From: Geothermobacter ehrlichii
GTDB lineage: Bacteria > Desulfobacterota > Desulfuromonadia > Desulfuromonadales > Geothermobacteraceae
Length of the DNA: 64,000 bases
Assembly: GCF_008124615.1 (NCBI RefSeq)
Contig: NZ_VNIB01000003.1
Location: 1 to 64,000, forward strand
Direction of reading: 5' to 3'
A program made the position numbers and the translations under genes. Below the pieces are notes generated by a model. The model saw nothing but the letters and a program-made list of their open reading frames with translations. It was not told the DNA's origin and searched no databases. Shown here piece after piece: positions 1 through 64,000 of the stretch. How positions within the stretch are numbered: the first letter of the stretch is position 1; each line of letters starts with the position of its first letter.

Positions 1-89
1 AGGTCATCAAGCGAATGGCTTATGGTTTCCGAGACGAGGCTTACTTCTTCCTTAAAATCCGCGCCGCGTTCCCCGGAAATCTACGATGA
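1..89 (+). mobile_element. C-terminal end of an ISL3-like transposase (partial, enters from the left edge)
   Basis: Reading from base 3, the frame encodes 28 residues ending in a TGA at 87-89. They include IKRMAYGFRDEAYFFLKIRA, which resembles the extreme C-terminus of DDE transposases of the ISL3 (IS204/IS1001/IS1165) family. The rest of the gene lies outside the window. I could not fix the right inverted repeat of the element; it should lie within roughly the next 100 bases. Bases 90-323 hold a small hairpin (CGCCCTT/AAGGGCG near 223-246) and no gene I can support. Confidence 0.7.
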
Positions 90-323
90 ACCTTTTTTTT
101 GCCTGGGGAGGCGGTTCTTTTCCGTCAGCTTAAGCGTTGGTCACCTCTTCACTTGTGCGGCGTACCGTACAGGTACGCCTCCGCGCTCATCGGTGTCCGT
201 CTTGATCTGACGAAAAATCCCTCGCCCTTCAACGGGAAGGGCGAAAAGGGTTCGTCCCTCTTGCCGGCCGGTTGTCTTTCGGCCGGGTAGAGATTGTCGA
301 ACACAGGGTTGCTTGGAGCTGCT

Positions 324-1145
324 ATGATGGTGCGGCATTCTGAACCGATCCCCTGCGTGATGGAAGAGACCCCCAATCAGCGCTTCGCGGTTGCCCTCGC
401 CGACGGCCTCAGGGTCGAGGCGGTCTGGTACGCCAGCGGCACCCTGTGTATCTCGAGTCAGGCCGGCTGCGCCCTCGGCTGCCCCTTCTGCGCCTCGGGG
501 CGGGGCGGCCTGCGCCGCAACCTGACCCTGGCCGAGCTGGAGCAGCAGGTCGAACAGGCGCGAAATCTGGGGTTGGCGCCACGGCGCCTGACCCTCTCCG
601 GCATCGGTGAGCCGCTGCACAACCTGGCTACCGTCCGCCGCTTCATCGAGACCTGCCGTGCTAGGCAGCTGCCGGTGTCGCTGACCACCACCGGCACCCC
701 GCTGGCAAAGCTGCGCGAGGCGCTACGTCTGCCCCACAACGGCCTGATGCTCTCCCTTCATGCCGGCTCTACCGCCACCCACCGGCGCCTGGTGCCGCGC
801 GGCCCCGACTACGATGCCCTCTGGGAGCTGCTCGACCGCGAGCTGCCGCGCCTGTCGCGCCGCAACCGGCGCCGGATCGGCATCAACTATCTGCTGCTCG
901 CCGGGGAAAACGATTCCGCCGAAGAGCTTGACCGGCTCGCCAGGCGCCTGGCGCCCCACCCCGAGCTGACCCTGCACCTGCTGGTCTGCAACCCGGTGCC
1001 GGACAGCCCCTTTCGCAGCCCGCCGCAGGAGAGCATCGACGCCATCCACACCCGCCTGCGCGCCGCCGGCATACAGGTGCGCCGCGCCAACCGCTGGCGC
1101 CGGCAGCAGGAGGGCGGGTGCGGGACGCTGGTATTGCGGCACTGA
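324..1145 (+). CDS. Short RlmN/Cfr-like radical SAM methyl synthase lacking the N-terminal domain
   Basis: The 273-residue protein carries the RlmN/Cfr signature. The cluster motif is CALGCPFC (Cys49, Cys53, Cys56), preceded by TLCISSQ, where Cys42 matches the catalytic Cys118 of E. coli RlmN. Near the C-terminus EGGCGTL (Cys266) matches the methyl-carrying Cys355. RlmN proteins usually have about 350-400 residues with an N-terminal helical domain; here the radical SAM core begins almost at once. The substrate is therefore open: 23S rRNA/tRNA C2-methylation is known for RlmN, but this short form could act elsewhere. ATG 324 (or 327) was chosen over a TTG at 294 because GGAG at 315-318 is well spaced for it. 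An IS remnant lies upstream and repeat copy A downstream. Confidence 0.8.
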   Translation: MMVRHSEPIPCVMEETPNQRFAVALADGLRVEAVWYASGTLCISSQAGCALGCPFCASGRGGLRRNLTLAELEQQVEQARNLGLAPRRLTLSGIGEPLHNLATVRRFIETCRARQLPVSLTTTGTPLAKLREALRLPHNGLMLSLHAGSTATHRRLVPRGPDYDALWELLDRELPRLSRRNRRRIGINYLLLAGENDSAEELDRLARRLAPHPELTLHLLVCNPVPDSPFRSPPQESIDAIHTRLRAAGIQVRRANRWRRQQEGGCGTLVLRH

Positions 1146-1219
1146 TGAGCATTTGTTGAAAGTCCCGTTTTGCCTGTGCCATAACCGACTGGAATTGTTG
1201 CTTGGGGGGAGCATGAGAT

Positions 1220-1311
1220 GAAGACGCTGCAAAGGCCACTTCGACAAAAAGCGAAGTGGCCTTTTGTTTTTTGCGGTGCAGTCAGACGTATCAACAATTA
1301 AACAACGTCCC
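1220..1311. repeat. Hairpin repeat, copy A (~92 bp)
   Basis: The block starts GAAGACGCTG, then has a perfect 10-bp stem (GGCCACTTCG / CGAAGTGGCC, 1234-1261) followed by a T-rich run, and ends CAACAATTAAACAACGT. A second copy lies at 6661-6756 in the same orientation; hairpin and tail are nearly identical and only the middle differs. The hairpin plus T run could terminate transcription from the RlmN-like gene. The right end of this copy joins directly to a 5'-truncated reading frame, as does copy B. Confidence 0.85.
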
Positions 1312-1561
1312 CGAAAGTGACCCGATCGCCCAGCTGATTATGCAGATCATCACCAAGAGCCACATGACGCAAAAGGAAGCGGCGGAGGTTTTGGGCATGA
1401 CCCAACCCAAGGTGTCGCTGATCATGAACGGAAGGCTGGAAGACTTCTCCCTCGAGCGGTTGATTATGGCCATGACGTCGCTCGATCGCGATGTGGAAAT
1501 CCGCATTCGCAAGAAGCCGAGGTCCCGTGAACATGCGCGACTGAATGTTGTCTATGTGTAG
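1310..1561 (+). pseudogene. 5'-truncated XRE-family antitoxin-like regulator
   Basis: The frame from about 1310 encodes a helix-turn-helix (TQKEAAEVLGMTQPKVSLIM) followed by GRLEDFSLERL and RDVEIRIRKKPRSR. This is the layout of XRE proteins that partner RelE/HigB toxins. Intact members carry about 20-25 further N-terminal residues. Here the frame runs instead into repeat copy A, and the only upstream starts are a GTG inside the hairpin (1256) and a TTG in its T run, neither with a ribosome site. The first internal ATG (1340) has none either. No toxin gene is adjacent. I read it as a decapitated remnant; translation as a fusion from the repeat cannot be excluded. Confidence 0.7.
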
Positions 1562-1659
1562 GCTAGGGCTTTGATGCCTGCGGAAACGACACCCATTGAG
1601 TTAAAGGTGGGGGGAAAATCGGTATTATGCCCCCCGAATTCGCCGTGAAATATGGACTT

Positions 1660-1873
1660 TATAAAGTGCCGACGACAGCAGGCTGGACGAGGGCGCATGC
1701 CCCGCGGTGAAGAACATCGGAAGGCCGTGTGCGGGAAAACCGCAAGCACGGCTTGATGAGGGATGGCTGGTCAAGGCCGCCACGAAAAGGCTCTTTAGGC
1801 ACCGTCAGACGAAAGGGACGGCAACGGATAGGCCGAACCTGAAGCTGCTGAGACCTGCTCTCTACTCTACCCA
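1660..1873 (+). mobile_element. 3' remnant of a bacterial group II intron (domains V-VI)
   Basis: Bases 1721-1754 fold like group II intron domain V: a lower stem GCCGTGT/GCACGGC, a two-base AA bulge on the 3' side, an upper stem GCGG/CCGC and a GAAA-type loop. The sequence then runs about 115 bases to CTCTCTACTCTACCC (to about 1873), typical of the 3' ends of bacterial group II introns. The reverse transcriptase frame and the 5' half are missing, so this is an inactive fragment. The left limit is a guess. Bases 1562-1659 contain nothing else I recognise. Confidence 0.75.
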
Positions 1874-1982
1874 CGTCCTACCAGAAATCTCATCATGTCC
1901 TGCTTTTTAGCTCAATTTGTGAGTGGTACACTTACGAATAGAATCTACCGTCCCGATTTTCCTATCCACCCAGGGAGGAATT

Positions 1983-4900
1983 ATGCCTCAAGCGAAGAAG
2001 CGCCCCGTGGTCATTGGCCTCGACTCGGGCTCAACGGGCGTGAAGATCGTCACCGTCGACACCGGCACAGGCGGGATCATCGAAGTTCTTCCCTACCGGA
2101 GGCATCACAACAACTACGAGCAGACTGCCCGGGCACTGCTTCGGGAACTCCTCGGCCGCTACGACGTACAGGCGGTAAACGTCACCGGCTCGACAGGCAA
2201 GGTTCTGCACCTGGCCTGGCCGTCGACCTCATTCGTGGCGGAGGTCGAGGCCCAGGCCGCCGGGGCCAGGAGCCTGAACCCCGAGGTCGAAGCCGTTATC
2301 GACGGCGGCGGCTCGGAGATCAAGTTCTTCAAAGTCGACAGGGAGGGGCGCATCTGCGACTTCGCCATGAATCCCGAATGCGCCGCCGGCTCGGGGAACT
2401 TCCTCGACGTACAGGCCAAGCGGCTCATCCTCGAGATCGACGACGACTCCAACCCCGCCAGGCACTTTCCGACCCTGGGACTCGAGGCGATCCGCTCCGG
2501 CAAGACCGTCCCCATTTCAGGCCGCTGCTCCGTCTTCGCCAAGTCCGACATGATACACCAGCAGCAGAAACTGGTGTCCGTCGCCGCGATCGTGGGCGGA
2601 CTCCACGAGTCAATGGCCAACAACATAAAGGCGACCATCATCCAGCAGCGCCTGAGAGGGTTCCGGGGCATCCTCGCCTTCCAGGGGGGGCTCTCGCAGA
2701 ACACCTCCCTTTGTCACTGCCTGGCGACCCAGCTCGGCCTTGCACCGAACCAGCTCTTCCGCCACCAGTTCGGATACGCCGCGGGCGCGATCGGAGCGGC
2801 GCTGGCAGGCACACGCACCCCCTTCGACCCGACCGACCTCGACCGGGAGACCCGAAACGGCACTACGCACCACGTATGGGAAAAGCTCACCGAGGACTTC
2901 CGGGCCGAAAAGGGCGAGGTCTCCTCAGTGACGTGCGACCTTGTGCCCGGCGGCCCGCGGCTCAGGGCCTACCTAGGAATCGATATCGGCTCGGTGAGCA
3001 CCAACGTCGTCCTCCTCGAAGAAGGGAGCGAGCAGGTCCTCGCCAAGTATTACGGACCCACCATGGGCAGACCGATCGAGGCGGTGAAAAAGGGCCTTGT
3101 GGACATGGTCGAAGACCTCGCCTCGCAGCTCGGTATCAGGGGCCCGCTCGAAGAAAAGGTCGCCGCCGTGGAGAGGCGGATCGAGATCGCCGGCGTCGCC
3201 ACCACCGGCTCCGGCCGCTTCATGACCGGTCATTTCCTCCCCGCCGACTGCATCCGCAACGAGATCACCGCCCAGGCGACCGGGGCGGTGCGACTCGCCA
3301 AGCCGCTGGGCGTGCACATCGACACCATCTTTGAAATCGGCGGCCAGGACTCCAAGTACATCAAGCTCAACCCTGATGGCGGCGTGCGCGACTACACCAT
3401 GAACAAGGTCTGCGCCGCAGGTTGCGGCTCGTTCCTCGAGGAGCAGGCCGAAAAACTGGCGCTCAACGTCAAGGAGGAGTTCGCCAGGATCGCCCTCTCG
3501 GCCGAGCGCCCCGCCAACCTCGGCGACCGCTGCACGGTCTTCATCGAGTCGGTGCTGGACAGCCTGTCCGGCTCGGGTGAGCCCAGGGAGAATCTGGTCG
3601 CCGGCCTGGCCTACTCCGTGGCCCACAACTATCTCAACCGCGTCGTCGAAGGACGTGACATCGAGGGCAACATCTTCTTCCAGGGCGGCACCGCCTTCAA
3701 CAGGGCGGTGGTTCTCGCCTTCCAGAAGGTGCTGAACAAGCCCGTGTGGGTCACCCCCCACAACGAGGTCACGGGCGCCGTGGGCGCCGCATGCCTGGCC
3801 AAGGACTACGTCAAGGAGCAGCTCGCCGAAAACCCGGGCTACCGGACGCCGTTTTGTGGGATGCTCGAGGCGATCAACAAGCCGTATGAATCCGAAGAAC
3901 GCTCATGCCGCCAGTGCCCGAACCGCTGCGAACTCCAGGTGGTCAAAGTCAGGGAGACCGTTGCCGGCCCAGACGGCCAGCCCGCCACGTGCCAGCGCAT
4001 GATCTTCTACGGCGACCGCTGCGACGAGATGAACCTGAACCAGGGTCGGGGTAGAACCAAACAGGCGGACTCCTACCACGACCAGCGCAACCGGATCCTC
4101 TTCGACCAGCCCCTCAAACCCCAAAACCCGAACGGCAAGCGCATCGGCATTCCGCGGGCGATGTCCATGTGGGGTGAACATTTCCCGCTGTGGACGACCC
4201 TCTTCACGGAACTCGGTTTCGAGGTGGTCCTTTCGGGCGCCACCACCAAGACCACGATCGGGCGGGGCGCGGCCACTTCACTTTCCGACTACTGCGTACC
4301 GATCCGTACCGCCCACGGGGCTGTCCAGGAGCTCCTCGAGCAGGAGCCCAAGCCGGATTATATTTTCATCCCGCACCTCATCACTTACGAAAAAAGGAAC
4401 CCGCGGACGACTCCGTACGCGTGTCTCTGGACCCAATGCCTGCCGATCGCCATCGGCGAGGCGTTCGATTTTGAAGCCCGGGGGGTGAAGCTCCTCAGGC
4501 CCGTCTGCGAGTTCCAGCGCCAAGGGCACCAGATGTTCGAGCTCGAGGAATACCTCACCGAGGAGCTCGGCATCTCGAAACGCCGCGTGCAAAAGGGACT
4601 GGAGAAGGGCTTCGAGGCGATGCGCAAAACCCGGAAGCACATCGTGGAACTCGGAAAGACCGTCCTTAAGGAGCTCGGCCCCGAGCACCCCGCCTTTCTG
4701 GTCATCGGCCGCGCCTACAACAGCTGCGATCCGGGTCTGTCGCTCGACATCGCCCTGAAGCTCCAGCGCCTCGGTCATCCGGCGATCCCCATGGAATTTC
4801 TGCCGCTTGAGGAGATACCGCTTGTCGAGGACCTGTCGAACATGTACTGGAAAAGCGGCGAGCGGATCCTCTCCGCGTTCCGCTACGCCGCGGAGCATGA

Positions 4901-6533
4901 GGGGCTGATCCCGATCTGGATCACCAACTTCGGCTGCGGGCCGGACTCCTTCATCCGCAAGCAGGTCCGGCATGTCATGGGCGAGAGACCCTACCTGGAG
5001 ATCGAGCTCGACGAGCATACGGCCGACGCCGGGATCATTACCCGCATCGAGGCCTTCTACGACTCGTATCGGAGCACCCTCGAGTCCGTCCGCAAGCGCG
5101 CGAGGGAAAAACAGCAGAAGAAACCCGCCCACAAGTTCGAGATCTCAGGCAAAGAGGTTGGGCGGGGCCGCGTCCTCACCTTCTGCTACATGGACGACGC
5201 GACGTTCGCGCTCGCGGCGATCTTCCGCTCGCGAGGCCTGGAAGCGGTCGTGCTCCCGCGCACCTCGCCGGAAAGCCTCGCCCTGGGCAAGCGCTACAGC
5301 TCCGGCCAGGAGTGCGTACCGTATCAGACCACTCTTGGCGACAAACTCCTCTTCTTGACCTCGGACAAAAAGCGGTACCAGGTTCTGCCGGACGAGGTCA
5401 GGACCTTCGACCGGGAGATCCGGGCGGAGGACGTCATCTTTTACGATCCTTTTGCCTCCGGCCCCTGCCGTTTCGGGCAGTACAACGAGGGCTACAAGCG
5501 CATTTACGAGGAGCTCGGGATCCCGGTCCGCATGCTCTGCTCGGGTGACTTCAACAACTACGTCGATATCTTCAAGGACGCCTGGGACGCGTTCAGGACT
5601 GTGCTCCTCGCCTACGATGGCATCTGTGCCACGGACACGCTCCAGAAGGCGAAGCGCATCGTGCGACCCGTTGCGGAGAACCCCGAAGAGGTGACGGCGC
5701 TTTACCACAAGGCGGTCGCCGAGGTGGTCATGGTGCTGGAGAAAAGCGGCGACTCGTTCTTCGCGGTACGGGCCAAGCAAGAGGGGATTGAGGATATCCT
5801 CCGCCGCTATGCGAAAGCTTTTGCCGCCGTCCCACGCAATCCCGAAAAAGAGGCGGACATCGCCAACGTCGGCATGTTCGGCGAAATCTACGTGAGAAGC
5901 GAGCGGTTCATCAACGAGTCTCTGATCGACAGACTCGAGCAGTGCGGCATCCGCACCTACCTCGCGCCCACCAACGAGTGGATCCAGTATGCCAACTACG
6001 AGTACCTATGGGACAGGAAGACCTGGGAGCGATGCCGCAACCCCTGGCAGGTGCTGAGGCGCCTGAGCTACAGGCGGCACCAGATCGACGCGCGCCTCAA
6101 GCGCTGGTGGATGCCGCACAGGCTCAGGAAACTCCAGGAGCCGTTCAGGAGCCTCGAAGGCTGGTTGGAGGACCCCCACATCGAGGATACGATCGCCGCG
6201 GCCACGAACAAGGTCCCGTTCCATATCAAGGGAGAGCTCATCCTGTCATGGGGCCTGATACGGGAGATTCAGCACAACCCGAATCTGCACGGGATCGTGA
6301 ACATCGGACCTTTCGGCTGCATGCCGAGCAAGGTGGTCAGCACGCTCCTCCACAACCCAGAGATCACCAAGCCCGTGTACGATGCGAACTACGACGGCTC
6401 GGTCACGAACACCCGCAGCCTCAAGATCGAGACCTTTGCCAGCCAGGTGAAGGCGTACGCCCGGAAAGCCCGCATGCCCCTTGGGGAAAAGCGATCCCTT
6501 GGAGATTGGGACGCCGGATTTGAACCGGAATGA
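1983..6533 (+). CDS. Giant acyl-CoA dehydratase activase-type protein (BadF/BadG/HgdC ATPase, duplicated, fused to DUF2229/dehydratase-like region)
   Basis: The protein has 1516 residues. It begins with an ASKHA ATPase domain (GLDSGSTGVK near residues 12-21, cysteine motif ECAAGSG near 133) and repeats the fold (GIDIGSVST near 331, VCAAGCGSF near 477). The paired cysteine sites resemble the subunit-bridging [4Fe-4S] site of 2-hydroxyglutaryl-CoA dehydratase activase. From about 720 (RIGIPRAMSMWGEHF) comes a DUF2229 region, and from about 1060 a part resembling the dehydratase D-component. Members of this family drive ATP-dependent low-potential electron transfer; the substrate of this long form is unknown. 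No separate dehydratase subunits lie nearby. ATG 1983 follows AGGGAGGAA. It sits alone between two copies of a hairpin repeat. Confidence 0.88.
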   Translation: MPQAKKRPVVIGLDSGSTGVKIVTVDTGTGGIIEVLPYRRHHNNYEQTARALLRELLGRYDVQAVNVTGSTGKVLHLAWPSTSFVAEVEAQAAGARSLNPEVEAVIDGGGSEIKFFKVDREGRICDFAMNPECAAGSGNFLDVQAKRLILEIDDDSNPARHFPTLGLEAIRSGKTVPISGRCSVFAKSDMIHQQQKLVSVAAIVGGLHESMANNIKATIIQQRLRGFRGILAFQGGLSQNTSLCHCLATQLGLAPNQLFRHQFGYAAGAIGAALAGTRTPFDPTDLDRETRNGTTHHVWEKLTEDFRAEKGEVSSVTCDLVPGGPRLRAYLGIDIGSVSTNVVLLEEGSEQVLAKYYGPTMGRPIEAVKKGLVDMVEDLASQLGIRGPLEEKVAAVERRIEIAGVATTGSGRFMTGHFLPADCIRNEITAQATGAVRLAKPLGVHIDTIFEIGGQDSKYIKLNPDGGVRDYTMNKVCAAGCGSFLEEQAEKLALNVKEEFARIALSAERPANLGDRCTVFIESVLDSLSGSGEPRENLVAGLAYSVAHNYLNRVVEGRDIEGNIFFQGGTAFNRAVVLAFQKVLNKPVWVTPHNEVTGAVGAACLAKDYVKEQLAENPGYRTPFCGMLEAINKPYESEERSCRQCPNRCELQVVKVRETVAGPDGQPATCQRMIFYGDRCDEMNLNQGRGRTKQADSYHDQRNRILFDQPLKPQNPNGKRIGIPRAMSMWGEHFPLWTTLFTELGFEVVLSGATTKTTIGRGAATSLSDYCVPIRTAHGAVQELLEQEPKPDYIFIPHLITYEKRNPRTTPYACLWTQCLPIAIGEAFDFEARGVKLLRPVCEFQRQGHQMFELEEYLTEELGISKRRVQKGLEKGFEAMRKTRKHIVELGKTVLKELGPEHPAFLVIGRAYNSCDPGLSLDIALKLQRLGHPAIPMEFLPLEEIPLVEDLSNMYWKSGERILSAFRYAAEHEGLIPIWITNFGCGPDSFIRKQVRHVMGERPYLEIELDEHTADAGIITRIEAFYDSYRSTLESVRKRAREKQQKKPAHKFEISGKEVGRGRVLTFCYMDDATFALAAIFRSRGLEAVVLPRTSPESLALGKRYSSGQECVPYQTTLGDKLLFLTSDKKRYQVLPDEVRTFDREIRAEDVIFYDPFASGPCRFGQYNEGYKRIYEELGIPVRMLCSGDFNNYVDIFKDAWDAFRTVLLAYDGICATDTLQKAKRIVRPVAENPEEVTALYHKAVAEVVMVLEKSGDSFFAVRAKQEGIEDILRRYAKAFAAVPRNPEKEADIANVGMFGEIYVRSERFINESLIDRLEQCGIRTYLAPTNEWIQYANYEYLWDRKTWERCRNPWQVLRRLSYRRHQIDARLKRWWMPHRLRKLQEPFRSLEGWLEDPHIEDTIAAATNKVPFHIKGELILSWGLIREIQHNPNLHGIVNIGPFGCMPSKVVSTLLHNPEITKPVYDANYDGSVTNTRSLKIETFASQVKAYARKARMPLGEKRSLGDWDAGFEPE

Positions 6534-6610
6534 TGGGCATCAGAGCCCGAATGGGAGGTTAACGAACCATCTCTTTGTCCGCTGTTGGACAGAGAAAACG
6601 CTGCAAGTGC

Positions 6611-6643
6611 GCCCTCAGATTCTATTTGACAGAGGGCCTTTTC
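6611..6643 (+). terminator. Probable terminator after the activase gene
   Basis: A GCCCTC/GAGGGC stem with a 15-base loop (6611-6637) is followed by CTTTTC. It lies 80 bases after the activase stop codon. The stem is short and the T run weak. Confidence 0.5.
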
Positions 6644-6660
6644 ATGGGAGGGGGACATGG

Positions 6661-6756
6661 GAAGACGCTGAAAAGGCCACTTCGACAAAAAGCGAAGTGG
6701 CCTTTTGATTTTTGTGCGGAGTAGAATGGACCTGTTCAACAATTAAACAACGTTCC
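6661..6756. repeat. Hairpin repeat, copy B (~95 bp)
   Basis: This is the direct copy of the repeat at 1220-1311. It has the same GAAGACGCTG start, the same 10-bp stem (6675-6702) and the same CAACAATTAAACAACGT tail. The right end abuts a 5'-truncated EamA transporter frame. The two copies lie about 5.4 kb apart around the XRE remnant, the intron remnant and the activase gene. Confidence 0.85.
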
Positions 6757-6990
6757 CTTGATCGGCCCTCGCTGGCATTTCCAACCGGAGGTTCCCTCTT
6801 CGCCATCCTCGACGCCGGCCTGCTCAGCACCACCATCGGCTGGTTGCTGCTCTCCTCGGCGATCCAGCATGTCCCGGCGACTTTGGCCGGGCTCTTCCTG
6901 CTGCTGCAGCCGGCCCTGGCGCTGGTCTGGGAGGTGGTTGTCTTCGGCAAGCCGACCGGATTGATCGAGGCAACCGGTATGCGGCGCTGA
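6757..6990 (+). pseudogene. Remnant of an EamA/DMT-family transporter (C-terminal half)
   Basis: The frame encodes the last helices of a drug/metabolite transporter: STTIGWLLLSSAIQHVPATL followed by GLFLLLQPALALVWEVV. It lacks everything upstream of copy B, including the first EamA repeat. At the 3' end the frame stops at 6988-6990, but the next frame continues AALMLSA, the expected next helix, before further stops. This suggests a frameshift on top of the truncation. Bases 6991-7235 hold no recognisable gene. Confidence 0.8.
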
Positions 6991-7235
6991 TGCTTTCTGC
7001 CTGATAGGAGGTTCGTGGCGCGATCAGTTAAGTCCCGTGCTGACCACAGGGGGCGGACCTTGGTAAGATCTGAAACAGCATGCCCCCATGACGGGAAGAA
7101 AGGACAAACGCATGGTCCTTGATGGATATTGCTTTTTCGGGACAACCAACAGGAAAAGTCTATACGCGCACCCCCATTCCGGTTTATCCTGAGTGTAACG
7201 GAGAGATACTCCGAAGGAATGGAAAGGAGCGCAAA

Positions 7236-7451
7236 ATGCAACGTAGCAGATATGAATATCTATGTGCCGAAGTCGAAGCTGGAAATGACGCCTTTGTATG
7301 TCATCCGGACAGTAACGAGGAAGGGATCATTACCGGCTGCGTTTTGAAAACAGGCCACATGCTGGTCAAAACCGCCCAGGGGCAGACCCGCTGCTGGGAC
7401 TTTAACAGCTGCAAGGACCTGCAACATCCGAAGCAGGGTCCCATGATCTAG
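7236..7451 (+). CDS. Conserved small protein of unknown function
   Basis: A 71-residue protein, probably cytoplasmic (no signal peptide or membrane segment). It starts at ATG 7236 behind AAAGGAG; an earlier in-frame start at 7119 lacks a ribosome site. It has an acidic N-terminal half with AFVCHPDSNEEGIITGC, a TRCWDFNSC segment and an end HPKQGPMI. Three cysteines are spread through it without a CxxC pair. I have the impression of similar short proteins in related genera but no functional assignment. It is followed by a good terminator, so it is probably a single-gene unit. Confidence 0.65.
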   Translation: MQRSRYEYLCAEVEAGNDAFVCHPDSNEEGIITGCVLKTGHMLVKTAQGQTRCWDFNSCKDLQHPKQGPMI

Positions 7452-7461
7452 GAGGGACGAT

Positions 7462-7500
7462 GGCTCGCACAGCGTTTTGACGCTATGCGGGCCGTTTTTT
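7462..7500 (+). terminator. Rho-independent terminator
   Basis: The arms GGCTCGCACAGCG and CGCTATGCGGGCC pair with one mismatch around a TTTTGA loop, followed by GTTTTTT. It lies 10 bases after the 71-residue gene. Confidence 0.85.
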
Positions 7501-7522
7501 CTCCGGGAGATGTGTCGAGGCT

Positions 7523-7789
7523 CTGGCGCTCGAAATTGAGAATTCCCCCGGCCAGAAGATGCTGGCGTTGCTGATGGGAGACATCCAGCAGGGCCATGAT
7601 CTCATGGCCATTGATGCACACAGGGATCTCGCGGTCACCTGCCTGTATGCGGGTCCGAATTCCTTTGAAGACGATTTCATCCCCCTGCTTGATCTTCGCA
7701 TGATCACCCGGGTCTTTGAATGTCAAGGACAATATCCCGAAGTTGCACAGGTTTGCTTTATGGATTCGGGCGAAACTCTTGGCAATCCC
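7523..7789 (-). pseudogene. C-terminal remnant of an aconitase/hydratase-family gene
   Basis: Read on the minus strand from 7789, the frame gives AKSFARIHKANLCNFGIL, then LTFKDPGDHAKIKQGDEI, then LLAGGILNF. These match the C-terminal 'swivel' domain of aconitase-type hydratases, which carries SFARIHRANLINFGIL and ends LLAGGLLNY. An in-frame TGA at 7790-7792 ends the similarity on the upstream side, immediately beside the ribosome site of the radical SAM gene on the other strand. So about 89 codons of a gene normally several hundred codons long remain. A TTG at 7732 could open the frame but has no ribosome site. Confidence 0.8.
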
Positions 7790-7809
7790 TCACCAGGGGG
7801 AGTCAAATC

Positions 7810-8721
7810 ATGAGCGGAAACTGGCAACCTGCGTACCTGCAACTGGGGATCGAGGAGCTGCAGTGCCGGGCCGAAGAAGCCCTGCGGCACCTGGAGTCCT
7901 GTGACCTCTGCGCCAGGGGCTGCCACATCAATCGGCGTCTTGGTACCGAAGGTTTCTGTCGCACGGGTCCGAAGCTGCGTGTCTACAGCCACGGCCCGCA
8001 CTTTGGCGAGGAGCGGCCTTTGGTCGGTTGCCGCGGATCAGGCACGATCTTCTTCAGCCGCTGCAACCTCAAATGCGTCTTCTGCCAGAACTGGGAGATC
8101 AGCCACAGGGGTGAGGGATGCCTGGTCGGCCCCGAAGAACTGGCGGCGATGATGCTGGCTCTGCAGGGGGCCGGCTGCCACAACATCAACCTGGTCTCAC
8201 CCAGTCACGTCGTCGCTCAGATTCTCGGCGCCCTGCCGCTGGCGGTCGAACAGGGCCTGAAGATTCCCATCGCCTACAACAGCGGCGGCTATGACAGCCT
8301 CGCGGCCCTGCAACTGCTCGACGGCATCGTTGATATCTATCTGCCCGACATGAAGTTCGCCGATTCACGGAAGGCCGCCCCCTGGCTGGGCGTGAACGAT
8401 TACGCCGAGGTTAACCGCGCCGCCCTTGCCGAGATGTACCGCCAGGTCGGGGTGCTGCAGTGCGGCCCGACCGGCATCGCCAGGCGCGGGCTGCTGATCC
8501 GCCACCTGATATTGCCCGACAACGCTGCCGGCACCGACGAACTGCTGCGTTTTGTCGCCGGCGAGCTGTCGCCGGATGTCCACATCAACCTGATGGACCA
8601 GTACCGCCCCTGCTACCGTGCCGACCAGTACCCGCCCCTGGATCGCCGCCCGACCCGCGCCGAGCTGTGCCAGGCCCGCCAGTGGGCCAAAGAGCTGGGG
8701 ATGCGCAACCTGCTCGGGTAG
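7810..8721 (+). CDS. PflX-like radical SAM protein (COG1313)
   Basis: A 303-residue radical SAM protein with the cluster motif CNLKCVFC followed by QNWEIS. It is preceded by an N-terminal cysteine set (CDLCARGC, then EGFC) typical of COG1313, the uncharacterised relatives of pyruvate formate-lyase activase. The C-terminal half has INLMDQYRPCYRA. These proteins presumably generate the 5'-deoxyadenosyl radical; no target glycyl-radical enzyme is encoded nearby. ATG 7810 follows GGGGGAG at 7796-7802. An upstream in-frame ATG (7720) would read through the aconitase remnant and is unlikely. Confidence 0.8.
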   Translation: MSGNWQPAYLQLGIEELQCRAEEALRHLESCDLCARGCHINRRLGTEGFCRTGPKLRVYSHGPHFGEERPLVGCRGSGTIFFSRCNLKCVFCQNWEISHRGEGCLVGPEELAAMMLALQGAGCHNINLVSPSHVVAQILGALPLAVEQGLKIPIAYNSGGYDSLAALQLLDGIVDIYLPDMKFADSRKAAPWLGVNDYAEVNRAALAEMYRQVGVLQCGPTGIARRGLLIRHLILPDNAAGTDELLRFVAGELSPDVHINLMDQYRPCYRADQYPPLDRRPTRAELCQARQWAKELGMRNLLG

Positions 8722-8848
8722 ATAATCGCCTGAATACGCAAGAGGCCGGGCTTGACAGGTTGGCCATAGCCGCGGCTCCCACCCGGTGTCGGAATCCCCG
8801 GAAGTCGATTTCAAGAACGGTATTCCGGTCCCAGGAACGGCCAATTTC

Positions 8849-9547
8849 CTAGTCGAGGCAGGTAAAGTCTATACGTGTAATTTTCCATGCCGGTTTGGGA
8901 TAGTTCCCATCCCAATAGTTCCTCGCTTTGGCCTCAAAAAGCCTCGACCCGAAACTCCCACCGGCATTACGCACCATTGTGCGGGCATACACGGCGCCGC
9001 CCCGGTCACTGCGCGCCTGGATGGTCAGGTGCAATTTCCTACATTTGGGTCCACCGGATATCCGGCCGCTCAACTCGACGTGCTTAGGCTTCTGCTCGGC
9101 GCTGGTCCGTTCTATGACATAGGTTCGCCTGGCGGACGCATGGGATTTTTGGGGTAGCACTTTCGACTGAGCACGGGCCAGGTAGTTTCGGGTCTCCTGC
9201 GCCCTCCTTGCATCGATACGGGCCTGTTCGGATTCGGGGATAGAGATTGTGTTGAGAGGCTTGAGGTTCACCGGTTCGGCATTGGCAGTAGGTCGGTTCG
9301 AGAAGTGGGTCACCCCTTTCTCGTCAACCCAGCGGTAGATTTGATCCTCAGAGATTTCGGGTTGTGCGGCGGGCCTGTTTGAAGTGGTGGCACCGGGGTT
9401 GTTTACAACCTGCGGTCGGGGAGGCATGGGCTGCCGTGCCTGGGTGGGAGGTGTCTGCGGGCGAGTGTCCTTTGGGGCAAAGAAATGTATGCCCCACGCA
9501 ATGGCCGCTGTGATGACCAGGCCGACCCAGAATATGTGCTTGTCCAA
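8849..9547 (-). CDS. Membrane-anchored DUF4124-containing protein
   Basis: A 232-residue protein. Residues 5-24 form an N-terminal membrane anchor or signal, followed by a proline-rich linker, then IYRWVDEKGVTHFSNRP, which is the DUF4124 signature, near residues 70-86. The C-terminal 100 residues hold two cysteines (KCRKL and the terminal TCLD) that could form a disulfide in the periplasm. The start is a TTG at 9547 behind GGAGGGAAA. DUF4124 proteins are secreted or envelope proteins of unknown role. It reads convergently with the PflX-like gene. Confidence 0.7.
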   Translation of the reverse strand: MDKHIFWVGLVITAAIAWGIHFFAPKDTRPQTPPTQARQPMPPRPQVVNNPGATTSNRPAAQPEISEDQIYRWVDEKGVTHFSNRPTANAEPVNLKPLNTISIPESEQARIDARRAQETRNYLARAQSKVLPQKSHASARRTYVIERTSAEQKPKHVELSGRISGGPKCRKLHLTIQARSDRGGAVYARTMVRNAGGSFGSRLFEAKARNYWDGNYPKPAWKITRIDFTCLD

Positions 9548-9686
9548 GTTTTCCCTCCATAGAAAACATTGGACTCTTTTTACGTTGGTCTGAATTACCT
9601 GTCAATCTTAACCTTGACGTCATTGCGGCCGGGTTTTTGATTGAGCCTGCCTACCATCCGGCAGGCTCTTCTGTTTCGCGGACGGC

Positions 9687-9896
9687 TCAAGAATAGGAAG
9701 GGACCGGGTAGTCGGTCGAGCGTAGGTCGCAGACCTCACGGGGCCAGAAGGACACATAGCCATTGACCTCGATCAGGATGGTGTCCTTGTCGCAGCCGAG
9801 AAAGGTGCCCCTGACCTGGATGTCCCTGTTGCTGAACAGCAGGGGGGTGCCGACCGGGGTCTTGGCGCACAGTTGCCGAAAGTCACGTTCTGTCAT
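9687..9896 (-). CDS. Small conserved hypothetical protein
   Basis: A 69-residue protein, MTERDFRQLCAKTPVGTPLL at the start, then VRGTFLGCDKDTILIEVNGY, which reads like a small beta-barrel of the SH3/PilZ/Hfq-like size class. That resemblance is only by pattern. The start codon follows AAAGGAGATAA at a good distance. A GAGCCTGCC/GGCAGGCTC hairpin lies downstream at 9643-9668, without a T run on this strand. Confidence 0.6.
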   Translation of the reverse strand: MTERDFRQLCAKTPVGTPLLFSNRDIQVRGTFLGCDKDTILIEVNGYVSFWPREVCDLRSTDYPVPSYS

Positions 9897-10363
9897 GGTC
9901 TTATCTCCTTTTGTTTGGCCGGCAGTCCGACGGGTCCGTCAATCCAGGGGGCCTGGTCCTGCCGCAGGATCTCGGGTCGTAGTGCCAGGGGGGACCGCCC
10001 AGGCCGAGGGGGGCGCTCCGTCAAACGGGGGCGCCTCTATTTCTATTCTACCCGATTGTCGAATCGGCGGGCGACTCTGCCGGTACCCCGGAGAGGATGT
10101 CGCCAGGGCCGCCGCCTGTGGTCACGGGTGCTCATACTTGTCGCACGACATTGGACCTTGAGCGATTGCGACGTCGCAAGTGTTTGAAATGGCTGACTCC
10201 ATTCGTGAAAACCCGCTGTTTTGCGGCCGGCCGGCTGGCATGCCCCTTGAAAATGACAGCCGGTGCCGGGGGCAATCCCTTTCAGGCCGATGCGCCTTGT
10301 ATCCCCCCGGAGCTGACGTATTCTTTTTCAGAATGCGAAATTCGCGACAGCGAGGTGATATCT
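9897..10363 (+). promoter_or_regulatory. Long upstream region of clpB with a heat-shock-like -35
   Basis: No gene is supported in these 467 bases. CCCTTGAAAA at 10244-10253 resembles a sigma-32 -35 box (CTTGAAA), which would suit clpB. The matching -10 (CCCCAT-type) is not clear; GGCAATCCC lies at about the right place. A perfect CCGATT/AATCGG hairpin sits near 10051-10066. No CIRCE inverted repeat was seen. Confidence 0.3.
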
Positions 10364-12961
<2,598 letters not shown>

Positions 12962-13011
12962 GCGAAAGAGCCGCCGGGACGGCAGCGGCCCGGCGGCCTG
13001 CTGGCAGTCGA

Positions 13012-13054
13012 GTGCCCGGCCCCGCCTTCGGACGGAGCCGGGCGCTTTTTTTTT
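13012..13054 (+). terminator. Rho-independent terminator of clpB
   Basis: A GC-rich stem (GTGCCCGGC/GCCGGGCGC with inner pairs and a TTCG loop, 13012-13045) is followed by nine or ten T. It ends where the convergent LysR gene stops. Confidence 0.9.
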
Positions 13055-13977
13055 CAGCCGGTGGCGGAATCCGCCGAATCGTCGCCGTTGGCCGGATAGT
13101 CCTGGCAAAAGGTGATAAAGCGGCGCAGGAGCCTGCTGCGGTATTTCTCGCCGTGCAGCAGCAGGTAGAAGTTGCGCCGCAAGTCGAGAAACGGGGTCTT
13201 CAGGGCTACCAGAGCGCCGCTCTGCCGCGCCCGCCGGGTGGCCAGCAGGGACAGGCAGCTGATGCCGAGCCCCGCCTCCACCGCCTCCTTGATCGCCTCG
13301 GTGTTTCCCAGCTCCAGGTAAACCCTGATGCCGTCCATCTTTCCCGCCAGGGCGTTTTCGAAGACTTCCCGCGTTCCCGAACCCTGCTCTCTCAATATCC
13401 ACCTGGCCTGCATCAGGTCGTGGATGTCGATGTTCCTTTTTCTTGCAAGGGGATGTTCGGCTCCGGCGTGGATGGCCAGACGGTCCTGTCGCCAGGGAAT
13501 GGTTTCGATGTCGGGCCGGTGGCAGAAGCCTTCGATGAAGCCGATGTCGATGGTGAAGCGGAGCAGTTCCTGGACGATCTGTTCCGTGTTGCCGACATCG
13601 AGCGAAAGCCGCGCCCTGGGGTGGGTCGAGGTAAAGGCCCCCAGGATGCGCGGCATCAGGTAGTTGCCGATCGTCGAACTGGCACCGACGCGCAGCAGGC
13701 CGGCCAGCTGTTGCTCCGGTCCGCTGAAAAGGGCGTCGATTTCCCGCACCCGGAAAAGGACATCCGCCGCCTTGGGGATCAGCACCCGCCCTTGGTCGTT
13801 CATCACCAGCCGCTTGCCGCGACGGTCAAACAACCTCTCTCCCAGCTGCCTCTCCAGTTCGGCCAGTGACATGCTGACCGCCGACTGCGAAAGCCGCAGG
13901 GTGTCGGCGGCCCGGGTGACGTTTCCTTCCCGGGCGACCGCGACAAATGCTTCCAGCTGCCTGAGTGTGATGCCCAT
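13054..13977 (-). CDS. LysR-family regulator (YeiE-like), divergent from yeiH
   Basis: A 307-residue LysR-type regulator. The N-terminal winged HTH is ITLRQLEAFVAVAREGNVTR followed by AADTLRLSQSAVSMSLAELE; the rest is a substrate-binding-like effector domain. Start 13977 was chosen because it gives the normal LysR N-terminus and has a purine-rich ribosome site; the frame extends to 14073 without support. It diverges from a YeiH-family permease, the same arrangement as yeiE-yeiH in enterobacteria. It therefore probably controls that gene from the shared 177-base intergenic region, which is AT-rich and contains an ATATCAATAAC-type stretch suitable for a T-N11-A site. The effector is unknown; sulfite has been linked to YeiE. 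Confidence 0.85.
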   Translation of the reverse strand: MGITLRQLEAFVAVAREGNVTRAADTLRLSQSAVSMSLAELERQLGERLFDRRGKRLVMNDQGRVLIPKAADVLFRVREIDALFSGPEQQLAGLLRVGASSTIGNYLMPRILGAFTSTHPRARLSLDVGNTEQIVQELLRFTIDIGFIEGFCHRPDIETIPWRQDRLAIHAGAEHPLARKRNIDIHDLMQARWILREQGSGTREVFENALAGKMDGIRVYLELGNTEAIKEAVEAGLGISCLSLLATRRARQSGALVALKTPFLDLRRNFYLLLHGEKYRSRLLRRFITFCQDYPANGDDSADSATG

Positions 13978-14154
13978 TTGTGTCCCCCCCCCTTTATCAT
14001 TTTTACTGATATCAATAACGAAAACTATATATTGGACTTGAGATAAAAGGAAGCATATTTTGTCGGACAGCATTTAGCTGCAAGCAAAGAGAAGCTTATG
14101 CGGAAAGAGGTTGAGAGCGACCTGGGTCGAGCAACTCGAAGGGAGTGATTGCAG

Positions 14155-15087
14155 ATGGTAGGTATAAATTTAAAAAAAATCTTGTTCCTGGTACTGCTGG
14201 CGGCGTGTGCTTTCCCAATGGTCAGTACGGCTCATGCTTTGATCGCCGGGATAATGTTCAGTCTGCTCCTCGGCAATCCCTGGCCCCAGAGATCTTCGAA
14301 CTGGAGCAGGAAACTGCTGCAATTATCGGTGGTGGGGCTCGGTTTCGGACAGAGTCTCGGACAGGTCTGGCAGGTGGGCAAGAGTTCGATTTTCTATACG
14401 GTTATCGGCATCTCTTTAACGCTACTGGTCGGTACGATACTGGGCCGTTTCTTCAGAACGGAAAAAAATACCTCCACCCTTATCTCTTTTGGGACCGCCA
14501 TCTGCGGCGGGAGCGCCATCGCTGCCATGGCTCCGGTCATCAAGGCGAAGGATGATGAAGCGGCTCTGGCTTTGGCTACAGTTTTCACGCTGAACTCTGT
14601 GGCCCTTCTGGTGTTTCCTTTCTTCGGCCACCTCTTGCACCTCAGCCAGCAGCAATTCGGGGTATGGGCGGGACTGGCCATTCACGATACCAGCAGTGTT
14701 GTTGGGGCGGCAGCTGCCTACGGTTCTGAAGCTCTTGCCATTGGCACTACGGTCAAACTTGCCAGGGCCATCTGGATCATTCCTTTTGTACTTGGCGCGG
14801 CCTGGCTGACCAAGTCCGAGAAAAAGGCCAGGGTTCCCTTGTTCATTATTGGCTTCGTTGTTGCCGCAGCGATCCGTACCCTGTTGCCGCAGTTCGGGCA
14901 AGTCTGGACCGGACTGGCCGGATTTTCCAAACAGGCCCTGGTGATTACCCTGTTTCTGATTGGTGCCGGGCTGACAAAGGAGATACTGAAAAATGTCGGG
15001 ATACGTCCTTTGGCTCAAGGCGTTGGCCTTTGGTTGCTGGCAAGCGGCATAACTCTGGTGGCGATTCTTAACGGCATGATCAGTTGA
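14155..15087 (+). CDS. YeiH/UPF0324 family inner-membrane protein, putative exporter
   Basis: A 310-residue protein with about ten hydrophobic segments and the family motif TAICGGSAIAAMAPVI, then LNSVALLVFPFFGHLL and GVWAGLAIHDTSSVVGAAAA. These mark the YeiH (Pfam Cons_hypoth698) family, annotated as putative sulfate/sulfite exporters. ATG 14155 has GGGAG nine bases upstream; a TTG at 14149 is too close to it. The gene is less GC-rich than clpB and is followed after 64 bases by an AT-rich universal stress gene, with which it may be cotranscribed. The transported ion is inferred from family annotation only. Confidence 0.85.
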   Translation: MVGINLKKILFLVLLAACAFPMVSTAHALIAGIMFSLLLGNPWPQRSSNWSRKLLQLSVVGLGFGQSLGQVWQVGKSSIFYTVIGISLTLLVGTILGRFFRTEKNTSTLISFGTAICGGSAIAAMAPVIKAKDDEAALALATVFTLNSVALLVFPFFGHLLHLSQQQFGVWAGLAIHDTSSVVGAAAAYGSEALAIGTTVKLARAIWIIPFVLGAAWLTKSEKKARVPLFIIGFVVAAAIRTLLPQFGQVWTGLAGFSKQALVITLFLIGAGLTKEILKNVGIRPLAQGVGLWLLASGITLVAILNGMIS

Positions 15088-15151
15088 GAACCATTAAATA
15101 CTAACCACAAAATACATCAGACATTACAAGAACATTACAAGAGGATAACCG

Positions 15152-15640
15152 ATGAAAAGGTTTGAAAAAATTCTTTTTGCTACTGATTTTTCCACGAATG
15201 CGGAATACGCTTTTGATGTTGCGGTTACTTTGGCAGCAAAGTTGAATGCGAAAATAATTATGGTTCACGTGGTGTCAAAGCCTGTTGATCTGAGAAGTTT
15301 TTATGTGCCCCATGTATCTTTTGATCATCTGGAGCAGCAGGTTGAGAGAGATGCGACAGCGGCAATGAATAAGTTCATTGATGATAATGCAGAAAATTTT
15401 GACAATTTTGAAATTGCAATTCTTTTTGGAACTCCCTATGAGGAAATTGTGAAAAAAGCCGAAGAGGAAAAAGTCTCTCTCATCGTGCTGGGCAAACATG
15501 GTCACCGAGAAGTTGAACATTTTTTCTTTGGGACCACGGCAGATCGGGTCGTGAAAATGGCGACCCAGCCGGTTATGGTCGTTCGCCATCCAGAAATAAA
15601 GAGAGATAAAGACATAGTCGTAACCAGGAGCGAAGAGTGA
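15152..15640 (+). CDS. Universal stress protein, UspA family
   Basis: A 162-residue single Usp domain: FEKILFATDFSTNAEYAFDV at the N-terminus, GKHGHREVEHFFFGTTADRV, then QPVMVVRHPE. The G-2x-G-9x-G(S/T) ATP-binding pattern is present as GKHGHREVEHFFFGTT. It is probably cytosolic and nucleotide-binding. AGAGGATAACCG precedes the ATG. The gene is strikingly AT-rich for this window (runs such as AAAAAATTCTTTTT and many A/T third positions), unlike the genes further out on either side, which suggests separate acquisition together with the permease. It is followed by the multihaem cytochrome gene. Confidence 0.9.
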   Translation: MKRFEKILFATDFSTNAEYAFDVAVTLAAKLNAKIIMVHVVSKPVDLRSFYVPHVSFDHLEQQVERDATAAMNKFIDDNAENFDNFEIAILFGTPYEEIVKKAEEEKVSLIVLGKHGHREVEHFFFGTTADRVVKMATQPVMVVRHPEIKRDKDIVVTRSEE

Positions 15641-15770
15641 AGTCTTCGGCCGGGCTGGGGAATCGGCGGCGCATCAAGTGTCACAAAGGTCGTGGCCGGC
15701 AAAACTTTGAGGTGCGTGATAACTTGTGGAAGATATCCCAGAATAAATGCTGCAAATGATGGGGAAGAAA

Positions 15771-17657
15771 ATGAAAAGGTCGGTTTGGTGTGTCGGATTG
15801 CTGGGTGTGCTGCTTCTGCCGTTGACCAGCTGGGCTTATGATGCAGAATCATCCTGTGTACAATGCCACGGTGACCGGGCCAAAATGGACGAGTTGGGAG
15901 CCGGTTCCCTTTATCTTGATCCGGCTGCGGTGGACCGGGAAGTCAACATGGGTGGTGAACCTACTTGCGTCGATTGCCACCAGGGAAATGCCCAGACCGG
16001 GGACAAGGATCTTGCCCACCAGGGTCTGTTGAAACCGTTCCTGATGGCTGTGGGGAAAACCGTTAAGGGAGAGGCGTTGGACCGCAGTGTGGTTGGCCTT
16101 GTCCCCCTTGAACCGAGCGGCCCCAGCCAGCTTTCCGCCATGCTGCCCAAGCCCGCCAAGGAGACCCTGAAGAAGGCGGGCGTTAAAAAGGTGCTGGGTC
16201 TCTATTACCATGACCGCGACCCGAAGACCTTCGCCTATTCACCCAAGATAGCCGAGAGTACCTGCGGCAAGTGTCACGCCCAGGAGGTAAATGATTACAA
16301 CAGCTCCGCCAAGGGGCTGCTGAAGCACCAGCGGGCCTTCCAGAGCTTTACCGAAGGGCTGCCCGGGCCACAGAACTGCGGCGCCTGGTTCGGCGATAAC
16401 TTTGAGCGTCTCGCGGAGCAGACGGCGGTCCCTTACAGTGCCCGGCAGAATGCCGCCATCGATCGCCAGTGCAACAAGTGCCATGCGGGCTGCAATGACT
16501 GTCATTTCAAACCCTACAAAGGAGAAGGCCGTCACCTGTTCGGACGGCCGGAAACCCCGTCCTGTTACGGAGGCGGCCGGGCCACAATCTGCCATGCCGG
16601 GCCCATGGATCGACGCCGGGGGGCGGGATACATGCGTGGTGAATACGCGTTTCCCAAGGATTTGCCGCCGGGGGTTCATGTCCAAAACGGGGTTGGTTGC
16701 CTCGACTGTCACAATGTGACCAATCACCGGTTCGGACATCTGGCCAGTGACGAGGCACGTAACTCCTGCAATGAATGTCACCAGGAAATCGTCGAGGCGG
16801 TCCAAAGCTCGGAACATTCAAATGTCGATTGCGCTTCCTGTCACATCCAGGCCGTTGGCGGCTATCAGTTCACTTTCTGGGGGCCGGGCAATGTCGCCGG
16901 AGTGGAGACGCCCTACGCCAAGCACAAGGAGTATTACGGCAGTCGCGATCTGCCGACCCTGATCAAGAATCCGGCCGGCCGGTGGATTCCGGTCAAACCC
17001 TTTCCCATGGCGGTCTTGAACCAGAAAGATGACGTCGAGCCGTCGGGTCTGCGTTTCCGGGCCATCCCCAGGCGGACCATTCAGGGCAAGACCCAGCTGG
17101 GTGAACCGGAGGCCTTTGAAGTGGCACGCGAGTTGACCGATGTCAACGACGCCTTCATCATCAACGGCACCCGCAGCGACCTGCCCGGCAACAACAAGGC
17201 TCTGCTCTGGATCCAGATGGACAAGATGAGCCACGCCCTGGGTGCGGCCCGCAGCTGTGAAAGCTGTCATGCTTCAAAGAGCCAGGTTTCCCATTCCGAG
17301 TTCGTTTACGCCAGCAAGAAGGATGTAGCGGAACCCTTCCGCGGCAGCTACACGCTGGTTGCCGATGCCGAAGGGATGCGTTTCCTGGATATCAAGACCA
17401 CCGAAATCAAGCCGAAGAACAAACGCCGGGTGGAGGATTTTGCCCCCTTCAAGTTTTTCCCCGAGGCCTGGAACGTGAAGGGGATCGACTTCTCCATTCC
17501 CTTTGATGAAGCCAAGTACAAGGGAAACCACGAGGAGCTTCAGGCTTTTCTCCGCAAGCTTGAACAGATGCCAGAAGGCAAGGATATTGTTCGCATCCGT
17601 GCGATTGCTGTTCATAACCTGGCCAAAGCCAAAGAGATGCTGGCAACATTGGACTAA
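15771..17657 (+). CDS. Secreted multihaem c-type cytochrome (nine CXXCH plus one CX8CH)
   Basis: A 628-residue protein with a signal peptide (cleavage after about Ala22). I count nine CXXCH haem sites: CVQCH, CVDCH, CGKCH, CNKCH, CNDCH, CLDCH, CNECH, CASCH and CESCH. A tenth candidate, CYGGGRATICH (Cys265-His275), has eight residues between the cysteines. The protein probably resides in the periplasm or on the outer surface and transfers electrons to a terminal acceptor. Atypical long CXnCH sites are known at catalytic haems, for example CX15CH in the MccA sulfite reductase, so it may be an enzyme rather than a wire. ATG 15771 follows GGGGAAG; earlier ATGs at 15747 and 15756 would spoil the signal peptide. 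Its neighbours are the stress protein and a putative sulfite/sulfate exporter. Confidence 0.9.
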   Translation: MKRSVWCVGLLGVLLLPLTSWAYDAESSCVQCHGDRAKMDELGAGSLYLDPAAVDREVNMGGEPTCVDCHQGNAQTGDKDLAHQGLLKPFLMAVGKTVKGEALDRSVVGLVPLEPSGPSQLSAMLPKPAKETLKKAGVKKVLGLYYHDRDPKTFAYSPKIAESTCGKCHAQEVNDYNSSAKGLLKHQRAFQSFTEGLPGPQNCGAWFGDNFERLAEQTAVPYSARQNAAIDRQCNKCHAGCNDCHFKPYKGEGRHLFGRPETPSCYGGGRATICHAGPMDRRRGAGYMRGEYAFPKDLPPGVHVQNGVGCLDCHNVTNHRFGHLASDEARNSCNECHQEIVEAVQSSEHSNVDCASCHIQAVGGYQFTFWGPGNVAGVETPYAKHKEYYGSRDLPTLIKNPAGRWIPVKPFPMAVLNQKDDVEPSGLRFRAIPRRTIQGKTQLGEPEAFEVARELTDVNDAFIINGTRSDLPGNNKALLWIQMDKMSHALGAARSCESCHASKSQVSHSEFVYASKKDVAEPFRGSYTLVADAEGMRFLDIKTTEIKPKNKRRVEDFAPFKFFPEAWNVKGIDFSIPFDEAKYKGNHEELQAFLRKLEQMPEGKDIVRIRAIAVHNLAKAKEMLATLD

Positions 17658-17786
17658 ACCACCATGTACTGATGGTTTAATCCAACTTCGGAGGTTTTGA
17701 CCTCTATCTCGATGAGTGATGTCCGGTAGAGATTCCTCCTTTTGATGGCAGGCCGCGTCCTTTTTGGCGGCCGGCGAGGAAGGGCG

Positions 17787-19106
17787 CTATCTGAGGCACC
17801 GGAACAGGCCCATGCACCACAGGCAGCTGCCGCAGGGCTCGGTCCGCAGGTGGCAGTCGTGCTCGAAATTGTCGGTCTGGATATAGTCGCAGGGGGCCAG
17901 GGTGCAGGCGTAGCAGAAGGGATGGTCGTAATCGAGCACACTGTGGCGGAAGGCGCGGAATTCGGCGCTGTTCCAGATCTGCAGCAGGTTCTGTTCGCCG
18001 ACCCGGCCGAAGCTGCGCGCCTGGACCTGCTGCTCCCAGCCGCTGGCGTGGCAGCGGTAGCTGTGCCAGAGAAAATAGCAGGGATGCACCTTGCCGTCCC
18101 AGCTGATGAAGGCGCTGCCGTCTTCGATAAAATCACAGCGGCGCAGGGCTCTGGGGATGATCTCCGGCAGCTCGAGGTCGAGGCCGAGTTCGGCGGCGAG
18201 CCGTTCGGCTTTTCGGAAGATGGCGGCCACCCGGTCGAGCAGGGCCCGGTCGATTTGCAGCAGCTTTTTCAGATCGAAAAAGACCCCCTTCTCTTCCGCC
18301 TCGGCCTTCATCCCCTCGACCAGATCGACGACCCGCTGCTCATCCACGCTGCGGGAGAATTTGAAGGCGACCCGGTGGTAGCGCTCGATGTCGATTCCCT
18401 GGGCCTTTCCCCGTTGCCGCCAGCGGTCGAACAGCTCCAGGGCCGCTTCGGTGCAGTCGGGATAGAGGCTCTCGCCGCGGCTGCTTTCGTCATAGGGAAG
18501 CAGATGGCTGACCAGAGCGAAGCTCGCCCCCCGGGCGGCGGCCCAGCGCAGGGTGTCGCAGAGCAGGTGGAGATTCTGCCGCATCAGCACGAACTCGATG
18601 CCGATCGCAAGGCCGGGGCGTTCGGTCCGCGCGGCCCGCAGGGCGGCGAAGGCCCGTTCGACCGCCTGCAGCTCGCCCCCCTGGCGCAGGGTGCGAAAAG
18701 CCTCGGGCGAGCTGGCGTCGACCGACAGGCAGATTCGATCGATGCCGGCCGCCGCCAGGGATCGGGCGCGCGCTTCGTCGAGCAGCAGCCCGTTGCTCTG
18801 AAAGCCGATCCAGCCGTGTTCGGGCATCTGCCGGCGGGCCAGGCGGATGAACTCGTCGATCCGGGGATGCAGCAGCGATTCGCCGATGCCGTTCAGGACC
18901 AGCGCCTCCAGCTGCTTCATGGCCGGCAGCAGTGCGCTGAAGGTCTCGGCGCTCATCTCCCCCTCCTGGATCCGGCCACCCGGGGCCTGCTTGACGCACA
19001 TGGCGCAGCCGAGGTTGCAGTGCGAGGTGAGCTCGACGAACAGCTTGCCGGGATGGTCGCGAAAAGCGGGGGGCGGCTGTGTCTGGCGGGGATTCGAAAA
19101 CGACAT
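17787..19106 (-). CDS. Radical SAM/SPASM protein, probable tungsten-oxidoreductase maturase
   Basis: A 439-residue radical SAM enzyme with CNLGCAMC at Cys30/34/37. Its C-terminal SPASM-type region holds many cysteines (HPCYF, HPFCYACTLAPC, HDCHLRTEPCGSCLWC) for auxiliary [4Fe-4S] clusters. It faces away from an AOR-type tungsten enzyme gene across a 412-base region. A SPASM family that recurrently neighbours tungstopterin oxidoreductases has been named a 'tungsten cofactor oxidoreductase radical SAM maturase', and this gene fits by architecture and position. The assignment is inference. The start follows AAGGAGCACCG. The final residues LFRCLR are a further cysteine close to the C-terminus. 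Confidence 0.8.
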   Translation of the reverse strand: MSFSNPRQTQPPPAFRDHPGKLFVELTSHCNLGCAMCVKQAPGGRIQEGEMSAETFSALLPAMKQLEALVLNGIGESLLHPRIDEFIRLARRQMPEHGWIGFQSNGLLLDEARARSLAAAGIDRICLSVDASSPEAFRTLRQGGELQAVERAFAALRAARTERPGLAIGIEFVLMRQNLHLLCDTLRWAAARGASFALVSHLLPYDESSRGESLYPDCTEAALELFDRWRQRGKAQGIDIERYHRVAFKFSRSVDEQRVVDLVEGMKAEAEEKGVFFDLKKLLQIDRALLDRVAAIFRKAERLAAELGLDLELPEIIPRALRRCDFIEDGSAFISWDGKVHPCYFLWHSYRCHASGWEQQVQARSFGRVGEQNLLQIWNSAEFRAFRHSVLDYDHPFCYACTLAPCDYIQTDNFEHDCHLRTEPCGSCLWCMGLFRCLR

Positions 19107-19238
19107 CGGTGCTCCTTGCTGCGGGAGAGATCTCAGTATGCCGGAGGTAGGTCCGCTGAGTAAAGAGCGGGAATTTTAATCGACGAAGGTGCCAAATCTC
19201 ATTTTCAAGGTATGCTTGTGTTTTGTTCATGCTTTAAT

Positions 19239-19376
19239 AGGTTGTTGAAAACTGTTGCGGTTGGCGATACGGTGTTGAAAACGGCCTCAAAATGCTCATT
19301 TACTGGTATGTAAACTGCGCTTTGTCAGCCGTTTTCGCCTTGTCTTGCCCGCCCTCATTACGTTTTTCAACACCCA
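19239..19376. repeat. MITE-like palindromic element
   Basis: The ends are GGTTGTTGAAAAC (left, near 19240) and GTTTTTCAACACC (right, 19362-19374), imperfect inverted repeats. A second left-type arm, GGTGTTGAAAACGG, occurs at 19271-19284 and pairs with GCCGTTTTC near 19328. Inside is a TTTACTGGTATGTAAA palindrome. It has no coding frame. It lies between the SPASM gene and the riboswitch and could supply promoter elements to either side. Confidence 0.65.
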
Positions 19377-19383
19377 TGTAAAG

Positions 19384-19498
19384 AGAGTTTGACTCCGAGC
19401 CCGGCTGCCTAAGGGGATTGCCTATGGCGAAGGGCCGATGGGTTGGGCCGGAAACGGCTCCGCCTCCCTGGTGGAAAGGAGAGGGACTGGTCTTTTTA
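19384..19498 (+). ncRNA. Moco/Tuco riboswitch upstream of AOR
   Basis: The leader carries the conserved blocks of the Moco RNA motif: ACTCCGAGCC near 19392, GGCTGCCTAAGGGGA just after, then GGAAACGGCTCCGCCTCC near 19450-19467 and GGTGGAAAGGAGAGG to about 19485. GAGCC pairs with GGCTC, and CCTCCC with the GGAG-containing end. Outer AAAGA (about 19380) can pair with TCTTT (19491-19495). The element ends 20-30 bases before the AOR start. Riboswitches of this class sense molybdenum or tungsten cofactor; sitting before a tungsten-type AOR, this one is probably of the Tuco type. Confidence 0.88.
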
Positions 19499-19518
19499 GC
19501 GTCAAAGGAGAGTTGTAA

Positions 19519-21255
19519 ATGGACAAGATCGTCAGAATCGACATGGGGGCGGAAGGTGGTCCGAAAGTCACGACCGAGCCGGTCGGAGAATATGCCGGTC
19601 TCGGCGGACGGGCGATTACCTCACTGATCGTCAGCAGGGAGGTCGATCCTCTCTGCCATCCCCTAGGGGCCGAGAACAAGCTGGTGATTGCGCCCGGCAT
19701 GTTGAGCGGTTCGACCGGGGCCATGACCGGGCGGCTTTCGGTCGGCTGCAAGAGTCCGCTGACCGGCACCATCAAGGAGTCGAATGCCGGCGGCCAGGCC
19801 GCCCAGGTGCTGGCGCGGATCGGTTACGCCGCCATCGTTATCGAGGGCAAGCCGGCCGGGGACGATCTCTACAAGATCATCGTCACCCCGGACGAGGTGC
19901 GGGTCGAGGTCGATAACAGCCTGAAACTGCTCGACAACTATCCTCTGATCGAAAAGCTGCGCGGCGAGTACGGCGACAAGGTGGCCTACATGTCGATCGG
20001 TTCGGCCGGCGAGCGGCTGATGCTCGCTGCCTCCATTGCCTGCACCGATCCGGAGCTGCGTCCCACCCGTCACTGCGGTCGCGGCGGCGTCGGTGCGGTC
20101 ATGGGTTCGAAAAGGGTGAAGGCTATTGTCCTCGATGACGCCGGGCAGAAGCCCCGGGCGCCGAAAAATCCGGAGGCCTTCCGCGATGCCAACCGCAAGT
20201 TCGTCGAGGGGCTGCGCAAGCACCCGGTAACCGGCGAAGGCCTGCCGGCCTACGGAACCAACGTGCTGACCAACGTGCTCAACGAAGCCGGCGGCTATCC
20301 GACCCGCAACTTCTCTTCGGGCGTGTTCGAAGGCGGCGCCAGACTGAGCGGCGAGGCCCTGGCCGAGCTGGAGATCAAACGCGGCGGGGTCGCCACCCAC
20401 GGCTGCCATCGCGGCTGCGTGATCCAGTGCTCCGGCATCTTCAACGACAAGGACGGCAACTACCTCACCAAGCAGCCCGAGTACGAGACCGTCTGGTCCC
20501 ACGGCGGCCACTGCGGCATCGATGATCTCGATGTCGTGGCCAGGCTCGACTACATGGACGACAATTTCGGACTCGATACCATCGAAATGGGCGTGACCAT
20601 AGGCATCGCCATGCAGGCCGGGCTGGCCGAGTTCGGTGACGGCGAGGCCGCCATCAGGCTGCTGGAAGAGGTCGGCAAGGGAACGCCCCTCGGCCGCATC
20701 CTCGGCAGCGGAGCGGCGGTTACCGGCAAGGTTTTCGGGGTCGAAAAGGTGCCGGTGGTCAAGAACCAGGCGATTCCGGCTTACGACCCGCGGCCGATCC
20801 AGGGGATCGGCGTCACTTACGCCACCACCACCATGGGGGCCGATCACACCGCCGGCTATGCGATCGCGACCAACATCCTGAAGGTCGGCGGGGATGTCGA
20901 CCCGCTGGGCACCGAAGGCCAGGTCGAGCTTTCCCGCAACCTGCAGATCGCCACCGCGGCCATCGATTCGACCGGCATGTGTCTGTTCATCGCCTTCGCG
21001 ATCCTCGATCAGGAAGAGACCTTCCAGGCGTTTCTCGACATGATCAATGCCTTCTACGGCACCGAGCTGACCGCCGACGGAGTGGCCGAACTGGGCAAGA
21101 AAATCCTTTCCGCGGAGCGCGAGTTCAACCGGCGGGCCGGATTCACCAACGCCGACGACCGCCTGCCGCGCTTCTTCTACACCGATCCGATCGCGCCGCA
21201 CAACCAGACCTTTTCGGTGTCCGACAAGGAGCTGGACTCGGTTTTCAACTGGTAG
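19519..21255 (+). CDS. Aldehyde:ferredoxin oxidoreductase family tungsten enzyme
   Basis: A 578-residue AOR-family protein. The N-terminal domain has GLGGRAITSLIVSREVDPLC and APGMLSGSTGAMTGRLSVGC, matching the bis-pyranopterin binding part. The iron-sulfur ligands are GCHRGCVIQC (Cys296, 300, 304) plus a distal Cys488 in DSTGMCLF. The enzyme is expected to bind tungstopterin and one [4Fe-4S] cluster and to interconvert an aldehyde and a carboxylate with ferredoxin. The real substrate cannot be read from sequence. The ribosome site is AAAGGAGAG. It is the first gene after the riboswitch and leads a likely operon with two sulfur-carrier-like proteins and an E1-like enzyme. Confidence 0.93.
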   Translation: MDKIVRIDMGAEGGPKVTTEPVGEYAGLGGRAITSLIVSREVDPLCHPLGAENKLVIAPGMLSGSTGAMTGRLSVGCKSPLTGTIKESNAGGQAAQVLARIGYAAIVIEGKPAGDDLYKIIVTPDEVRVEVDNSLKLLDNYPLIEKLRGEYGDKVAYMSIGSAGERLMLAASIACTDPELRPTRHCGRGGVGAVMGSKRVKAIVLDDAGQKPRAPKNPEAFRDANRKFVEGLRKHPVTGEGLPAYGTNVLTNVLNEAGGYPTRNFSSGVFEGGARLSGEALAELEIKRGGVATHGCHRGCVIQCSGIFNDKDGNYLTKQPEYETVWSHGGHCGIDDLDVVARLDYMDDNFGLDTIEMGVTIGIAMQAGLAEFGDGEAAIRLLEEVGKGTPLGRILGSGAAVTGKVFGVEKVPVVKNQAIPAYDPRPIQGIGVTYATTTMGADHTAGYAIATNILKVGGDVDPLGTEGQVELSRNLQIATAAIDSTGMCLFIAFAILDQEETFQAFLDMINAFYGTELTADGVAELGKKILSAEREFNRRAGFTNADDRLPRFFYTDPIAPHNQTFSVSDKELDSVFNW

Positions 21256-21318
21256 GTCGATAAACGGGGGAGGTCGCTTGCGGCCTCCGCCCACGTCCGT
21301 GGTTTTTGCCGGAGGGTG

Positions 21319-21417
21319 CAGAGATGGAGAGAACGCAGAGGAAACAAAACTCGATTTTGGTTTTGAAACCAAACGAAGATTTGTTTTTTTCTCCGCCTCT
21401 GCGCCTCTCCATCTCAG
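21319..21417. repeat. CGCAGAG-type palindromic repeat, copy R1
   Basis: The left arm GAGATGGAGAGAACGCAGAG is mirrored by CTCTGCGCCTCTCCATCTC at the right, giving a nearly perfect 20-bp stem. Inside, AAACAAA...TTTGTTT and TTGGTTT/AAACCAA extend the hairpin. It separates AOR from the next gene without an open frame and belongs to the same family as the repeats at 30.2, 40.3, 55.3 and 56.4 kb. Confidence 0.7.
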
Positions 21418-21493
21418 CGTTAAATGGATTTTGACCTTTCTGGTGGCCGCCTGGATGTTCTGGCGGCAAACGATTTGGAATAAAGGAAGGGGA

Positions 21494-22105
21494 ATGTCCG
21501 ACAGACTCTCTCTCGAGCTGCAGCTGGCGCCGGGGCAGGAGACGATCTTCTTTCCGCTGCTGCAGGAGGGGGTCGAGCTGGAGCTGGAGGTCGGTTGCAG
21601 CGTTCGCGAGCTGCTGGCCAGGCAGTTCGGCATTCCCGGCGATTATCAGGCCAGCCGGATCAGCACCATCTTCCTGAATCACCAGGTGGTCGACGATGCG
21701 GCCGCTGCCCTGGTTGGTGATGGCGCCATTCTGGCCCTCTCCGGGGCGATGCCCGGTCTGGTCGGGGCAACCATGCGCCGGGGCGGGCGGCTGGCCGGAT
21801 TGCGCGACGGCATCACCTACCGCAATCCGGAGCGGGTTCCCGAAGCCAGGCGGGGGCGAATCCACCTGAAGCTGTTCAACCTGCTGCTGCCGGAGCTGGC
21901 GCCGCGGATTCTGCGGCGGGGCATTCTGCTCGCGGCGGAGCGCTGCTGTGAGCTGCTGGCCGGGCAGGCGGAACCCTTTCCTGAGCCGGATTGTTGGCTG
22001 GAAGGCCGCCGGATGTCGGTCGGAAAGCTGAAAGACAAGCTGCAGGGACAGGCGAGCGGGTGTCTGCTGCAGCTCAGGGTTCATTTCGGAGACGAGAGAC
22101 CATGA
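21494..22105 (+). CDS. AOR-operon protein with an N-terminal MoaD/ThiS-like region
   Basis: A 203-residue protein starting at ATG 21494 behind GGAAGGGGA; the frame is open to 21278 but that part reads through repeat R1. Residues 25-95 look like a beta-grasp sulfur carrier: CSVRELLARQFGIP, IFLNHQVVDD, then DGAILALSGAMPGLVG, followed by a basic stretch with MRRGG. The remainder (INL/ILRRGILLAAERCCELL) is helical and unassigned. It overlaps the next gene by four bases, so the two are translationally coupled. The role in tungstopterin assembly or AOR maturation is inferred from position; the fold call is from pattern only. Confidence 0.6.
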   Translation: MSDRLSLELQLAPGQETIFFPLLQEGVELELEVGCSVRELLARQFGIPGDYQASRISTIFLNHQVVDDAAAALVGDGAILALSGAMPGLVGATMRRGGRLAGLRDGITYRNPERVPEARRGRIHLKLFNLLLPELAPRILRRGILLAAERCCELLAGQAEPFPEPDCWLEGRRMSVGKLKDKLQGQASGCLLQLRVHFGDERP

Positions 22106-22326
22106 AGATTACCGTCAAGCTCTTTGCGACCTTCCGGCGCGGCCGGTTCGAGATCGAGACCCGGGAGTATCCGGAAGGGACAACCGTGAAGCAGGTGGTC
22201 GACGCGTTGGAGCTTCCCCGCGAGCAGCTCGGTATCCTGCTGGTCAACAGCCGGCATGTCGATCTCGACCGGGTGCTCGCCGATGGAGAGACGCTCGCCA
22301 TCTTTCCCCTGGTCGGCGGAGGCTGA
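22102..22326 (+). CDS. MoaD/ThiS-family small sulfur-carrier protein
   Basis: A 74-residue beta-grasp protein: ITVKLFATFRRGRFEIETRE, then EGTTVKQVVDALELP, VNSRHVDLDRVLADGETLAI and the C-terminal tail PLVGGG. A terminal Gly-Gly is the site of adenylation and thiocarboxylation in MoaD and ThiS, so it can carry sulfur for pterin dithiolene synthesis. In an AOR operon it more likely serves the tungstopterin enzyme specifically. It starts in an ATGA overlap with the upstream gene and is followed one base after its stop by the E1-like gene, its obvious partner. Confidence 0.88.
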   Translation: MKITVKLFATFRRGRFEIETREYPEGTTVKQVVDALELPREQLGILLVNSRHVDLDRVLADGETLAIFPLVGGG

Positions 22327-22327
22327 G

Positions 22328-23146
22328 ATGGACAGTTTGCAGGACTATCTCCGTGAGCGGGCTGATGCCGGGCTGATCGCCTGGCGCTGTCAGCTCGAGG
22401 CGGCCGAGCGGTTCGGCCTGAGCATCGCCGAAGTCGAGGCCGTCATTCTTGACAACGGCCTGCTGCCGGCGCGCTACCAGCGAAACCGGCAGATGATTTC
22501 GGTCGAGCAGCAACGCCGGCTGTTTGCCAGCAAGGTGGCGGTGGTCGGCGCCGGTGGACTGGGCGGCTACATCCTCGAGCAGCTGGCCCGGCTCGGCGTC
22601 GGAACGCTTGTCGTCATCGACAACGATGTCTTCGAGGAGAACAATCTCAACCGACAGCTCCTTTCGGCGCCGCGCCATCTGGGGCGGGCCAAGGTCGAAA
22701 TCGCCGCCGAGCGGATAGCCGAGATCAACCCGGCCGTCACCCTTGAGCCGCGACAGGTGTTGCTGGACGGCTCCAACGGCGCCAGGCTGCTGGCCGGAGT
22801 CTCATGCGTGGTCGATGCGGTCGACAACGTCAGCGCGCGCCTGGAGATCGAGGAAGTCTGCGAAAAGCTGCAGCTGCCGCTGGTGCACGGCGCCATCGCC
22901 GGCTGGTACGGCCATGTGACGACGGTGCTTCCCGGCGATCGGACGCTGAAGAAGATCTATCGCCACTGGCAGGGTGGCAAGGGGATCGAGGCGCAGCTCG
23001 GCAACCCCTCCTTCACCCCGGCCCTGGCCGCCAGCCTGCAGGTGAGCGAGGTCTGCAAGATTCTGCTGCGGCAGGGGCGGCTGCTGCGGCACCGGCAGCT
23101 GGTCTTCAACGTTTTCGACATGGAGATCGACGAAATCGAGTTCTGA
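22328..23146 (+). CDS. E1-like (MoeB/ThiF/HesA family) adenylyltransferase
   Basis: A 272-residue protein. After a 60-residue helical N-terminus comes the Rossmann ATP site VAVVGAGGLGGYILEQLARL, then VIDNDVFEENNLNRQLL and DAVDNVSARLEIEEVC, all standard for E1-like enzymes. It should adenylate the C-terminal glycine of the MoaD-like protein encoded just upstream. The usual zinc-binding CxxC pairs of MoeB/ThiF are absent: where CYRC is expected it reads GDRTLKKIYRHW. It probably works as an adenylation-only enzyme. It is the last gene of the AOR unit. Confidence 0.88.
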   Translation: MDSLQDYLRERADAGLIAWRCQLEAAERFGLSIAEVEAVILDNGLLPARYQRNRQMISVEQQRRLFASKVAVVGAGGLGGYILEQLARLGVGTLVVIDNDVFEENNLNRQLLSAPRHLGRAKVEIAAERIAEINPAVTLEPRQVLLDGSNGARLLAGVSCVVDAVDNVSARLEIEEVCEKLQLPLVHGAIAGWYGHVTTVLPGDRTLKKIYRHWQGGKGIEAQLGNPSFTPALAASLQVSEVCKILLRQGRLLRHRQLVFNVFDMEIDEIEF

Positions 23147-23395
23147 CCAGGAAGATGGCTTGCCGCGAAGCGGGGCGTGCTGTCGAAGGGTGACACGAGC
23201 GTGGATCGTGCCCTTGTCCGGGTCGTACGGCCAGGAGCAAGATCGCTACGATGCACTCTGACCGGGATCCGTTCCCTTTGGTTTGAGTTGCCGGGATTCA
23301 CGAGAAAGCTTGCTTGCCAAACCGCCGCTTCGGGTTTAAGGTGCAGCGAAATCCGTCCGGAACTCGTTTGGGAACAGACAAAGGCTGTTGAAAAG

Positions 23396-24151
23396 ATGGA
23401 TCCCTACCTCTGGCAACTTCCCCTGCTGTTTGTCGTCGGCGTGATTGCCGGCATCCTCAACGTTCTGGCCGGCGGCGGTTCGCTCCTGACCCTGCCGCTG
23501 CTGATCTTCATGGGCCTGCCCGGAGCGATGGCCAACGGCACCAACCGCATTGCCATCTTCTGCCAGAACATCTTCGCCATCCGCGGCTTTCAGCAGAAGG
23601 GGATGCTGCCGCTACAGCTGGCCCTGCTCTGCACACCGCCGGCGCTGCTCGGCAGCTGGGTGGGGGCGAATCTGGCGATCAGCCTCGACGACCTGCTGTT
23701 CAAGCGCATCCTGGCGCTGATCATGATCGGGGTGATGGTTTTCACCGCCCTCGACCCGATGAAGCGGATCCGGCGGCAACAGGTCGCCTTCGGCTTCTGG
23801 CGCAAGCTGGTGCTGGTGATCAGCTTTTTCGGCGTCGGCGTCTACGGCGGTTTCGTCCAGGCGGGGGTCGGGTTTCTGGTCATCACCGCCCTGCTGGTGC
23901 ACGGGCTCGACCTGGTGCGCATCAACGCAGTGAAGGTGTTCGTCATCTTCTGCTACACCTTCATCGCCCTCGGGGTCTTTCTCTGGCACGGGCAGGTCAA
24001 CTGGCCCCTCGGCCTGGCGCTGGCCGTCGGCAATTCCCTCGGCGGCACCATCGGGCCGAAACTGGCGGTGGCCAAGGGGCACGACTGGATCAAGAAGGTG
24101 GTCACCGCCACGGTGCTGGCCTTTGCCCTGAAGCTGCTGCTCTTTCCCTGA
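23396..24151 (+). CDS. TauE/SafE-family membrane permease
   Basis: A 251-residue integral membrane protein with about eight hydrophobic segments. The two TauE/SafE repeats are recognisable by VIAGILNVLAGGGSLLTLPL near the N-terminus and GVYGGFVQAGVGFLVITALL at mid-length. Family members export or import sulfonates, sulfite or other small anions; the ion is not defined here. ATG 23396 gives a proper first helix, though its ribosome site is weak (TTGAAAAG). The 249-base gap after the E1-like gene contains nothing I can name. It converges with znuB. Confidence 0.85.
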   Translation: MDPYLWQLPLLFVVGVIAGILNVLAGGGSLLTLPLLIFMGLPGAMANGTNRIAIFCQNIFAIRGFQQKGMLPLQLALLCTPPALLGSWVGANLAISLDDLLFKRILALIMIGVMVFTALDPMKRIRRQQVAFGFWRKLVLVISFFGVGVYGGFVQAGVGFLVITALLVHGLDLVRINAVKVFVIFCYTFIALGVFLWHGQVNWPLGLALAVGNSLGGTIGPKLAVAKGHDWIKKVVTATVLAFALKLLLFP

Positions 24152-24167
24152 TATCCCTGATTTTATC

Positions 24168-24942
24168 TCATCGCCGGCGGCGTAGCAGGGAGAGCAGAAA
24201 GAGGCCTCCCGCCGTCAGGACGATTGACGGGCCGGCGGGCGTGTCCCAGTGCCAGGAGGCGGTCAGCCCGCCGGCCACCGCCAGCATGCCGATGACGGAG
24301 GCGGCCGCGCCCATGCTTTCGGGCGAGGCCGTCCACTGTCGGGCCGCGGCGGCGGGGATGATCAGCAGGGCGGTGACCAGGATCAGGCCGACGATCTTCA
24401 TCAGGATCGCCACCACCAGGGCCAGCATCAGCAGAAAGAGGGCCTTGACCAGGTCGACCCGTACGCCTTCCACCCGCGCCAGGTCCTCATCGGCGGTCAG
24501 GCAGAGCAGGGGCCGCCAGAGCCGCCAGAGGAGCAGCAGGGCCGTCCCGCCGCCGAGATAGATCCACCACAGATCTCTTCCCGAGGTGGCGAGAATGTCG
24601 CCGAACAGGTAGCCGAGCAGGTCGACCCGGACCTCTTCCATGAAGGAGAGGACCACCAGGCCGAGAGCCAGGGCGGTGTGGCTGAGAATGCCGAGCAGTG
24701 TGTCGCCGGCCAGCCGTCCCTGGCGCTGCAGCAGGAAGAGAAGCAGGGCGAGCAGCAGGCAGACGGAGGTCACGCCGGCCAGCGGCGCCAGGTCGAAAAA
24801 GAGGGCGCCGGCGATGCCGAGCAGGGCGGCGTGGGCCAGGGTGTCGCCGAAATAGGCCAGGCGCCGCCAGACGATGAAGGATCCGTAGGGCCCGGCGACC
24901 AGGGCGACACCCAGTCCGCCGGCCAGAGCCCGCAGCATGAAA

Positions 24943-24950
<8 letters not shown>
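24168..24950 (-). CDS. znuB: Zinc ABC transporter permease ZnuB
   Basis: A 260-residue ABC-3 family permease with multiple membrane helices: GPYGSFIVWRRLAYFGDTLA is the family's N-terminal signature, followed by HAALLGIAGALF, and LILVTALLIIPAAAARQW lies near the C-terminus. It forms the membrane channel of the zinc uptake system with ZnuC and the periplasmic ZnuA. Its start overlaps the end of znuC by eight bases, so both are coupled. Family members also carry manganese or iron; linkage to a Zur-type regulator and a Zur box favours zinc. Confidence 0.92.
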
Positions 24951-25675
<725 letters not shown>

Positions 25676-25683
<8 letters not shown>

Positions 25684-26170
25684 GGTTCGCCTCCCGGCAG
25701 TGGTGACAGAGGCCGAAGATTTCCACGGTCTGCTCCTCGACGATGAACCCGGCTCGCTGCGAAGCGTTGCGGATGGAATCGTCCACCTGGCTGACGTTGA
25801 GTTCGTCCAGGGCGTTGCAGGAGCGGCAGATGAGAAACTGGCCGCTGTGGGGTTCATCCGGCCGGCAACAGCCGATCCAGGCGTTGAGCGAGGCGATGCG
25901 GTGAACCAGGCCGAGTCGGAGCAGAAAGTCGAGGGTGCGGTAAACGGTCGGTGGCGCCGCCCTCCCTTCCCGCTGCAGGCGGGCGAGCAGATCGTAGGCC
26001 CCCACCGGCCGGTGGCTCTGCCAGAGCAGTTCGAGAACCCGCCGCCGTAGCGGAGTCAGGCGGGCGCCCCGGGCGCGACAGACCTGCTCCGCCCGGTCGA
26101 GAGCCTGGCGGACACAGTCGCCGTGGTCGTGGTCCGGCGAAAAGGGTATGGAGCGGCATCCTGCCGGCAT
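25676..26170 (-). CDS. zur: Fur-family regulator, Zur
   Basis: A 164-residue Fur-superfamily protein: ARLTPLRRRVLELLWQSHRP forms the winged helix, PTVYRTLDFLLRLGLVHRI the recognition helix region. The structural zinc site is two CxxC pairs, CRSC and CHHC. Zur binds DNA with zinc and represses zinc uptake. It heads the zur-znuC-znuB unit and diverges from znuA across a Zur-type operator, so it probably represses both units and itself. An N-terminal extension, CRSIPFSPDHDHGDCV, contains extra Cys/His residues. The Zur rather than Fur assignment rests on this context. Confidence 0.9.
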
Positions 26171-26220
26171 GTTTTCCTCCCGGTGGACTTGGCGGCCGGG
26201 TTGGTCGGCCAGGACGAACG

Positions 26221-26235
26221 TGCTATATTATAACA
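26221..26235. promoter_or_regulatory. Zur operator between zur and znuA
   Basis: TGCTATATTATAACA matches the Zur consensus core TGTTATANTATAACA with one mismatch and is palindromic around the central base. It sits between the divergent zur and znuA starts. Confidence 0.8.
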
Positions 26236-26303
26236 TAACCCGGGCGGCGGAAAAGATTTCGCCCGGGACGTTGTTCCGTTTCTGCACCGGGAGGCCGATG
26301 CCG

Positions 26304-27203
26304 ATGATCCGCATGGTGGTTTTTTTCGTCTGCTGTCTGTTGACAGCGAGCCCGGTTTTCGCGGCTCCGAAGCTGGTGGCGAGTCTCAAGCCGCTGGCCG
26401 ATCTGGCGGCAGGGGTTGTCGGCGACCCTTCGCGGGTCGAACTGCTGCTGCCCGGTGGGGCTTCGCCGCACAGCTTCACCCTGCGGCCATCGCAGATGCG
26501 GGCCCTGGCCGCTGCCGACCTGGTGGTCTGGGTGGGGCCGCAGCTGGAAAACTTTCTTGTCCGGCACCTCGCCTCTTTGCCGGAGGAGAGGCTGCTGACC
26601 TTCGGCTCCCTGTCCGGAGTGCGGTTGCTGCCGGCCCGGCGGGGGGGTGCCTGGCGGCACGAGGCGGTGGAGCATGACGAAGATGGCGACATCGACCCCC
26701 ATCTCTGGCTTGATCCGGACAATGCCCGCCTGCTGGTGCTGGCCCTGGCCGAGCGGCTGGCCGGAATCGATCCAGAGAACGGGACGGACTACCGGCGGCG
26801 GGCCGAGCGGCTGGCCGGGTGGATTGCGGCGCTGCAGCAAGGTCTTTCCGACCGCCTGGCAGCGGTGCGCACGAAAAAGTACCTGGTCTTTCACGATGCC
26901 TACCAGTATTTCGAGCGCGCGTTCGGCCTCGAGCCGCTGGGAGCCCTGGCCATTCATCCCGACCGGCCGCCTGGGGCGCGCCGCCTGCGCGAACTGCGCG
27001 ACCTGCTGCGGCGGAGTGGTGCCGTCTGCGTGTTCAGCGAGCCGCAGTTCGAGCCGAAACTGCTGCGGGTGCTGACCGAGGGGCTGGCACTCCGTCACGG
27101 ACAGCTCGATCCGCTCGGAGTGGATCGTCCCGTCTCCGGTGCTTCCTACCTCGACCTGCTGGCCGGCCTTGGCGACGGGCTGGTCTCCTGCTTGTCCAAC
27201 TAA
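26304..27203 (+). CDS. znuA: Periplasmic zinc-binding protein ZnuA
   Basis: A 299-residue cluster A-I solute-binding protein with a signal peptide ending TASPVFA. Metal ligands expected for ZnuA are seen: His in GASPHSFTL, an acidic/His loop HDEDGDIDPHLWLD, His in YLVFHDAYQYFE, and an acidic residue near the C-terminus. The loop is short compared with E. coli ZnuA. It captures zinc in the periplasm for ZnuBC. ATG 26304 has GGGAGG nine bases upstream; 26298 is too close. The Zur box lies about 70 bases upstream. Confidence 0.92.
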   Translation: MIRMVVFFVCCLLTASPVFAAPKLVASLKPLADLAAGVVGDPSRVELLLPGGASPHSFTLRPSQMRALAAADLVVWVGPQLENFLVRHLASLPEERLLTFGSLSGVRLLPARRGGAWRHEAVEHDEDGDIDPHLWLDPDNARLLVLALAERLAGIDPENGTDYRRRAERLAGWIAALQQGLSDRLAAVRTKKYLVFHDAYQYFERAFGLEPLGALAIHPDRPPGARRLRELRDLLRRSGAVCVFSEPQFEPKLLRVLTEGLALRHGQLDPLGVDRPVSGASYLDLLAGLGDGLVSCLSN

Positions 27204-27357
27204 AGGACACGGCCTGTCGCATTCCTGTCGCCGGCGACGTCGCCGAAGCGTTTTGTCCGTCCGAAAAGGGCGCAATTTCGGCAGTTTGCTTCGGCACGGT
27301 TTGTGTTTCTTCTCCCGCTGGATAGCGAAGAACCCACAGCGAGGGGGAGGAGAGACA

Positions 27358-28254
27358 ATGACCGCCTGGCGTATCGATGGCCATGCCTGGCTTTACAACC
27401 TGCTGCGCAACCGGCTGCACTCCCTGCTGCTGCTCGCCTGCACGGTGGCGATACCGGCGCTGGCGGAATGGCTGCTCTGGGGGCGGGACGGCCTGCTGGT
27501 GCTGGTGCCGGCGGTTTTTCTGGTTCTGCTGATCGGGGTCAGGATTTCGCCGCGGCTGGTGATGCGTTTTTACCGGGCCCGCCCGCTGTCACCCTTCGAG
27601 GCGCCGCAGCTTTACCGGCTGGTCGAGGAGCTGGCGATCCGGGCGGAGCTGGAGCAGATCCCCGCGCTCTACCTGCTGCAGACCCCGATGGTCAACGCCT
27701 TTGCCGTCGGCGATTCGCGGGACGCCGCCGTGGCGGTCACCTCCGGCCTGCTGCAGACCCTCGACCAGAGGGAACTGGCCGGTGTGCTGGCGCACGAAAT
27801 CAGCCACATCCGCAACCGCGACCTGCGCCTGATGGCCCTGGCCGGCTGGAGCGAGCAGATCACCGGTCTGCTGGCGGGCCTGGGGCTCTTGCTGGTGCTG
27901 TTCAACCTGCCGCGGGCCCTGGCCGGCCAGGTGCAGATCAACTGGACGGCGCTGTCGCTCCTGCTGGCGGCGCCCTACCTGTCGACCCTGCTGCAGCGGG
28001 GCCTGTCGCGGGTGCGGGAATTCGATGCCGACCTGACCGCCGTCATGCTGACCGGCGATCCCGAGGGACTGGCAAGGGCTCTGGCGCGGCTCGAATGGCG
28101 GGAACGCTCCTTCTGGCGCCGGATGCTCGGACCGGCTCCCGGCGACCTCCCCTACCTGCTGCGGACCCATCCGCCGACGGAGGAACGTATCCGGCGACTG
28201 TCGGAGGTGAGCTGTCCGGGACGTATCGGCGGCCGCATCGTCCACCCGGCCTGA
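27358..28254 (+). CDS. M48-family membrane metalloprotease (HtpX-like)
   Basis: A 298-residue zinc protease. Two N-terminal membrane segments (residues 17-60) precede the catalytic motif AGVLAHEISHIRNRD (HEXXH), and the third ligand Glu is likely in REFDADLTA. Two more hydrophobic stretches follow the HEXXH. HtpX-type enzymes cleave misfolded membrane proteins at the cytoplasmic face. It is shorter in its C-terminal part than some members but keeps all catalytic elements. GGGGGAGGAG precedes the ATG. It lies 154 bases after znuA and converges with the nickel transporter ATPase gene; cotranscription with znuA is possible. Confidence 0.88.
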   Translation: MTAWRIDGHAWLYNLLRNRLHSLLLLACTVAIPALAEWLLWGRDGLLVLVPAVFLVLLIGVRISPRLVMRFYRARPLSPFEAPQLYRLVEELAIRAELEQIPALYLLQTPMVNAFAVGDSRDAAVAVTSGLLQTLDQRELAGVLAHEISHIRNRDLRLMALAGWSEQITGLLAGLGLLLVLFNLPRALAGQVQINWTALSLLLAAPYLSTLLQRGLSRVREFDADLTAVMLTGDPEGLARALARLEWRERSFWRRMLGPAPGDLPYLLRTHPPTEERIRRLSEVSCPGRIGGRIVHPA

Positions 28255-28269
28255 CCTGGTGCTGCCGGC

Positions 28270-30096
28270 TCAGTGTTCGTGGTCGTGCGGTTCCCGGTCG
28301 TGGTCGGGATGCTCGTGATCGTGATAGAGCCGTGTCGGCGGATGCTCGTGCCGGTCGTCGGCGTCGTGCCGGTGCACGAAGCTGTGGCTGTGTTCGTGCT
28401 CGTGCTCGTGGGGATGGCAGTGCACCAGGTCGCCGTGCCGGTGTTCATGCTCGTGCAGATGCCGGTGGCGGTGGGAATGCTCATGCACATGTTGCAGCTG
28501 GCGGATCTCCAGGGCGCAGCGATCGCGGTAGGTGTAGTCGAGGCCGTTGAGTGAGGCCAGGTCGCTGGCATCGAGAAAGGCCCCGGTCGGCAGGTCGCGC
28601 AGAATCGTTCCCTTGTGCATGACCAGCGTGCGTGAGGTCAGGTTGCGCACGAAGAACATGTCGTGGGTGACCAGCAGCAGGGTGCAGTCGAGCTGGCGCA
28701 GGATGTCGAGCAGCAGCTCTTCGCCCTGGGGATCGAGCCCCGCGGTCGGTTCGTCGAGCACCAGCACCTCCGGATCGAGCGCCAGTACGCTGGCCAGGGC
28801 AAGGCGTTTGCGTTCGCCGCCGGAAAGTTTCAGCGGAATCCGCTTCTCGAAACCCTGCAGCCTGACCTTGGCCAGGGCTTCACCGACCCTTCGTTCGACC
28901 TCCAGCTCGCTGTAGCCCAGTTGCCGCGGACCGAAGGCGACCTCGTCGAAGACGCTGGCGCAGAACAGCTGGTCCGAACAGTCCTGGAAGACCAGGCTGA
29001 TCTTCCGCCAGAGCTGGCGGAGGTTGCGGCGGTCGACCGGTCGTCCGGCGAAGCGGTAGCTTCCCCGCCCCTGGTGAATGCCGAGCAGACAGGCGAGCAG
29101 GGTGCTCTTGCCGGCCCCGTTCTCCCCGACCAGGGCCACCCGTTCTCCCCGGTCGATCTGCAGGTCGATACCGCGCAGGGCCCGGGTGCCGTCTGGATAG
29201 CTGAAATGGAAGTCTTCCAGTTCGATGAGCGGCCGCCCGGCCGGTTTTGCCGCCGGTTCCGGCTCCGGGTCGGCCACGGTTTCGCTCCGGGCTGAATCCG
29301 CTGGCCGGTCGCTGCCCGTTTCCATGGGCTCGGCGGCGAAGCGGAAGGAGAAGTCGAGGCCGTGTTCACGCAGGGAGGCCCGGTGGGAAACCAGCTCGCG
29401 CATGCTGTAGTCGTGATGGATGTGGCCGGCGTCGAGAACCACGGCCCGGTCGCAGAGCTCGTAGAGAAAGAGCAGGTCGTGACTGATGATGATCAGGGTG
29501 CCTGCGTAGTCGCGCAGCAGTTCGACGAAGACCGCTTCCTGCCGGGGATCGAGATTGGCGGTCGGCTCGTCGAGAATCAGCACCTCGGGGCGCATGGCCA
29601 GCAGTCCGGCCAGGGCGGCGCGTTTCTTCTGGCCGTAGCTGAGGGCGTGCGGCGGCTTGTAGACGAGATCGAGCAGATCGACCTGCTGCAGGGCCCGTTT
29701 GGCGGCGATTTCCGCCTCCCTGGCCGACAGTCCCTGGTTGCGGGGGCCGAAGGCGACATCTTCCAGCAGGCTGTGGCAGAAGAGCTGGTCGTCCGGGTCC
29801 TGGAACAGCAGGCCGATCTCCAGCCGGGCCCGACTCAGATGCTCTTTGCGCAGCAAAGAGCCCTTGTAGAAGACCTCGCCCCTGTCGGGCGCCAGCAGCC
29901 CGCACAGCTGCTTGACCAGCGTCGTCTTGCCGGAGCCGTTGTGGCCGACCAGGGCCAGCCGGTCGCCGGGGGCGACGGAGAGATCGATGCCGCGCAGGGC
30001 CTGAAAGCCGCCGGGGTAGGCGTACTCCACGCCGCGCAGTGCGAAGAGGGATTCGCCCGGGTTGGGCAGGGGGGCTGGTCGGTTGAGATCGTGCAT
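28270..30096 (-). CDS. Tandem ECF-type nickel/cobalt ATPase (CbiO-CbiO fusion) with His-rich tail
   Basis: A 608-residue protein with two complete ABC domains. The first has GHNGSGKTT, LSYGQKKRAALAGLL and LILDEPTANLDP; the second has GENGAGKST, LSGGERKRLALASVL and LVLDEPTAGLDP. The last 70 residues are extraordinarily rich in His and acidic residues (HEHSHRHRHLHEHEHRHGD and similar), which must bind metal ions. Most nickel/cobalt ECF systems use one CbiO/NikO ATPase as a homodimer; here the two halves are fused and followed by a metal-buffer tail. It powers the CbiM-CbiQ core encoded upstream in the same operon. The first domain has a Tyr for Gly in its LSGGQ motif, so the two sites may be unequal. 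Confidence 0.9.
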   Translation of the reverse strand: MHDLNRPAPLPNPGESLFALRGVEYAYPGGFQALRGIDLSVAPGDRLALVGHNGSGKTTLVKQLCGLLAPDRGEVFYKGSLLRKEHLSRARLEIGLLFQDPDDQLFCHSLLEDVAFGPRNQGLSAREAEIAAKRALQQVDLLDLVYKPPHALSYGQKKRAALAGLLAMRPEVLILDEPTANLDPRQEAVFVELLRDYAGTLIIISHDLLFLYELCDRAVVLDAGHIHHDYSMRELVSHRASLREHGLDFSFRFAAEPMETGSDRPADSARSETVADPEPEPAAKPAGRPLIELEDFHFSYPDGTRALRGIDLQIDRGERVALVGENGAGKSTLLACLLGIHQGRGSYRFAGRPVDRRNLRQLWRKISLVFQDCSDQLFCASVFDEVAFGPRQLGYSELEVERRVGEALAKVRLQGFEKRIPLKLSGGERKRLALASVLALDPEVLVLDEPTAGLDPQGEELLLDILRQLDCTLLLVTHDMFFVRNLTSRTLVMHKGTILRDLPTGAFLDASDLASLNGLDYTYRDRCALEIRQLQHVHEHSHRHRHLHEHEHRHGDLVHCHPHEHEHEHSHSFVHRHDADDRHEHPPTRLYHDHEHPDHDREPHDHEH

Positions 30097-30167
30097 GGGT
30101 TCAGGTCAGAGGCGCAAGGTTAAAGGTTGAAGGTTTGGACCGCCATGAGTCCCAGGCGAAAGTATTA

Positions 30168-30290
30168 TCTCGCGCTCGCTCGTTTTTCTCGCTAAAGGCG
30201 CAAAGACCGCAGAGGCAATACGCCGAAAGACTCTCTCCTTGTTTGCTTTTCTCTGCGTCTCGAGTGAGCAACTGCGAACGGGCGCGAGAC
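30168..30290. repeat. CGCAGAG-type palindromic repeat, copy R2
   Basis: It begins ATCTCGCGCTCGCTC, contains GGCGCAAAGACCGCAGAGG, and ends CTCTGCGTCTCGAGTGAGCA followed by CTGCGAACGGGCGCGAGAC. The last 40 bases align with the right ends of R3 and R4. It splits the nickel operon between cbiQ and the ATPase gene (the 251 bases 30097-30347 hold no gene). Confidence 0.7.
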
Positions 30291-30347
30291 CGCTTTTGGG
30301 GGTCTGTTGCCGGCATCCGTGGCGTTCTGCGACAGGGTCCCACGGCG

Positions 30348-31271
30348 TCAAAAAATCAACCTGTCGGCCAGCAGCAGACCGAGGCCGAGCAGCAGAAAAA
30401 GGCCGGCCAGCAGCAGATCCCGGCCCCGGGCCGGTTGCGGCTCCGGTTCGGGAAAGCGGTCGCGGTAGCCGCGGGCCTGCATGGCGTCGTAGACCCGTTC
30501 GGTCCGCTCGAAACTGCGGACGAAGAGCATGCCGAGATAATTACCGTAGGCGCCGAGCGCGCGACGGCTGCTGCCAGGGCGGAAGCCGCGAAGGCGCATG
30601 CCGGTGGCCATGCGCCAGGCCTCGTGGCGAAAGACGTAGCTGTAGCGATGGGCCAAAAGCAGCATCTGTCCGAAGATGGCCGGCATTCCGAGCCGGCGCA
30701 GCCCCTGCAGGGTGCGGGTCAGCGAGGCGGTCGCCAGCAGCGGCTCCATCAGCAGGGCCACCGCGCTCGCCTTGAGACAGATCACCAGGGCCCGGTGCAG
30801 GCCGCGCAGGTTCCAGGTCAGGGATGGCAGAGAATCGAACCGGATCAGCAGGTCTCCGGGGTGGGCCGGTGCGGAGAAGGGCATCACCAGCAGGAACATG
30901 CCGAGAAAGCCGCTCATGGCGAGCAGGCGTGCCAGGGCGCGGTCAAAGGGCAGACCTGCCGCCACGATCAGAGAAACGGCGATGCCGCAGGCGGCTGCCG
31001 CCGTCTGCCAGTTTTCGATGGCGACGACGAGGAAGGCGAAACCGAGCAGACCGAGCAGCTTGCAGCGGACCTCCCAGCGGTGGATCGGGGATCCACCGTC
31101 GTTTGCGGCGTCGATCTGCGGCAGGGACCAGTCCGGTTCGCCGTCCCGGCGTTTGCCGGATTCGCGCGTCAGGCGGCGCACGCCAAAAGCGCTGGCGGCA
31201 GCAAGCAGCAGCAGCGTCAGCAGAATGCCGGCCAGGCTCCAGCCGGGCAGGGTGACCGGTTCCGGATTCAC
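30348..31271 (-). CDS. ECF transporter T component CbiQ/NikQ, with N-terminal extension
   Basis: A 307-residue membrane protein. The CbiQ part begins at about residue 65 (IHRWEVRCKLLGLLGFAF) and includes the coupling-helix motifs MRLRGFRPG and MQARGYRDR with the Ala-Arg-Gly triplet that docks the ATPases. The first 40 residues form an extra membrane helix, LAGILLTLLLLAAASAFGV, resembling the small CbiN/PDGLE component fused in front. It forms the scaffold between CbiM and the ATPase. The start overlaps cbiM by four bases (ATGA). Confidence 0.88.
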   Translation of the reverse strand: MNPEPVTLPGWSLAGILLTLLLLAAASAFGVRRLTRESGKRRDGEPDWSLPQIDAANDGGSPIHRWEVRCKLLGLLGFAFLVVAIENWQTAAAACGIAVSLIVAAGLPFDRALARLLAMSGFLGMFLLVMPFSAPAHPGDLLIRFDSLPSLTWNLRGLHRALVICLKASAVALLMEPLLATASLTRTLQGLRRLGMPAIFGQMLLLAHRYSYVFRHEAWRMATGMRLRGFRPGSSRRALGAYGNYLGMLFVRSFERTERVYDAMQARGYRDRFPEPEPQPARGRDLLLAGLFLLLGLGLLLADRLIF

Positions 31272-31891
31272 GTGCCCTCCCGGGAGGCCCGGAAGGGGGC
31301 CTGCAGCAGTTCCGGCTTGACCCGGGCGAGAAAGGAGATGGTGATGGCGGTCACCACCGCCTCGATGCCGATAACCGGCAGGTGAGCGAGCAGGGCCAGC
31401 TTGGCGACACCGAAAAAGTCCTCGCCGCCGGTGGCCAGCAGGCAGGCCAGCAGAACGGCCGCCAGCAGGGTGCCGAGGCCGCCTGCCAGTCCGCCGACCA
31501 GCATCTGGCGCCTGTTGTCCTGTCCTTTCAGTGTCTGGAAGATCAGGCCGCAGAACAGGGCCGGCAGACCCATCATCAGGGCGTTGGCGCCAAGCGCCGT
31601 CAGGCCGCCGAACTGAAAGAGCAGGCTCTGCAGCAGCAGCCCGAGCATGATGGCGAGAAAACCGCTCGGTCCGAGCAGGGCGCCGACCAGCCCCGGAAGC
31701 AACAGATGAACGCTGGTCGGACCGAAGGGGATGTGGATCAGCGAGGCGACGAAGAAAGTGGCGCTGACGACGGCGATCTTGGGCAGCTGCTCATTGCGGG
31801 TGCGACGAACGCTCCAGGCGGCGATGGCGCCGCTGACGACATAGCTGGCCACCGAAACCGTCGTTGGAAGGACTCCATCCGATATGTGCAT
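31268..31891 (-). CDS. ECF transporter metal-binding component CbiM/NikM
   Basis: A 207-residue membrane protein. The start at 31891 was chosen because it gives the N-terminus MHISDGVLP: in the CbiM/NikM family the amino-terminal Met-His is part of the metal site, so processing must expose it; the upstream frame to 31927 is not used. Other family marks are FGPTSVHLLLPGLVGALLGP and LGANALMMGLPALFCG. It is the S-component that selects nickel or cobalt. The NikR-type box upstream of the operon points to nickel. Confidence 0.92.
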   Translation of the reverse strand: MHISDGVLPTTVSVASYVVSGAIAAWSVRRTRNEQLPKIAVVSATFFVASLIHIPFGPTSVHLLLPGLVGALLGPSGFLAIMLGLLLQSLLFQFGGLTALGANALMMGLPALFCGLIFQTLKGQDNRRQMLVGGLAGGLGTLLAAVLLACLLATGGEDFFGVAKLALLAHLPVIGIEAVVTAITISFLARVKPELLQAPFRASREGT

Positions 31892-31904
31892 GGCCTTGTC
31901 CTGT

Positions 31905-32189
31905 CTATTTGCGTCGTGCGGCGACAAAAAAGGCGACGCCGAACAGACCGAAGATATAACCGATGCCCCCGAATATTTCCTGCATGCCCGGTTTGTCGAG
32001 GTCGGCCCGCAGGGCGGCGATCTCGCGCTGGATACGGCGCAGGTCGCGGGAAAGCTTTGAATTTTGCGCGTCTATTTTGGCGACCGCTTCGGAGCAACCG
32101 CTTTCGGCGGCCCGCAACGGCTGCGGACTGCCGAAAAGAATCGCGGCTGCGAGCAGACTGTAGCACAGAATGCGGCGACAGGCTGTCAT
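31905..32189 (-). CDS. Small exported membrane protein of the nickel ECF operon
   Basis: A 94-residue protein: signal peptide to about residue 27 (PLRAAESGC), a coiled-coil segment VAKIDAQNSKLSRDLRRIQR and a C-terminal membrane helix IFGGIGYIFGLFGVAFFVAA ending RRK. Position immediately before cbiM and overlap with the gene upstream suggest an accessory role similar to NikN/CbiN, which connect to the S-component. I do not recognise a named family. Confidence 0.7.
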   Translation of the reverse strand: MTACRRILCYSLLAAAILFGSPQPLRAAESGCSEAVAKIDAQNSKLSRDLRRIQREIAALRADLDKPGMQEIFGGIGYIFGLFGVAFFVAARRK

Positions 32190-32527
32190 TGTCCGGCCTC
32201 CACCTCGGTTTTTTTCAGCCTGAAGCTGTTCCTGTGTCCCATGGTCGCCTCTATGACAATTTTCAGGTCATCGACCTTCGGGATCGCAAAGTTGAAAAAA
32301 CCTTCCTTGTTGGTGGTCCCTGCCAGCAGCTGTTTGCCGTTGCTGTCGTAGACCAGCACCTTGCCGCCCTCCACCGGGCGCCCGTCCGGGAAGTAGCTTT
32401 CGGTGAAAATCTTGCCGTTCTCGACGTAAGCGAACAGATTGACCTTGTGCGCCAGGGCGTTGCCGGCAAAGAGCAGGACCAGCAGCATCGCCGGAATCAG
32501 CGTGCCTTTGAGTTGGAGCTGTTTCAT
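32186..32527 (-). CDS. NikL-like periplasmic accessory protein
   Basis: A 113-residue protein with a signal peptide ending GNALA, so the mature protein starts HKVNLFAYVENGKIFTESYF. The rest, GRPVEGGKVLVYDSNGKQLL and GFFNFAIPKVDDLKIVIE, is one Ig-like (carboxypeptidase-regulatory-like) beta-sandwich. This mature His-start and fold match the NikL accessory proteins described with nickel ECF transporters. It overlaps the small membrane protein gene by four bases. Confidence 0.78.
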   Translation of the reverse strand: MKQLQLKGTLIPAMLLVLLFAGNALAHKVNLFAYVENGKIFTESYFPDGRPVEGGKVLVYDSNGKQLLAGTTNKEGFFNFAIPKVDDLKIVIEATMGHRNSFRLKKTEVEAGQ

Positions 32528-32561
32528 CTGTCTGTCCTCTCAGGGAAAGAAAAGAGGCCAG

Positions 32562-32592
32562 CCTGCCGCAACGGACCATCCGCAGCGGCAGG
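32562..32592 (-). terminator. Intra-operon hairpin (possible attenuator)
   Basis: CCTGCCGC and GCGGCAGG pair around a 15-base loop. On the minus strand the hairpin is followed by CTGGCCTCTTTTC, a weak T run. It sits between the DUF4198 gene and the NikL-like gene and could reduce transcription of the distal part of the operon, or protect the proximal message. Confidence 0.4.
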
Positions 32593-32622
32593 CCTGTCCA
32601 GGTTGTTTTTTCTTCTGATCCT

Positions 32623-33411
32623 TTATTTCATGTCGCGGGTGTGGACCCAGTAGACGGCGCCGATTTCAATGTTTTTTTCCACGCCGTCGTGTTTCATGGT
32701 CCAGTCGGCTTCGTTCAGGGCGGCGAATCCCCACCAGCCGGCCTTCGGCATGGCGTAATGGAAGATGCCGTTGGCGTCGGCCTTGATCACCTGGGTCACG
32801 TAGGGATCGGACGGCGCGTTGATGATGCTGATGTTGTCCGGCGATTCGTTCAGGTATTCGATTTCGACCTCGGCGTAAGGGACCGGTTTCCCTTTCAGCA
32901 GGACCTGACCGGAAAAGATGTTGCCGGTCCACAGCCCGTAGGGCCGGGTCAGGGGAACGATTTCGGTTTCCAGCCCCATCGGCTGATCCCAGCCCGATTC
33001 CAGGCCGAGGGCGTTCACGCAGACCTTGGTGTAATGGATGATGAACAGGTCTTCGGCCGGCTCCCAGTAGGGGGCCGGTTCGACGTAGAAGGTGTAGTCG
33101 CCGGGACGGCGGATCTTGAAGTCGGTGGTCCAGAAGGTAAATTCCCGATCCTGGTCGGGGCTTTTGCCCTTGGTTGCCCGCAGGGTATCGAGCAGGTCGG
33201 TTTTCCTGCCGTTGTGCATGACGCCGAACTGCTTCGGCTTGGCCATTTCCATGTAGTGCCGCTCCATCGGGTGGATGAATTTCACCTGCAGGTTGATGAT
33301 CTTGCTGTCATCCTGGGTGACGATATCGTCGGACGGAACGATGGTGCCGAAATGGGCGTGACAGGGGGCGGCGGCAAGCAACAGTGCCAGCATCATGAGC
33401 AGGCGTTTCAT
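32623..33411 (-). CDS. DUF4198 periplasmic protein (NikK-like)
   Basis: A 262-residue secreted protein with a signal peptide ending APCHA; the mature chain begins [10 protein letters not shown], with His first. DUF4198 features are [36 protein letters not shown] and a C-terminal Ig-like part with [21 protein letters not shown]4198 proteins accompany nickel and cobalt ECF transporters and are thought to bind metal or a metal chelate in the periplasm. It follows the porin gene by 32 bases with AAGGAGGAG as ribosome site. Confidence 0.85.
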
Positions 33412-33443
33412 TTTCTCCTCCTTGTGATTGTCGGGTTGCCGGT

Positions 33444-34547
33444 TCAGAATTCAAAGGCCAGCTGGCCGGTCAGAGAGTGGCTTTTCGCCTCGGCGTCCGG
33501 GTCGGCGTAGAGGTATTCGAGAGCCAGGACGGCGTGCGGGAAAATGCCGTAGGAACCGGCGATTCCATACCGCCTGACATCATCCTGGAAGTCCCGGGCG
33601 CCTTCCGCCCGAACGGCAAGCTGCGTGCGGTCGTTCGGCATCCAGGCCGCCTCCAGGTTCCAGGCCAGGGGCCGGTTGCCGGTCAGTTCGGACAGTCCTA
33701 CCAGGGGCCGATCGAAATTGTCCAGGGCGCCGAGAATTTCGGCCTCGAAATCGAACTGTCCGAAGACGGCGGAAAGGTAGGCGGCGGCGGCGGGAACGGC
33801 CGAGCCGTAGAGGGTTTTGTCGGCGACCAGGCCGTTGTCACTTTCCGCCAGGTCGCTGATCCAGGAAAGGCCGAAGCCGAAGGTCTCTTCCGGCTGGAAG
33901 GTGGCGGAAACCACTACGGTGTCGATACTGTCATTGTCGGTGTCGACGGCACCGTTGAAAACGCCGAGACTCAGGTTCGTGGTCTCGCCCTCCAGACCGA
34001 AGATTGCGGCGGTGTCGCTGGTTTCGCCGAGTTCGAGCGTCAGCGGATCGCTGATCAGGTGGCTGTTGAAGTTGCCGAAGGGAAGATAGAGCTTTCCGGC
34101 CTGCAGGGTCGGGGTCATGCCGGCAAGCCTGTTCGGGCAGGCGAGACTGATGACCGCTTCATCGACCTTGAGCGTTTCGTCGTCCGGATTGTCGGGATCT
34201 TCTTCGTAAAGCAGGATGACATGGCCGCCGAGGTTTTCGTTGATTTCGGTTTCCAGCGAAAGCTGGGCGGTGGCCAGGGTCAGGTCGCTGTTTTCCGTTT
34301 CTCCCTCGGTTTTTTCGAGGCTTGCCTCGAGTTCGAGCAGGCCGCCGATGCTGAGGTGCTTGCCGAGCGCGGAGAGAGTGAAGGGAGCTTCCTCGGCGGG
34401 CTCCTGTTCCTCTCCCAGTCTCGATTCCAGGGACCGGATCCGTTCCTTGAGGCTTTCGATCTCGGATTTGGTGTCCGGATGGGCGGCCAGTGCCGGCAGG
34501 GTCGAGATGATCAGCAGAAAAGTCGCAAGAGACAGAATGCGCTTCAT
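33444..34547 (-). CDS. Outer-membrane porin, LbtU-like, of the nickel operon
   Basis: A 367-residue outer-membrane protein: signal peptide to about Ala22, a coiled-coil stretch ([20 protein letters not shown]), then an amphipathic beta-barrel with [13 protein letters not shown] near the start and the terminal aromatic LTGQLAFEF typical of proteins inserted by BAM. LbtU-family porins were described for siderophore uptake. As first gene of a nickel uptake operon behind a NikR-type box, it probably lets nickel or a nickel chelate through the outer membrane. Confidence 0.82.
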
Positions 34548-34590
34548 GTTGCGGTGCTCCTTTGATGGTCTGGATATTGAGGGGCGTTCA

Positions 34591-34618
34591 GTGTTACGAA
34601 AATAAAAATTTGTAACAC
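34591..34618. promoter_or_regulatory. NikR-type operator upstream of the nickel operon
   Basis: GTGTTAC, fourteen bases, GTAACAC: a perfect inverted repeat. It fits the NikR signal GTGTTAC-N13/14-GTAACAC proposed by comparative genomics for non-enterobacterial groups. It lies 44 bases before the porin start codon, where binding would block transcription. No nikR gene is in the window. Confidence 0.85.
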
Positions 34619-34732
34619 CATAGGAGGCCCGAAGGCGGATGTCAACCCCAAAAGTGTGACAAATCTAAGATTTCGTGTTACGGATGGCCGTGAAAGGGCC
34701 ACAGGGTGGTTTTGGTTTGTGTGCAGGGGGAT

Positions 34733-34771
34733 GAAAAAACGAAGCCCCCGCGGTCGGTATCGCGGGGGCTT
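34733..34771 (-). terminator. Terminator after tRNA-Phe
   Basis: AAGCCCCCGCG pairs with CGCGGGGGCTT (34742-34771 plus-strand coordinates), followed on the minus strand by CGTTTTTTC. Confidence 0.88.
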
Positions 34772-34781
34772 GATGATGGCG

Positions 34782-34857
<76 letters not shown>

Positions 34858-35002
34858 GAAGCAGAGACCCGTTTATAGCCAAAGGGGCCCCGGGCTGTCA
34901 AGGAAAAATGATGCGGTACGCAGGTTGCCGGGATTGCTGCAAAAATATGGTAGACTTGCACCCGTGTCCACAGTGCTTTCAAGACGTTGAAGGGAGTTTC
35001 CG

Positions 35003-35803
35003 TTGTCGAACATGCCGGAGCCCGGGCTGCCTGCCGCTTTCTGGCGGGCCGTCCGGAACCATGACCGCTATCTGCTGTTGCTCGACTACGACGGAACCCT
35101 GGCGCCCTTTGTCGCCGAGCGTGACCGGGCCTTTCCCCATCCCGGTGTCGAGGGGCGGCTGGAGTCGATCATTGCCGCCGAGAACTGCCGCACCGTGATC
35201 GTCACCGGCCGGCCGGTCGCCGATATTCCCCGGCTGTTGCGGCTTCCCCGCCTGCCGGAAATCTGGGGCTGTCATGGCTGGGAGCGTTTGCGGGCCGAAG
35301 GTCGGCTCGAGTCTCCCGGATTGCCGCAGAGCTGGCGGCGTGCCCTGGTCGAGGCGGCTGCGCTGGAGGGCATCGGCTGCCCGCCGCATGCCGTCGAGCG
35401 CAAACCGTTTTCGGTGGCGGTGCACTGGCGCGGGCTGGACGGGGGCGAGCGGGAGCGCCTGCAGGTCGGTGCCCGCAGGCTTCTCGGAGAGCTGGCGGAG
35501 CGATATCTGCTGGAGCTGCACCCCTTCGACGGCGGACTGGAACTGCGCTGTCCGGGGCGGGACAAGGGAAGCGTGGTGCGCGACCTTCTGGCCGAGGAGC
35601 CGCCTTCGGTCTGCGTCGTCTACCTGGGGGACGACCTGACCGACGAGGACGCCTTTGCCGCGCTGGAAGGTCGCGGCCAGGGCATCCTGGTGCGCGAAGA
35701 GGTGCGGCCGACGCGGGCGACCTGGTGGATTAGGCCGCCGAACGGGCTTTTGCGTTTTCTCGACGACTGGAAGAAACTGCTTGTTGCGGGAGGGACTGAG
35801 TGA
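35003..35803 (+). CDS. otsB: Trehalose-6-phosphate phosphatase OtsB
   Basis: A 266-residue HAD-superfamily phosphatase: nucleophile motif LLLLDYDGTLAPF (DxD), motif II VIVTGRP, conserved lysine in RDKGSVVRDLL, and motif III/IV YLGDDLTDEDAF. It removes the phosphate from trehalose-6-phosphate made by the enzyme encoded next. Start codon TTG 35003 has GGGAG six bases upstream; ATG 35012 is the alternative but is badly spaced. It is the first gene of a two-gene osmoprotectant operon. Confidence 0.93.
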   Translation: MSNMPEPGLPAAFWRAVRNHDRYLLLLDYDGTLAPFVAERDRAFPHPGVEGRLESIIAAENCRTVIVTGRPVADIPRLLRLPRLPEIWGCHGWERLRAEGRLESPGLPQSWRRALVEAAALEGIGCPPHAVERKPFSVAVHWRGLDGGERERLQVGARRLLGELAERYLLELHPFDGGLELRCPGRDKGSVVRDLLAEEPPSVCVVYLGDDLTDEDAFAALEGRGQGILVREEVRPTRATWWIRPPNGLLRFLDDWKKLLVAGGTE

Positions 35804-37233
35804 TGCTGGCAGGACATCGTCTGGTGGTTGTTTCCAACCGGCTGCCCGCCGTGATCCGGCAGGACGAGGATCGCTGGGAGGTGGCGCCGGGATCGGGAGG
35901 ACTGGTGACGGCGCTGGAGCCGGTCGTTCGCGCCAACAGTGGCGTCTGGACGGGCTGGCCCGGTTGCGGCGGGGAGGCGCCGGTCGAGGCCCTGCTCGAC
36001 CAGTTCGGAGAGCGCCGCGGCTACCGGCTGATTCCGGTGCCGCTCGACGGGAAGGATGTCGACGGTTTCTATCACGGATTTTCCAACGAGACCCTCTGGC
36101 CCCTCTTTCATGACCTGCTCGGTCACTGCCAGTTCCGCAGCTCGACCTGGCAGGACTATCAGCGGGTCAACAGTCGCTTCGCCGAGGTGATGTCCCGCCA
36201 GGTCGGCGACAATGACCTGGTCTGGGTGCACGACTACCAGCTGATTCTGGTCGGCGCCGAGCTGCGCCGGCTCGGCTGCCGCAACAATCTCGGGTTCTTT
36301 CTGCACATTCCATTTCCGTCGCCCGACCTGCTGCGGCGGCTGCCCTGGAAGGAGCCCCTGCTGCGCGGGCTGCTGGAGTACAATCTGATCGGCTTCCAGA
36401 CCCTGCGCGACCGGCGCAACTTCGTCAACAGCGTCAATCTGCTGGACGATGTACAGATCATCGCCCGCAAGCGCTACCACACCCTGCTGCAGTACCGGGA
36501 CCGGGTGGTGCGGGCCGGCAACTTTCCCATCAGCATCGATGTCGCCGATTTCGAAAGGCGGGCGCGGGCCAAGGAAGTGGACGAGGCCGCCTGGTTCCTG
36601 CACGAAAATCTCAGGGGGCGGCAGCTGATTCTCGGCATCGACCGGCTCGACTACACCAAGGGGCTGCAGCAGCGGTTTCTCGCCTTCGAGCGGGCGCTGG
36701 AGATCTGTCCGGAGATGCGCGGCCGCAGCTCCCTGCTGCAGATCGTCGTTCCCAGCCGCACCCTGGTGCCTGAATACCAGCGGCACAAGGAATTGCTCGA
36801 TCGCGAGGTCGGCCGCATCAACAGCCGCTTCGCCGAATCGGGCTGGGTGCCGATCCACTACCAGTACCGCTCCCTCGACTCGGTCCAGCTTCTGGCCCAC
36901 TACCGGGCGAGCGAAATCGCCCTGATCACTCCGCTGCGCGACGGCATGAACCTGGTCGCCAAGGAATACTGCGCCTGCTCCATCGACAACAACGGCGTCC
37001 TGATTCTGAGCGAGTTCGCCGGCGCCGCCGACCAGATGGGAACGGATGCGCTGCTGGTCAATCCCTATGATGTCGACGGAACGGCCGAGGCGATCTGCAA
37101 GGCCTTCCACATGCCCCTCGAGGAGCGACAGCAGCGGATGCGCCGTTTGCGGCAGGATCTGCGGCGCAACGACGTACATCGCTGGGTCGGCCGTTTTCTG
37201 CAGGACCTGGTCGCCGCCGGCCGGGTGTCCTGA
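35803..37233 (+). CDS. otsA: Trehalose-6-phosphate synthase OtsA
   Basis: A 476-residue GT20 glycosyltransferase: [12 protein letters not shown] at the N-terminus, [45 protein letters not shown] and [13 protein letters not shown] are the classical donor and acceptor site motifs. It transfers glucose from a nucleotide sugar to glucose-6-phosphate. ATG 35803 overlaps the last base of otsB; a GTG at 35800 is an alternative. GGGAGGG lies upstream. The frame then ends at 37233. Confidence 0.95.
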
Positions 37234-37607
37234 GAGCTTTTGCTTGCCATTTGCCAGCGTATCTGTTACTTAACAAAAGCTGAATCAGTCAAGACTGGCC
37301 GGATTTTCGGACCGGCCGGAATCGACGCGGCGCTGATTCCGAACAGGGGAGTTTCGTCACCGATGATGCACTGGTCCTTCCGGTTTTCGTTTTTCTTTTT
37401 TGGCAGCTGGTTTTTTTCGAACCGTCTGCCTCTGGGCCGGTTGTGACTTTCGGATAGGCGATTCCCCGCGACACAATCAGGAAACCATGGGCAGACCGGA
37501 TGCGGCCTCCCGTGGTTTTTTCGTTTCTGGTCGATGGACGAAGGAAGGCGGGAGGCGAAGCCCATGGGCGAACGTCCACCCGCCATCGACCGGAACGGAG
37601 TGAAGGA
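37234..37607 (+). promoter_or_regulatory. Structured leader before DAHP synthase
   Basis: No gene is supported in these 374 bases. Two structures stand out. ACCATGGG (37484-37491) pairs with CCCGTGGT (37509-37516), followed by TTTTTTC, a possible terminator or attenuator. Then GGTCGATGG (37529-37537) pairs with CCATCGACC (37583-37591), with an inner GGACG/CGTCC extension, ending just before the ribosome site. Together they could form an attenuation device for the aromatic pathway gene. It is not a T-box or other riboswitch class I know. Confidence 0.4.
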
Positions 37608-38639
37608 ATGATCATCGTCATGAAGTCCAGCGCCGGCAGGAAGGAGCTGGCGGAGGTCAAAAAAAGGATCCGCGAGCTCGGCTACAAGCCGCACGTCATT
37701 CACGGCACGACCCGCAATGTCGTCGGCGCCGTCGGTGACGAGCGGGGCAAGGCGGTACTGCAGACCCTGCAGACCCTGCCCGGGGTCGAAAGCGTGGTGC
37801 CGATCCTCAAGCCCTACAAGCTGGCTGGCCGCGAGGTCAAGCCCGAGCCGACCCTGGTCGAAATCGTCCCGGGGCTGGTGGTCGGAGGTGAAGAGTTCGT
37901 GGTCATGGCCGGCCCCTGTTCGGTGGAGTGCGAGTCGCAGATTCTGGAGACCGCCAGGGCGGTCAAGGCCGCCGGCGCCCGGCTGCTGCGGGGCGGTGCC
38001 TTCAAGCCGCGCACCTCGCCCTACGCCTTTCAGGGGCTGGAAGAGGAAGGGCTGAAGCTGCTGGCGCTGGCGCGCGAAGAGACCGGCCTGCCGGTCGTGA
38101 CCGAGGTGGTCAACCCGCGGGATGTCGAACTGGTAGCCCGCTATGCCGACGTCATGCAGGTAGGCGCCCGCAACGTGCAGAACTTCGCCCTGCTGAAGAT
38201 GCTCGGCCAGCTCGACAAGCCGATCCTGCTCAAGCGCGGCATGTCGACGACCATCCAGGAATACCTGATGAGCGCCGAATACATTCTCGCCGAGGGTAAC
38301 CGGCGGGTGATCCTCTGCGAGCGGGGCATTCGCACCTTCGAGACAGCGACCCGCAACACCCTCGATATCGCCGCGGTTCCGGTGCTCAAGAACCAGACCC
38401 ACCTGCCGGTCATCGTCGACCCGTCGCACGCCACCGGACACGCCCACCTGGTGCCTCCCATGTGCTACGCGGCGGCGGCGGCCGGAGCCGACGGGCTGAT
38501 CGTCGAGGTGCATCCGCATCCGGAGGATGCCGCCAGTGACGGACCGCAGTCGTTGCGGCCCGAAGATTTCCGGCAGATGATGACCCGGCTGGCGGCCTTC
38601 ACCGACGCCGCCGGCCGCACCCTGAACGGGGCCGACTGA
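37608..38639 (+). CDS. aroF: 3-deoxy-7-phosphoheptulonate (DAHP) synthase, AroAI-beta type
   Basis: A 343-residue enzyme. Residues 1-70 form a ferredoxin-like regulatory domain ([20 protein letters not shown]), followed by the barrel with [53 protein letters not shown] and [12 protein letters not shown]. It condenses phosphoenolpyruvate and erythrose-4-phosphate in the first step of aromatic synthesis; the N-terminal domain in this subtype mediates Phe/Tyr feedback. ATG 37608 follows GTGAAGGA; the frame upstream (from 37500) runs through the structured leader. Confidence 0.96.
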
Positions 38640-38659
38640 CGGCGCGAAAGGAGAAGGAG

Positions 38660-38938
38660 ATGTATTTCATTCCCCTGAACCAGCTGGAGAGTGTCGAGTT
38701 GGTCGTGCACGCCCTGCGCGCGGCCGGCGGCGAGGCGGACTGCGAAAGCTGCCCCGCCCGCCGGGTCTGCATGAAGCAGTGTCTGGCCGTCGCCGAGGGC
38801 ATCGGCCGCATGCTGGCCGAAGGTACCCTGCCGACCATCGGCGAAGCCCCAGCCGGCGACCAGGAAGAGGGACCGGCCGCGCCGGCCGGCAAGCCGCAGC
38901 CCGAGGGCGGCGCATCGCACCTGAAACGGATCAAATAG
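38660..38938 (+). CDS. Small conserved protein with a four-cysteine motif
   Basis: A 92-residue protein: helical N-terminus MYFIPLNQLESVELVVHALR, then CESCPARRVCMKQC, which could bind zinc or an iron-sulfur cluster, then a low-complexity Gly/Pro/Glu tail ending HLKRIK. I do not recognise a named family. It sits 20 bases after DAHP synthase and 13 before the DUF1015 gene with AAGGAGAAGGAG as ribosome site, so it belongs to the same operon. Confidence 0.65.
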   Translation: MYFIPLNQLESVELVVHALRAAGGEADCESCPARRVCMKQCLAVAEGIGRMLAEGTLPTIGEAPAGDQEEGPAAPAGKPQPEGGASHLKRIK

Positions 38939-38951
38939 GACAGCGCAAACC

Positions 38952-40283
38952 ATGGATTTCTCCGCGATCGGACTCAAGGTTCCCGACATTCTCATCCCCG
39001 CCCCGGAGGTCGATCTGAGGCGCTGGGCGGTGATCGCCTGTGACCAGTACACCTCGCAGCCTGACTACTGGCAGCGGGTCGAACAGGAGGTCGGCGACGC
39101 CCCTTCGACCCTGAAGATGATCTTTCCCGAGGTCTATCTCGAACAGCCCGGGAGCGAGGCGCGGATCGCCGCCATCAACCGGACCATGCGCGACTACCTC
39201 GATGCCGGCGTGCTGCGCCGGCTGCCGGCCGGTTTCGTGCTGCTCGACCGGGCTACGGCGCGGACACCCTCGCGCAAGGGGCTGATGGTCGCCCTCGATC
39301 TCGAAGCCTACGACTACCGGGCCGGCGCCGACAGCCTTATCCGCGCCACCGAGGGGACCATCCTCGACCGTCTGCCGCCCCGGATCAAGGTGCGGCAGGA
39401 CGCCTGCCTGGAACTGCCGCACATCATGGTGCTGATCGACGATCCCGGGCGGACGGTCATCGAGCCCCTGTTCGCGGAGGAGCTTCCCCGGCTGTACGAT
39501 TTAGAACTGATGGCTGGCGGCGGACATCTGCGCGGCTGGCAGGTGAGCGAGCCGCGGCTGCTGCAGCAGGTCGGCCGCGCCCTGGCGCGCCTGGCCGAGC
39601 CCGAAACTTTCACCGCCCGCTACCGGGTCGAGGGGCGGGCTCCCCTCCTCTATGCCATGGGAGACGGCAATCATTCCTTCGCCACGGCCAAGGCGATCTG
39701 GGAACAGACCAAGGCCGAGGCCGACGACCCGCGACAGGTGATGGACCACCCGGCACGCTGGGCGCTGGTGGAGCTGGTCAACCTGCACGATCCAGGCCTG
39801 GAGTTTGAGGCGATCCATCGGGTGGTGTTCGACGTCGATCCCGAGGCGCTGCTGGCGCGCCTGGGCGCTTCCCTGCAACAGCAGGGCTGTCGTGTTCGGC
39901 AGAGCGTGCTGGCCGATGCCGGCCAGGTGCGGCAGGCGCTGGCTGAGGAGGCGGCGACGCAGCGCTTCGCCTTTGTCGCCGGCGACCGTTTCGGACTGAT
40001 CGAGGTGGACGGCGCTCCGAGCAGTCTCGCGGTCGGTACCCTGCAGGCCTTTCTCGACCGGGAGCTGGAGGCCGGCGGCGGGCGGATCGACTATATCCAC
40101 GGCGACGAGGTGGTGACCCGGCTCGGTTCCCGGCCGGGCTGCGTCGGTTTCTACCTGCCGGCCATCTCCAAGTTCGAACTTTTTCGCAGCATCGTTCTCG
40201 ACGGCGCCCTGCCGCGCAAGACCTTCTCCATGGGGGAGGCCGACGAGAAGCGGTTCTATCTGGAGTGCCGCAGCATAAAATAG
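38952..40283 (+). CDS. DUF1015 family protein
   Basis: A 443-residue DUF1015 protein: LRRWAVIACDQYTSQPDYWQ at the N-terminus, AMGDGNHSFATAKAIWE at mid-length and HGDEVVTRLGSRPGCVGFYL near the end are its conserved blocks. The family's biochemical function is not established, although it recurs beside serine biosynthesis genes, here serC and serA downstream. The many conserved His/Asp/Asn residues in GDGNHS suggest a nucleotide or phosphate site, but that is inference. It is cytoplasmic, without signal peptide. Confidence 0.8.
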   Translation: MDFSAIGLKVPDILIPAPEVDLRRWAVIACDQYTSQPDYWQRVEQEVGDAPSTLKMIFPEVYLEQPGSEARIAAINRTMRDYLDAGVLRRLPAGFVLLDRATARTPSRKGLMVALDLEAYDYRAGADSLIRATEGTILDRLPPRIKVRQDACLELPHIMVLIDDPGRTVIEPLFAEELPRLYDLELMAGGGHLRGWQVSEPRLLQQVGRALARLAEPETFTARYRVEGRAPLLYAMGDGNHSFATAKAIWEQTKAEADDPRQVMDHPARWALVELVNLHDPGLEFEAIHRVVFDVDPEALLARLGASLQQQGCRVRQSVLADAGQVRQALAEEAATQRFAFVAGDRFGLIEVDGAPSSLAVGTLQAFLDRELEAGGGRIDYIHGDEVVTRLGSRPGCVGFYLPAISKFELFRSIVLDGALPRKTFSMGEADEKRFYLECRSIK

Positions 40284-40323
40284 AGCGTTTTCAGCATGGG
40301 GACACCAGGGCGCGAACAAGATT

Positions 40324-40455
40324 TGCGCGCAGAGCCGCAGAGCCGCGAAGAAGATCCGGAAGGGAAAACCGTTCAATGGCGGATACGGCGAACTCCCGAA
40401 AGGACGGGCTCTGCATCTCCGCGTCTTGAGTGAGCTCAAGCGAACGGACGCGAGT
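40324..40455. repeat. CGCAGAG-type palindromic repeat, copy R3
   Basis: It begins GCGCGCAGAGCCGCAGAGCC, has a less conserved 70-base middle, and ends GGGCTCTGCATCTCCGCGTC followed by TTGAGTGAGCTCAAGCGAAC and GGACGCGAG. The right 35 bases match R4 almost exactly. It lies between the DUF1015 gene and serC, close upstream of the serC ribosome site. Confidence 0.7.
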
Positions 40456-40509
40456 CTTGCTGGAGAGGTTGCAGGTTTTCCGAGTTCATCACAGGAGCCA
40501 ATACGAGAA

Positions 40510-41598
40510 ATGTCACAGGTATGGAATTTCGGTGCCGGGCCGGCGATGCTGCCGCGGCCGGTGATGGAGCGGATTCGGGACGAATGGCTCGACTACAACG
40601 GCATGGGGGTCTCGGTCATCGAGATCAGCCATCGCTCGAAGGAGTTTCAAGCCGTTCTCGACGAGGCCAAGGCCTTTTTCCGGCAGCTGACCGGCCTGCC
40701 CGACAGCTACCGGATCCTTTTTATCCATGGCGGCGCCCGCATGCAGTTCGCGGCTCTGCCGCAGAATCTGGCAGGCCGGTCCCCTTCGCGCAAGTGCCTC
40801 TATGTGGAAAGCGGCAATTTCTCCCGCCTGGCGGCGAGCGACGCCCGGCCCTTCGCCGACGTGCGGGTCATCGCCTCCAGCGCCGAAACCAATTACGACC
40901 GGCTGCCCGAGGTCCCGGCCGAGGCCATCGAGCAGGATGCCGCCTATCTGCATCTGACCAGCAACAATACCGTCTTCGGCACCCAGTGGCGGGAATTCCC
41001 CGAGGCCGGCGGCGTGCCGCTGGTCACCGACCAGACTTCGGAAATCCTTTCCCGGCAGCTCGATTTCAGCCGCTTCGGCCTGGTCTACGCCGGGCTGCAG
41101 AAGAATCTCGGCCCTTCGGGCATGGCACTGGTGATCGTGCGCGAGGACCTGCTCGGCCATGCCGACGAGCGCACCCCGCTGCTGCTCAACTACGATCGTG
41201 CCGCGGCGGACGATTCCCTGACCAACACCACCAACACTTTCGCCGTCTATGTTGTCAGGTGCGTGCTCGAATGGATTCGCGACGAAGGAGGGCTTGCCGA
41301 GATGGAACGACGCAACCGGAAGAAGGCCGACCGCCTCTACCGGCTGCTCGACGCCAGCGATTTCTACCGCCCCTTCGCCCGGCCCGAGCATCGCTCGATG
41401 ATGAATGTGGTCTTTCATCTGCCCGACGACGAGCTGGAACGGCGGTTTCTGCAGGAGGCGTCGGCGGCCGGACTCTACGCCCTGAAGGGGCACCGGGCGG
41501 TCGGCGGCATCCGGGCGTCGATCTACAATGCCATGCCGCTGCAGGGGGTGGAGGCGCTGGCCGACTTCATGACCGATTTTGAGCGGCGCAACGGCTGA
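40510..41598 (+). CDS. serC: Phosphoserine aminotransferase SerC
   Basis: A 362-residue PLP-dependent class V aminotransferase. VWNFGAGPAMLPRPVMERI is the standard SerC N-terminus, followed by GVSVIEISHRSKEF, SNNTVFGTQWREFP, and the PLP lysine region YAGLQKNLGPSGMALVIV. It converts 3-phosphohydroxypyruvate to phosphoserine with glutamate. ATG 40510 fits the family N-terminus; the frame open from 40426 reads through repeat R3. AGGAG lies 13 bases before the start, a little far. Confidence 0.96.
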   Translation: MSQVWNFGAGPAMLPRPVMERIRDEWLDYNGMGVSVIEISHRSKEFQAVLDEAKAFFRQLTGLPDSYRILFIHGGARMQFAALPQNLAGRSPSRKCLYVESGNFSRLAASDARPFADVRVIASSAETNYDRLPEVPAEAIEQDAAYLHLTSNNTVFGTQWREFPEAGGVPLVTDQTSEILSRQLDFSRFGLVYAGLQKNLGPSGMALVIVREDLLGHADERTPLLLNYDRAAADDSLTNTTNTFAVYVVRCVLEWIRDEGGLAEMERRNRKKADRLYRLLDASDFYRPFARPEHRSMMNVVFHLPDDELERRFLQEASAAGLYALKGHRAVGGIRASIYNAMPLQGVEALADFMTDFERRNG

Positions 41599-41634
41599 GC
41601 GGCCGCGGGCGCCGGAAGGAAGGATGATCTGGAT

Positions 41635-42108
41635 ATGACCGACATTCAGCTGAACATGGACGGCGAACCGGGCTGGGAGCCTTTCGATGCTCCAGCCCTG
41701 GTGGGTGCTTCTCTTCGTTTCGTTTCCGGTGACCGGACCGGGAACCGTTTTCGCATGCGCTATTTCCGCAACGCAAGCGGCGAACTCGTCGCTCGGGTCT
41801 GGTTCGGACCGGAAACCGAGGGGCCGCCGGGACATGCCCACGGCGGCAGCATCGCCGCGGTGCTCGACGAGGTGCTGGGACTGGCCGCCTGGGCGGCCGG
41901 CTATCCGATCGTCGTCGGCAATCTCAATATCCATTTCCGCCACCTGCTTCCCCTGCAGACCGTGGTTCAGGTCGACAGCGAGGTCGTGGCCGCCGCCGGC
42001 CGCAAGATTTCGGTGCGGGGGCGCATCGTGCTCGGCGACAGGATCTTTGCCGAGGCCGACTGTCTCTGCATCACCCTGCCCGAGGAGCAGAGGCGGCAGC
42101 TGGGCTGA
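41635..42108 (+). CDS. PaaI-type hotdog thioesterase
   Basis: A 157-residue hotdog-fold protein: GPPGHAHGGSIAAVLDEVLG is the acyl-CoA thioesterase motif with the catalytic acidic residue in the long helix, followed by NLNIHFRHLLPLQTVVQVDS. Such enzymes hydrolyse short or aromatic acyl-CoAs; the substrate is not deducible. It lies between serC and serA on the same strand, 36 bases after serC, probably cotranscribed. Confidence 0.8.
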   Translation: MTDIQLNMDGEPGWEPFDAPALVGASLRFVSGDRTGNRFRMRYFRNASGELVARVWFGPETEGPPGHAHGGSIAAVLDEVLGLAAWAAGYPIVVGNLNIHFRHLLPLQTVVQVDSEVVAAAGRKISVRGRIVLGDRIFAEADCLCITLPEEQRRQLG

Positions 42109-42241
42109 ACAGCCGCCAAATCCCGAAGCAGGTGGTGGCTGTGAGCCGGTATACCGGTTGACAGAACTCTTTGTCGGGGCCTAGAATCGCGCCTCCGGCG
42201 CTGTTTGTCGTGTGCGGGCAATTGCCTTTGGAGAATGCAAG

Positions 42242-43834
42242 ATGAAAGTCATCGTTACGGACGAGGTTTCGGAAAGTGGCCTGCAACTGCTCGAGGATGA
42301 TCCCCGGGTCAGTGTCGATGTCAGGCTGAATCTGTCGGCCGACCAGCTGCGGGAGGTCATCGGTGAGTACGACGCCATCATCACCCGCAGCGGCACCCGG
42401 GTGGACGTCCCCCTGCTGGAGGCCGCCGGCCGGCTGAAGATCATCGCCCGCGCCGGGGTTGGTATCGACAACGTCGATGTCGAGGCCGCCAGCCAGCGCG
42501 GCATCATCGTGGTCAACGCGCCGTTCGGCAACACCAACTCGGCGGCCGAGCACACCATGGCCATCCTGCTGACGCTCTGCCGCAACGTCACCCGGGCCAA
42601 TGCCAGCCTCAAATCCGGAGAATGGCAGCGCGCCCCCTTTACCGGCTACGAGCTCAAGGGCAAGACCCTCGGTGTCATCGGTCTGGGCAAGGTCGGCGGT
42701 CGGGTCGCCCTGCGCGCCCGCGCTTTCGAGATGGATGTGGTGGTCTACGACCCCTACATTTCGGAGAAGCGGGCCGAGGATTTCGGCACCCGCCTGGTCG
42801 AACTCGACGATCTGCTGCGGCTTTCCGACGTCATCACCGTGCACACGCCGCTCAACGACGAGACCCGGGGCATGATCGGCCCGGAGCAGTTCGCCCGCAT
42901 GAAGCAGGGGGTGATTATCATCAATTGCGCGCGCGGCGGCGTCTATGATGAGGCGGCCACCCTCGAGGCGCTTGAGAGCGGCCGGGTGGCCGGAGCGGCT
43001 TTCGACGTCTGGAGCGAGGAACCGCCGAAGGGCGAGCTGCTCAAGCAGCTGATCAGCCATCCGAAGATGGTGGTGACGCCGCACCTGGGAGCGAACACCT
43101 TCGAGGCGCAGAAGAACGTCGCCATCGACGTCTGCCGGGAAATCCTCAACTATCTCGACGGCAAACCGCTGGAGAACGCGGTCAATATTCCGCGCTTCGA
43201 TCCCGATCTGATGGAGCACATGAAGCCCTACATGGCGCTGGTGGAGACGATCGGCGATTTCATCTCCCAGCTGGCGCCGGCCAATCCGAACAAGGTGATC
43301 TTCACCTACAGCGGCAAGCTGGCCCGCTACGACTGCTCGCCGCTGACCGTCTGCGGTCTGGCGGCCCTGCTCGACCGGCATACCGATCAGGAAGTGAACC
43401 TGGTCAACGCCAGCCTGGTCGCCCGCGAGATGGGAATCGAGGTGGAAGCGGTGCGGACCACTGAAGCCGAATCCTATTCCAGCATGGTGACCCTCACTCT
43501 TGAAACGCCGACCGGAACCCGGGTCATTGCCGGCACCCTGTTCGAAGGACGGCCGAAGATCGTCAAGATGCGCAACTTCGATGTCGACTTCTGCCCTGAG
43601 GAGCACATGCTGGTGCTCAGCTACCAGGACCGGCCGGGGCTGATCGGCAAGATCGGCACCATCCTCGGCGACGCCGGCGTCAATATCGGCAACATGACTC
43701 TGGGCCGCCGCGAGAAGGGGGGCAAGGCGCTGGTCGTCTTTTCCATCGATTCGCCCGCCGACGAAGCGACTCTGGAGCGTATCGTCCAGGAGGTACAGCC
43801 CGACTATCTGCGCGCCGTCCACCTGCGGCGCTGA
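42242..43834 (+). CDS. serA: D-3-phosphoglycerate dehydrogenase SerA
   Basis: A 530-residue long-type SerA: a 2-hydroxyacid dehydrogenase core with NAD site GVIGLGKVGGRVALRARAF, the RAGVGIDNVD and CARGGVYDE motifs and catalytic HLGANTFEAQ region, followed by the intervening (ASB) domain and a C-terminal ACT domain (MLVLSYQDRPGLIGKIGTIL) for serine feedback. It oxidises 3-phosphoglycerate, feeding serC. GGAG precedes ATG 42242. It ends the serine cluster and is followed by a terminator. Confidence 0.97.
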   Translation: MKVIVTDEVSESGLQLLEDDPRVSVDVRLNLSADQLREVIGEYDAIITRSGTRVDVPLLEAAGRLKIIARAGVGIDNVDVEAASQRGIIVVNAPFGNTNSAAEHTMAILLTLCRNVTRANASLKSGEWQRAPFTGYELKGKTLGVIGLGKVGGRVALRARAFEMDVVVYDPYISEKRAEDFGTRLVELDDLLRLSDVITVHTPLNDETRGMIGPEQFARMKQGVIIINCARGGVYDEAATLEALESGRVAGAAFDVWSEEPPKGELLKQLISHPKMVVTPHLGANTFEAQKNVAIDVCREILNYLDGKPLENAVNIPRFDPDLMEHMKPYMALVETIGDFISQLAPANPNKVIFTYSGKLARYDCSPLTVCGLAALLDRHTDQEVNLVNASLVAREMGIEVEAVRTTEAESYSSMVTLTLETPTGTRVIAGTLFEGRPKIVKMRNFDVDFCPEEHMLVLSYQDRPGLIGKIGTILGDAGVNIGNMTLGRREKGGKALVVFSIDSPADEATLERIVQEVQPDYLRAVHLRR

Positions 43835-43865
43835 GCCGTTGTCGGTTGCTGATCCGCTGTCTTCG

Positions 43866-43898
43866 AAACCCCGCCCGGCCGTTTTCCGGGCGGGGTTT
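43866..43898 (+). terminator. Terminator of serA
   Basis: AAACCCCGCCCGG and CCGGGCGGGGTTT form a 13-bp stem around CCGTTTT, followed by CGTGCTTT. The downstream T content is modest but the stem is very strong. Confidence 0.85.
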
Positions 43899-43958
43899 CG
43901 TGCTTTAGATGCCGGTTCGGTGCCCTGAATATTGCCGTTTTAAAATCCCTGATGCATT

Positions 43959-43986
43959 TTTACTGTGAGTAAATATCTCCTTGACA
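43959..43986 (+). promoter_or_regulatory. Operator TTTACTGTGAGTAAA and -35 box before the carboxylase operon
   Basis: TTTACTGTGAGTAAA (43959-43973) is an inverted repeat, followed after seven bases by TTGACA (43981-43986). The -10 is not clear; a T-rich TTTTAT stretch lies near 44007. The same arrangement, TTTACNNNNNGTAAA then TTGACA, occurs before the XRE-cupin/mutase genes at 52391. The repeat is probably the binding site of the shared regulator. Confidence 0.65.
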
Positions 43987-44136
43987 AATCCCTGCGTTTT
44001 CTGGTTTTTTATCCCGGTCCGTAAAAAGATGTTTTATCTCATGGGGAGAGGTCCCGCCGGTTCGGGACCGGTTTGACCGGCAACCGCCGCCGGTTTCTGC
44101 CGGCGGCCCAGACTCAGACTGCAGAAGGAAGCTGTC

Positions 44137-45861
44137 ATGTCCGAAAAAGCAATCAAGCCCTGTTTGAAAAACCCCCTGGCACCGCCTGAAGAAGTCGATT
44201 TCAACATTCCCGGCGAAATTGCGGGCGAGGCCGGTCCGTACGAAGAGGTGATGAAGGAGGGCCTGGAGCTGATCCAGCGGCCGATCAAGTCGGTGCCCGT
44301 CGCCCAGGTCGAGAAGCAGCACTTCAAGAAGCGGATGACCGTCTGGGAGCGGATCAAGGTTCTGACCCAGGCCGAGCCCAACATCCTGTTCCAGAACTGG
44401 GGCAGGAACCTCGACGGTGCCTCCCTGGTGACTGGCATTCTCAATATCAACGGCCGCGATGTCGGCATCTACGGCCACGACTTCACCGTCCGGGCCGGCT
44501 CCATCGACGCCACCAACGGCCGCAAGCTGGCCCGGCTGTTCACCATGTGCGGCGAGAAGGGCATTCCGCTGATCGGCATGAACGACTCGGCCGGCGCCTT
44601 CGTTCCGGCCGGGGTCGGCGGGCTCGACGGTTACGCCGAGGCCTTCACCGCCCTGCGCAAGATCAGCGGCGTGGTGCCGACCATCATGTGCATGTTCGGC
44701 TTCAACGCCGGCGGCGGCTCCTACCTGCCGCGCCAGGGCAGCTTCGTCATCCAGCCGAACGACACCTTCTTCGGCCTGACCGGCCCCGGTGTCGTCAAGT
44801 CGGTGCTCGGCGAGGACATCACCCCCGACGAGTTGGGCGGTCCCAAGGTGCACGGCGCCTCCGGGGTCGCCGATCTCACCGTGCCCGACGAGGTGGCGGC
44901 CCTGCGCACGGCCCTGCGCCTGCTCAGCTACATCCCGGACAACAACCACAGCATGGCACCCTACCAGCCGACCAGCGACCCGCTGGACCGCAAGACCTGG
45001 GAGATCAACACCCTGCTGAAAAAGGCCTTCAACTCGCCGACCGGGTTCAACACCCCGTTCGACGTCTCGATCATCATCCAGCAGATCTGCGACCACGGCG
45101 ACTATTTCGAGATCCAGCCCACCCGCGCCCGGGAGGCGATCACCGCCTTCGGCCGGCTCGGCGGCCATGTGGTTGGCTTCGTCGCCAACAACTCGGCGGT
45201 CGCCTCCGGCCAGATCGACTGCGACTCGGCCCTGAAGATCGCCCGCTTCGTGCGCTTCTGCAATATCTACAACATTCCGCTGATCTTCATGGAGGACACC
45301 ACCGGCTTCCTCCCCGGCCGCGAGCAGGAGGCCCGCGGCATCGTTCAGGCCGGCCGTTCGATGCTCGATGCCATCATCGACGTGCGGACGCCGCGCATTC
45401 TGCTGATTCTGCGCAACGCCTTTGGCGGTGCCTACGCCTCCTACAACAACTATCCGACCGGTGCCGACCTGGTCCTTGCCCTGCCCACCACCCGGCTGGC
45501 GGTCATGGGGCCGGCCGGCAAGGAGTTCGTCTACAAGAACGAGCTGCGCAAGATCCGCGGGTCGATCAAGCAGCGTATCGCCGAAGGGACAGCCGAGCGG
45601 ATCAAGGCCGGCATGGACGGCGAGGCGGCCAAGAAGGACGCCGAGGCGGAAGCGGCCGAATGGCTCAAGGAGCAGGAGACCCTGCTCAACCAGCGCTACG
45701 AAAAGGAACTGATGAATCCCAAGGAGGGTCTGGCCCTTGGCTCCATCTCCTCCATCGTCATGCCGACCGACCTGCGCAAGGTTCTTGGCGAGAATCTCCA
45801 CTTCCTGCTGCGCCACTACAAGCCGAGCGCCTGGCAGGATGTCCAGCGCGAGTTCCATTAA
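44137..45861 (+). CDS. pccB: Acyl-CoA carboxylase carboxyltransferase subunit (probably propionyl-CoA carboxylase beta)
   Basis: A 574-residue biotin-dependent carboxyltransferase with both crotonase-type halves: [20 protein letters not shown] and [20 protein letters not shown] in the first, [40 protein letters not shown] and [11 protein letters not shown] in the second. It moves carbon dioxide from carboxybiotin to an acyl-CoA. Propionyl-CoA is the best guess because the methylmalonyl-CoA mutase genes nearby share its putative operator. A methylmalonyl-CoA:pyruvate transcarboxylase-like role is possible. It starts an operon with the biotin carboxylase gene. Confidence 0.88.
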
Positions 45862-45885
45862 GAAGAAGATGGAGCAGGATTGAAG

Positions 45886-48801
45886 ATGAAAGCCAACAGA
45901 GATTTCGACGTGGAGATGACAGCTATGGCACAGACGACCGATTACTATATGAACAATCCGTTGATTCACCGCGACCGCCGACTGGGCAAGTCGCCTTCGG
46001 CCTGGGTCCGTTCCTTTTCCTGCGAAGACCTCAAGCCGTTGATCGTCTGCCGCGGACCGATCCGCATGGAGGCGATGACTGTCTACGAGGAGATGGGAAT
46101 CACCCATTACGGCATCCTGCTGTCGGAGAAGGATTCCATCGTCTATCCCAACGCCCTGTCGCCGGAGCTGCGCAAGCTGACCGACAACAGCCGCGTCCAC
46201 CGGGTGCCGGACTATACCGGTGCCACAAAGGAAGAGCGCGTCCAGCGCATCCAGCAGATCATCGGCATTGCCCTCGACAACGGCTACAACGCCGTTTTCG
46301 CCGGTTACGGCTTCATGGCCGAGGATGACGAGTTCGTTCAGGCGATCGAGGACGCCGGCCTGATGTTCATCGGCCCCTGCGCCGCCACCCAGCGCGCCGC
46401 CGGCAAGAAGGACGAGGCCAAGCGGACCGCCCTGCAGGTCGACGTCTCGGTCACGCCGGGCATCGACAATGTCACTGCCCGCACCCTGGTGAGCAAGTAT
46501 CCCGACCGCGAGGCGCTGCTGGCGCTGGTCAAGGCCCAGGGGCTGGACTGCGACGAGAAGGTGCTCGCCGACGAGAGCCTTTCGCTGGAGGAGCTGGCCG
46601 ATCACATTCTCGCCGCCTCCTACGAGAAGGGCATCGACCTCTTCTCCATCGAGGAGCTCTGCGCCCAGGTGGAGAAGGAGTGTGCCGCCATGTTCCGCCA
46701 GTATCCCGGTTCCCGCATCCGCCTCAAGGCGATCGGCGGTGGCGGCGGCAAGGGCCAGCGGATTCTCGGGGCCTCGATGCTGACCAAGAAGAACCCGACC
46801 GACGCCGATATCGCCAAGGCCGCCGCCGAGGCGCCCGAGCTGGTGCGCGAAGTGCTGCTCGAGGTCAAGGCCAACGGCGTCGGTGACAACAAGAACGTGC
46901 TGATCGAGCTGAACATCGAGCAGACCCGGCACAACGAGATCCAGATGCTCGGCAACGGCACCTGGTGCATCGCCCTCGGCGGCCGCGACTGCTCGCTGCA
47001 GATGCACGAGCAGAAGCTGCTCGAGGTGTCGGTTACCCAGGAAGGGCTGCAGCTCGAGATCGAGAAGGCGAAGAAGGCCGGTCTGACCGAGCAGGTCAAG
47101 GCGCTGGAGACCGACCTGAAGGTGCTCAAGCGGATGGAGGAGGAGTCGGAGCGCTTCGGCGTCGCCGTCGGCCTCGACTCGGCCTCGACCTTCGAGTGCA
47201 TCGTCGATCGCGACCGGCACTACTTCATGGAGGTCAACACCCGCATCCAGGTCGAGCACCGGGTCACCGAGCTGGTCTACAGCCTCAAGTTCACCAATCC
47301 CGACGATCCCGAGGATTACTTCATCGTCGAGTCGCTGGTCGAGGCCATGGCCCTGCTCGCCATGCACAAGGACCGCCTGCCGCGCCCCGAGCGGATTCCC
47401 CGTTTCGGCGCCGGCGTCGAGGCGCGTCTGAATGCCACCGATGACTCGCTGTCGCCGAGCGCCGGCGGTGTCATCCGCTACTGGTCGAAGCCGATCGAAG
47501 GTGAAATCCGCGACGACCAGGGAATCTGCATTTCCAATCCGGACACTGGCCTGTTCATGCGCTACCATCTCGCCGGCGCCTACGACTCGAACATCGCCCT
47601 GCTGCTGACCAAGGGCGACGACCGTCAGGCCGCCTACGAGCACCTGGCCAAGGTGCTGCGCTGTACCACCCTGCGTGGCACCAACCTGGCCACCAACCTC
47701 GAGTTCCACTACGGTCTGGTCAACTGGTTTCTCGGCTGGAATGTCATGGCCAAGCCGACCACCCGGTTCGTCGTTCCCTACCTGACCCTGGTCGGCAAGC
47801 TGAAGGAAGAGGCGAACAAGCTCGACGTGGTGCATGCCTTTCTCGCCATGAAGAAGCACTACGCCAAGCTTTACGCCGACGACCCCGAGGCTGCCAAGGC
47901 GGCGTCCGAAACCCTCGACCGCAAGGGCACCCTGCTCACCCGGCCGATGGAGATTCTGCTGGGCGATCCGCACCTGCTGTCGGGCTGGCTCTCCATCAAC
48001 CGCAAGAACTTCTCGCTCGAAAACGGCAAGGTGGTCTGGAAGCGCAACCCGCTGGTGATGGTCGAGGAGACCTACGAGTATCTGAACATGACCTGGCGCG
48101 AGGACGCGCCTGCGGCCGAGGTTATCTGGACCCACGACCGCGATCTGCTCAACGACGCGCTCGGCTTCTACGCCCAGCTGCGGGAGCGGTTCGGCCTGTC
48201 GAAGGACGAGTTCGTCAAGTTGGACCAGATCCTGGCCAAGGAGAAGCCGCAGGGCGGCTTCGACAAGGAGACCTGGGAGGCCATCCGCTCGGCGCATGTC
48301 GGCTACACGATGGGCAACGAGCTGCTCGGCATTCTCTTCCTCATCGCCGAGAAGACCGATTTCTACGATTTCCGGGTCGAGGACAACCTGGATGTGACCA
48401 TCCCCGACTACCTGAACGATCCGGAGCTGCAGGCGGCGATGAAGAAGGTGCTGGTGCCGCCGCCGGCCACCAAGGCGGACGAGATCGTCACCCCGGGTGG
48501 CGGCATGTACTACGCCCAGGAAGCGCCCGGCATGCCGCCCTTCGTCAAGGAAGGGGACCACGTGGAGAAGGGGCAGCCTCTCTTCATCCTCGAGGTCATG
48601 AAGATGTTCAACAAGATTCCGGCGCCCTTCTCCTGCACCATCGACAAGATTCTCATCGACGGCACTGACGGCGTCATCGTGCAGAAGGGGCAGCCGATCT
48701 TCAAGGTGACTCCGGACGAGAAGTTCGTCGAGGTCGATCCGAAGGAGCTGGAAAGGCAGCGCCGCGCCACCACCGAGGAGTATCTGCAGGCGGTACTCTG
48801 A
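45886..48801 (+). CDS. Biotin carboxylase fused to biotin carboxyl carrier domain (acyl-CoA carboxylase alpha)
   Basis: A 971-residue protein. The N-terminal ~560 residues are a biotin carboxylase with an ATP-grasp domain (IRLKAIGGGGGKGQRIL near residue 280, EVNTRIQVEHRVTEL near 452). A long middle region of about 300 residues follows with no clear domain. The C-terminal 70 residues are a biotinyl domain with the lysine in LEVMKMFNKI (Lys906). It loads bicarbonate onto its own biotin and serves the carboxyltransferase encoded 25 bases upstream. It is longer than typical PccA because of an insertion inside the ATP-grasp region (VTQEGLQLEIEKAKKAGLTE onward) and the middle part. ATG 45886 is used; ATG 45916 or 45925, with GGAG upstream, are alternatives. 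Confidence 0.85.
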   Translation: MKANRDFDVEMTAMAQTTDYYMNNPLIHRDRRLGKSPSAWVRSFSCEDLKPLIVCRGPIRMEAMTVYEEMGITHYGILLSEKDSIVYPNALSPELRKLTDNSRVHRVPDYTGATKEERVQRIQQIIGIALDNGYNAVFAGYGFMAEDDEFVQAIEDAGLMFIGPCAATQRAAGKKDEAKRTALQVDVSVTPGIDNVTARTLVSKYPDREALLALVKAQGLDCDEKVLADESLSLEELADHILAASYEKGIDLFSIEELCAQVEKECAAMFRQYPGSRIRLKAIGGGGGKGQRILGASMLTKKNPTDADIAKAAAEAPELVREVLLEVKANGVGDNKNVLIELNIEQTRHNEIQMLGNGTWCIALGGRDCSLQMHEQKLLEVSVTQEGLQLEIEKAKKAGLTEQVKALETDLKVLKRMEEESERFGVAVGLDSASTFECIVDRDRHYFMEVNTRIQVEHRVTELVYSLKFTNPDDPEDYFIVESLVEAMALLAMHKDRLPRPERIPRFGAGVEARLNATDDSLSPSAGGVIRYWSKPIEGEIRDDQGICISNPDTGLFMRYHLAGAYDSNIALLLTKGDDRQAAYEHLAKVLRCTTLRGTNLATNLEFHYGLVNWFLGWNVMAKPTTRFVVPYLTLVGKLKEEANKLDVVHAFLAMKKHYAKLYADDPEAAKAASETLDRKGTLLTRPMEILLGDPHLLSGWLSINRKNFSLENGKVVWKRNPLVMVEETYEYLNMTWREDAPAAEVIWTHDRDLLNDALGFYAQLRERFGLSKDEFVKLDQILAKEKPQGGFDKETWEAIRSAHVGYTMGNELLGILFLIAEKTDFYDFRVEDNLDVTIPDYLNDPELQAAMKKVLVPPPATKADEIVTPGGGMYYAQEAPGMPPFVKEGDHVEKGQPLFILEVMKMFNKIPAPFSCTIDKILIDGTDGVIVQKGQPIFKVTPDEKFVEVDPKELERQRRATTEEYLQAVL

Positions 48802-48827
48802 GACCGTTTCCTTTTTTCGTTGCGATG

Positions 48828-48867
48828 AAAAGCGCCCCCGTCGAATCCGGCGGGGGCGCTTTTTTTA
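48828..48867 (+). terminator. Terminator of the carboxylase operon
   Basis: AAAAGCGCCCCCG pairs with CGGGGGCGCTTTT around TCGAATCCGG, with seven T at the end. Confidence 0.92.
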
Positions 48868-49036
48868 CCTGAATCAGTTGGTTCATGCCGAATGGGGAGT
48901 GCAAGTGTTTGGTCTGAACGAGTTTTTCAAAAATCTTAGGCGCACCCATAGGTCCGCCGGTGATTTTTGGGAAACGCAGGCAGGTCAATTGAGGTGTGCT
49001 ATCCGCCGGTGATGAGCTCGCTGATTCAGGTTTTAC

Positions 49037-49255
49037 CTAGCCGGTGGTGCAGTTGTAGTCGTCCCCCTCGACCCGTTCGCTGCCCGCCTCGAGAAAGGAA
49101 TTCGGCTGCGGCTCTTCGATGACGGTGATCTTGCCGTGATTGACCGACCAGAGGGTGTGGCAGACCCGGCAACGGCGCAGTTCTTCGTCGAGGCCGTTGC
49201 TGTGAACGTTCAGTTCGAGGGACGATTCGTGGCTCTTGCAGACCGGACAACGCAT
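49037..49255 (-). CDS. Small zinc-ribbon protein
   Basis: A 72-residue protein: CPVCKSHESSLELNV and later CRVCHTLWSVNHG give two CxxC pairs spaced like a zinc ribbon. The C-terminus, VEGDDYNCTTG, adds another cysteine. GGGAGGCTGCC precedes the ATG. No named family was recognised and the function is unknown; the small size suggests a nucleic-acid- or protein-binding accessory. It is read on the minus strand ahead of nothing in common orientation nearby. Confidence 0.7.
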   Translation of the reverse strand: MRCPVCKSHESSLELNVHSNGLDEELRRCRVCHTLWSVNHGKITVIEEPQPNSFLEAGSERVEGDDYNCTTG

Positions 49256-49409
49256 GGCAGCCTCCCGTGTCAGAAGGGCCGGGCGGGGCTGGTGGCGGGT
49301 GGAGGACAGGGCCCCGGTACCCGAAAGCCCGAGGAAAGATCTTCTTTCATTCTAGCAGTTGCCGGATGGGCCGCAAGAAAGGGGGGAGGCGAGGGAACAG
49401 TGCCCGGAT

Positions 49410-50243
49410 TCAGTCGATGAACAGCGGCAGGTCACAGGCGGGAATCAGCCCCCGTTCTTCGGCCTTTTGCAGCAGCAGGCGAACCGCCCTTTCGCCTTCG
49501 TCGCCGAGATCCCGGGAAAAATCGTTGACATAAAGGGCGATGTGCCGGTCGACTACGGTTTCTTCCATTTCCTGGGCGTGGCACAGGATATAGGCGCGGG
49601 GTGCATCGGGATGGGCGAAGGCGTGTTCGACGCTGCGGCGGATGGCCGCATCGACCCGCCGGATCAGATCCGGTCCGAGAGCACGCCGGGCGAGGATGCC
49701 GCCGAGGGGAATGGGGCAGCCGGTCTCCTCTTCCCACCACTGGCCGAGGTCGAGCAGGCGGACCAGACCATGGCGCTGGTAGGTGAAGCGTGACTCGTGA
49801 ATGATCACGCCGGCGTCGCAACGGCCGGCAGCCACCGCCGGCATGATCCGGTCGAAGGGCATGACGACCGTCTGATCGAAGCCTTCGGCACAGAGCTGCA
49901 GCAGCAGGTTGGCGGTGGTCAGCTCTCCGGGGATGGCGACCGGCCGCTGCCGCAGGTCGGACATCCCGATGCCGGGTCTGGCTACCAGCAGGGGACCACA
50001 GCCGCGGCCGAGCGCTCCGCCGCTGCGCAGCAGGACGTAGTCGCGGCGCAGGTGACCGAAGGCGTGGTAGGAGATCTTGGTCAAGTCGAGAACGGCGCGG
50101 CGCGCCAGCTGGTTGAGTGTCTCGACGTCTTCCAATCGCGCCCTGACGGTCGGCGCGTCGGGCAGCAGGCCGTGCACCAGGGCGTGGAAGATGAAGGTGT
50201 CGTTGGGGCAGGGGGAAAATCCGAGGGTCAGAGCATCAGTCAT
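49410..50243 (-). CDS. mqnD: 1,4-dihydroxy-6-naphthoate synthase MqnD
   Basis: A 277-residue MqnA/MqnD-family protein: LGFSPCPNDTFIFHALVHGL at the N-terminus is diagnostic of MqnD, with TKISYHAFGHLRRDYVLLRS, VAIPGELTTANLLLQL and DAGVIIHESRFTYQ. It cleaves cyclic dehypoxanthinyl futalosine to 1,4-dihydroxy-6-naphthoate in the futalosine route to menaquinone. Start 50243 has GGGAGACGACG upstream; the frame to 50267 is not needed. It overlaps the end of mqnB by eight bases. Confidence 0.95.
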   Translation of the reverse strand: MTDALTLGFSPCPNDTFIFHALVHGLLPDAPTVRARLEDVETLNQLARRAVLDLTKISYHAFGHLRRDYVLLRSGGALGRGCGPLLVARPGIGMSDLRQRPVAIPGELTTANLLLQLCAEGFDQTVVMPFDRIMPAVAAGRCDAGVIIHESRFTYQRHGLVRLLDLGQWWEEETGCPIPLGGILARRALGPDLIRRVDAAIRRSVEHAFAHPDAPRAYILCHAQEMEETVVDRHIALYVNDFSRDLGDEGERAVRLLLQKAEERGLIPACDLPLFID

Positions 50244-50973
50244 CGTCGTCTCCCGGCCAGGTTTCAAGCAGATGCAGTACCGCCTGCTGGGCGATCTCCA
50301 TGGCCTTGGGCAGATCCCAGTTCTGCCGCTCGCGCCGTCCGGCGAGGTTGGAGATGCCGCGCAGCTCGAGCAGTGGAATCCGGTAGCGCCGGGCGGTCAG
50401 CGCCAGGGCACCACCCTCCATGTTTTCGCAGATGCCGTCGCTGGCGCGGGCCCGCGTTTCGCCCTGGCGATCGGTGCCGGTGCAGGTGGATACGGTGACG
50501 AAAGGCCCGCCGGCGAAGGCGCGGCCGGTCTTTGCCGCGAACGGCCGCAGCCGCTCGCGTCCGAAGCGGAACAGTCTGTCGTCGAGGGGGATGCGGTTGA
50601 ACAGGGGCGGCTCTTCCGGCAGCAGCGGCAGGCCGAGCTGCCGCAGGTCGAGAAAGCCGTCGGGCGAGTCGCTCCCTTCGTCGAGCAGGATTTCCGACTC
50701 GGCCAGAGCCAGGTCGCCGATCTGCAGGCCGCTGCCGGCATAGGCGCCGCCGCAGCCGAACAGCAGGCAGGCGTTTGCTGCACTGCTTGCCAGGTAGCTG
50801 GCGGCGGCCGCCGCCGCATTGGCCTTGCCGGGCCCGGTCAGAACCAGTTCCACCCGTCGGCCGGCGAGCCGGCCTCGATAGAGCGGAAAACGGCCGGGCA
50901 GCGTCCCCGCCGGCGTCAGTCTGCCGGTCAGCTGGCGGGCCTCGAACTCCATGGCGGCGAAAAGGGCGATCAT
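50236..50973 (-). CDS. mqnB: Futalosine hydrolase MqnB
   Basis: A 245-residue nucleoside phosphorylase-like hydrolase: FAAMEFEARQLTGRL at the N-terminus, TGPGKANAAAAAASYL, LLFGCGGAYAGSGLQIGDLA, and ENMEGGALALTARRYRIPLL followed by ELRGISNLAGRR, matching futalosine hydrolase. It releases hypoxanthine (or adenine from aminofutalosine) in menaquinone synthesis. It is followed in the same operon by mqnD. No mqnA or mqnC is in the window. Confidence 0.93.
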   Translation of the reverse strand: MIALFAAMEFEARQLTGRLTPAGTLPGRFPLYRGRLAGRRVELVLTGPGKANAAAAAASYLASSAANACLLFGCGGAYAGSGLQIGDLALAESEILLDEGSDSPDGFLDLRQLGLPLLPEEPPLFNRIPLDDRLFRFGRERLRPFAAKTGRAFAGGPFVTVSTCTGTDRQGETRARASDGICENMEGGALALTARRYRIPLLELRGISNLAGRRERQNWDLPKAMEIAQQAVLHLLETWPGDDDD

Positions 50974-50995
50974 GACGGAGAGGACTCTGGCGGCG

Positions 50996-52219
50996 TCAGG
51001 CCGGCTGGTACCATCCGGCGCGGATCAGGTCGCGGCGCAGGCTGGTACCCTGGTTGCGGATGATGCCCTGGTACCAGAAGCGCTCGCTGCGCAGGGTGAT
51101 GTTGCCGGGGGCGTCGAGACGCTTGCGTCGATCGACCAGGGCCTTGCGGAAGCGCCGGTCAGGTTCGTCGAGAATGGTTTCGAGTTTCTGCCGCAGGCCG
51201 GCCGGAACTCCTTCGATGACATACTGAATCAGGTCGCGCAGTTTCAGCCCCTGCTGGTATTCCCAGAGATCGCCCTCGAACAGGCGGTCGCACTCGTCGA
51301 CGAAATCGCTCCAGTCGAGAAGGATGGCACCGAAATCCTCGTCGGCATAGTCGGCGAATTCCTCGTGCTGGCGCAGCCGCTGTTCGATCAGGTCCTGTTC
51401 CCGGCGCGAGAGGTAGAAGGAGAGTCCATCCTCGACCTGGTACATCTCGAGGCGGTCGACCAGCTCCCGGCAGAAGACCTGAAAGTCGAGTTCGTGGCGC
51501 GGCAGGACGGCGAGTTCGGGGGGAAGTGCGTTGCGCCGGTAACACTGAAGGGAGAGGTGGTCATGGCCGAAATCGGCCGGAAAGACCAGGTCGGAATTGT
51601 GGGGGATCCCCTCCCGGGCGAAGAGGCTGGTGGCCTGCAGGTGATTACCGGTGAAACAGGTGAAGATCTTCTCTTCGGAAAAGAAGATTTCGATGCCCAG
51701 CCGGTTGTTCGCCAGGCCGAAGCCGACGAAACCGTCGTGAATCAGCCGTGGAAGGTAGCGGTGCAGTTCCCTGAGCAGGGTTTCGGTCGGCAGATAGGGG
51801 GAATAGAAGACGGCCGGTTCGCTCTGTTCGTTCTCGTCACCGCTCCAGTCGTCGAGGTAGTATTCGAGAATGAGGAAGGATTCGTCAGGCAGCAGTGTGC
51901 GGGCGAAGGTGCGAAAAAGGGCCGCCACCCGCCCTGCGCCGATCATCGCCGTCAGCCGGTAGGAATCGGAGCAGTCCTCCAGGGGGGAGAACGTATAGCC
52001 TTCCGCCAGCTTGCGACCGTAATGTCTCAGCTCCCGGGGCCAGGGCTGGATGCCGAGGGGAAAATCGAACGCGGTCGGAATCAAGTTCGGGTCCTTCCGG
52101 AAGGCGGCCGGACAGACGTTGGCTGGTGGTGGTTGCGCCTGCCGGGCCGGTGTTGTTGCCGGCATATAGCCGGATAGCGCCAAGTTAGAGGATTTGCCGA
52201 AGAGTGTCAACTGCGTCAC
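50996..52219 (-). CDS. Hypothetical protein, about 400 residues, function unknown
   Basis: The frame opens with a GTG at 52219 (MTQLTLFGKS), giving 407 residues; ATG 52165 is an alternative. A TTGACA...TAACTT promoter-like pair with 17 bases between lies inside the first codons, which would favour the later start. The protein has a polar, charged sequence with no signal peptide or membrane segment: SFLILEYYLDDWSGDENEQS, GFVGFGLANNRLGIEIFFSE, then FYLSRREQDLIEQRLRQHEE and YQGIIRNQGTSLRRDLIR. I do not recognise a family. It ends 22 bases before mqnB on the same strand and may be cotranscribed with it. Confidence 0.6.
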   Translation of the reverse strand: MTQLTLFGKSSNLALSGYMPATTPARQAQPPPANVCPAAFRKDPNLIPTAFDFPLGIQPWPRELRHYGRKLAEGYTFSPLEDCSDSYRLTAMIGAGRVAALFRTFARTLLPDESFLILEYYLDDWSGDENEQSEPAVFYSPYLPTETLLRELHRYLPRLIHDGFVGFGLANNRLGIEIFFSEEKIFTCFTGNHLQATSLFAREGIPHNSDLVFPADFGHDHLSLQCYRRNALPPELAVLPRHELDFQVFCRELVDRLEMYQVEDGLSFYLSRREQDLIEQRLRQHEEFADYADEDFGAILLDWSDFVDECDRLFEGDLWEYQQGLKLRDLIQYVIEGVPAGLRQKLETILDEPDRRFRKALVDRRKRLDAPGNITLRSERFWYQGIIRNQGTSLRRDLIRAGWYQPA

Positions 52220-52390
52220 AGTTTGTTGGCCGGCGAAGGCAACGGCAAGTTCGAATTGCCAGACAATTTTTAAGGATGCTTAAAAAGTCAGGCGGCATCG
52301 AATGTAGCTTGTACATGCAGGCAGCCGGAAATCTTCGTCGATTCGCCGCTCTGCTGCTTGTTCTGCTGGACGCTGACGGCGGAGATTCTT

Positions 52391-52443
52391 TTTACCATTA
52401 GTAAATTAATATGGTTGACAATTTTTTCCATTTCCGATATATC
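52391..52443 (+). promoter_or_regulatory. Promoter and operator of the regulator-mutase operon
   Basis: TTTACCATTAGTAAA (52391-52405) is an inverted repeat with a five-base centre. TTGACA (52415-52420), 17 bases, then TATATC (52438-52443) form a near-consensus sigma-70 promoter. An outer ACCAT/ATGGT pair brackets the operator. The same operator and -35 layout precedes the carboxylase genes at 43959. Transcription would start about 35 bases before the XRE-cupin gene. Confidence 0.75.
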
Positions 52444-52483
52444 GGCGGAGATAAAACCCTTTTTTATTCCAGACGGCGAAAAG

Positions 52484-53053
52484 ATGTCCCAGCTCGAATA
52501 CAATATTGGCGCTAAAATCAAGAAGTTGCGCAAGGCGCGCAAGCTCACCCTGCAGGATGTAGCGCGCGAAACCGGCTTTTCGCCGGCGCTGATCTCGCAG
52601 ATTGAAAACAACAACGTCTCGCCGCCCATCGCCACCCTTTCCAAGATCGCCCGTTTCTTCGATGTCAAGATGGGACATTTTTTCGAGGAGGACGAGGAGG
52701 AAGTCCGCTACGAGGTGGTGCGCAAGGGAGAGCGGCGGGTGGTCAGCCGCGTCATCTCCGCCAAGGGGACCGGGCACGGCTACACCTACGAAACCCTTTC
52801 CTACCGCAAGCGCAACAAGAAGATGGAGCCTTTCATGCTCACCATCTCCGAGCGGGCCGGCGAGGAGACCCTCTACAACCACGAAGGTGAGGAGTTTCTG
52901 CTGATCCTCAAGGGCAAGGCGGAAATTCTGCTTGAGGAAGAGCGGGTGGTGCTCAAGGAGGGGGACGCCGTCTACTTCGATTCGTCGCTGCGACACCGGC
53001 TGCTCGCCTGCGAGGGGGAAGAGGTGCAGGTTCTCGCCGTTGTCACCCGTTGA
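52484..53053 (+). CDS. XRE-cupin transcriptional regulator of the methylmalonyl-CoA module
   Basis: A 189-residue regulator. Residues 7-62 form an XRE HTH (IGAKIKKLRKARKLTLQDVA, ISQIENNNVSPPIATLSKIA). The C-terminal cupin barrel has YNHEGEEFLLILKGKAEILL and EGDAVYFDSSLRHRLLA, with His residues that may bind a metal or ligand. Cupin-fused XRE proteins sense small molecules. Being upstream of the mutase with a shared operator at the carboxylase promoter, it probably responds to a propionate-pathway intermediate. ATG 52484 gives the standard HTH start; the frame to 52358 contains the promoter. Confidence 0.88.
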   Translation: MSQLEYNIGAKIKKLRKARKLTLQDVARETGFSPALISQIENNNVSPPIATLSKIARFFDVKMGHFFEEDEEEVRYEVVRKGERRVVSRVISAKGTGHGYTYETLSYRKRNKKMEPFMLTISERAGEETLYNHEGEEFLLILKGKAEILLEEERVVLKEGDAVYFDSSLRHRLLACEGEEVQVLAVVTR

Positions 53054-53110
53054 GTCCGGCGCCTGCCGTTTCAGTCTGGAAAGACCAATCCAAAGACAAG
53101 GGGTAGAACG

Positions 53111-55258
<2,148 letters not shown>

Positions 55259-55282
55259 GACGGCATTGACCAGTTCATTCAG

Positions 55283-55372
55283 ACTCGCGCAGAGACGCGG
55301 AGATGCAGAGGAGATGCTGCTCTCTGCGTCTTTGCGTCTTGAGTGAGCGCAAGCGAACGGACGCGAGACAAC
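55283..55372. repeat. CGCAGAG-type palindromic repeat, copy R4
   Basis: It begins ACTCGCGCAGAGACGCGGAG, has CTCTGCGTCTTTGCGTCTTG on the right side, and ends AGTGAGCGCAAGCGAACGGA followed by CGCGAGAC. The arms pair across a short GCAGAGGAGATGCTGCTCTC centre. It sits between the mutase stop and the meaB start and shares its right 35 bases with R3. Confidence 0.75.
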
Positions 55373-55389
55373 AAGACAAGGATTGTCCA

Positions 55390-56367
55390 TTGATTCGTAT
55401 CAAGGAACTCGCCGCCGGTGTCCGCGCCGGCAACATCCGCTCGTTGGCCAAGGCCATCACCTTGGTCGAAAGCCGCAGCCCCGACCATTCGCTGGCCGCT
55501 ACCACCCTGCTCGACGAACTGCTGCCGGCCGCCGGCAACGCCATCCGCATCGGCATCTCCGGCGTGCCCGGCGTCGGCAAGAGCACCTTCATCGAGGCTC
55601 TCGGTCTCTACCTGACCGGTCGCGGTCACAGGGTGGCGGTGCTGGCGGTCGATCCCTCGTCGCAACTGTCCGGCGGCTCCATTCTCGGCGACAAAACCCG
55701 CATGGAGGAGCTGTCGCGCGATCCCAATGCCTTCATCCGTCCCTCCCCCTCCGGCGACACCCTCGGCGGGGTGGCGCGCAAGACCCGCGAAACCATGCTG
55801 GTCTGTGAGGCGGCCGGTTACAATGTCATCATCGTCGAGACGGTCGGCGTCGGGCAGTCGGAAATCACTGTCGCGTCCATGGTCGACCTCTTCGTGCTGC
55901 TGCAGCTGCCGGGCGCCGGCGACGAACTGCAGGGGATCAAGAAAGGGGTGATGGAGATCGCCGACCTGATCCTGATCAACAAGGCCGAAGGGGACAACCG
56001 CCCGCGAGCCGAGCTGGCCAAGTCGCAGATCGAAACCGCCCTGCACATCATGCAGCCTAAAAGTTCAAGCTGGCAGGTGCCGGTGCTGCTCTGCTCCGCC
56101 CTGAAAGGCGAAGGGATCGCCGAGACCTGGCAAACCATCGAAGACTACCGCCGGACCATGGAGCAGAGCGGCGAATTTGCGGAAAAACGCCGCCTGCAGG
56201 CCAGCGACTGGATGTGGAGCCTGCTGATGGACGGCCTGAAGGATCTCTTCATGCGCGATCCCCGGGTCGCCGCCCTGCTGCCGCAGGTGCAGGACGCCGT
56301 CGCCAACGGCACCTCGACCCCGGGGGCGGCGGCGCGCCGACTGCTGGAGGTGTTCAAGAGGCACTGA
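55390..56367 (+). CDS. meaB: Mutase-associated GTPase MeaB (ArgK family)
   Basis: A 325-residue G3E-type GTPase: P-loop GISGVPGVGKSTFIEAL, VLAVDPSSQLSGGSILGDKT with the switch region, IIVETVGVGQSEITVA (base of Walker B), and NKAEGDNRPRAELA for guanine binding. It gates cobalamin transfer into methylmalonyl-CoA mutase and rescues the enzyme from inactivation. The start is a TTG at 55390 behind AAGGA; the frame open from 55303 runs through repeat R4. Downstream is the repeat-bounded GxxExxY insertion. Confidence 0.94.
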   Translation: MIRIKELAAGVRAGNIRSLAKAITLVESRSPDHSLAATTLLDELLPAAGNAIRIGISGVPGVGKSTFIEALGLYLTGRGHRVAVLAVDPSSQLSGGSILGDKTRMEELSRDPNAFIRPSPSGDTLGGVARKTRETMLVCEAAGYNVIIVETVGVGQSEITVASMVDLFVLLQLPGAGDELQGIKKGVMEIADLILINKAEGDNRPRAELAKSQIETALHIMQPKSSSWQVPVLLCSALKGEGIAETWQTIEDYRRTMEQSGEFAEKRRLQASDWMWSLLMDGLKDLFMRDPRVAALLPQVQDAVANGTSTPGAAARRLLEVFKRH

Positions 56368-56373
56368 TGTATT

Positions 56374-56832
56374 TATCTCGCGCAGAGGCGCAGAGTCACA
56401 GAGAGGGATGGTTCATGGATGAACCGCTGAACTGGTTGTCGGGGCAGGTTGTGGATGCCGCTTTTCGGATTCATGTCAGGCTCGGTTCCGGCTTGCTGGA
56501 ATCGGTCTATGAAATGGTTCTGGCTTATGAACTGGAAAAGCGTGGGCTCAGTGTTGCACGGCAGGTTCCGATCGAAATCAGGTATGACGATTTGTTTATA
56601 AAAGAGGCTTTTCGGGCCGATCTGATTGTTGAGGATGCTCTGATCATCGAACTCAAGTCGGTGGAAACACTCTTGCCGGTCCACAGCAAGCAGTTGCTCA
56701 CATATCTGAAATTGACCAACAAAAAACTGGGCCTGCTGTTGAACTTTGGCGCTCCTGTTTTCAAGGATGGAATCGTTCGACTGGTAAACGGATTGTGATT
56801 TTCTCTCGCGCCTCTGCGTCTCCGCGCGAGAT
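56374..56832 (+). mobile_element. GxxExxY gene bounded by inverted CGCAGAG repeats (putative mobile element, R5-R6)
   Basis: The left arm, ATCTCGCGCAGAGGCGCAGAG from 56374, is the reverse complement, with a few differences, of the right arm ending CTCTGCGTCTCCGCGCGAGAT at 56832. Between them is one complete gene (56415-56798). The arms belong to the same family as R1-R4. The unit is inserted between meaB and mce, which would otherwise be neighbours in one operon. It looks like a full version of the repeat with its gene. Confidence 0.7.
56415..56798 (+). CDS. GxxExxY family protein (PD-(D/E)XK nuclease-like)
   Basis: A 127-residue protein. RLGSGLLESVYEMVLAYELE contains the family-naming GxxExxY motif; FRADLIVEDALIIELKS provides the D-x(n)-ExK arrangement of a PD-(D/E)XK nuclease active site (Asp in RADLIV, Glu-Leu-Lys in IELKS). 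The end LLLNFGAPVFKDGIVRLVN is typical of the family. Function is unestablished; nuclease activity on nucleic acid is inferred from the fold. ATG 56415 follows GAGAGGGATG. It is less GC-rich than the neighbouring genes and lies between inverted repeats. Confidence 0.88.
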   Translation: MDEPLNWLSGQVVDAAFRIHVRLGSGLLESVYEMVLAYELEKRGLSVARQVPIEIRYDDLFIKEAFRADLIVEDALIIELKSVETLLPVHSKQLLTYLKLTNKKLGLLLNFGAPVFKDGIVRLVNGL

Positions 56833-56856
56833 GACCAAGCAAAGAAAGGTATTGAG

Positions 56857-57264
56857 ATGACGAAGAAGATCAACCATATTGGCATCGCCGTCAAAAGCCT
56901 CGAGGCATCCATTCCCTTCTACCGCGACACCCTCGGCATGGCCTATGAGGGGAGTGAAGAGGTGGCCGAGCAGAAGGTGAAAGTCGCCTTTCTCGCCGTC
57001 GGCGAGAGCCGGATCGAGTTGCTGGAGCCGACGGCCGAGGACTCGCCGGTGGCGAAGTTCATCGAGAAGAACGGCGAGGGAATCCATCACATCGCCTACC
57101 AGGTGGACGACATCGAGACCGCCCTGGCCGAGCTGCAGCAGCAGGAGGTGCGCCTGATCGACAAGGTGCCGCGGCGTGGCGCCCACGGCACCCGCATCGC
57201 CTTTCTTCACCCCAGGGCGACCGGCGGCGTTCTGACCGAACTGTGTCAGGCCGCGGATCATTGA
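56857..57264 (+). CDS. mce: Methylmalonyl-CoA epimerase
   Basis: A 135-residue glyoxalase-fold protein: INHIGIAVKSLEASIPFYRD provides the first metal His, GIHHIAYQVDDIETALAELQ the second, and the terminal AFLHPRATGGVLTELCQ the Glu and further ligand. It interconverts (S)- and (R)-methylmalonyl-CoA, linking the carboxylase product to the mutase. ATG 56857 follows AAAGAAAGGTATTGAG. It ends the mutase operon, behind the GxxExxY insertion. Confidence 0.95.
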   Translation: MTKKINHIGIAVKSLEASIPFYRDTLGMAYEGSEEVAEQKVKVAFLAVGESRIELLEPTAEDSPVAKFIEKNGEGIHHIAYQVDDIETALAELQQQEVRLIDKVPRRGAHGTRIAFLHPRATGGVLTELCQAADH

Positions 57265-57961
57265 CGCTCCAGGCCGCCGAAAAAGACTCGTCTGCGGTGC
57301 CGGCCTCATCTCCCGGCCTTCAAGCGGTTGAAGTGTGCCTCTCCCCTCGTAAATTCGGAAATCTTGTTGATTTTTCAGTCACTCGGGCTCGGTCGTTTTC
57401 GGCCTTTGGTGGCGATCGGCTTTGACTGGGCGTTCATTCGGTTGGCTGTAAAAAAATGTTTTAAAGTCTTAATTGTCTGAAATATGGCCATTTTTCTGCT
57501 TGACAAAAAGGCTGTTCAGGGGCTAGCTTTTGCGAAAATCAGAACAGTGGCTTGTCGTTTCCGGTGCAGGCGGGGGTGGACAGACGTTTTACGTGCCCGT
57601 CCGCGATGTCCGGGAGTCGGTTTTTCATGACAATCTGCAAATGGTGCGCTGTTCAAGGGAGTTGACTTTTTTGTTGAAGCCCTTAAACTGATGGTCGTTT
57701 TGAACCTCTGTTTTGTGCAGTTGTCGTCTGTCCTGTGGCTGAAAAGGGACAGTGTGGCATGATATCAACACATCCAGGGAGGATTGTTCCCCACGAGCAG
57801 AAAGCCCGGACAAGGTCTGATTGCCTGAAAGCGTGCGGTTCAGGCTCCTAAGAGAAAAAAAAACGGCAATTCGTTGCCGCTGGCATTCATGTTGAATAAT
57901 CAAATGGTGTTTAACCTATGTATTGAATGGCCAGCGAAGGCAGCCGGAAGGAGGTGAGGTA
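57265..57961 (+). promoter_or_regulatory. Long AT-rich upstream region with promoter of the lipoprotein-porin unit
   Basis: No gene is supported in these 697 bases. TTGACA (57500-57505), 18 bases, TAGCTT (57524-57529) is a good sigma-70 promoter; it would give a leader of about 430 bases before the lipoprotein gene. The leader contains AAGGGAG...GAAGCCCTT near 57655-57687 and a UUCG-loop hairpin at 57864-57879. No known riboswitch class (including cyclic-di-GMP types) was recognised. Confidence 0.55.
57855..57879 (-). terminator. Minus-strand terminator-like hairpin inside the leader
   Basis: CGGCAA-TTCG-TTGCCG is a perfect hairpin. Nine A precede it on the plus strand, so on the minus strand it is followed by nine T, a textbook terminator. 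No minus-strand gene is known upstream of it; a short antisense RNA is possible. Confidence 0.5.
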
Positions 57962-58105
57962 ATGAGAAAGAGCTTGCTGGTTCTGGTTGCGGTGCTGGTC
58001 AGTCTGGGGTTGACGGCCTGCGCCACTACCAAGGCCAACCAGAAGACAAGGGTCAAATGTCCGGCCTGCGGCTACGAATTCAAGGTTCCCGCCCAGAATC
58101 CCTGA
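57962..58105 (+). CDS. Small lipoprotein with a zinc-ribbon half motif
   Basis: A 47-residue precursor. The signal ends in the lipobox LTAC, so the mature lipoprotein starts at Cys20 and has about 28 residues, with CPACGYEF, one CxxC knuckle, near the end. GGAAGGAGGTGAGGT gives a very strong ribosome site. It is 122 bases before the porin gene and probably shares its promoter. Function unknown; a metal-binding or dimerising role for the CxxC is a guess. Confidence 0.75.
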   Translation: MRKSLLVLVAVLVSLGLTACATTKANQKTRVKCPACGYEFKVPAQNP

Positions 58106-58227
58106 CGGGACGGGCGATTGACGGTTTGCAGAAAAAAGGTATCAACTTCCGCGTCCCGAAGGAGGGAATGACGGGAGGGGCCACAGGGCCCGAAGTTCAA
58201 CCCATTTTTTATTCAGGAGGCAAAATC

Positions 58228-59550
58228 GTGAGCAAGACAGTCAAGGTTCTCATCGCTCTGGCTCTGGCTCTGGTGCTCGCCACCCCGGCCATGGCCGCCA
58301 TGAAGCTGAACGGCTACTATCGGCTTCAGTTCATCTCCGACAACATCGGTGCCGTCGGCGCCAAGGACGCCCGCACCACCAGCCAGGTCGACCAGCGTCT
58401 GCGCATGAAACTGACCAACCAGCTCAACGACTACGTCAAGTTCGTCTACTACGCCGAAATCGACACCCCCTGGGGTCAGGCCGGTTCGACCCCGAGCGGT
58501 TCGGCTGAATTCGGTGGTACCGACGGCGCCGACGGCGTCAACCTCGAGACCAAGAACGTCTACCTCGAGGTCGCTGTCCCCGACACCATCTTCACCGTGC
58601 GTGCCGGTGTCCAGGGCTTCGCTCTCGGCAAGGACTATGTCGTCATCGGTGACGACATGCCTGGCCTGCGCGTCAACGCCAAGGTCAACGACAATGTGAA
58701 GCTGGTCGCCTTCTACAGCAAGTTCTTCGAGGACGGCAAGACCCAGTGGGACGACGAGGACTTCTACTCCATCGAGGCCATGGTCAAGGCCAGTGACGCC
58801 GCCAAGTTCGGTGTGGCCTTCGCCTGGTACGACAGCAACGGCCTGAACAACCGCGGTACTGCTGGTGGTCTGTTTACCAGCCTGCCCGCCGGTTACGACA
58901 ACGCCGACATCTACTACATCGTGCTCGACGGCGACCTCGATCTCGGCGTGGCCAAGCTGGCCGCCCAGTTCGCCTATGACTTTGGTACCGTCGAAGGCAC
59001 CGGCGTGACCGACATCGACCTGTCCGGCTACATGGCCACCGCCAAGGTGACCGGCAAGGCTGGTGGTGCCGACCTTGGCCTGCGCCTGACCTTCTACAGC
59101 GCCGACGACAACGCGACTGACAACGACGTCGAAATCTTCGCCGGCGACATCACCGGCGGTGCCTACGAGTTCTACAAAGAGAACCTGCACATCTTCTTCA
59201 CCGACAAGTACTACAACAACACCGCTGGTGGCCGTCTCGCCCTGACCCAGGCTGCCTACAACGGCAACGGCCTGTTCGCCATCAATGCCACCGCCAACGT
59301 CAAGCTGCCTGCCGGCTATGACCTGAAGGCCGGCGCCGGCTACTTCATGGCCGTGGAAGAGAACGGTGCCGCCGACGACGATCTCGGCTTCGAAATCGCC
59401 GCCGACTTCGGCCGCAAGCTGGCCGAGAAGGTCGACGTCCGCCTGATCGGTGCCTACGCTGTGCTTGGCGACTTCTTCAACACCACCACCAACAGCAACG
59501 ATCCGGATGACATCTTCCTGACCAAGGCCGTGATCAACGTCTCCTTCTAA
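58228..59550 (+). CDS. Major outer-membrane porin
   Basis: A 440-residue outer-membrane beta-barrel. GTG 58228 follows AGGAGG and opens a signal peptide, IALALALVLATPAMA. The mature protein has the porin pattern LNGYYRLQFISDN, RTTSQVDQRLRMKLTNQLND and a C-terminal aromatic, KAVINVSF. The many Asp/Asn/Gly loops suggest a general porin. The codon choice is highly biased (mostly GCC, GAC, AAG, CTG), typical of strongly expressed genes. It is followed by a strong terminator. Confidence 0.88.
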   Translation: MSKTVKVLIALALALVLATPAMAAMKLNGYYRLQFISDNIGAVGAKDARTTSQVDQRLRMKLTNQLNDYVKFVYYAEIDTPWGQAGSTPSGSAEFGGTDGADGVNLETKNVYLEVAVPDTIFTVRAGVQGFALGKDYVVIGDDMPGLRVNAKVNDNVKLVAFYSKFFEDGKTQWDDEDFYSIEAMVKASDAAKFGVAFAWYDSNGLNNRGTAGGLFTSLPAGYDNADIYYIVLDGDLDLGVAKLAAQFAYDFGTVEGTGVTDIDLSGYMATAKVTGKAGGADLGLRLTFYSADDNATDNDVEIFAGDITGGAYEFYKENLHIFFTDKYYNNTAGGRLALTQAAYNGNGLFAINATANVKLPAGYDLKAGAGYFMAVEENGAADDDLGFEIAADFGRKLAEKVDVRLIGAYAVLGDFFNTTTNSNDPDDIFLTKAVINVSF

Positions 59551-59576
59551 GCAGACGCCGATCCGTCCGCAGGACG

Positions 59577-59610
59577 AAAAGCCCCGGGCCTCTGTGCCCG
59601 GGGCTTTTTT
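59577..59610 (+). terminator. Terminator of the porin gene
   Basis: AAAAGCCCCGGGC pairs with GCCCGGGGCTTTT around CTCTGT, followed by TTTTTT. Confidence 0.93.
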
Positions 59611-59830
59611 CTATGGTGCGCCCGGAAGAGGGCGGGGCGGGGGGCACAACGGAGCAAGGCGGACTCCCTGTCAACCTGCTCCTGTGATAAGGTTATGTTC
59701 TTTCTTGGTGCGCTTGGCGTTTTTGTGGCCTGCGACCCATGGTTTCCGGTTTTTTCCGGACGGCTGTTGCGTTAAAGTAAGCGCTTGAGCCACTAAATTC
59801 TCCCTTGCGGGAACCCCAGGAGTGTCTGCC

Positions 59831-61552
59831 ATGAAATTGCGTCTTTTCCCTTTGCTTCTGTTTCTGTCTCTCGCGCTTCCGGCCGTGGCGCAGCAGCTGC
59901 CCGGGCGGCTGCTCGACCGCCTGGCGCCGGTCGAGGGGGTGGTGGTCATGCGTGTCGGCGACGAATACCTGATCGACCGTGACGCCACCCAGGGGGTGCA
60001 GGCCGGCGACCTGTTTGCCGTGGTGAAACCGGGAGCACCGGTAGTCCACCCGGTGACCGGCGAAATCATCGGCAAACTGGACGAAACCCTCGGCTACCTG
60101 CAGGTCAGCCGGGTTCGTTCCGGCTATTCCTACGCCCGTCCGCTGCCCGCCGGTCTCCAGCTCGACAAGGGCGCGACCATCCGCCGCTTTGACGGTGTCG
60201 ATGCCGTGCTGGTCGACCTGCGCGGTGATGGCGACGGCGTCTATCGACAGCTGGTGCGGCAGTTGCCGCAGTTCAACTGGCAGGGGTATCGGACGACGCC
60301 GTTAACGGCCGAAAGCGGAAAACCGCTGCTGATTTTCCAGCTTGCCGGTGATGGTCTGAGCGTGCAGACGGCTGCCGGACAGATGCTGGTTCAGGTTGCG
60401 CCGGCCGAGATCGGCCTGCAGGCCAAATCCGTGTCGCAACCGGCTGCTCCGGCCGTTGCCGCACCGACGCCGGCAGCCTCTGCTGCCGGGACGGCCCTGA
60501 TCCCGGGAGCGGCGACGGTTGCTCCAGCCGCGTCCCGGGGGGGAGTCCTGGTGATGCAGCAGCAGCGTCAGGGGATCTGGCGCGGACCGTCCCTGTCGGG
60601 AGAGGCGGTCGCCCTTGCCGGAGGAGATTTCGACGGTGACGGGGCCAACGAACTGGCCCTGCTTTTCGCCGACGGACTGACCGTCTACCGTCTGTCGGCG
60701 GGCAAGTTGCAGGCTCTGGGTCAGGTCAGGCTTCCGCGTGATGGTGTCCCGCTGTCGCTCGACGCGTTCGATCTGGACGGAGACCGGCGCCAGGAGCTCT
60801 ATCTCGGCCTCGGTTTCGAGGACGGTGTCGGTACCCGGATCATCGAGTATGTCGATGGCGGCTTTCAGTTGCTGCCGGACATTTCCCCCTGGCTGGTGCG
60901 GGCCATTCGCCGGGGCGACGGCAGCCGGATGCTGGCCGGGCAGCGTGGAGGACAGGGGATGCGGCTGACAGCCGGCAACGTCCATGTCATGAATCGCCGG
61001 GGAGGGGTTCTTGCGCCGGGAGAAATGCTGGGCGTACCGCCCAAAACGTCGATATTCAACGTTCAGCCGCTCGACGACGCCAAAGGAGGTGCGTTGTGGG
61101 CTGCCATCGGCATCGATGACCAGCTGCAGATCTTTGCCGCCGACGGGCAGCGGCTCTGGGAAGGGAACGAGACGGTCGGTGGCCATCGTGCCGGAGTCGA
61201 GCGCCGGGATCCCGACAGCATCCAGGGAAATTTCCGCCAGACGGTCTACCGTTCCGCCCGCCTGGACCTTGGGCCCGATGGCGTGTTGCTGGTGCCTGTC
61301 AATGAGGGGTTGCGCTTCCTTTCCCAGCAGCGAAAGTATTCGAAGAGCCGGGTGGTGGCCTATGCCTGGGACGGTTTTTCCCTGCGGGAGGTCTGGAAGA
61401 CGCCTGACGAGTCGACCTACCTGGCGGATTTCGCTCTGTTCGATGCCGACAACGACGGCAGGGACGAGCTGGTAACGGCGATTGTCACCGGCAGTGGCTG
61501 GTTCTCGCTGGGCAAGACCCATTCGGTTTTCCAGGTGTATGAACTACCTTGA
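59831..61552 (+). CDS. Exported FG-GAP/VCBS-repeat protein
   Basis: A 573-residue exported protein: signal peptide ending LALPAVA, a first domain (residues 20-100) with IDRDATQGVQAGDLFAVVKP resembling the FlgT C-terminal fold, an Ala/Pro-rich linker, then calcium-binding-like FG-GAP blades: GGDFDGDGANELALLFADGL, FDLDGDRRQELYLGLGF and FDADNDGRDELVTAIV. The blades form a beta-propeller. It presumably acts in the periplasm or envelope. ATG 59831 has AGGAG nearby. No partner gene is obvious; a terminator follows. Confidence 0.75.
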   Translation: MKLRLFPLLLFLSLALPAVAQQLPGRLLDRLAPVEGVVVMRVGDEYLIDRDATQGVQAGDLFAVVKPGAPVVHPVTGEIIGKLDETLGYLQVSRVRSGYSYARPLPAGLQLDKGATIRRFDGVDAVLVDLRGDGDGVYRQLVRQLPQFNWQGYRTTPLTAESGKPLLIFQLAGDGLSVQTAAGQMLVQVAPAEIGLQAKSVSQPAAPAVAAPTPAASAAGTALIPGAATVAPAASRGGVLVMQQQRQGIWRGPSLSGEAVALAGGDFDGDGANELALLFADGLTVYRLSAGKLQALGQVRLPRDGVPLSLDAFDLDGDRRQELYLGLGFEDGVGTRIIEYVDGGFQLLPDISPWLVRAIRRGDGSRMLAGQRGGQGMRLTAGNVHVMNRRGGVLAPGEMLGVPPKTSIFNVQPLDDAKGGALWAAIGIDDQLQIFAADGQRLWEGNETVGGHRAGVERRDPDSIQGNFRQTVYRSARLDLGPDGVLLVPVNEGLRFLSQQRKYSKSRVVAYAWDGFSLREVWKTPDESTYLADFALFDADNDGRDELVTAIVTGSGWFSLGKTHSVFQVYELP

Positions 61553-61580
61553 AAAGAGGGGGAAAAAGGGCCTTTCTTGG

Positions 61581-61621
61581 GGGCGTTGCTGAACGGAAGG
61601 GTTTCAGCAACGCCCTTTTTT
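61581..61621 (+). terminator. Terminator of the FG-GAP gene
   Basis: GGGCGTTGCTGAA pairs with TTCAGCAACGCCC around CGGAAGGG, followed by TTTTTT. Confidence 0.92.
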
Positions 61622-61727
61622 CGTCATGGTCCGGATAGAGGCGGTTCTGAAGGTCGGTTGCCGGAAGAGCCGGAGGAACGTCCGGTGTCCGCTTGCGGCA
61701 GTCGGCGGCATGGAGCGGCTCGCGATA

Positions 61728-62231
61728 TCAGCGATGGCTGCGGCGCGGGCGGTTGAAGTAGCGCCGGTGCAGCTCCTGGCGTCGCTGCAGTCTCTGTTCC
61801 GGAGGCAGGTTGCGCAACTGCCGCAATTCCTTGCGCAGTTCCCTTCGTTGTTCGGGTGGCAGGGAACGGAAACGCCGGTAGAGGCGGCGCAGCTTTTCCT
61901 TCTGCTCCGGCGGCAGCCGGCGGAAACGTTCGAAACGTTTCAGGAGCTGCCGGCGCTTTTCCGGAGGTAGCCGGCGCAGCCACTGCAGCCGCTTGCGGAT
62001 CTGCTGCTGGCGCTCCGGCGGCAGCTGCTTGAACTGGCGATAGCGCTTGCGCAGCAGCTCCTTCTGTTCCGGGGTGAGCTGTTGCCAGCGTTTCAGCGCC
62101 TGGCGGAAAGCGGGAGACTCGGTGTCGGTCAGTTGCGGCTTCGAACCGGGGGGGGCGGTGGCGGTCGCCGGCTGGCCGGCGGCAAGCAGCAGGGCCGCTG
62201 TCAGTATGAGCAGAATCCGGGACGTCTTCAT
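61728..62231 (-). CDS. DUF3106-like repeat protein
   Basis: A 167-residue exported protein: signal peptide to about residue 25, then six or seven copies of a short helical repeat of the form LPPEQRxxLRKRxxxLRR (for example LPPEKRRQLLKRFERFRRLP, then LPPEQRRELRKELRQLRNLP). The chain is extremely basic. This is the DUF3106 pattern, often found with ECF sigma/anti-sigma pairs in deltaproteobacteria. It overlaps the preceding gene by four bases and is the last of a four-gene operon. Function unknown; binding of acidic polymer or envelope stress sensing is only a guess. Confidence 0.8.
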   Translation of the reverse strand: MKTSRILLILTAALLLAAGQPATATAPPGSKPQLTDTESPAFRQALKRWQQLTPEQKELLRKRYRQFKQLPPERQQQIRKRLQWLRRLPPEKRRQLLKRFERFRRLPPEQKEKLRRLYRRFRSLPPEQRRELRKELRQLRNLPPEQRLQRRQELHRRYFNRPRRSHR

Positions 62232-62464
62232 TGTTTTTCCTCCTCCAGAGCCTGGACGGTCTCGAGGTCTTGCAGCAGGTCGAGCAGCTCCAGCAGTTCG
62301 ATCTGGGCGATCACTTTTTTGTCTTCGTCGCTCAGTTGCGCTTCGCTTTCCGGCTGTTTCCGGTTGGTGGGTGCCTTCTCATCACCGGCGCCTGCGGCTG
62401 TCGGCAGCAGCAGAAGCGGCAACAGCAGAAACAGCGGCCATCGCCTAGCAGGTCCGGTTTTCAT
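62228..62464 (-). CDS. Small exported protein with LxxLLDLLQDLE motif
   Basis: A 78-residue protein with a signal peptide ending TAAGA and a C-terminal leucine/acidic stretch IELLELLDLLQDLETVQALE. The same motif ends the anti-sigma factor encoded upstream. It overlaps both neighbours by four bases, so the operon is tightly coupled. I know no family. The acidic leucine-rich tail could pair with the basic repeat protein encoded next; this is inference. Confidence 0.65.
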   Translation of the reverse strand: MKTGPARRWPLFLLLPLLLLPTAAGAGDEKAPTNRKQPESEAQLSDEDKKVIAQIELLELLDLLQDLETVQALEEEKQ

Positions 62465-62916
62465 CCCAACTCCTCCAGATCCTGCAGCAGGTCAAGGTCC
62501 TGCAACAGCTCAAGATCCTGCAACAGGTCGAGTTGTTCGAGAACGTCGATCTCGACCAGAATCCGGGGTGAGGTCTTTTGCGGGACAGGTATCGTCCCCG
62601 GTTTCCAGAGGACCAGCAACAAAGAGAGGGCGGCGACGGTGCCCAGGGCCAGCGCCGGCAGCGGCCCGGGCAGCCAGCGCCGCTGGCGGCGCTGCCCGAC
62701 CGAGTCGACCACCCGGCGGGCGAATCGTTTTTTTTCTTCGTCGGAGAGCCTGATCCGGTCACCGATGAGGGCCAGGTCGGCCGCGATTCGCTCCAGTTCC
62801 TCCCGGCATGCGGCGCAGGACGCCAGGTGCCGCTCGACGGCGGCGGCCCGGTCCGCACTCAGTTCCCGGTAGTGATAGAGAAGCAGGTCGTGTTGCCGAC
62901 AGTCCTTGCTGTTCAT
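62461..62916 (-). CDS. Anti-sigma factor with zinc-finger (zf-HC2) and one membrane helix
   Basis: A 151-residue protein: ERHLASCAACREELERI is the ASD/zf-HC2 motif (HxxxCxxC) that binds an ECF sigma factor, with an earlier His in HDLLLYHY. A membrane helix ALALGTVAALSLLLVLW follows. The periplasmic tail ends in repeated LDLLQDLELLQDLDLLQDLE units. Start 62916 has AAAGGACAGACG upstream; the frame to 62949 is not needed. It is encoded 60 bases after the sigma factor that it should sequester. Confidence 0.9.
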   Translation of the reverse strand: MNSKDCRQHDLLLYHYRELSADRAAAVERHLASCAACREELERIAADLALIGDRIRLSDEEKKRFARRVVDSVGQRRQRRWLPGPLPALALGTVAALSLLLVLWKPGTIPVPQKTSPRILVEIDVLEQLDLLQDLELLQDLDLLQDLEELG

Positions 62917-62976
62917 CGTCTGTCCTTTCTCGACTCCCGTTTCGTTCACGCGTCGCAGCCGGCGTGCTTGCGCGCA

Positions 62977-63555
62977 TCAGGCACCCTTCAGGTCGCCGAG
63001 GCTGGTCCGAAGGGTCTGTACGGCGCGGTGCAGGTGCGCTTTGACCGTGCCCTCGCTCAGCCCCAGGGCAGTTGCGATCTCTTTCAGCGGCAACCCCTCG
63101 TCGTGCCGCAGGGTGAAGACGGCCCGCTGCTGGGGCGACAGCTGTTGCAGGGCCTGGCGCAGCCGACGGACGCTTTCCCTGGCCTGCAGCTCTTCGTCCG
63201 GCCCGGGCCCGGGATCGGCCGCCAGCTCGACCGGATCGCTCCCCTCGTCGTCGGCTCCGCGAAAGAAAAAAATCCTGCGTTTCAGCTTTTCCCGCCGCAG
63301 ATGGTCGATGGCCAGTCGGCTCAGGGTCCGGTAGAGCCAGGTGGCGAGGCTGCTGTCGCCGCGAAAGCTGCCCAGGGAACGGTGCAGGCGCAGGAAGGTT
63401 TCCTGGGCCAGGTCCTCGGCCAGATCACGGCTGCCGGTCATGCGCCAGCCCAGATTGATCAGGGGCTGGATGTGGCGTTCGACCAGCCGGGCGAAGCTTT
63501 CGTCGTCGCCTTCCCTGGCTCGCTGCAGCAGAATCTCTTCGTCACGGTCGACCAT
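62977..63555 (-). CDS. ECF-type RNA polymerase sigma factor
   Basis: A 192-residue sigma-70 family protein with region 2 (LVERHIQPLINLGWRMTGSR, DLAEDLAQETFLRLHR, SLATWLYRTLSRLAIDHLRR) and region 4 (LSPQQRAVFTLRHDEGLPLK, EIATALGLSEGTVKAHLHRA). It directs transcription of its own regulon, probably including this operon. The start at 63555 is chosen because the family begins with a similar acidic segment (DRDEEILLQRAREGDDESFA); a start at 63624 is possible. Neither has an obvious ribosome site. It is the first gene of the sigma/anti-sigma/LDLLQDL/DUF3106 unit. Confidence 0.92.
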   Translation of the reverse strand: MVDRDEEILLQRAREGDDESFARLVERHIQPLINLGWRMTGSRDLAEDLAQETFLRLHRSLGSFRGDSSLATWLYRTLSRLAIDHLRREKLKRRIFFFRGADDEGSDPVELAADPGPGPDEELQARESVRRLRQALQQLSPQQRAVFTLRHDEGLPLKEIATALGLSEGTVKAHLHRAVQTLRTSLGDLKGA

Positions 63556-63866
63556 GGAGCGAGAGTAGCCGTCGACCGGGATGCTGTCAACGATGGCCAC
63601 AGCAGGGGCAGACCGGGTGACCATGGCGTCTGGGGCTTCGGCATATCGGGCAGCGTTTCATGGTGCAACTCCTCGGCGATCGTTCCTCCTGTCATTTGAG
63701 ACGAGCCGGCTGGCAAAAAGTTTACCGATGGTTGAAGAAAAAGGTGGAGAAAGGATTCGGCCACCGGCGATTGACAGCGTCGGAGCAATCCGTAAACTTG
63801 GGACGTTTCGCTGCCGACAGGTGTTGTCGCGGCGGTCTGCAAACCAAATTCAACGGGAGAGTCGAC
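63556..63866. other. Divergent region between the ECF sigma gene and pepF
   Basis: No gene is supported in these 311 bases. The middle part (about 63710-63800) is relatively AT-rich with a GGCAAAAAGTTTACCGATGG stretch. It should carry the promoters of both divergent units, but no clear -35/-10 pair was assigned. Confidence 0.4.
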
Positions 63867-64000
63867 ATGAAACAGGACGGGCAAGCGTGGGACCTTTCGC
63901 CCCTCTATGCCTCGCCGGAGGATCCGGCGCTTGAAGAAGATCTGAAGGAGGCGCTGCAGCTGGCCGGCTGTTTCCGGCACGATTTTCGTGGTCGTATCGC
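63867..64000 (+). CDS. Oligoendopeptidase F-like M3 metallopeptidase (partial, runs off the right edge)
   Basis: The first 44 codons, MKQDGQAWDLSPLYASPEDP then ALEEDLKEALQLAGCFRHDF, match the N-terminus of M3-family oligoendopeptidase F (WDLS-LY followed by a helical segment). The HEXXH catalytic part is beyond the window. ACGGGAGAG is the ribosome site. Confidence 0.75.
   Translation, partial: MKQDGQAWDLSPLYASPEDPALEEDLKEALQLAGCFRHDFRGRI

Follow-up and report, generated by a model that had tools for sequence, protein, structure and literature searches.

The window analysed here, a stretch of 64,000 nucleotides (64 kb) from Geothermobacter ehrlichii, contains a gene of the GxxExxY family between meaB and mce, both genes of the methylmalonyl-CoA pathway. 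The gene is enclosed by inverted arms, and hairpins with arms of the same family are present elsewhere in the window:

21318–21423, no strand: gene-less hairpin R1, CGTTAA-end subtype, terminating in CTCAGCGTTAA
30188–30289, no strand: gene-less hairpin R2, long right-end subtype
40325–40454, no strand: gene-less hairpin R3, long right-end subtype
55284–55368, no strand: gene-less hairpin R4, long right-end subtype, in the junction upstream of meaB
55390–56367, plus strand: meaB, upstream neighbour in the host operon
56375–56404, plus strand: left arm, tandem heptamers CGCAGAG-G-CGCAGAG-T-CACAGAG with ATCTCG in front, sequence ATCTCGCGCAGAGGCGCAGAGTCACAGAGA
56415–56798, plus strand: GxxExxY gene, 127 aa, product predicted to be a RecB/Cas4/lambda-exonuclease-type PD-(D/E)XK nuclease, with E29, D69, E79-x-K81, Q93 and Y97 kept
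56802–56832, minus strand: right arm, the left-arm heptamers inverted, sequence TCTCTCGCGCCTCTGCGTCTCCGCGCGAGAT
56857–57264, plus strand: mce (methylmalonyl-CoA epimerase), downstream neighbour in the host operon

The left arm, which closes with a single A, thus holds three heptamers at a spacing of 8 nt. Both arms are unique within the window and a single open reading frame (384 bp) lies between them. The inverted alignment of the arms scored 17.0, a value reached by none of 314 same-geometry windows of the 64 kb (median 9.0, next best 14.5), in agreement with an earlier note on this DNA, which had described one GxxExxY gene inside inverted arms at this junction. That note called the arms near-perfect; their inverted correspondence stands and the near-perfection does not, the match residing mainly in the heptamers and not in the linkers. 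Seven occurrences of tandem heptamers of the form CGCAGAGNCGCNGAG (one mismatch) were counted in the window, where 0.38 would be expected, and none of 100 shuffles gave as many. The gene is also, as had been remarked, less GC-rich (49.0%) than meaB (65.7%) and mce (63.0%). The element lies between these two genes and not within 23S rRNA. PADLOC gave no match for it, Rfam no family close to threshold and phage records no match, and seven matches were found in plasmid records.

The four gene-less hairpins had been taken as derivatives of the gene-bearing element. Their presence is confirmed, but they are not identical derivatives: they are related subtypes with different outer ends. Those at 30.2, 40.3 and 55.3 kb share a longer right end (GTCTYGAGTGAGC...GCGAACGG.CGCGAG), in which approximately 30 additional conserved nucleotides (30243–30288, 40409–40454 and 55322–55367; GTCTTGAGTGAGC...GCGAACGG.CGCGAG) are absent from the gene-bearing element. 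More such pairs are present on several contigs of the 3.24 Mb genome. Just one further GxxExxY gene is present there (L001, contig C7, 154991–155332), and it is also inside inverted arms. These are of another type, with a 10-nt period (CGCAGATGAA/CGCCGATGCA), and hairpins of that type are nearly restricted to the region around the gene (C7, 142–194 kb). There they cluster within approximately 50 kb (L016, C7:148000–162000, included), nearly all oriented alike and some of them in tandem, which suggests local spread. We also noticed eight CACGAAG tandem sites in the whole genome, yet no CACGAAG-armed GxxExxY gene.

The protein encoded in the window matched TIGR04256 with 140.6 bits (cut-off 35) and PF13366 (PDDEXK_3) with 138.5 bits (cut-off 22), the latter being the sole Pfam match at E<=1; no HUH tyrosine (Y1) transposase was recovered in that search. 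The residues that name the family (Gly26, Glu29 and Tyr32) are present and 99–100% conserved in 154 proteins, as are Glu29, Asp69, Glu79, Lys81, Gln93 and Tyr97 (99% each for the last two), and the QxxxY motif formed by Gln93 and Tyr97 follows the catalytic ExK, as in the RecB/Cas4/lambda-exonuclease type. The AF2 model (pLDDT 94.5) has Cas4 SSO0001 as its nearest solved fold (Foldseek E 7.8e-4; Z 9.2 and rmsd 5.1 over 103 residues); weaker matches include lambda exonuclease, MGME1, Holliday-junction resolvases and restriction enzymes, and a sequence search for a solved structure of a GxxExxY protein gave none. Sequence and model together predict a minimal Cas4/RecB-like PD-(D/E)XK nuclease with a full set of catalytic residues. 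The family is common and annotated in many genomes and, to our knowledge, has no assigned function; we also know of no PD-(D/E)XK enzyme that acts alone as a transposase.

TIGR04256 was identified in 102 of 296 genomes of the phylum of the window. Arms were examined around 154 full-length genes, 88 from the phylum and 66 from further genomes, chiefly of Bacteroidota, by aligning the 220 nt upstream of each gene with the reverse complement of the 220 nt downstream, a score of at least 12 being counted as positive; windows of identical geometry from the same loci (1,648 for the phylum and 3,873 for the others, 5,521 altogether) served as controls. Inverted arms were found around 78 of the 88 and 60 of the 66 genes, that is 138 of 154 (approximately 90%), against 3.4% of the controls in each set, a proportion that is itself an upper bound because some true repeats fall among the control windows. 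Median scores were 19.0 (phylum) and 18.25 (other genomes) against 8.5 and 9.0 for the controls. The flanking arms anticipated by the earlier note are thus found elsewhere as well, whereas its arm motif, CGCAGAG, holds for the element of the window and is in general one type among many. A typical arm has approximately three tandem heptamers, spaced by 8–10 nt, with a sequence that varies between genes and words that are mostly of the form CNCNNAN (CGCAGAG, CACAGAG, CACGAAG, CACCAAG, CGCAAAG, CGCAGAT, CAGGATT and CACGGAA, among others). Among 226 arms examined, 82 were clearly periodic, and for 79 of these the best internal period was 8, 9 or 10 nt; only 3 of 480 random 32-mers were equally periodic.

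Protein distance and arm similarity are correlated within each of the two gene sets (Mantel r -0.36 for 67 loci and -0.77 for 53 loci, 0 of 2000 permutations as extreme in each case). The correlation weakens beyond approximately 50% protein divergence and none was found across phyla, so that the co-variation holds within clades only. It would be expected from sequences in which gene and arms travel jointly, or in which the protein recognizes the arms, and alone it does not discriminate between the two. Most genes (85 of 112) are co-directional with both neighbours.

Other observations concern what the arms enclose and adjoin. At L279 (1162–2164) CACGAAG arms surround a putative two-gene, toxin-antitoxin-like pair, and the arms may carry other cargo too; a search for further genes within CACGAAG arms in genome G118 gave gene-less hairpins only, plus one wide pairing with no convincing gene. 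Several Bacteroidales elements (L054, L056, L062, L076 and L112) are nested beside a different dispersed repeat, with CCGATTAATGTA on the upstream and TCTATTCCAGCACATCAAAATAAG on the downstream side; this repeat may be a favoured target, or may belong to the element as its outer portion.

We counted exact tandem pairs of CGCAGAG, CACGAAG and CACAGAG in the same 296 genomes, 102 with and 194 without a GxxExxY gene. Mean copy numbers with and without the gene were, respectively, 8.6 and 0.45 (CGCAGAG), 3.45 and 0.38 (CACGAAG) and 17.3 and 1.5 (CACAGAG), the repeats being 9–19 times rarer where the gene is absent, and at least five copies were present in 33 of 102 against 3 of 194 genomes (p 3e-14), 19 of 102 against 2 of 194 (p 5e-8) and 36 of 102 against 6 of 194 (p 2e-13) for the three words in the same order. 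The association persisted when gene presence was permuted within families (z 4.5, 0 of 20000 permutations as high), with an opposite trend in 10 of 27 informative families, and it may in part reflect shared ancestry below family level. It also depends on arm type: genomes with a CACGAAG-armed gene have a mean of 28.0 CACGAAG copies against 2.0 in the remaining gene-bearing genomes (p 1.3e-4), and those with a CACAGAG-armed gene 70.7 CACAGAG copies against 11.6 (p 1.4e-4); the type match for CGCAGAG was not significant (p 0.11). Five genomes (G016, G019, G118, G126 and G197) have at least ten tandem copies and no GxxExxY gene. A four-helix gene (see below) was considered as the cause of the repeats in GxxExxY-free genomes; it is present in 10 of the 13 searched, with arms of another flavour, and was rejected. 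These five notwithstanding, the repeats are far rarer in gene-free genomes, so that neither of the findings that the earlier note had named as contrary to its proposal, GxxExxY genes elsewhere having no arms or repeats equally common in genomes without the gene, was encountered.

Evidence for movement comes from three Bacteroidales assemblies, in which seven copies are 83–93% identical over 430–600 bp, arms and gene included, and the flanks (up to 1.4 kb) are unrelated between loci with the exception of one 27-bp stretch. Like copies lie inside unlike flanks, and therefore the unit moves; arms and gene, judged from these alignments, form a discrete, mobile unit. The meaB–mce spacing in relatives, a comparison that the earlier note had proposed, agrees with this. 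In eight relatives (G303, G110, G314, G304, G319, G306, G299 and G307) the junction is empty (33–91 bp). G297 has a gene-less hairpin at this place; G000 (the genome of the window), G214, G154, G254 and G322 carry a GxxExxY element, with different arms, and G308 a four-helix-bundle element with arms AGAATACAGAACACAGAATATAGAAGG (L217). The five GxxExxY proteins of this junction belong to three separate lineages in the protein tree, and G214 and G254, of one genus, carry different ones; this rules out one ancestral insertion, and independent insertions at a favoured site are the simplest reading.

Ruined genes inside good arms were identified at three loci (L056:2544–2759, L126:5947–6213 and L284:1552–1773). 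These decayed genes within intact arms are a path from the gene-bearing to the gene-less form, in support of the reading of the earlier note.

Movement appears to be rare, because elements are also kept in place: in the Flavobacterium group the element stays between thiG and thiH, in the thiamin operon, in approximately 34 genomes (L061 and syntenic loci), and the pairs L030/L036, L033/L045 and L027/L029 are also vertically kept. No case of movement between close or near-identical strains was found, and at L189, where an empty site was sought, the sole close relative carries the gene as well. No target-site duplication was recognized at the Bacteroidales or own-genome copies, and no base-level empty site was obtained. 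At L164 (G133, C3:167830–175174) three copies of one GxxExxY element, approximately 97% identical, lie within 3 kb and have some flank in common; these are apparently segmental duplications.

Genes of a second family, TIGR02436 (S23p family, a four-helix bundle), have the same arrangement. An arm score of at least 12 was obtained for 87.5% of 40 such loci against 1.8% of 395 control windows, and the arms have a 7-nt period in 22 of the 26 that are clearly periodic, with words such as CGTAAAT, TAGCAGT and GTCAGGA. Examples of genes between such inverted arms are L193 (G000, C1:261934–262248), L192–L211 and L285–L313. By sequence, these genes are a putative parallel element class, and the class is then wider than the earlier note had proposed. 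In Coxiella, the intervening sequence (IVS) of the 23S rRNA has a 28-bp terminal stem and an S23p gene, the start codon of which is preceded by three tandem GACAGAT heptamers (PMC4990558). It is apparently a member of the TIGR02436 class that resides in rRNA, and the TIGR02436 elements seem to be its chromosomal counterpart.

These observations suggest that the GxxExxY gene is part of a kind of bacterial mobile element that has received very little notice. The reading of the earlier note is supported as a whole, and the role of the nuclease as the mobiliser of the arms is its inferred part. We consider it rather probable that the element is a small mobile unit whose nuclease binds and cuts arms of its own type, moving gene-bearing and gene-less units. 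According to this proposal, positions 56375–56832 would be one copy of the element: approximately three heptamer iterons, the nuclease gene and the iterons inverted. Most likely, the nuclease would recognize type-matched heptamers in double-stranded DNA at the two ends, bind them and cut at the bound arrays. The unit, or a gene-less pair of matching arms, would then be transferred or duplicated into a different intergenic location, either by direct cut-and-paste or by cutting followed by copying during host repair. Insertion would often occur within an operon, the host transcript then expressing the gene; where the gene is lost and the arms persist, a gene-less hairpin would result that could be mobilised in trans. 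A broader version, in which a lone protein unlike the known kinds of transposase (GxxExxY and, in parallel, TIGR02436) recognizes tandem-heptamer arms that match its type and propagates itself together with gene-less hairpins, as a widespread minimal element class, is put forward more tentatively, as a possibility that falls somewhat short of being probable; if true, such elements would have produced a large part of the tandem-heptamer hairpins found between bacterial genes.

The hairpins could instead be moved by another enzyme, in host replication or repair or an insertion sequence transposase, GxxExxY being a passenger or a homing-type invader of type-matched loops. The existence of repeat-rich genomes with no GxxExxY gene, the toxin-antitoxin-like pair inside CACGAAG arms at L279 and the excess of gene-less copies over the gene are all in line with it, but approximately 90% of the genes are inside arms, gene and arms have a common ancestry, gene-less copies follow the type of the resident gene and the whole unit moves with sharp ends, and we regard this explanation as unlikely. 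Distinctly less likely still is that the arms are operator-like regulator sites, with GxxExxY serving the host, regulating itself and other operons, and mobility being incidental. In Geobacter metallireducens, three to five tandem 7–8-mers on opposite strands at a variable distance, in dozens of pairs per genome, were interpreted as putative binding sites of a global regulator, with no protein assigned to them (PMC2700814). The layout is like that of the GxxExxY arms, and in the passages that describe the sites no connection to GxxExxY or mobility is drawn. That published interpretation, the co-directional location of the sites in operons and the long conservation in Flavobacterium speak for regulation; the nuclease site is, against it, complete in the protein, the flanks are unrelated, different lineages occupy one junction and the element is missing from relatives.

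An RNA-level element like the 23S rRNA IVS, with the arm stem excised from the host transcript by RNase III and operon insertion thus tolerated, shares with the GxxExxY element the layout described in Coxiella (PMC4990558) and the sense direction of most copies in operons, but it is the least probable of the alternatives, because an RNA or one-strand stem would give more G.U than A.C mismatches, and these are 106 and 119, with no wobble bias, and because pairing would give complementary linkers, and these have an identity of 0.556 against 0.508 when shuffled (97 of 1,000 as high), not beyond chance. Equal mismatches and non-complementary linkers speak against an RNA stem as the main explanation of the arms, and the heptamer is the conserved unit; heptamers repeated at approximately one helical turn have the look of iterated protein-binding sites and argue for putative sites of that kind.

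Returning to the mobile element, the REPIN–RAYT system (Bertels and Rainey 2011, PMC3116915) is, by analogy, probably the nearest in mode of working. In both, dispersed inverted doublets form hairpins, many of them gene-less, with one small nuclease or transposase gene matched to the repeat type, and the doublets track the gene numerically. RAYT is, in contrast, an HUH tyrosine transposase that is normally beside its REPs, whereas the GxxExxY protein is a predicted PD-(D/E)XK nuclease whose gene is enclosed by arms built of tandem heptamer iterons. The Coxiella IVS also has a small gene within terminal inverted repeats, tandem heptamers upstream of the start codon and a presumed selfish nature (PMC4990558), but it is located in the 23S rRNA, its gene product is the four-helix S23 protein and its ends are processed as RNA, whereas the GxxExxY element is located in operons, with arms devoid of RNA pairing bias. 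With MITEs and insertion sequences it shares terminal inverted repeats and the coexistence of gene-bearing and gene-less forms, and it differs in having no DDE or HUH transposase, no recognized target duplication and iteron ends that vary by lineage. The core fold and the motifs E, D, ExK and QxxxY are those of the Cas4, RecB and lambda-exonuclease nucleases; GxxExxY is, unlike these, a bare core of approximately 120 residues, with no Fe-S domain or helicase partner, and encoded alone.

For the TAACTGA heptamer repeats of Beggiatoaceae, a repeat-binding protein was discussed as a possible mobile agent (PMC4679880). In the literature searched, to which subscription papers and preprints did not belong, GxxExxY was mentioned only incidentally and the arm repeat strings were not found. 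The link between GxxExxY and tandem-heptamer hairpins offers a testable function for the family, and the question of who moves the hairpins becomes directly answerable. If the nuclease alone mobilises the arms, a PD-(D/E)XK enzyme would be the sole mobility protein encoded by the element, and the S23p parallel offers an origin for rRNA intervening sequences. A further repeat of the window is a terminator-like hairpin in two 54-nt copies (1220–1273 and 6661–6714; AAAGGCCACTTCG...CGAAGTGGCCTTTT), which are 96% identical.
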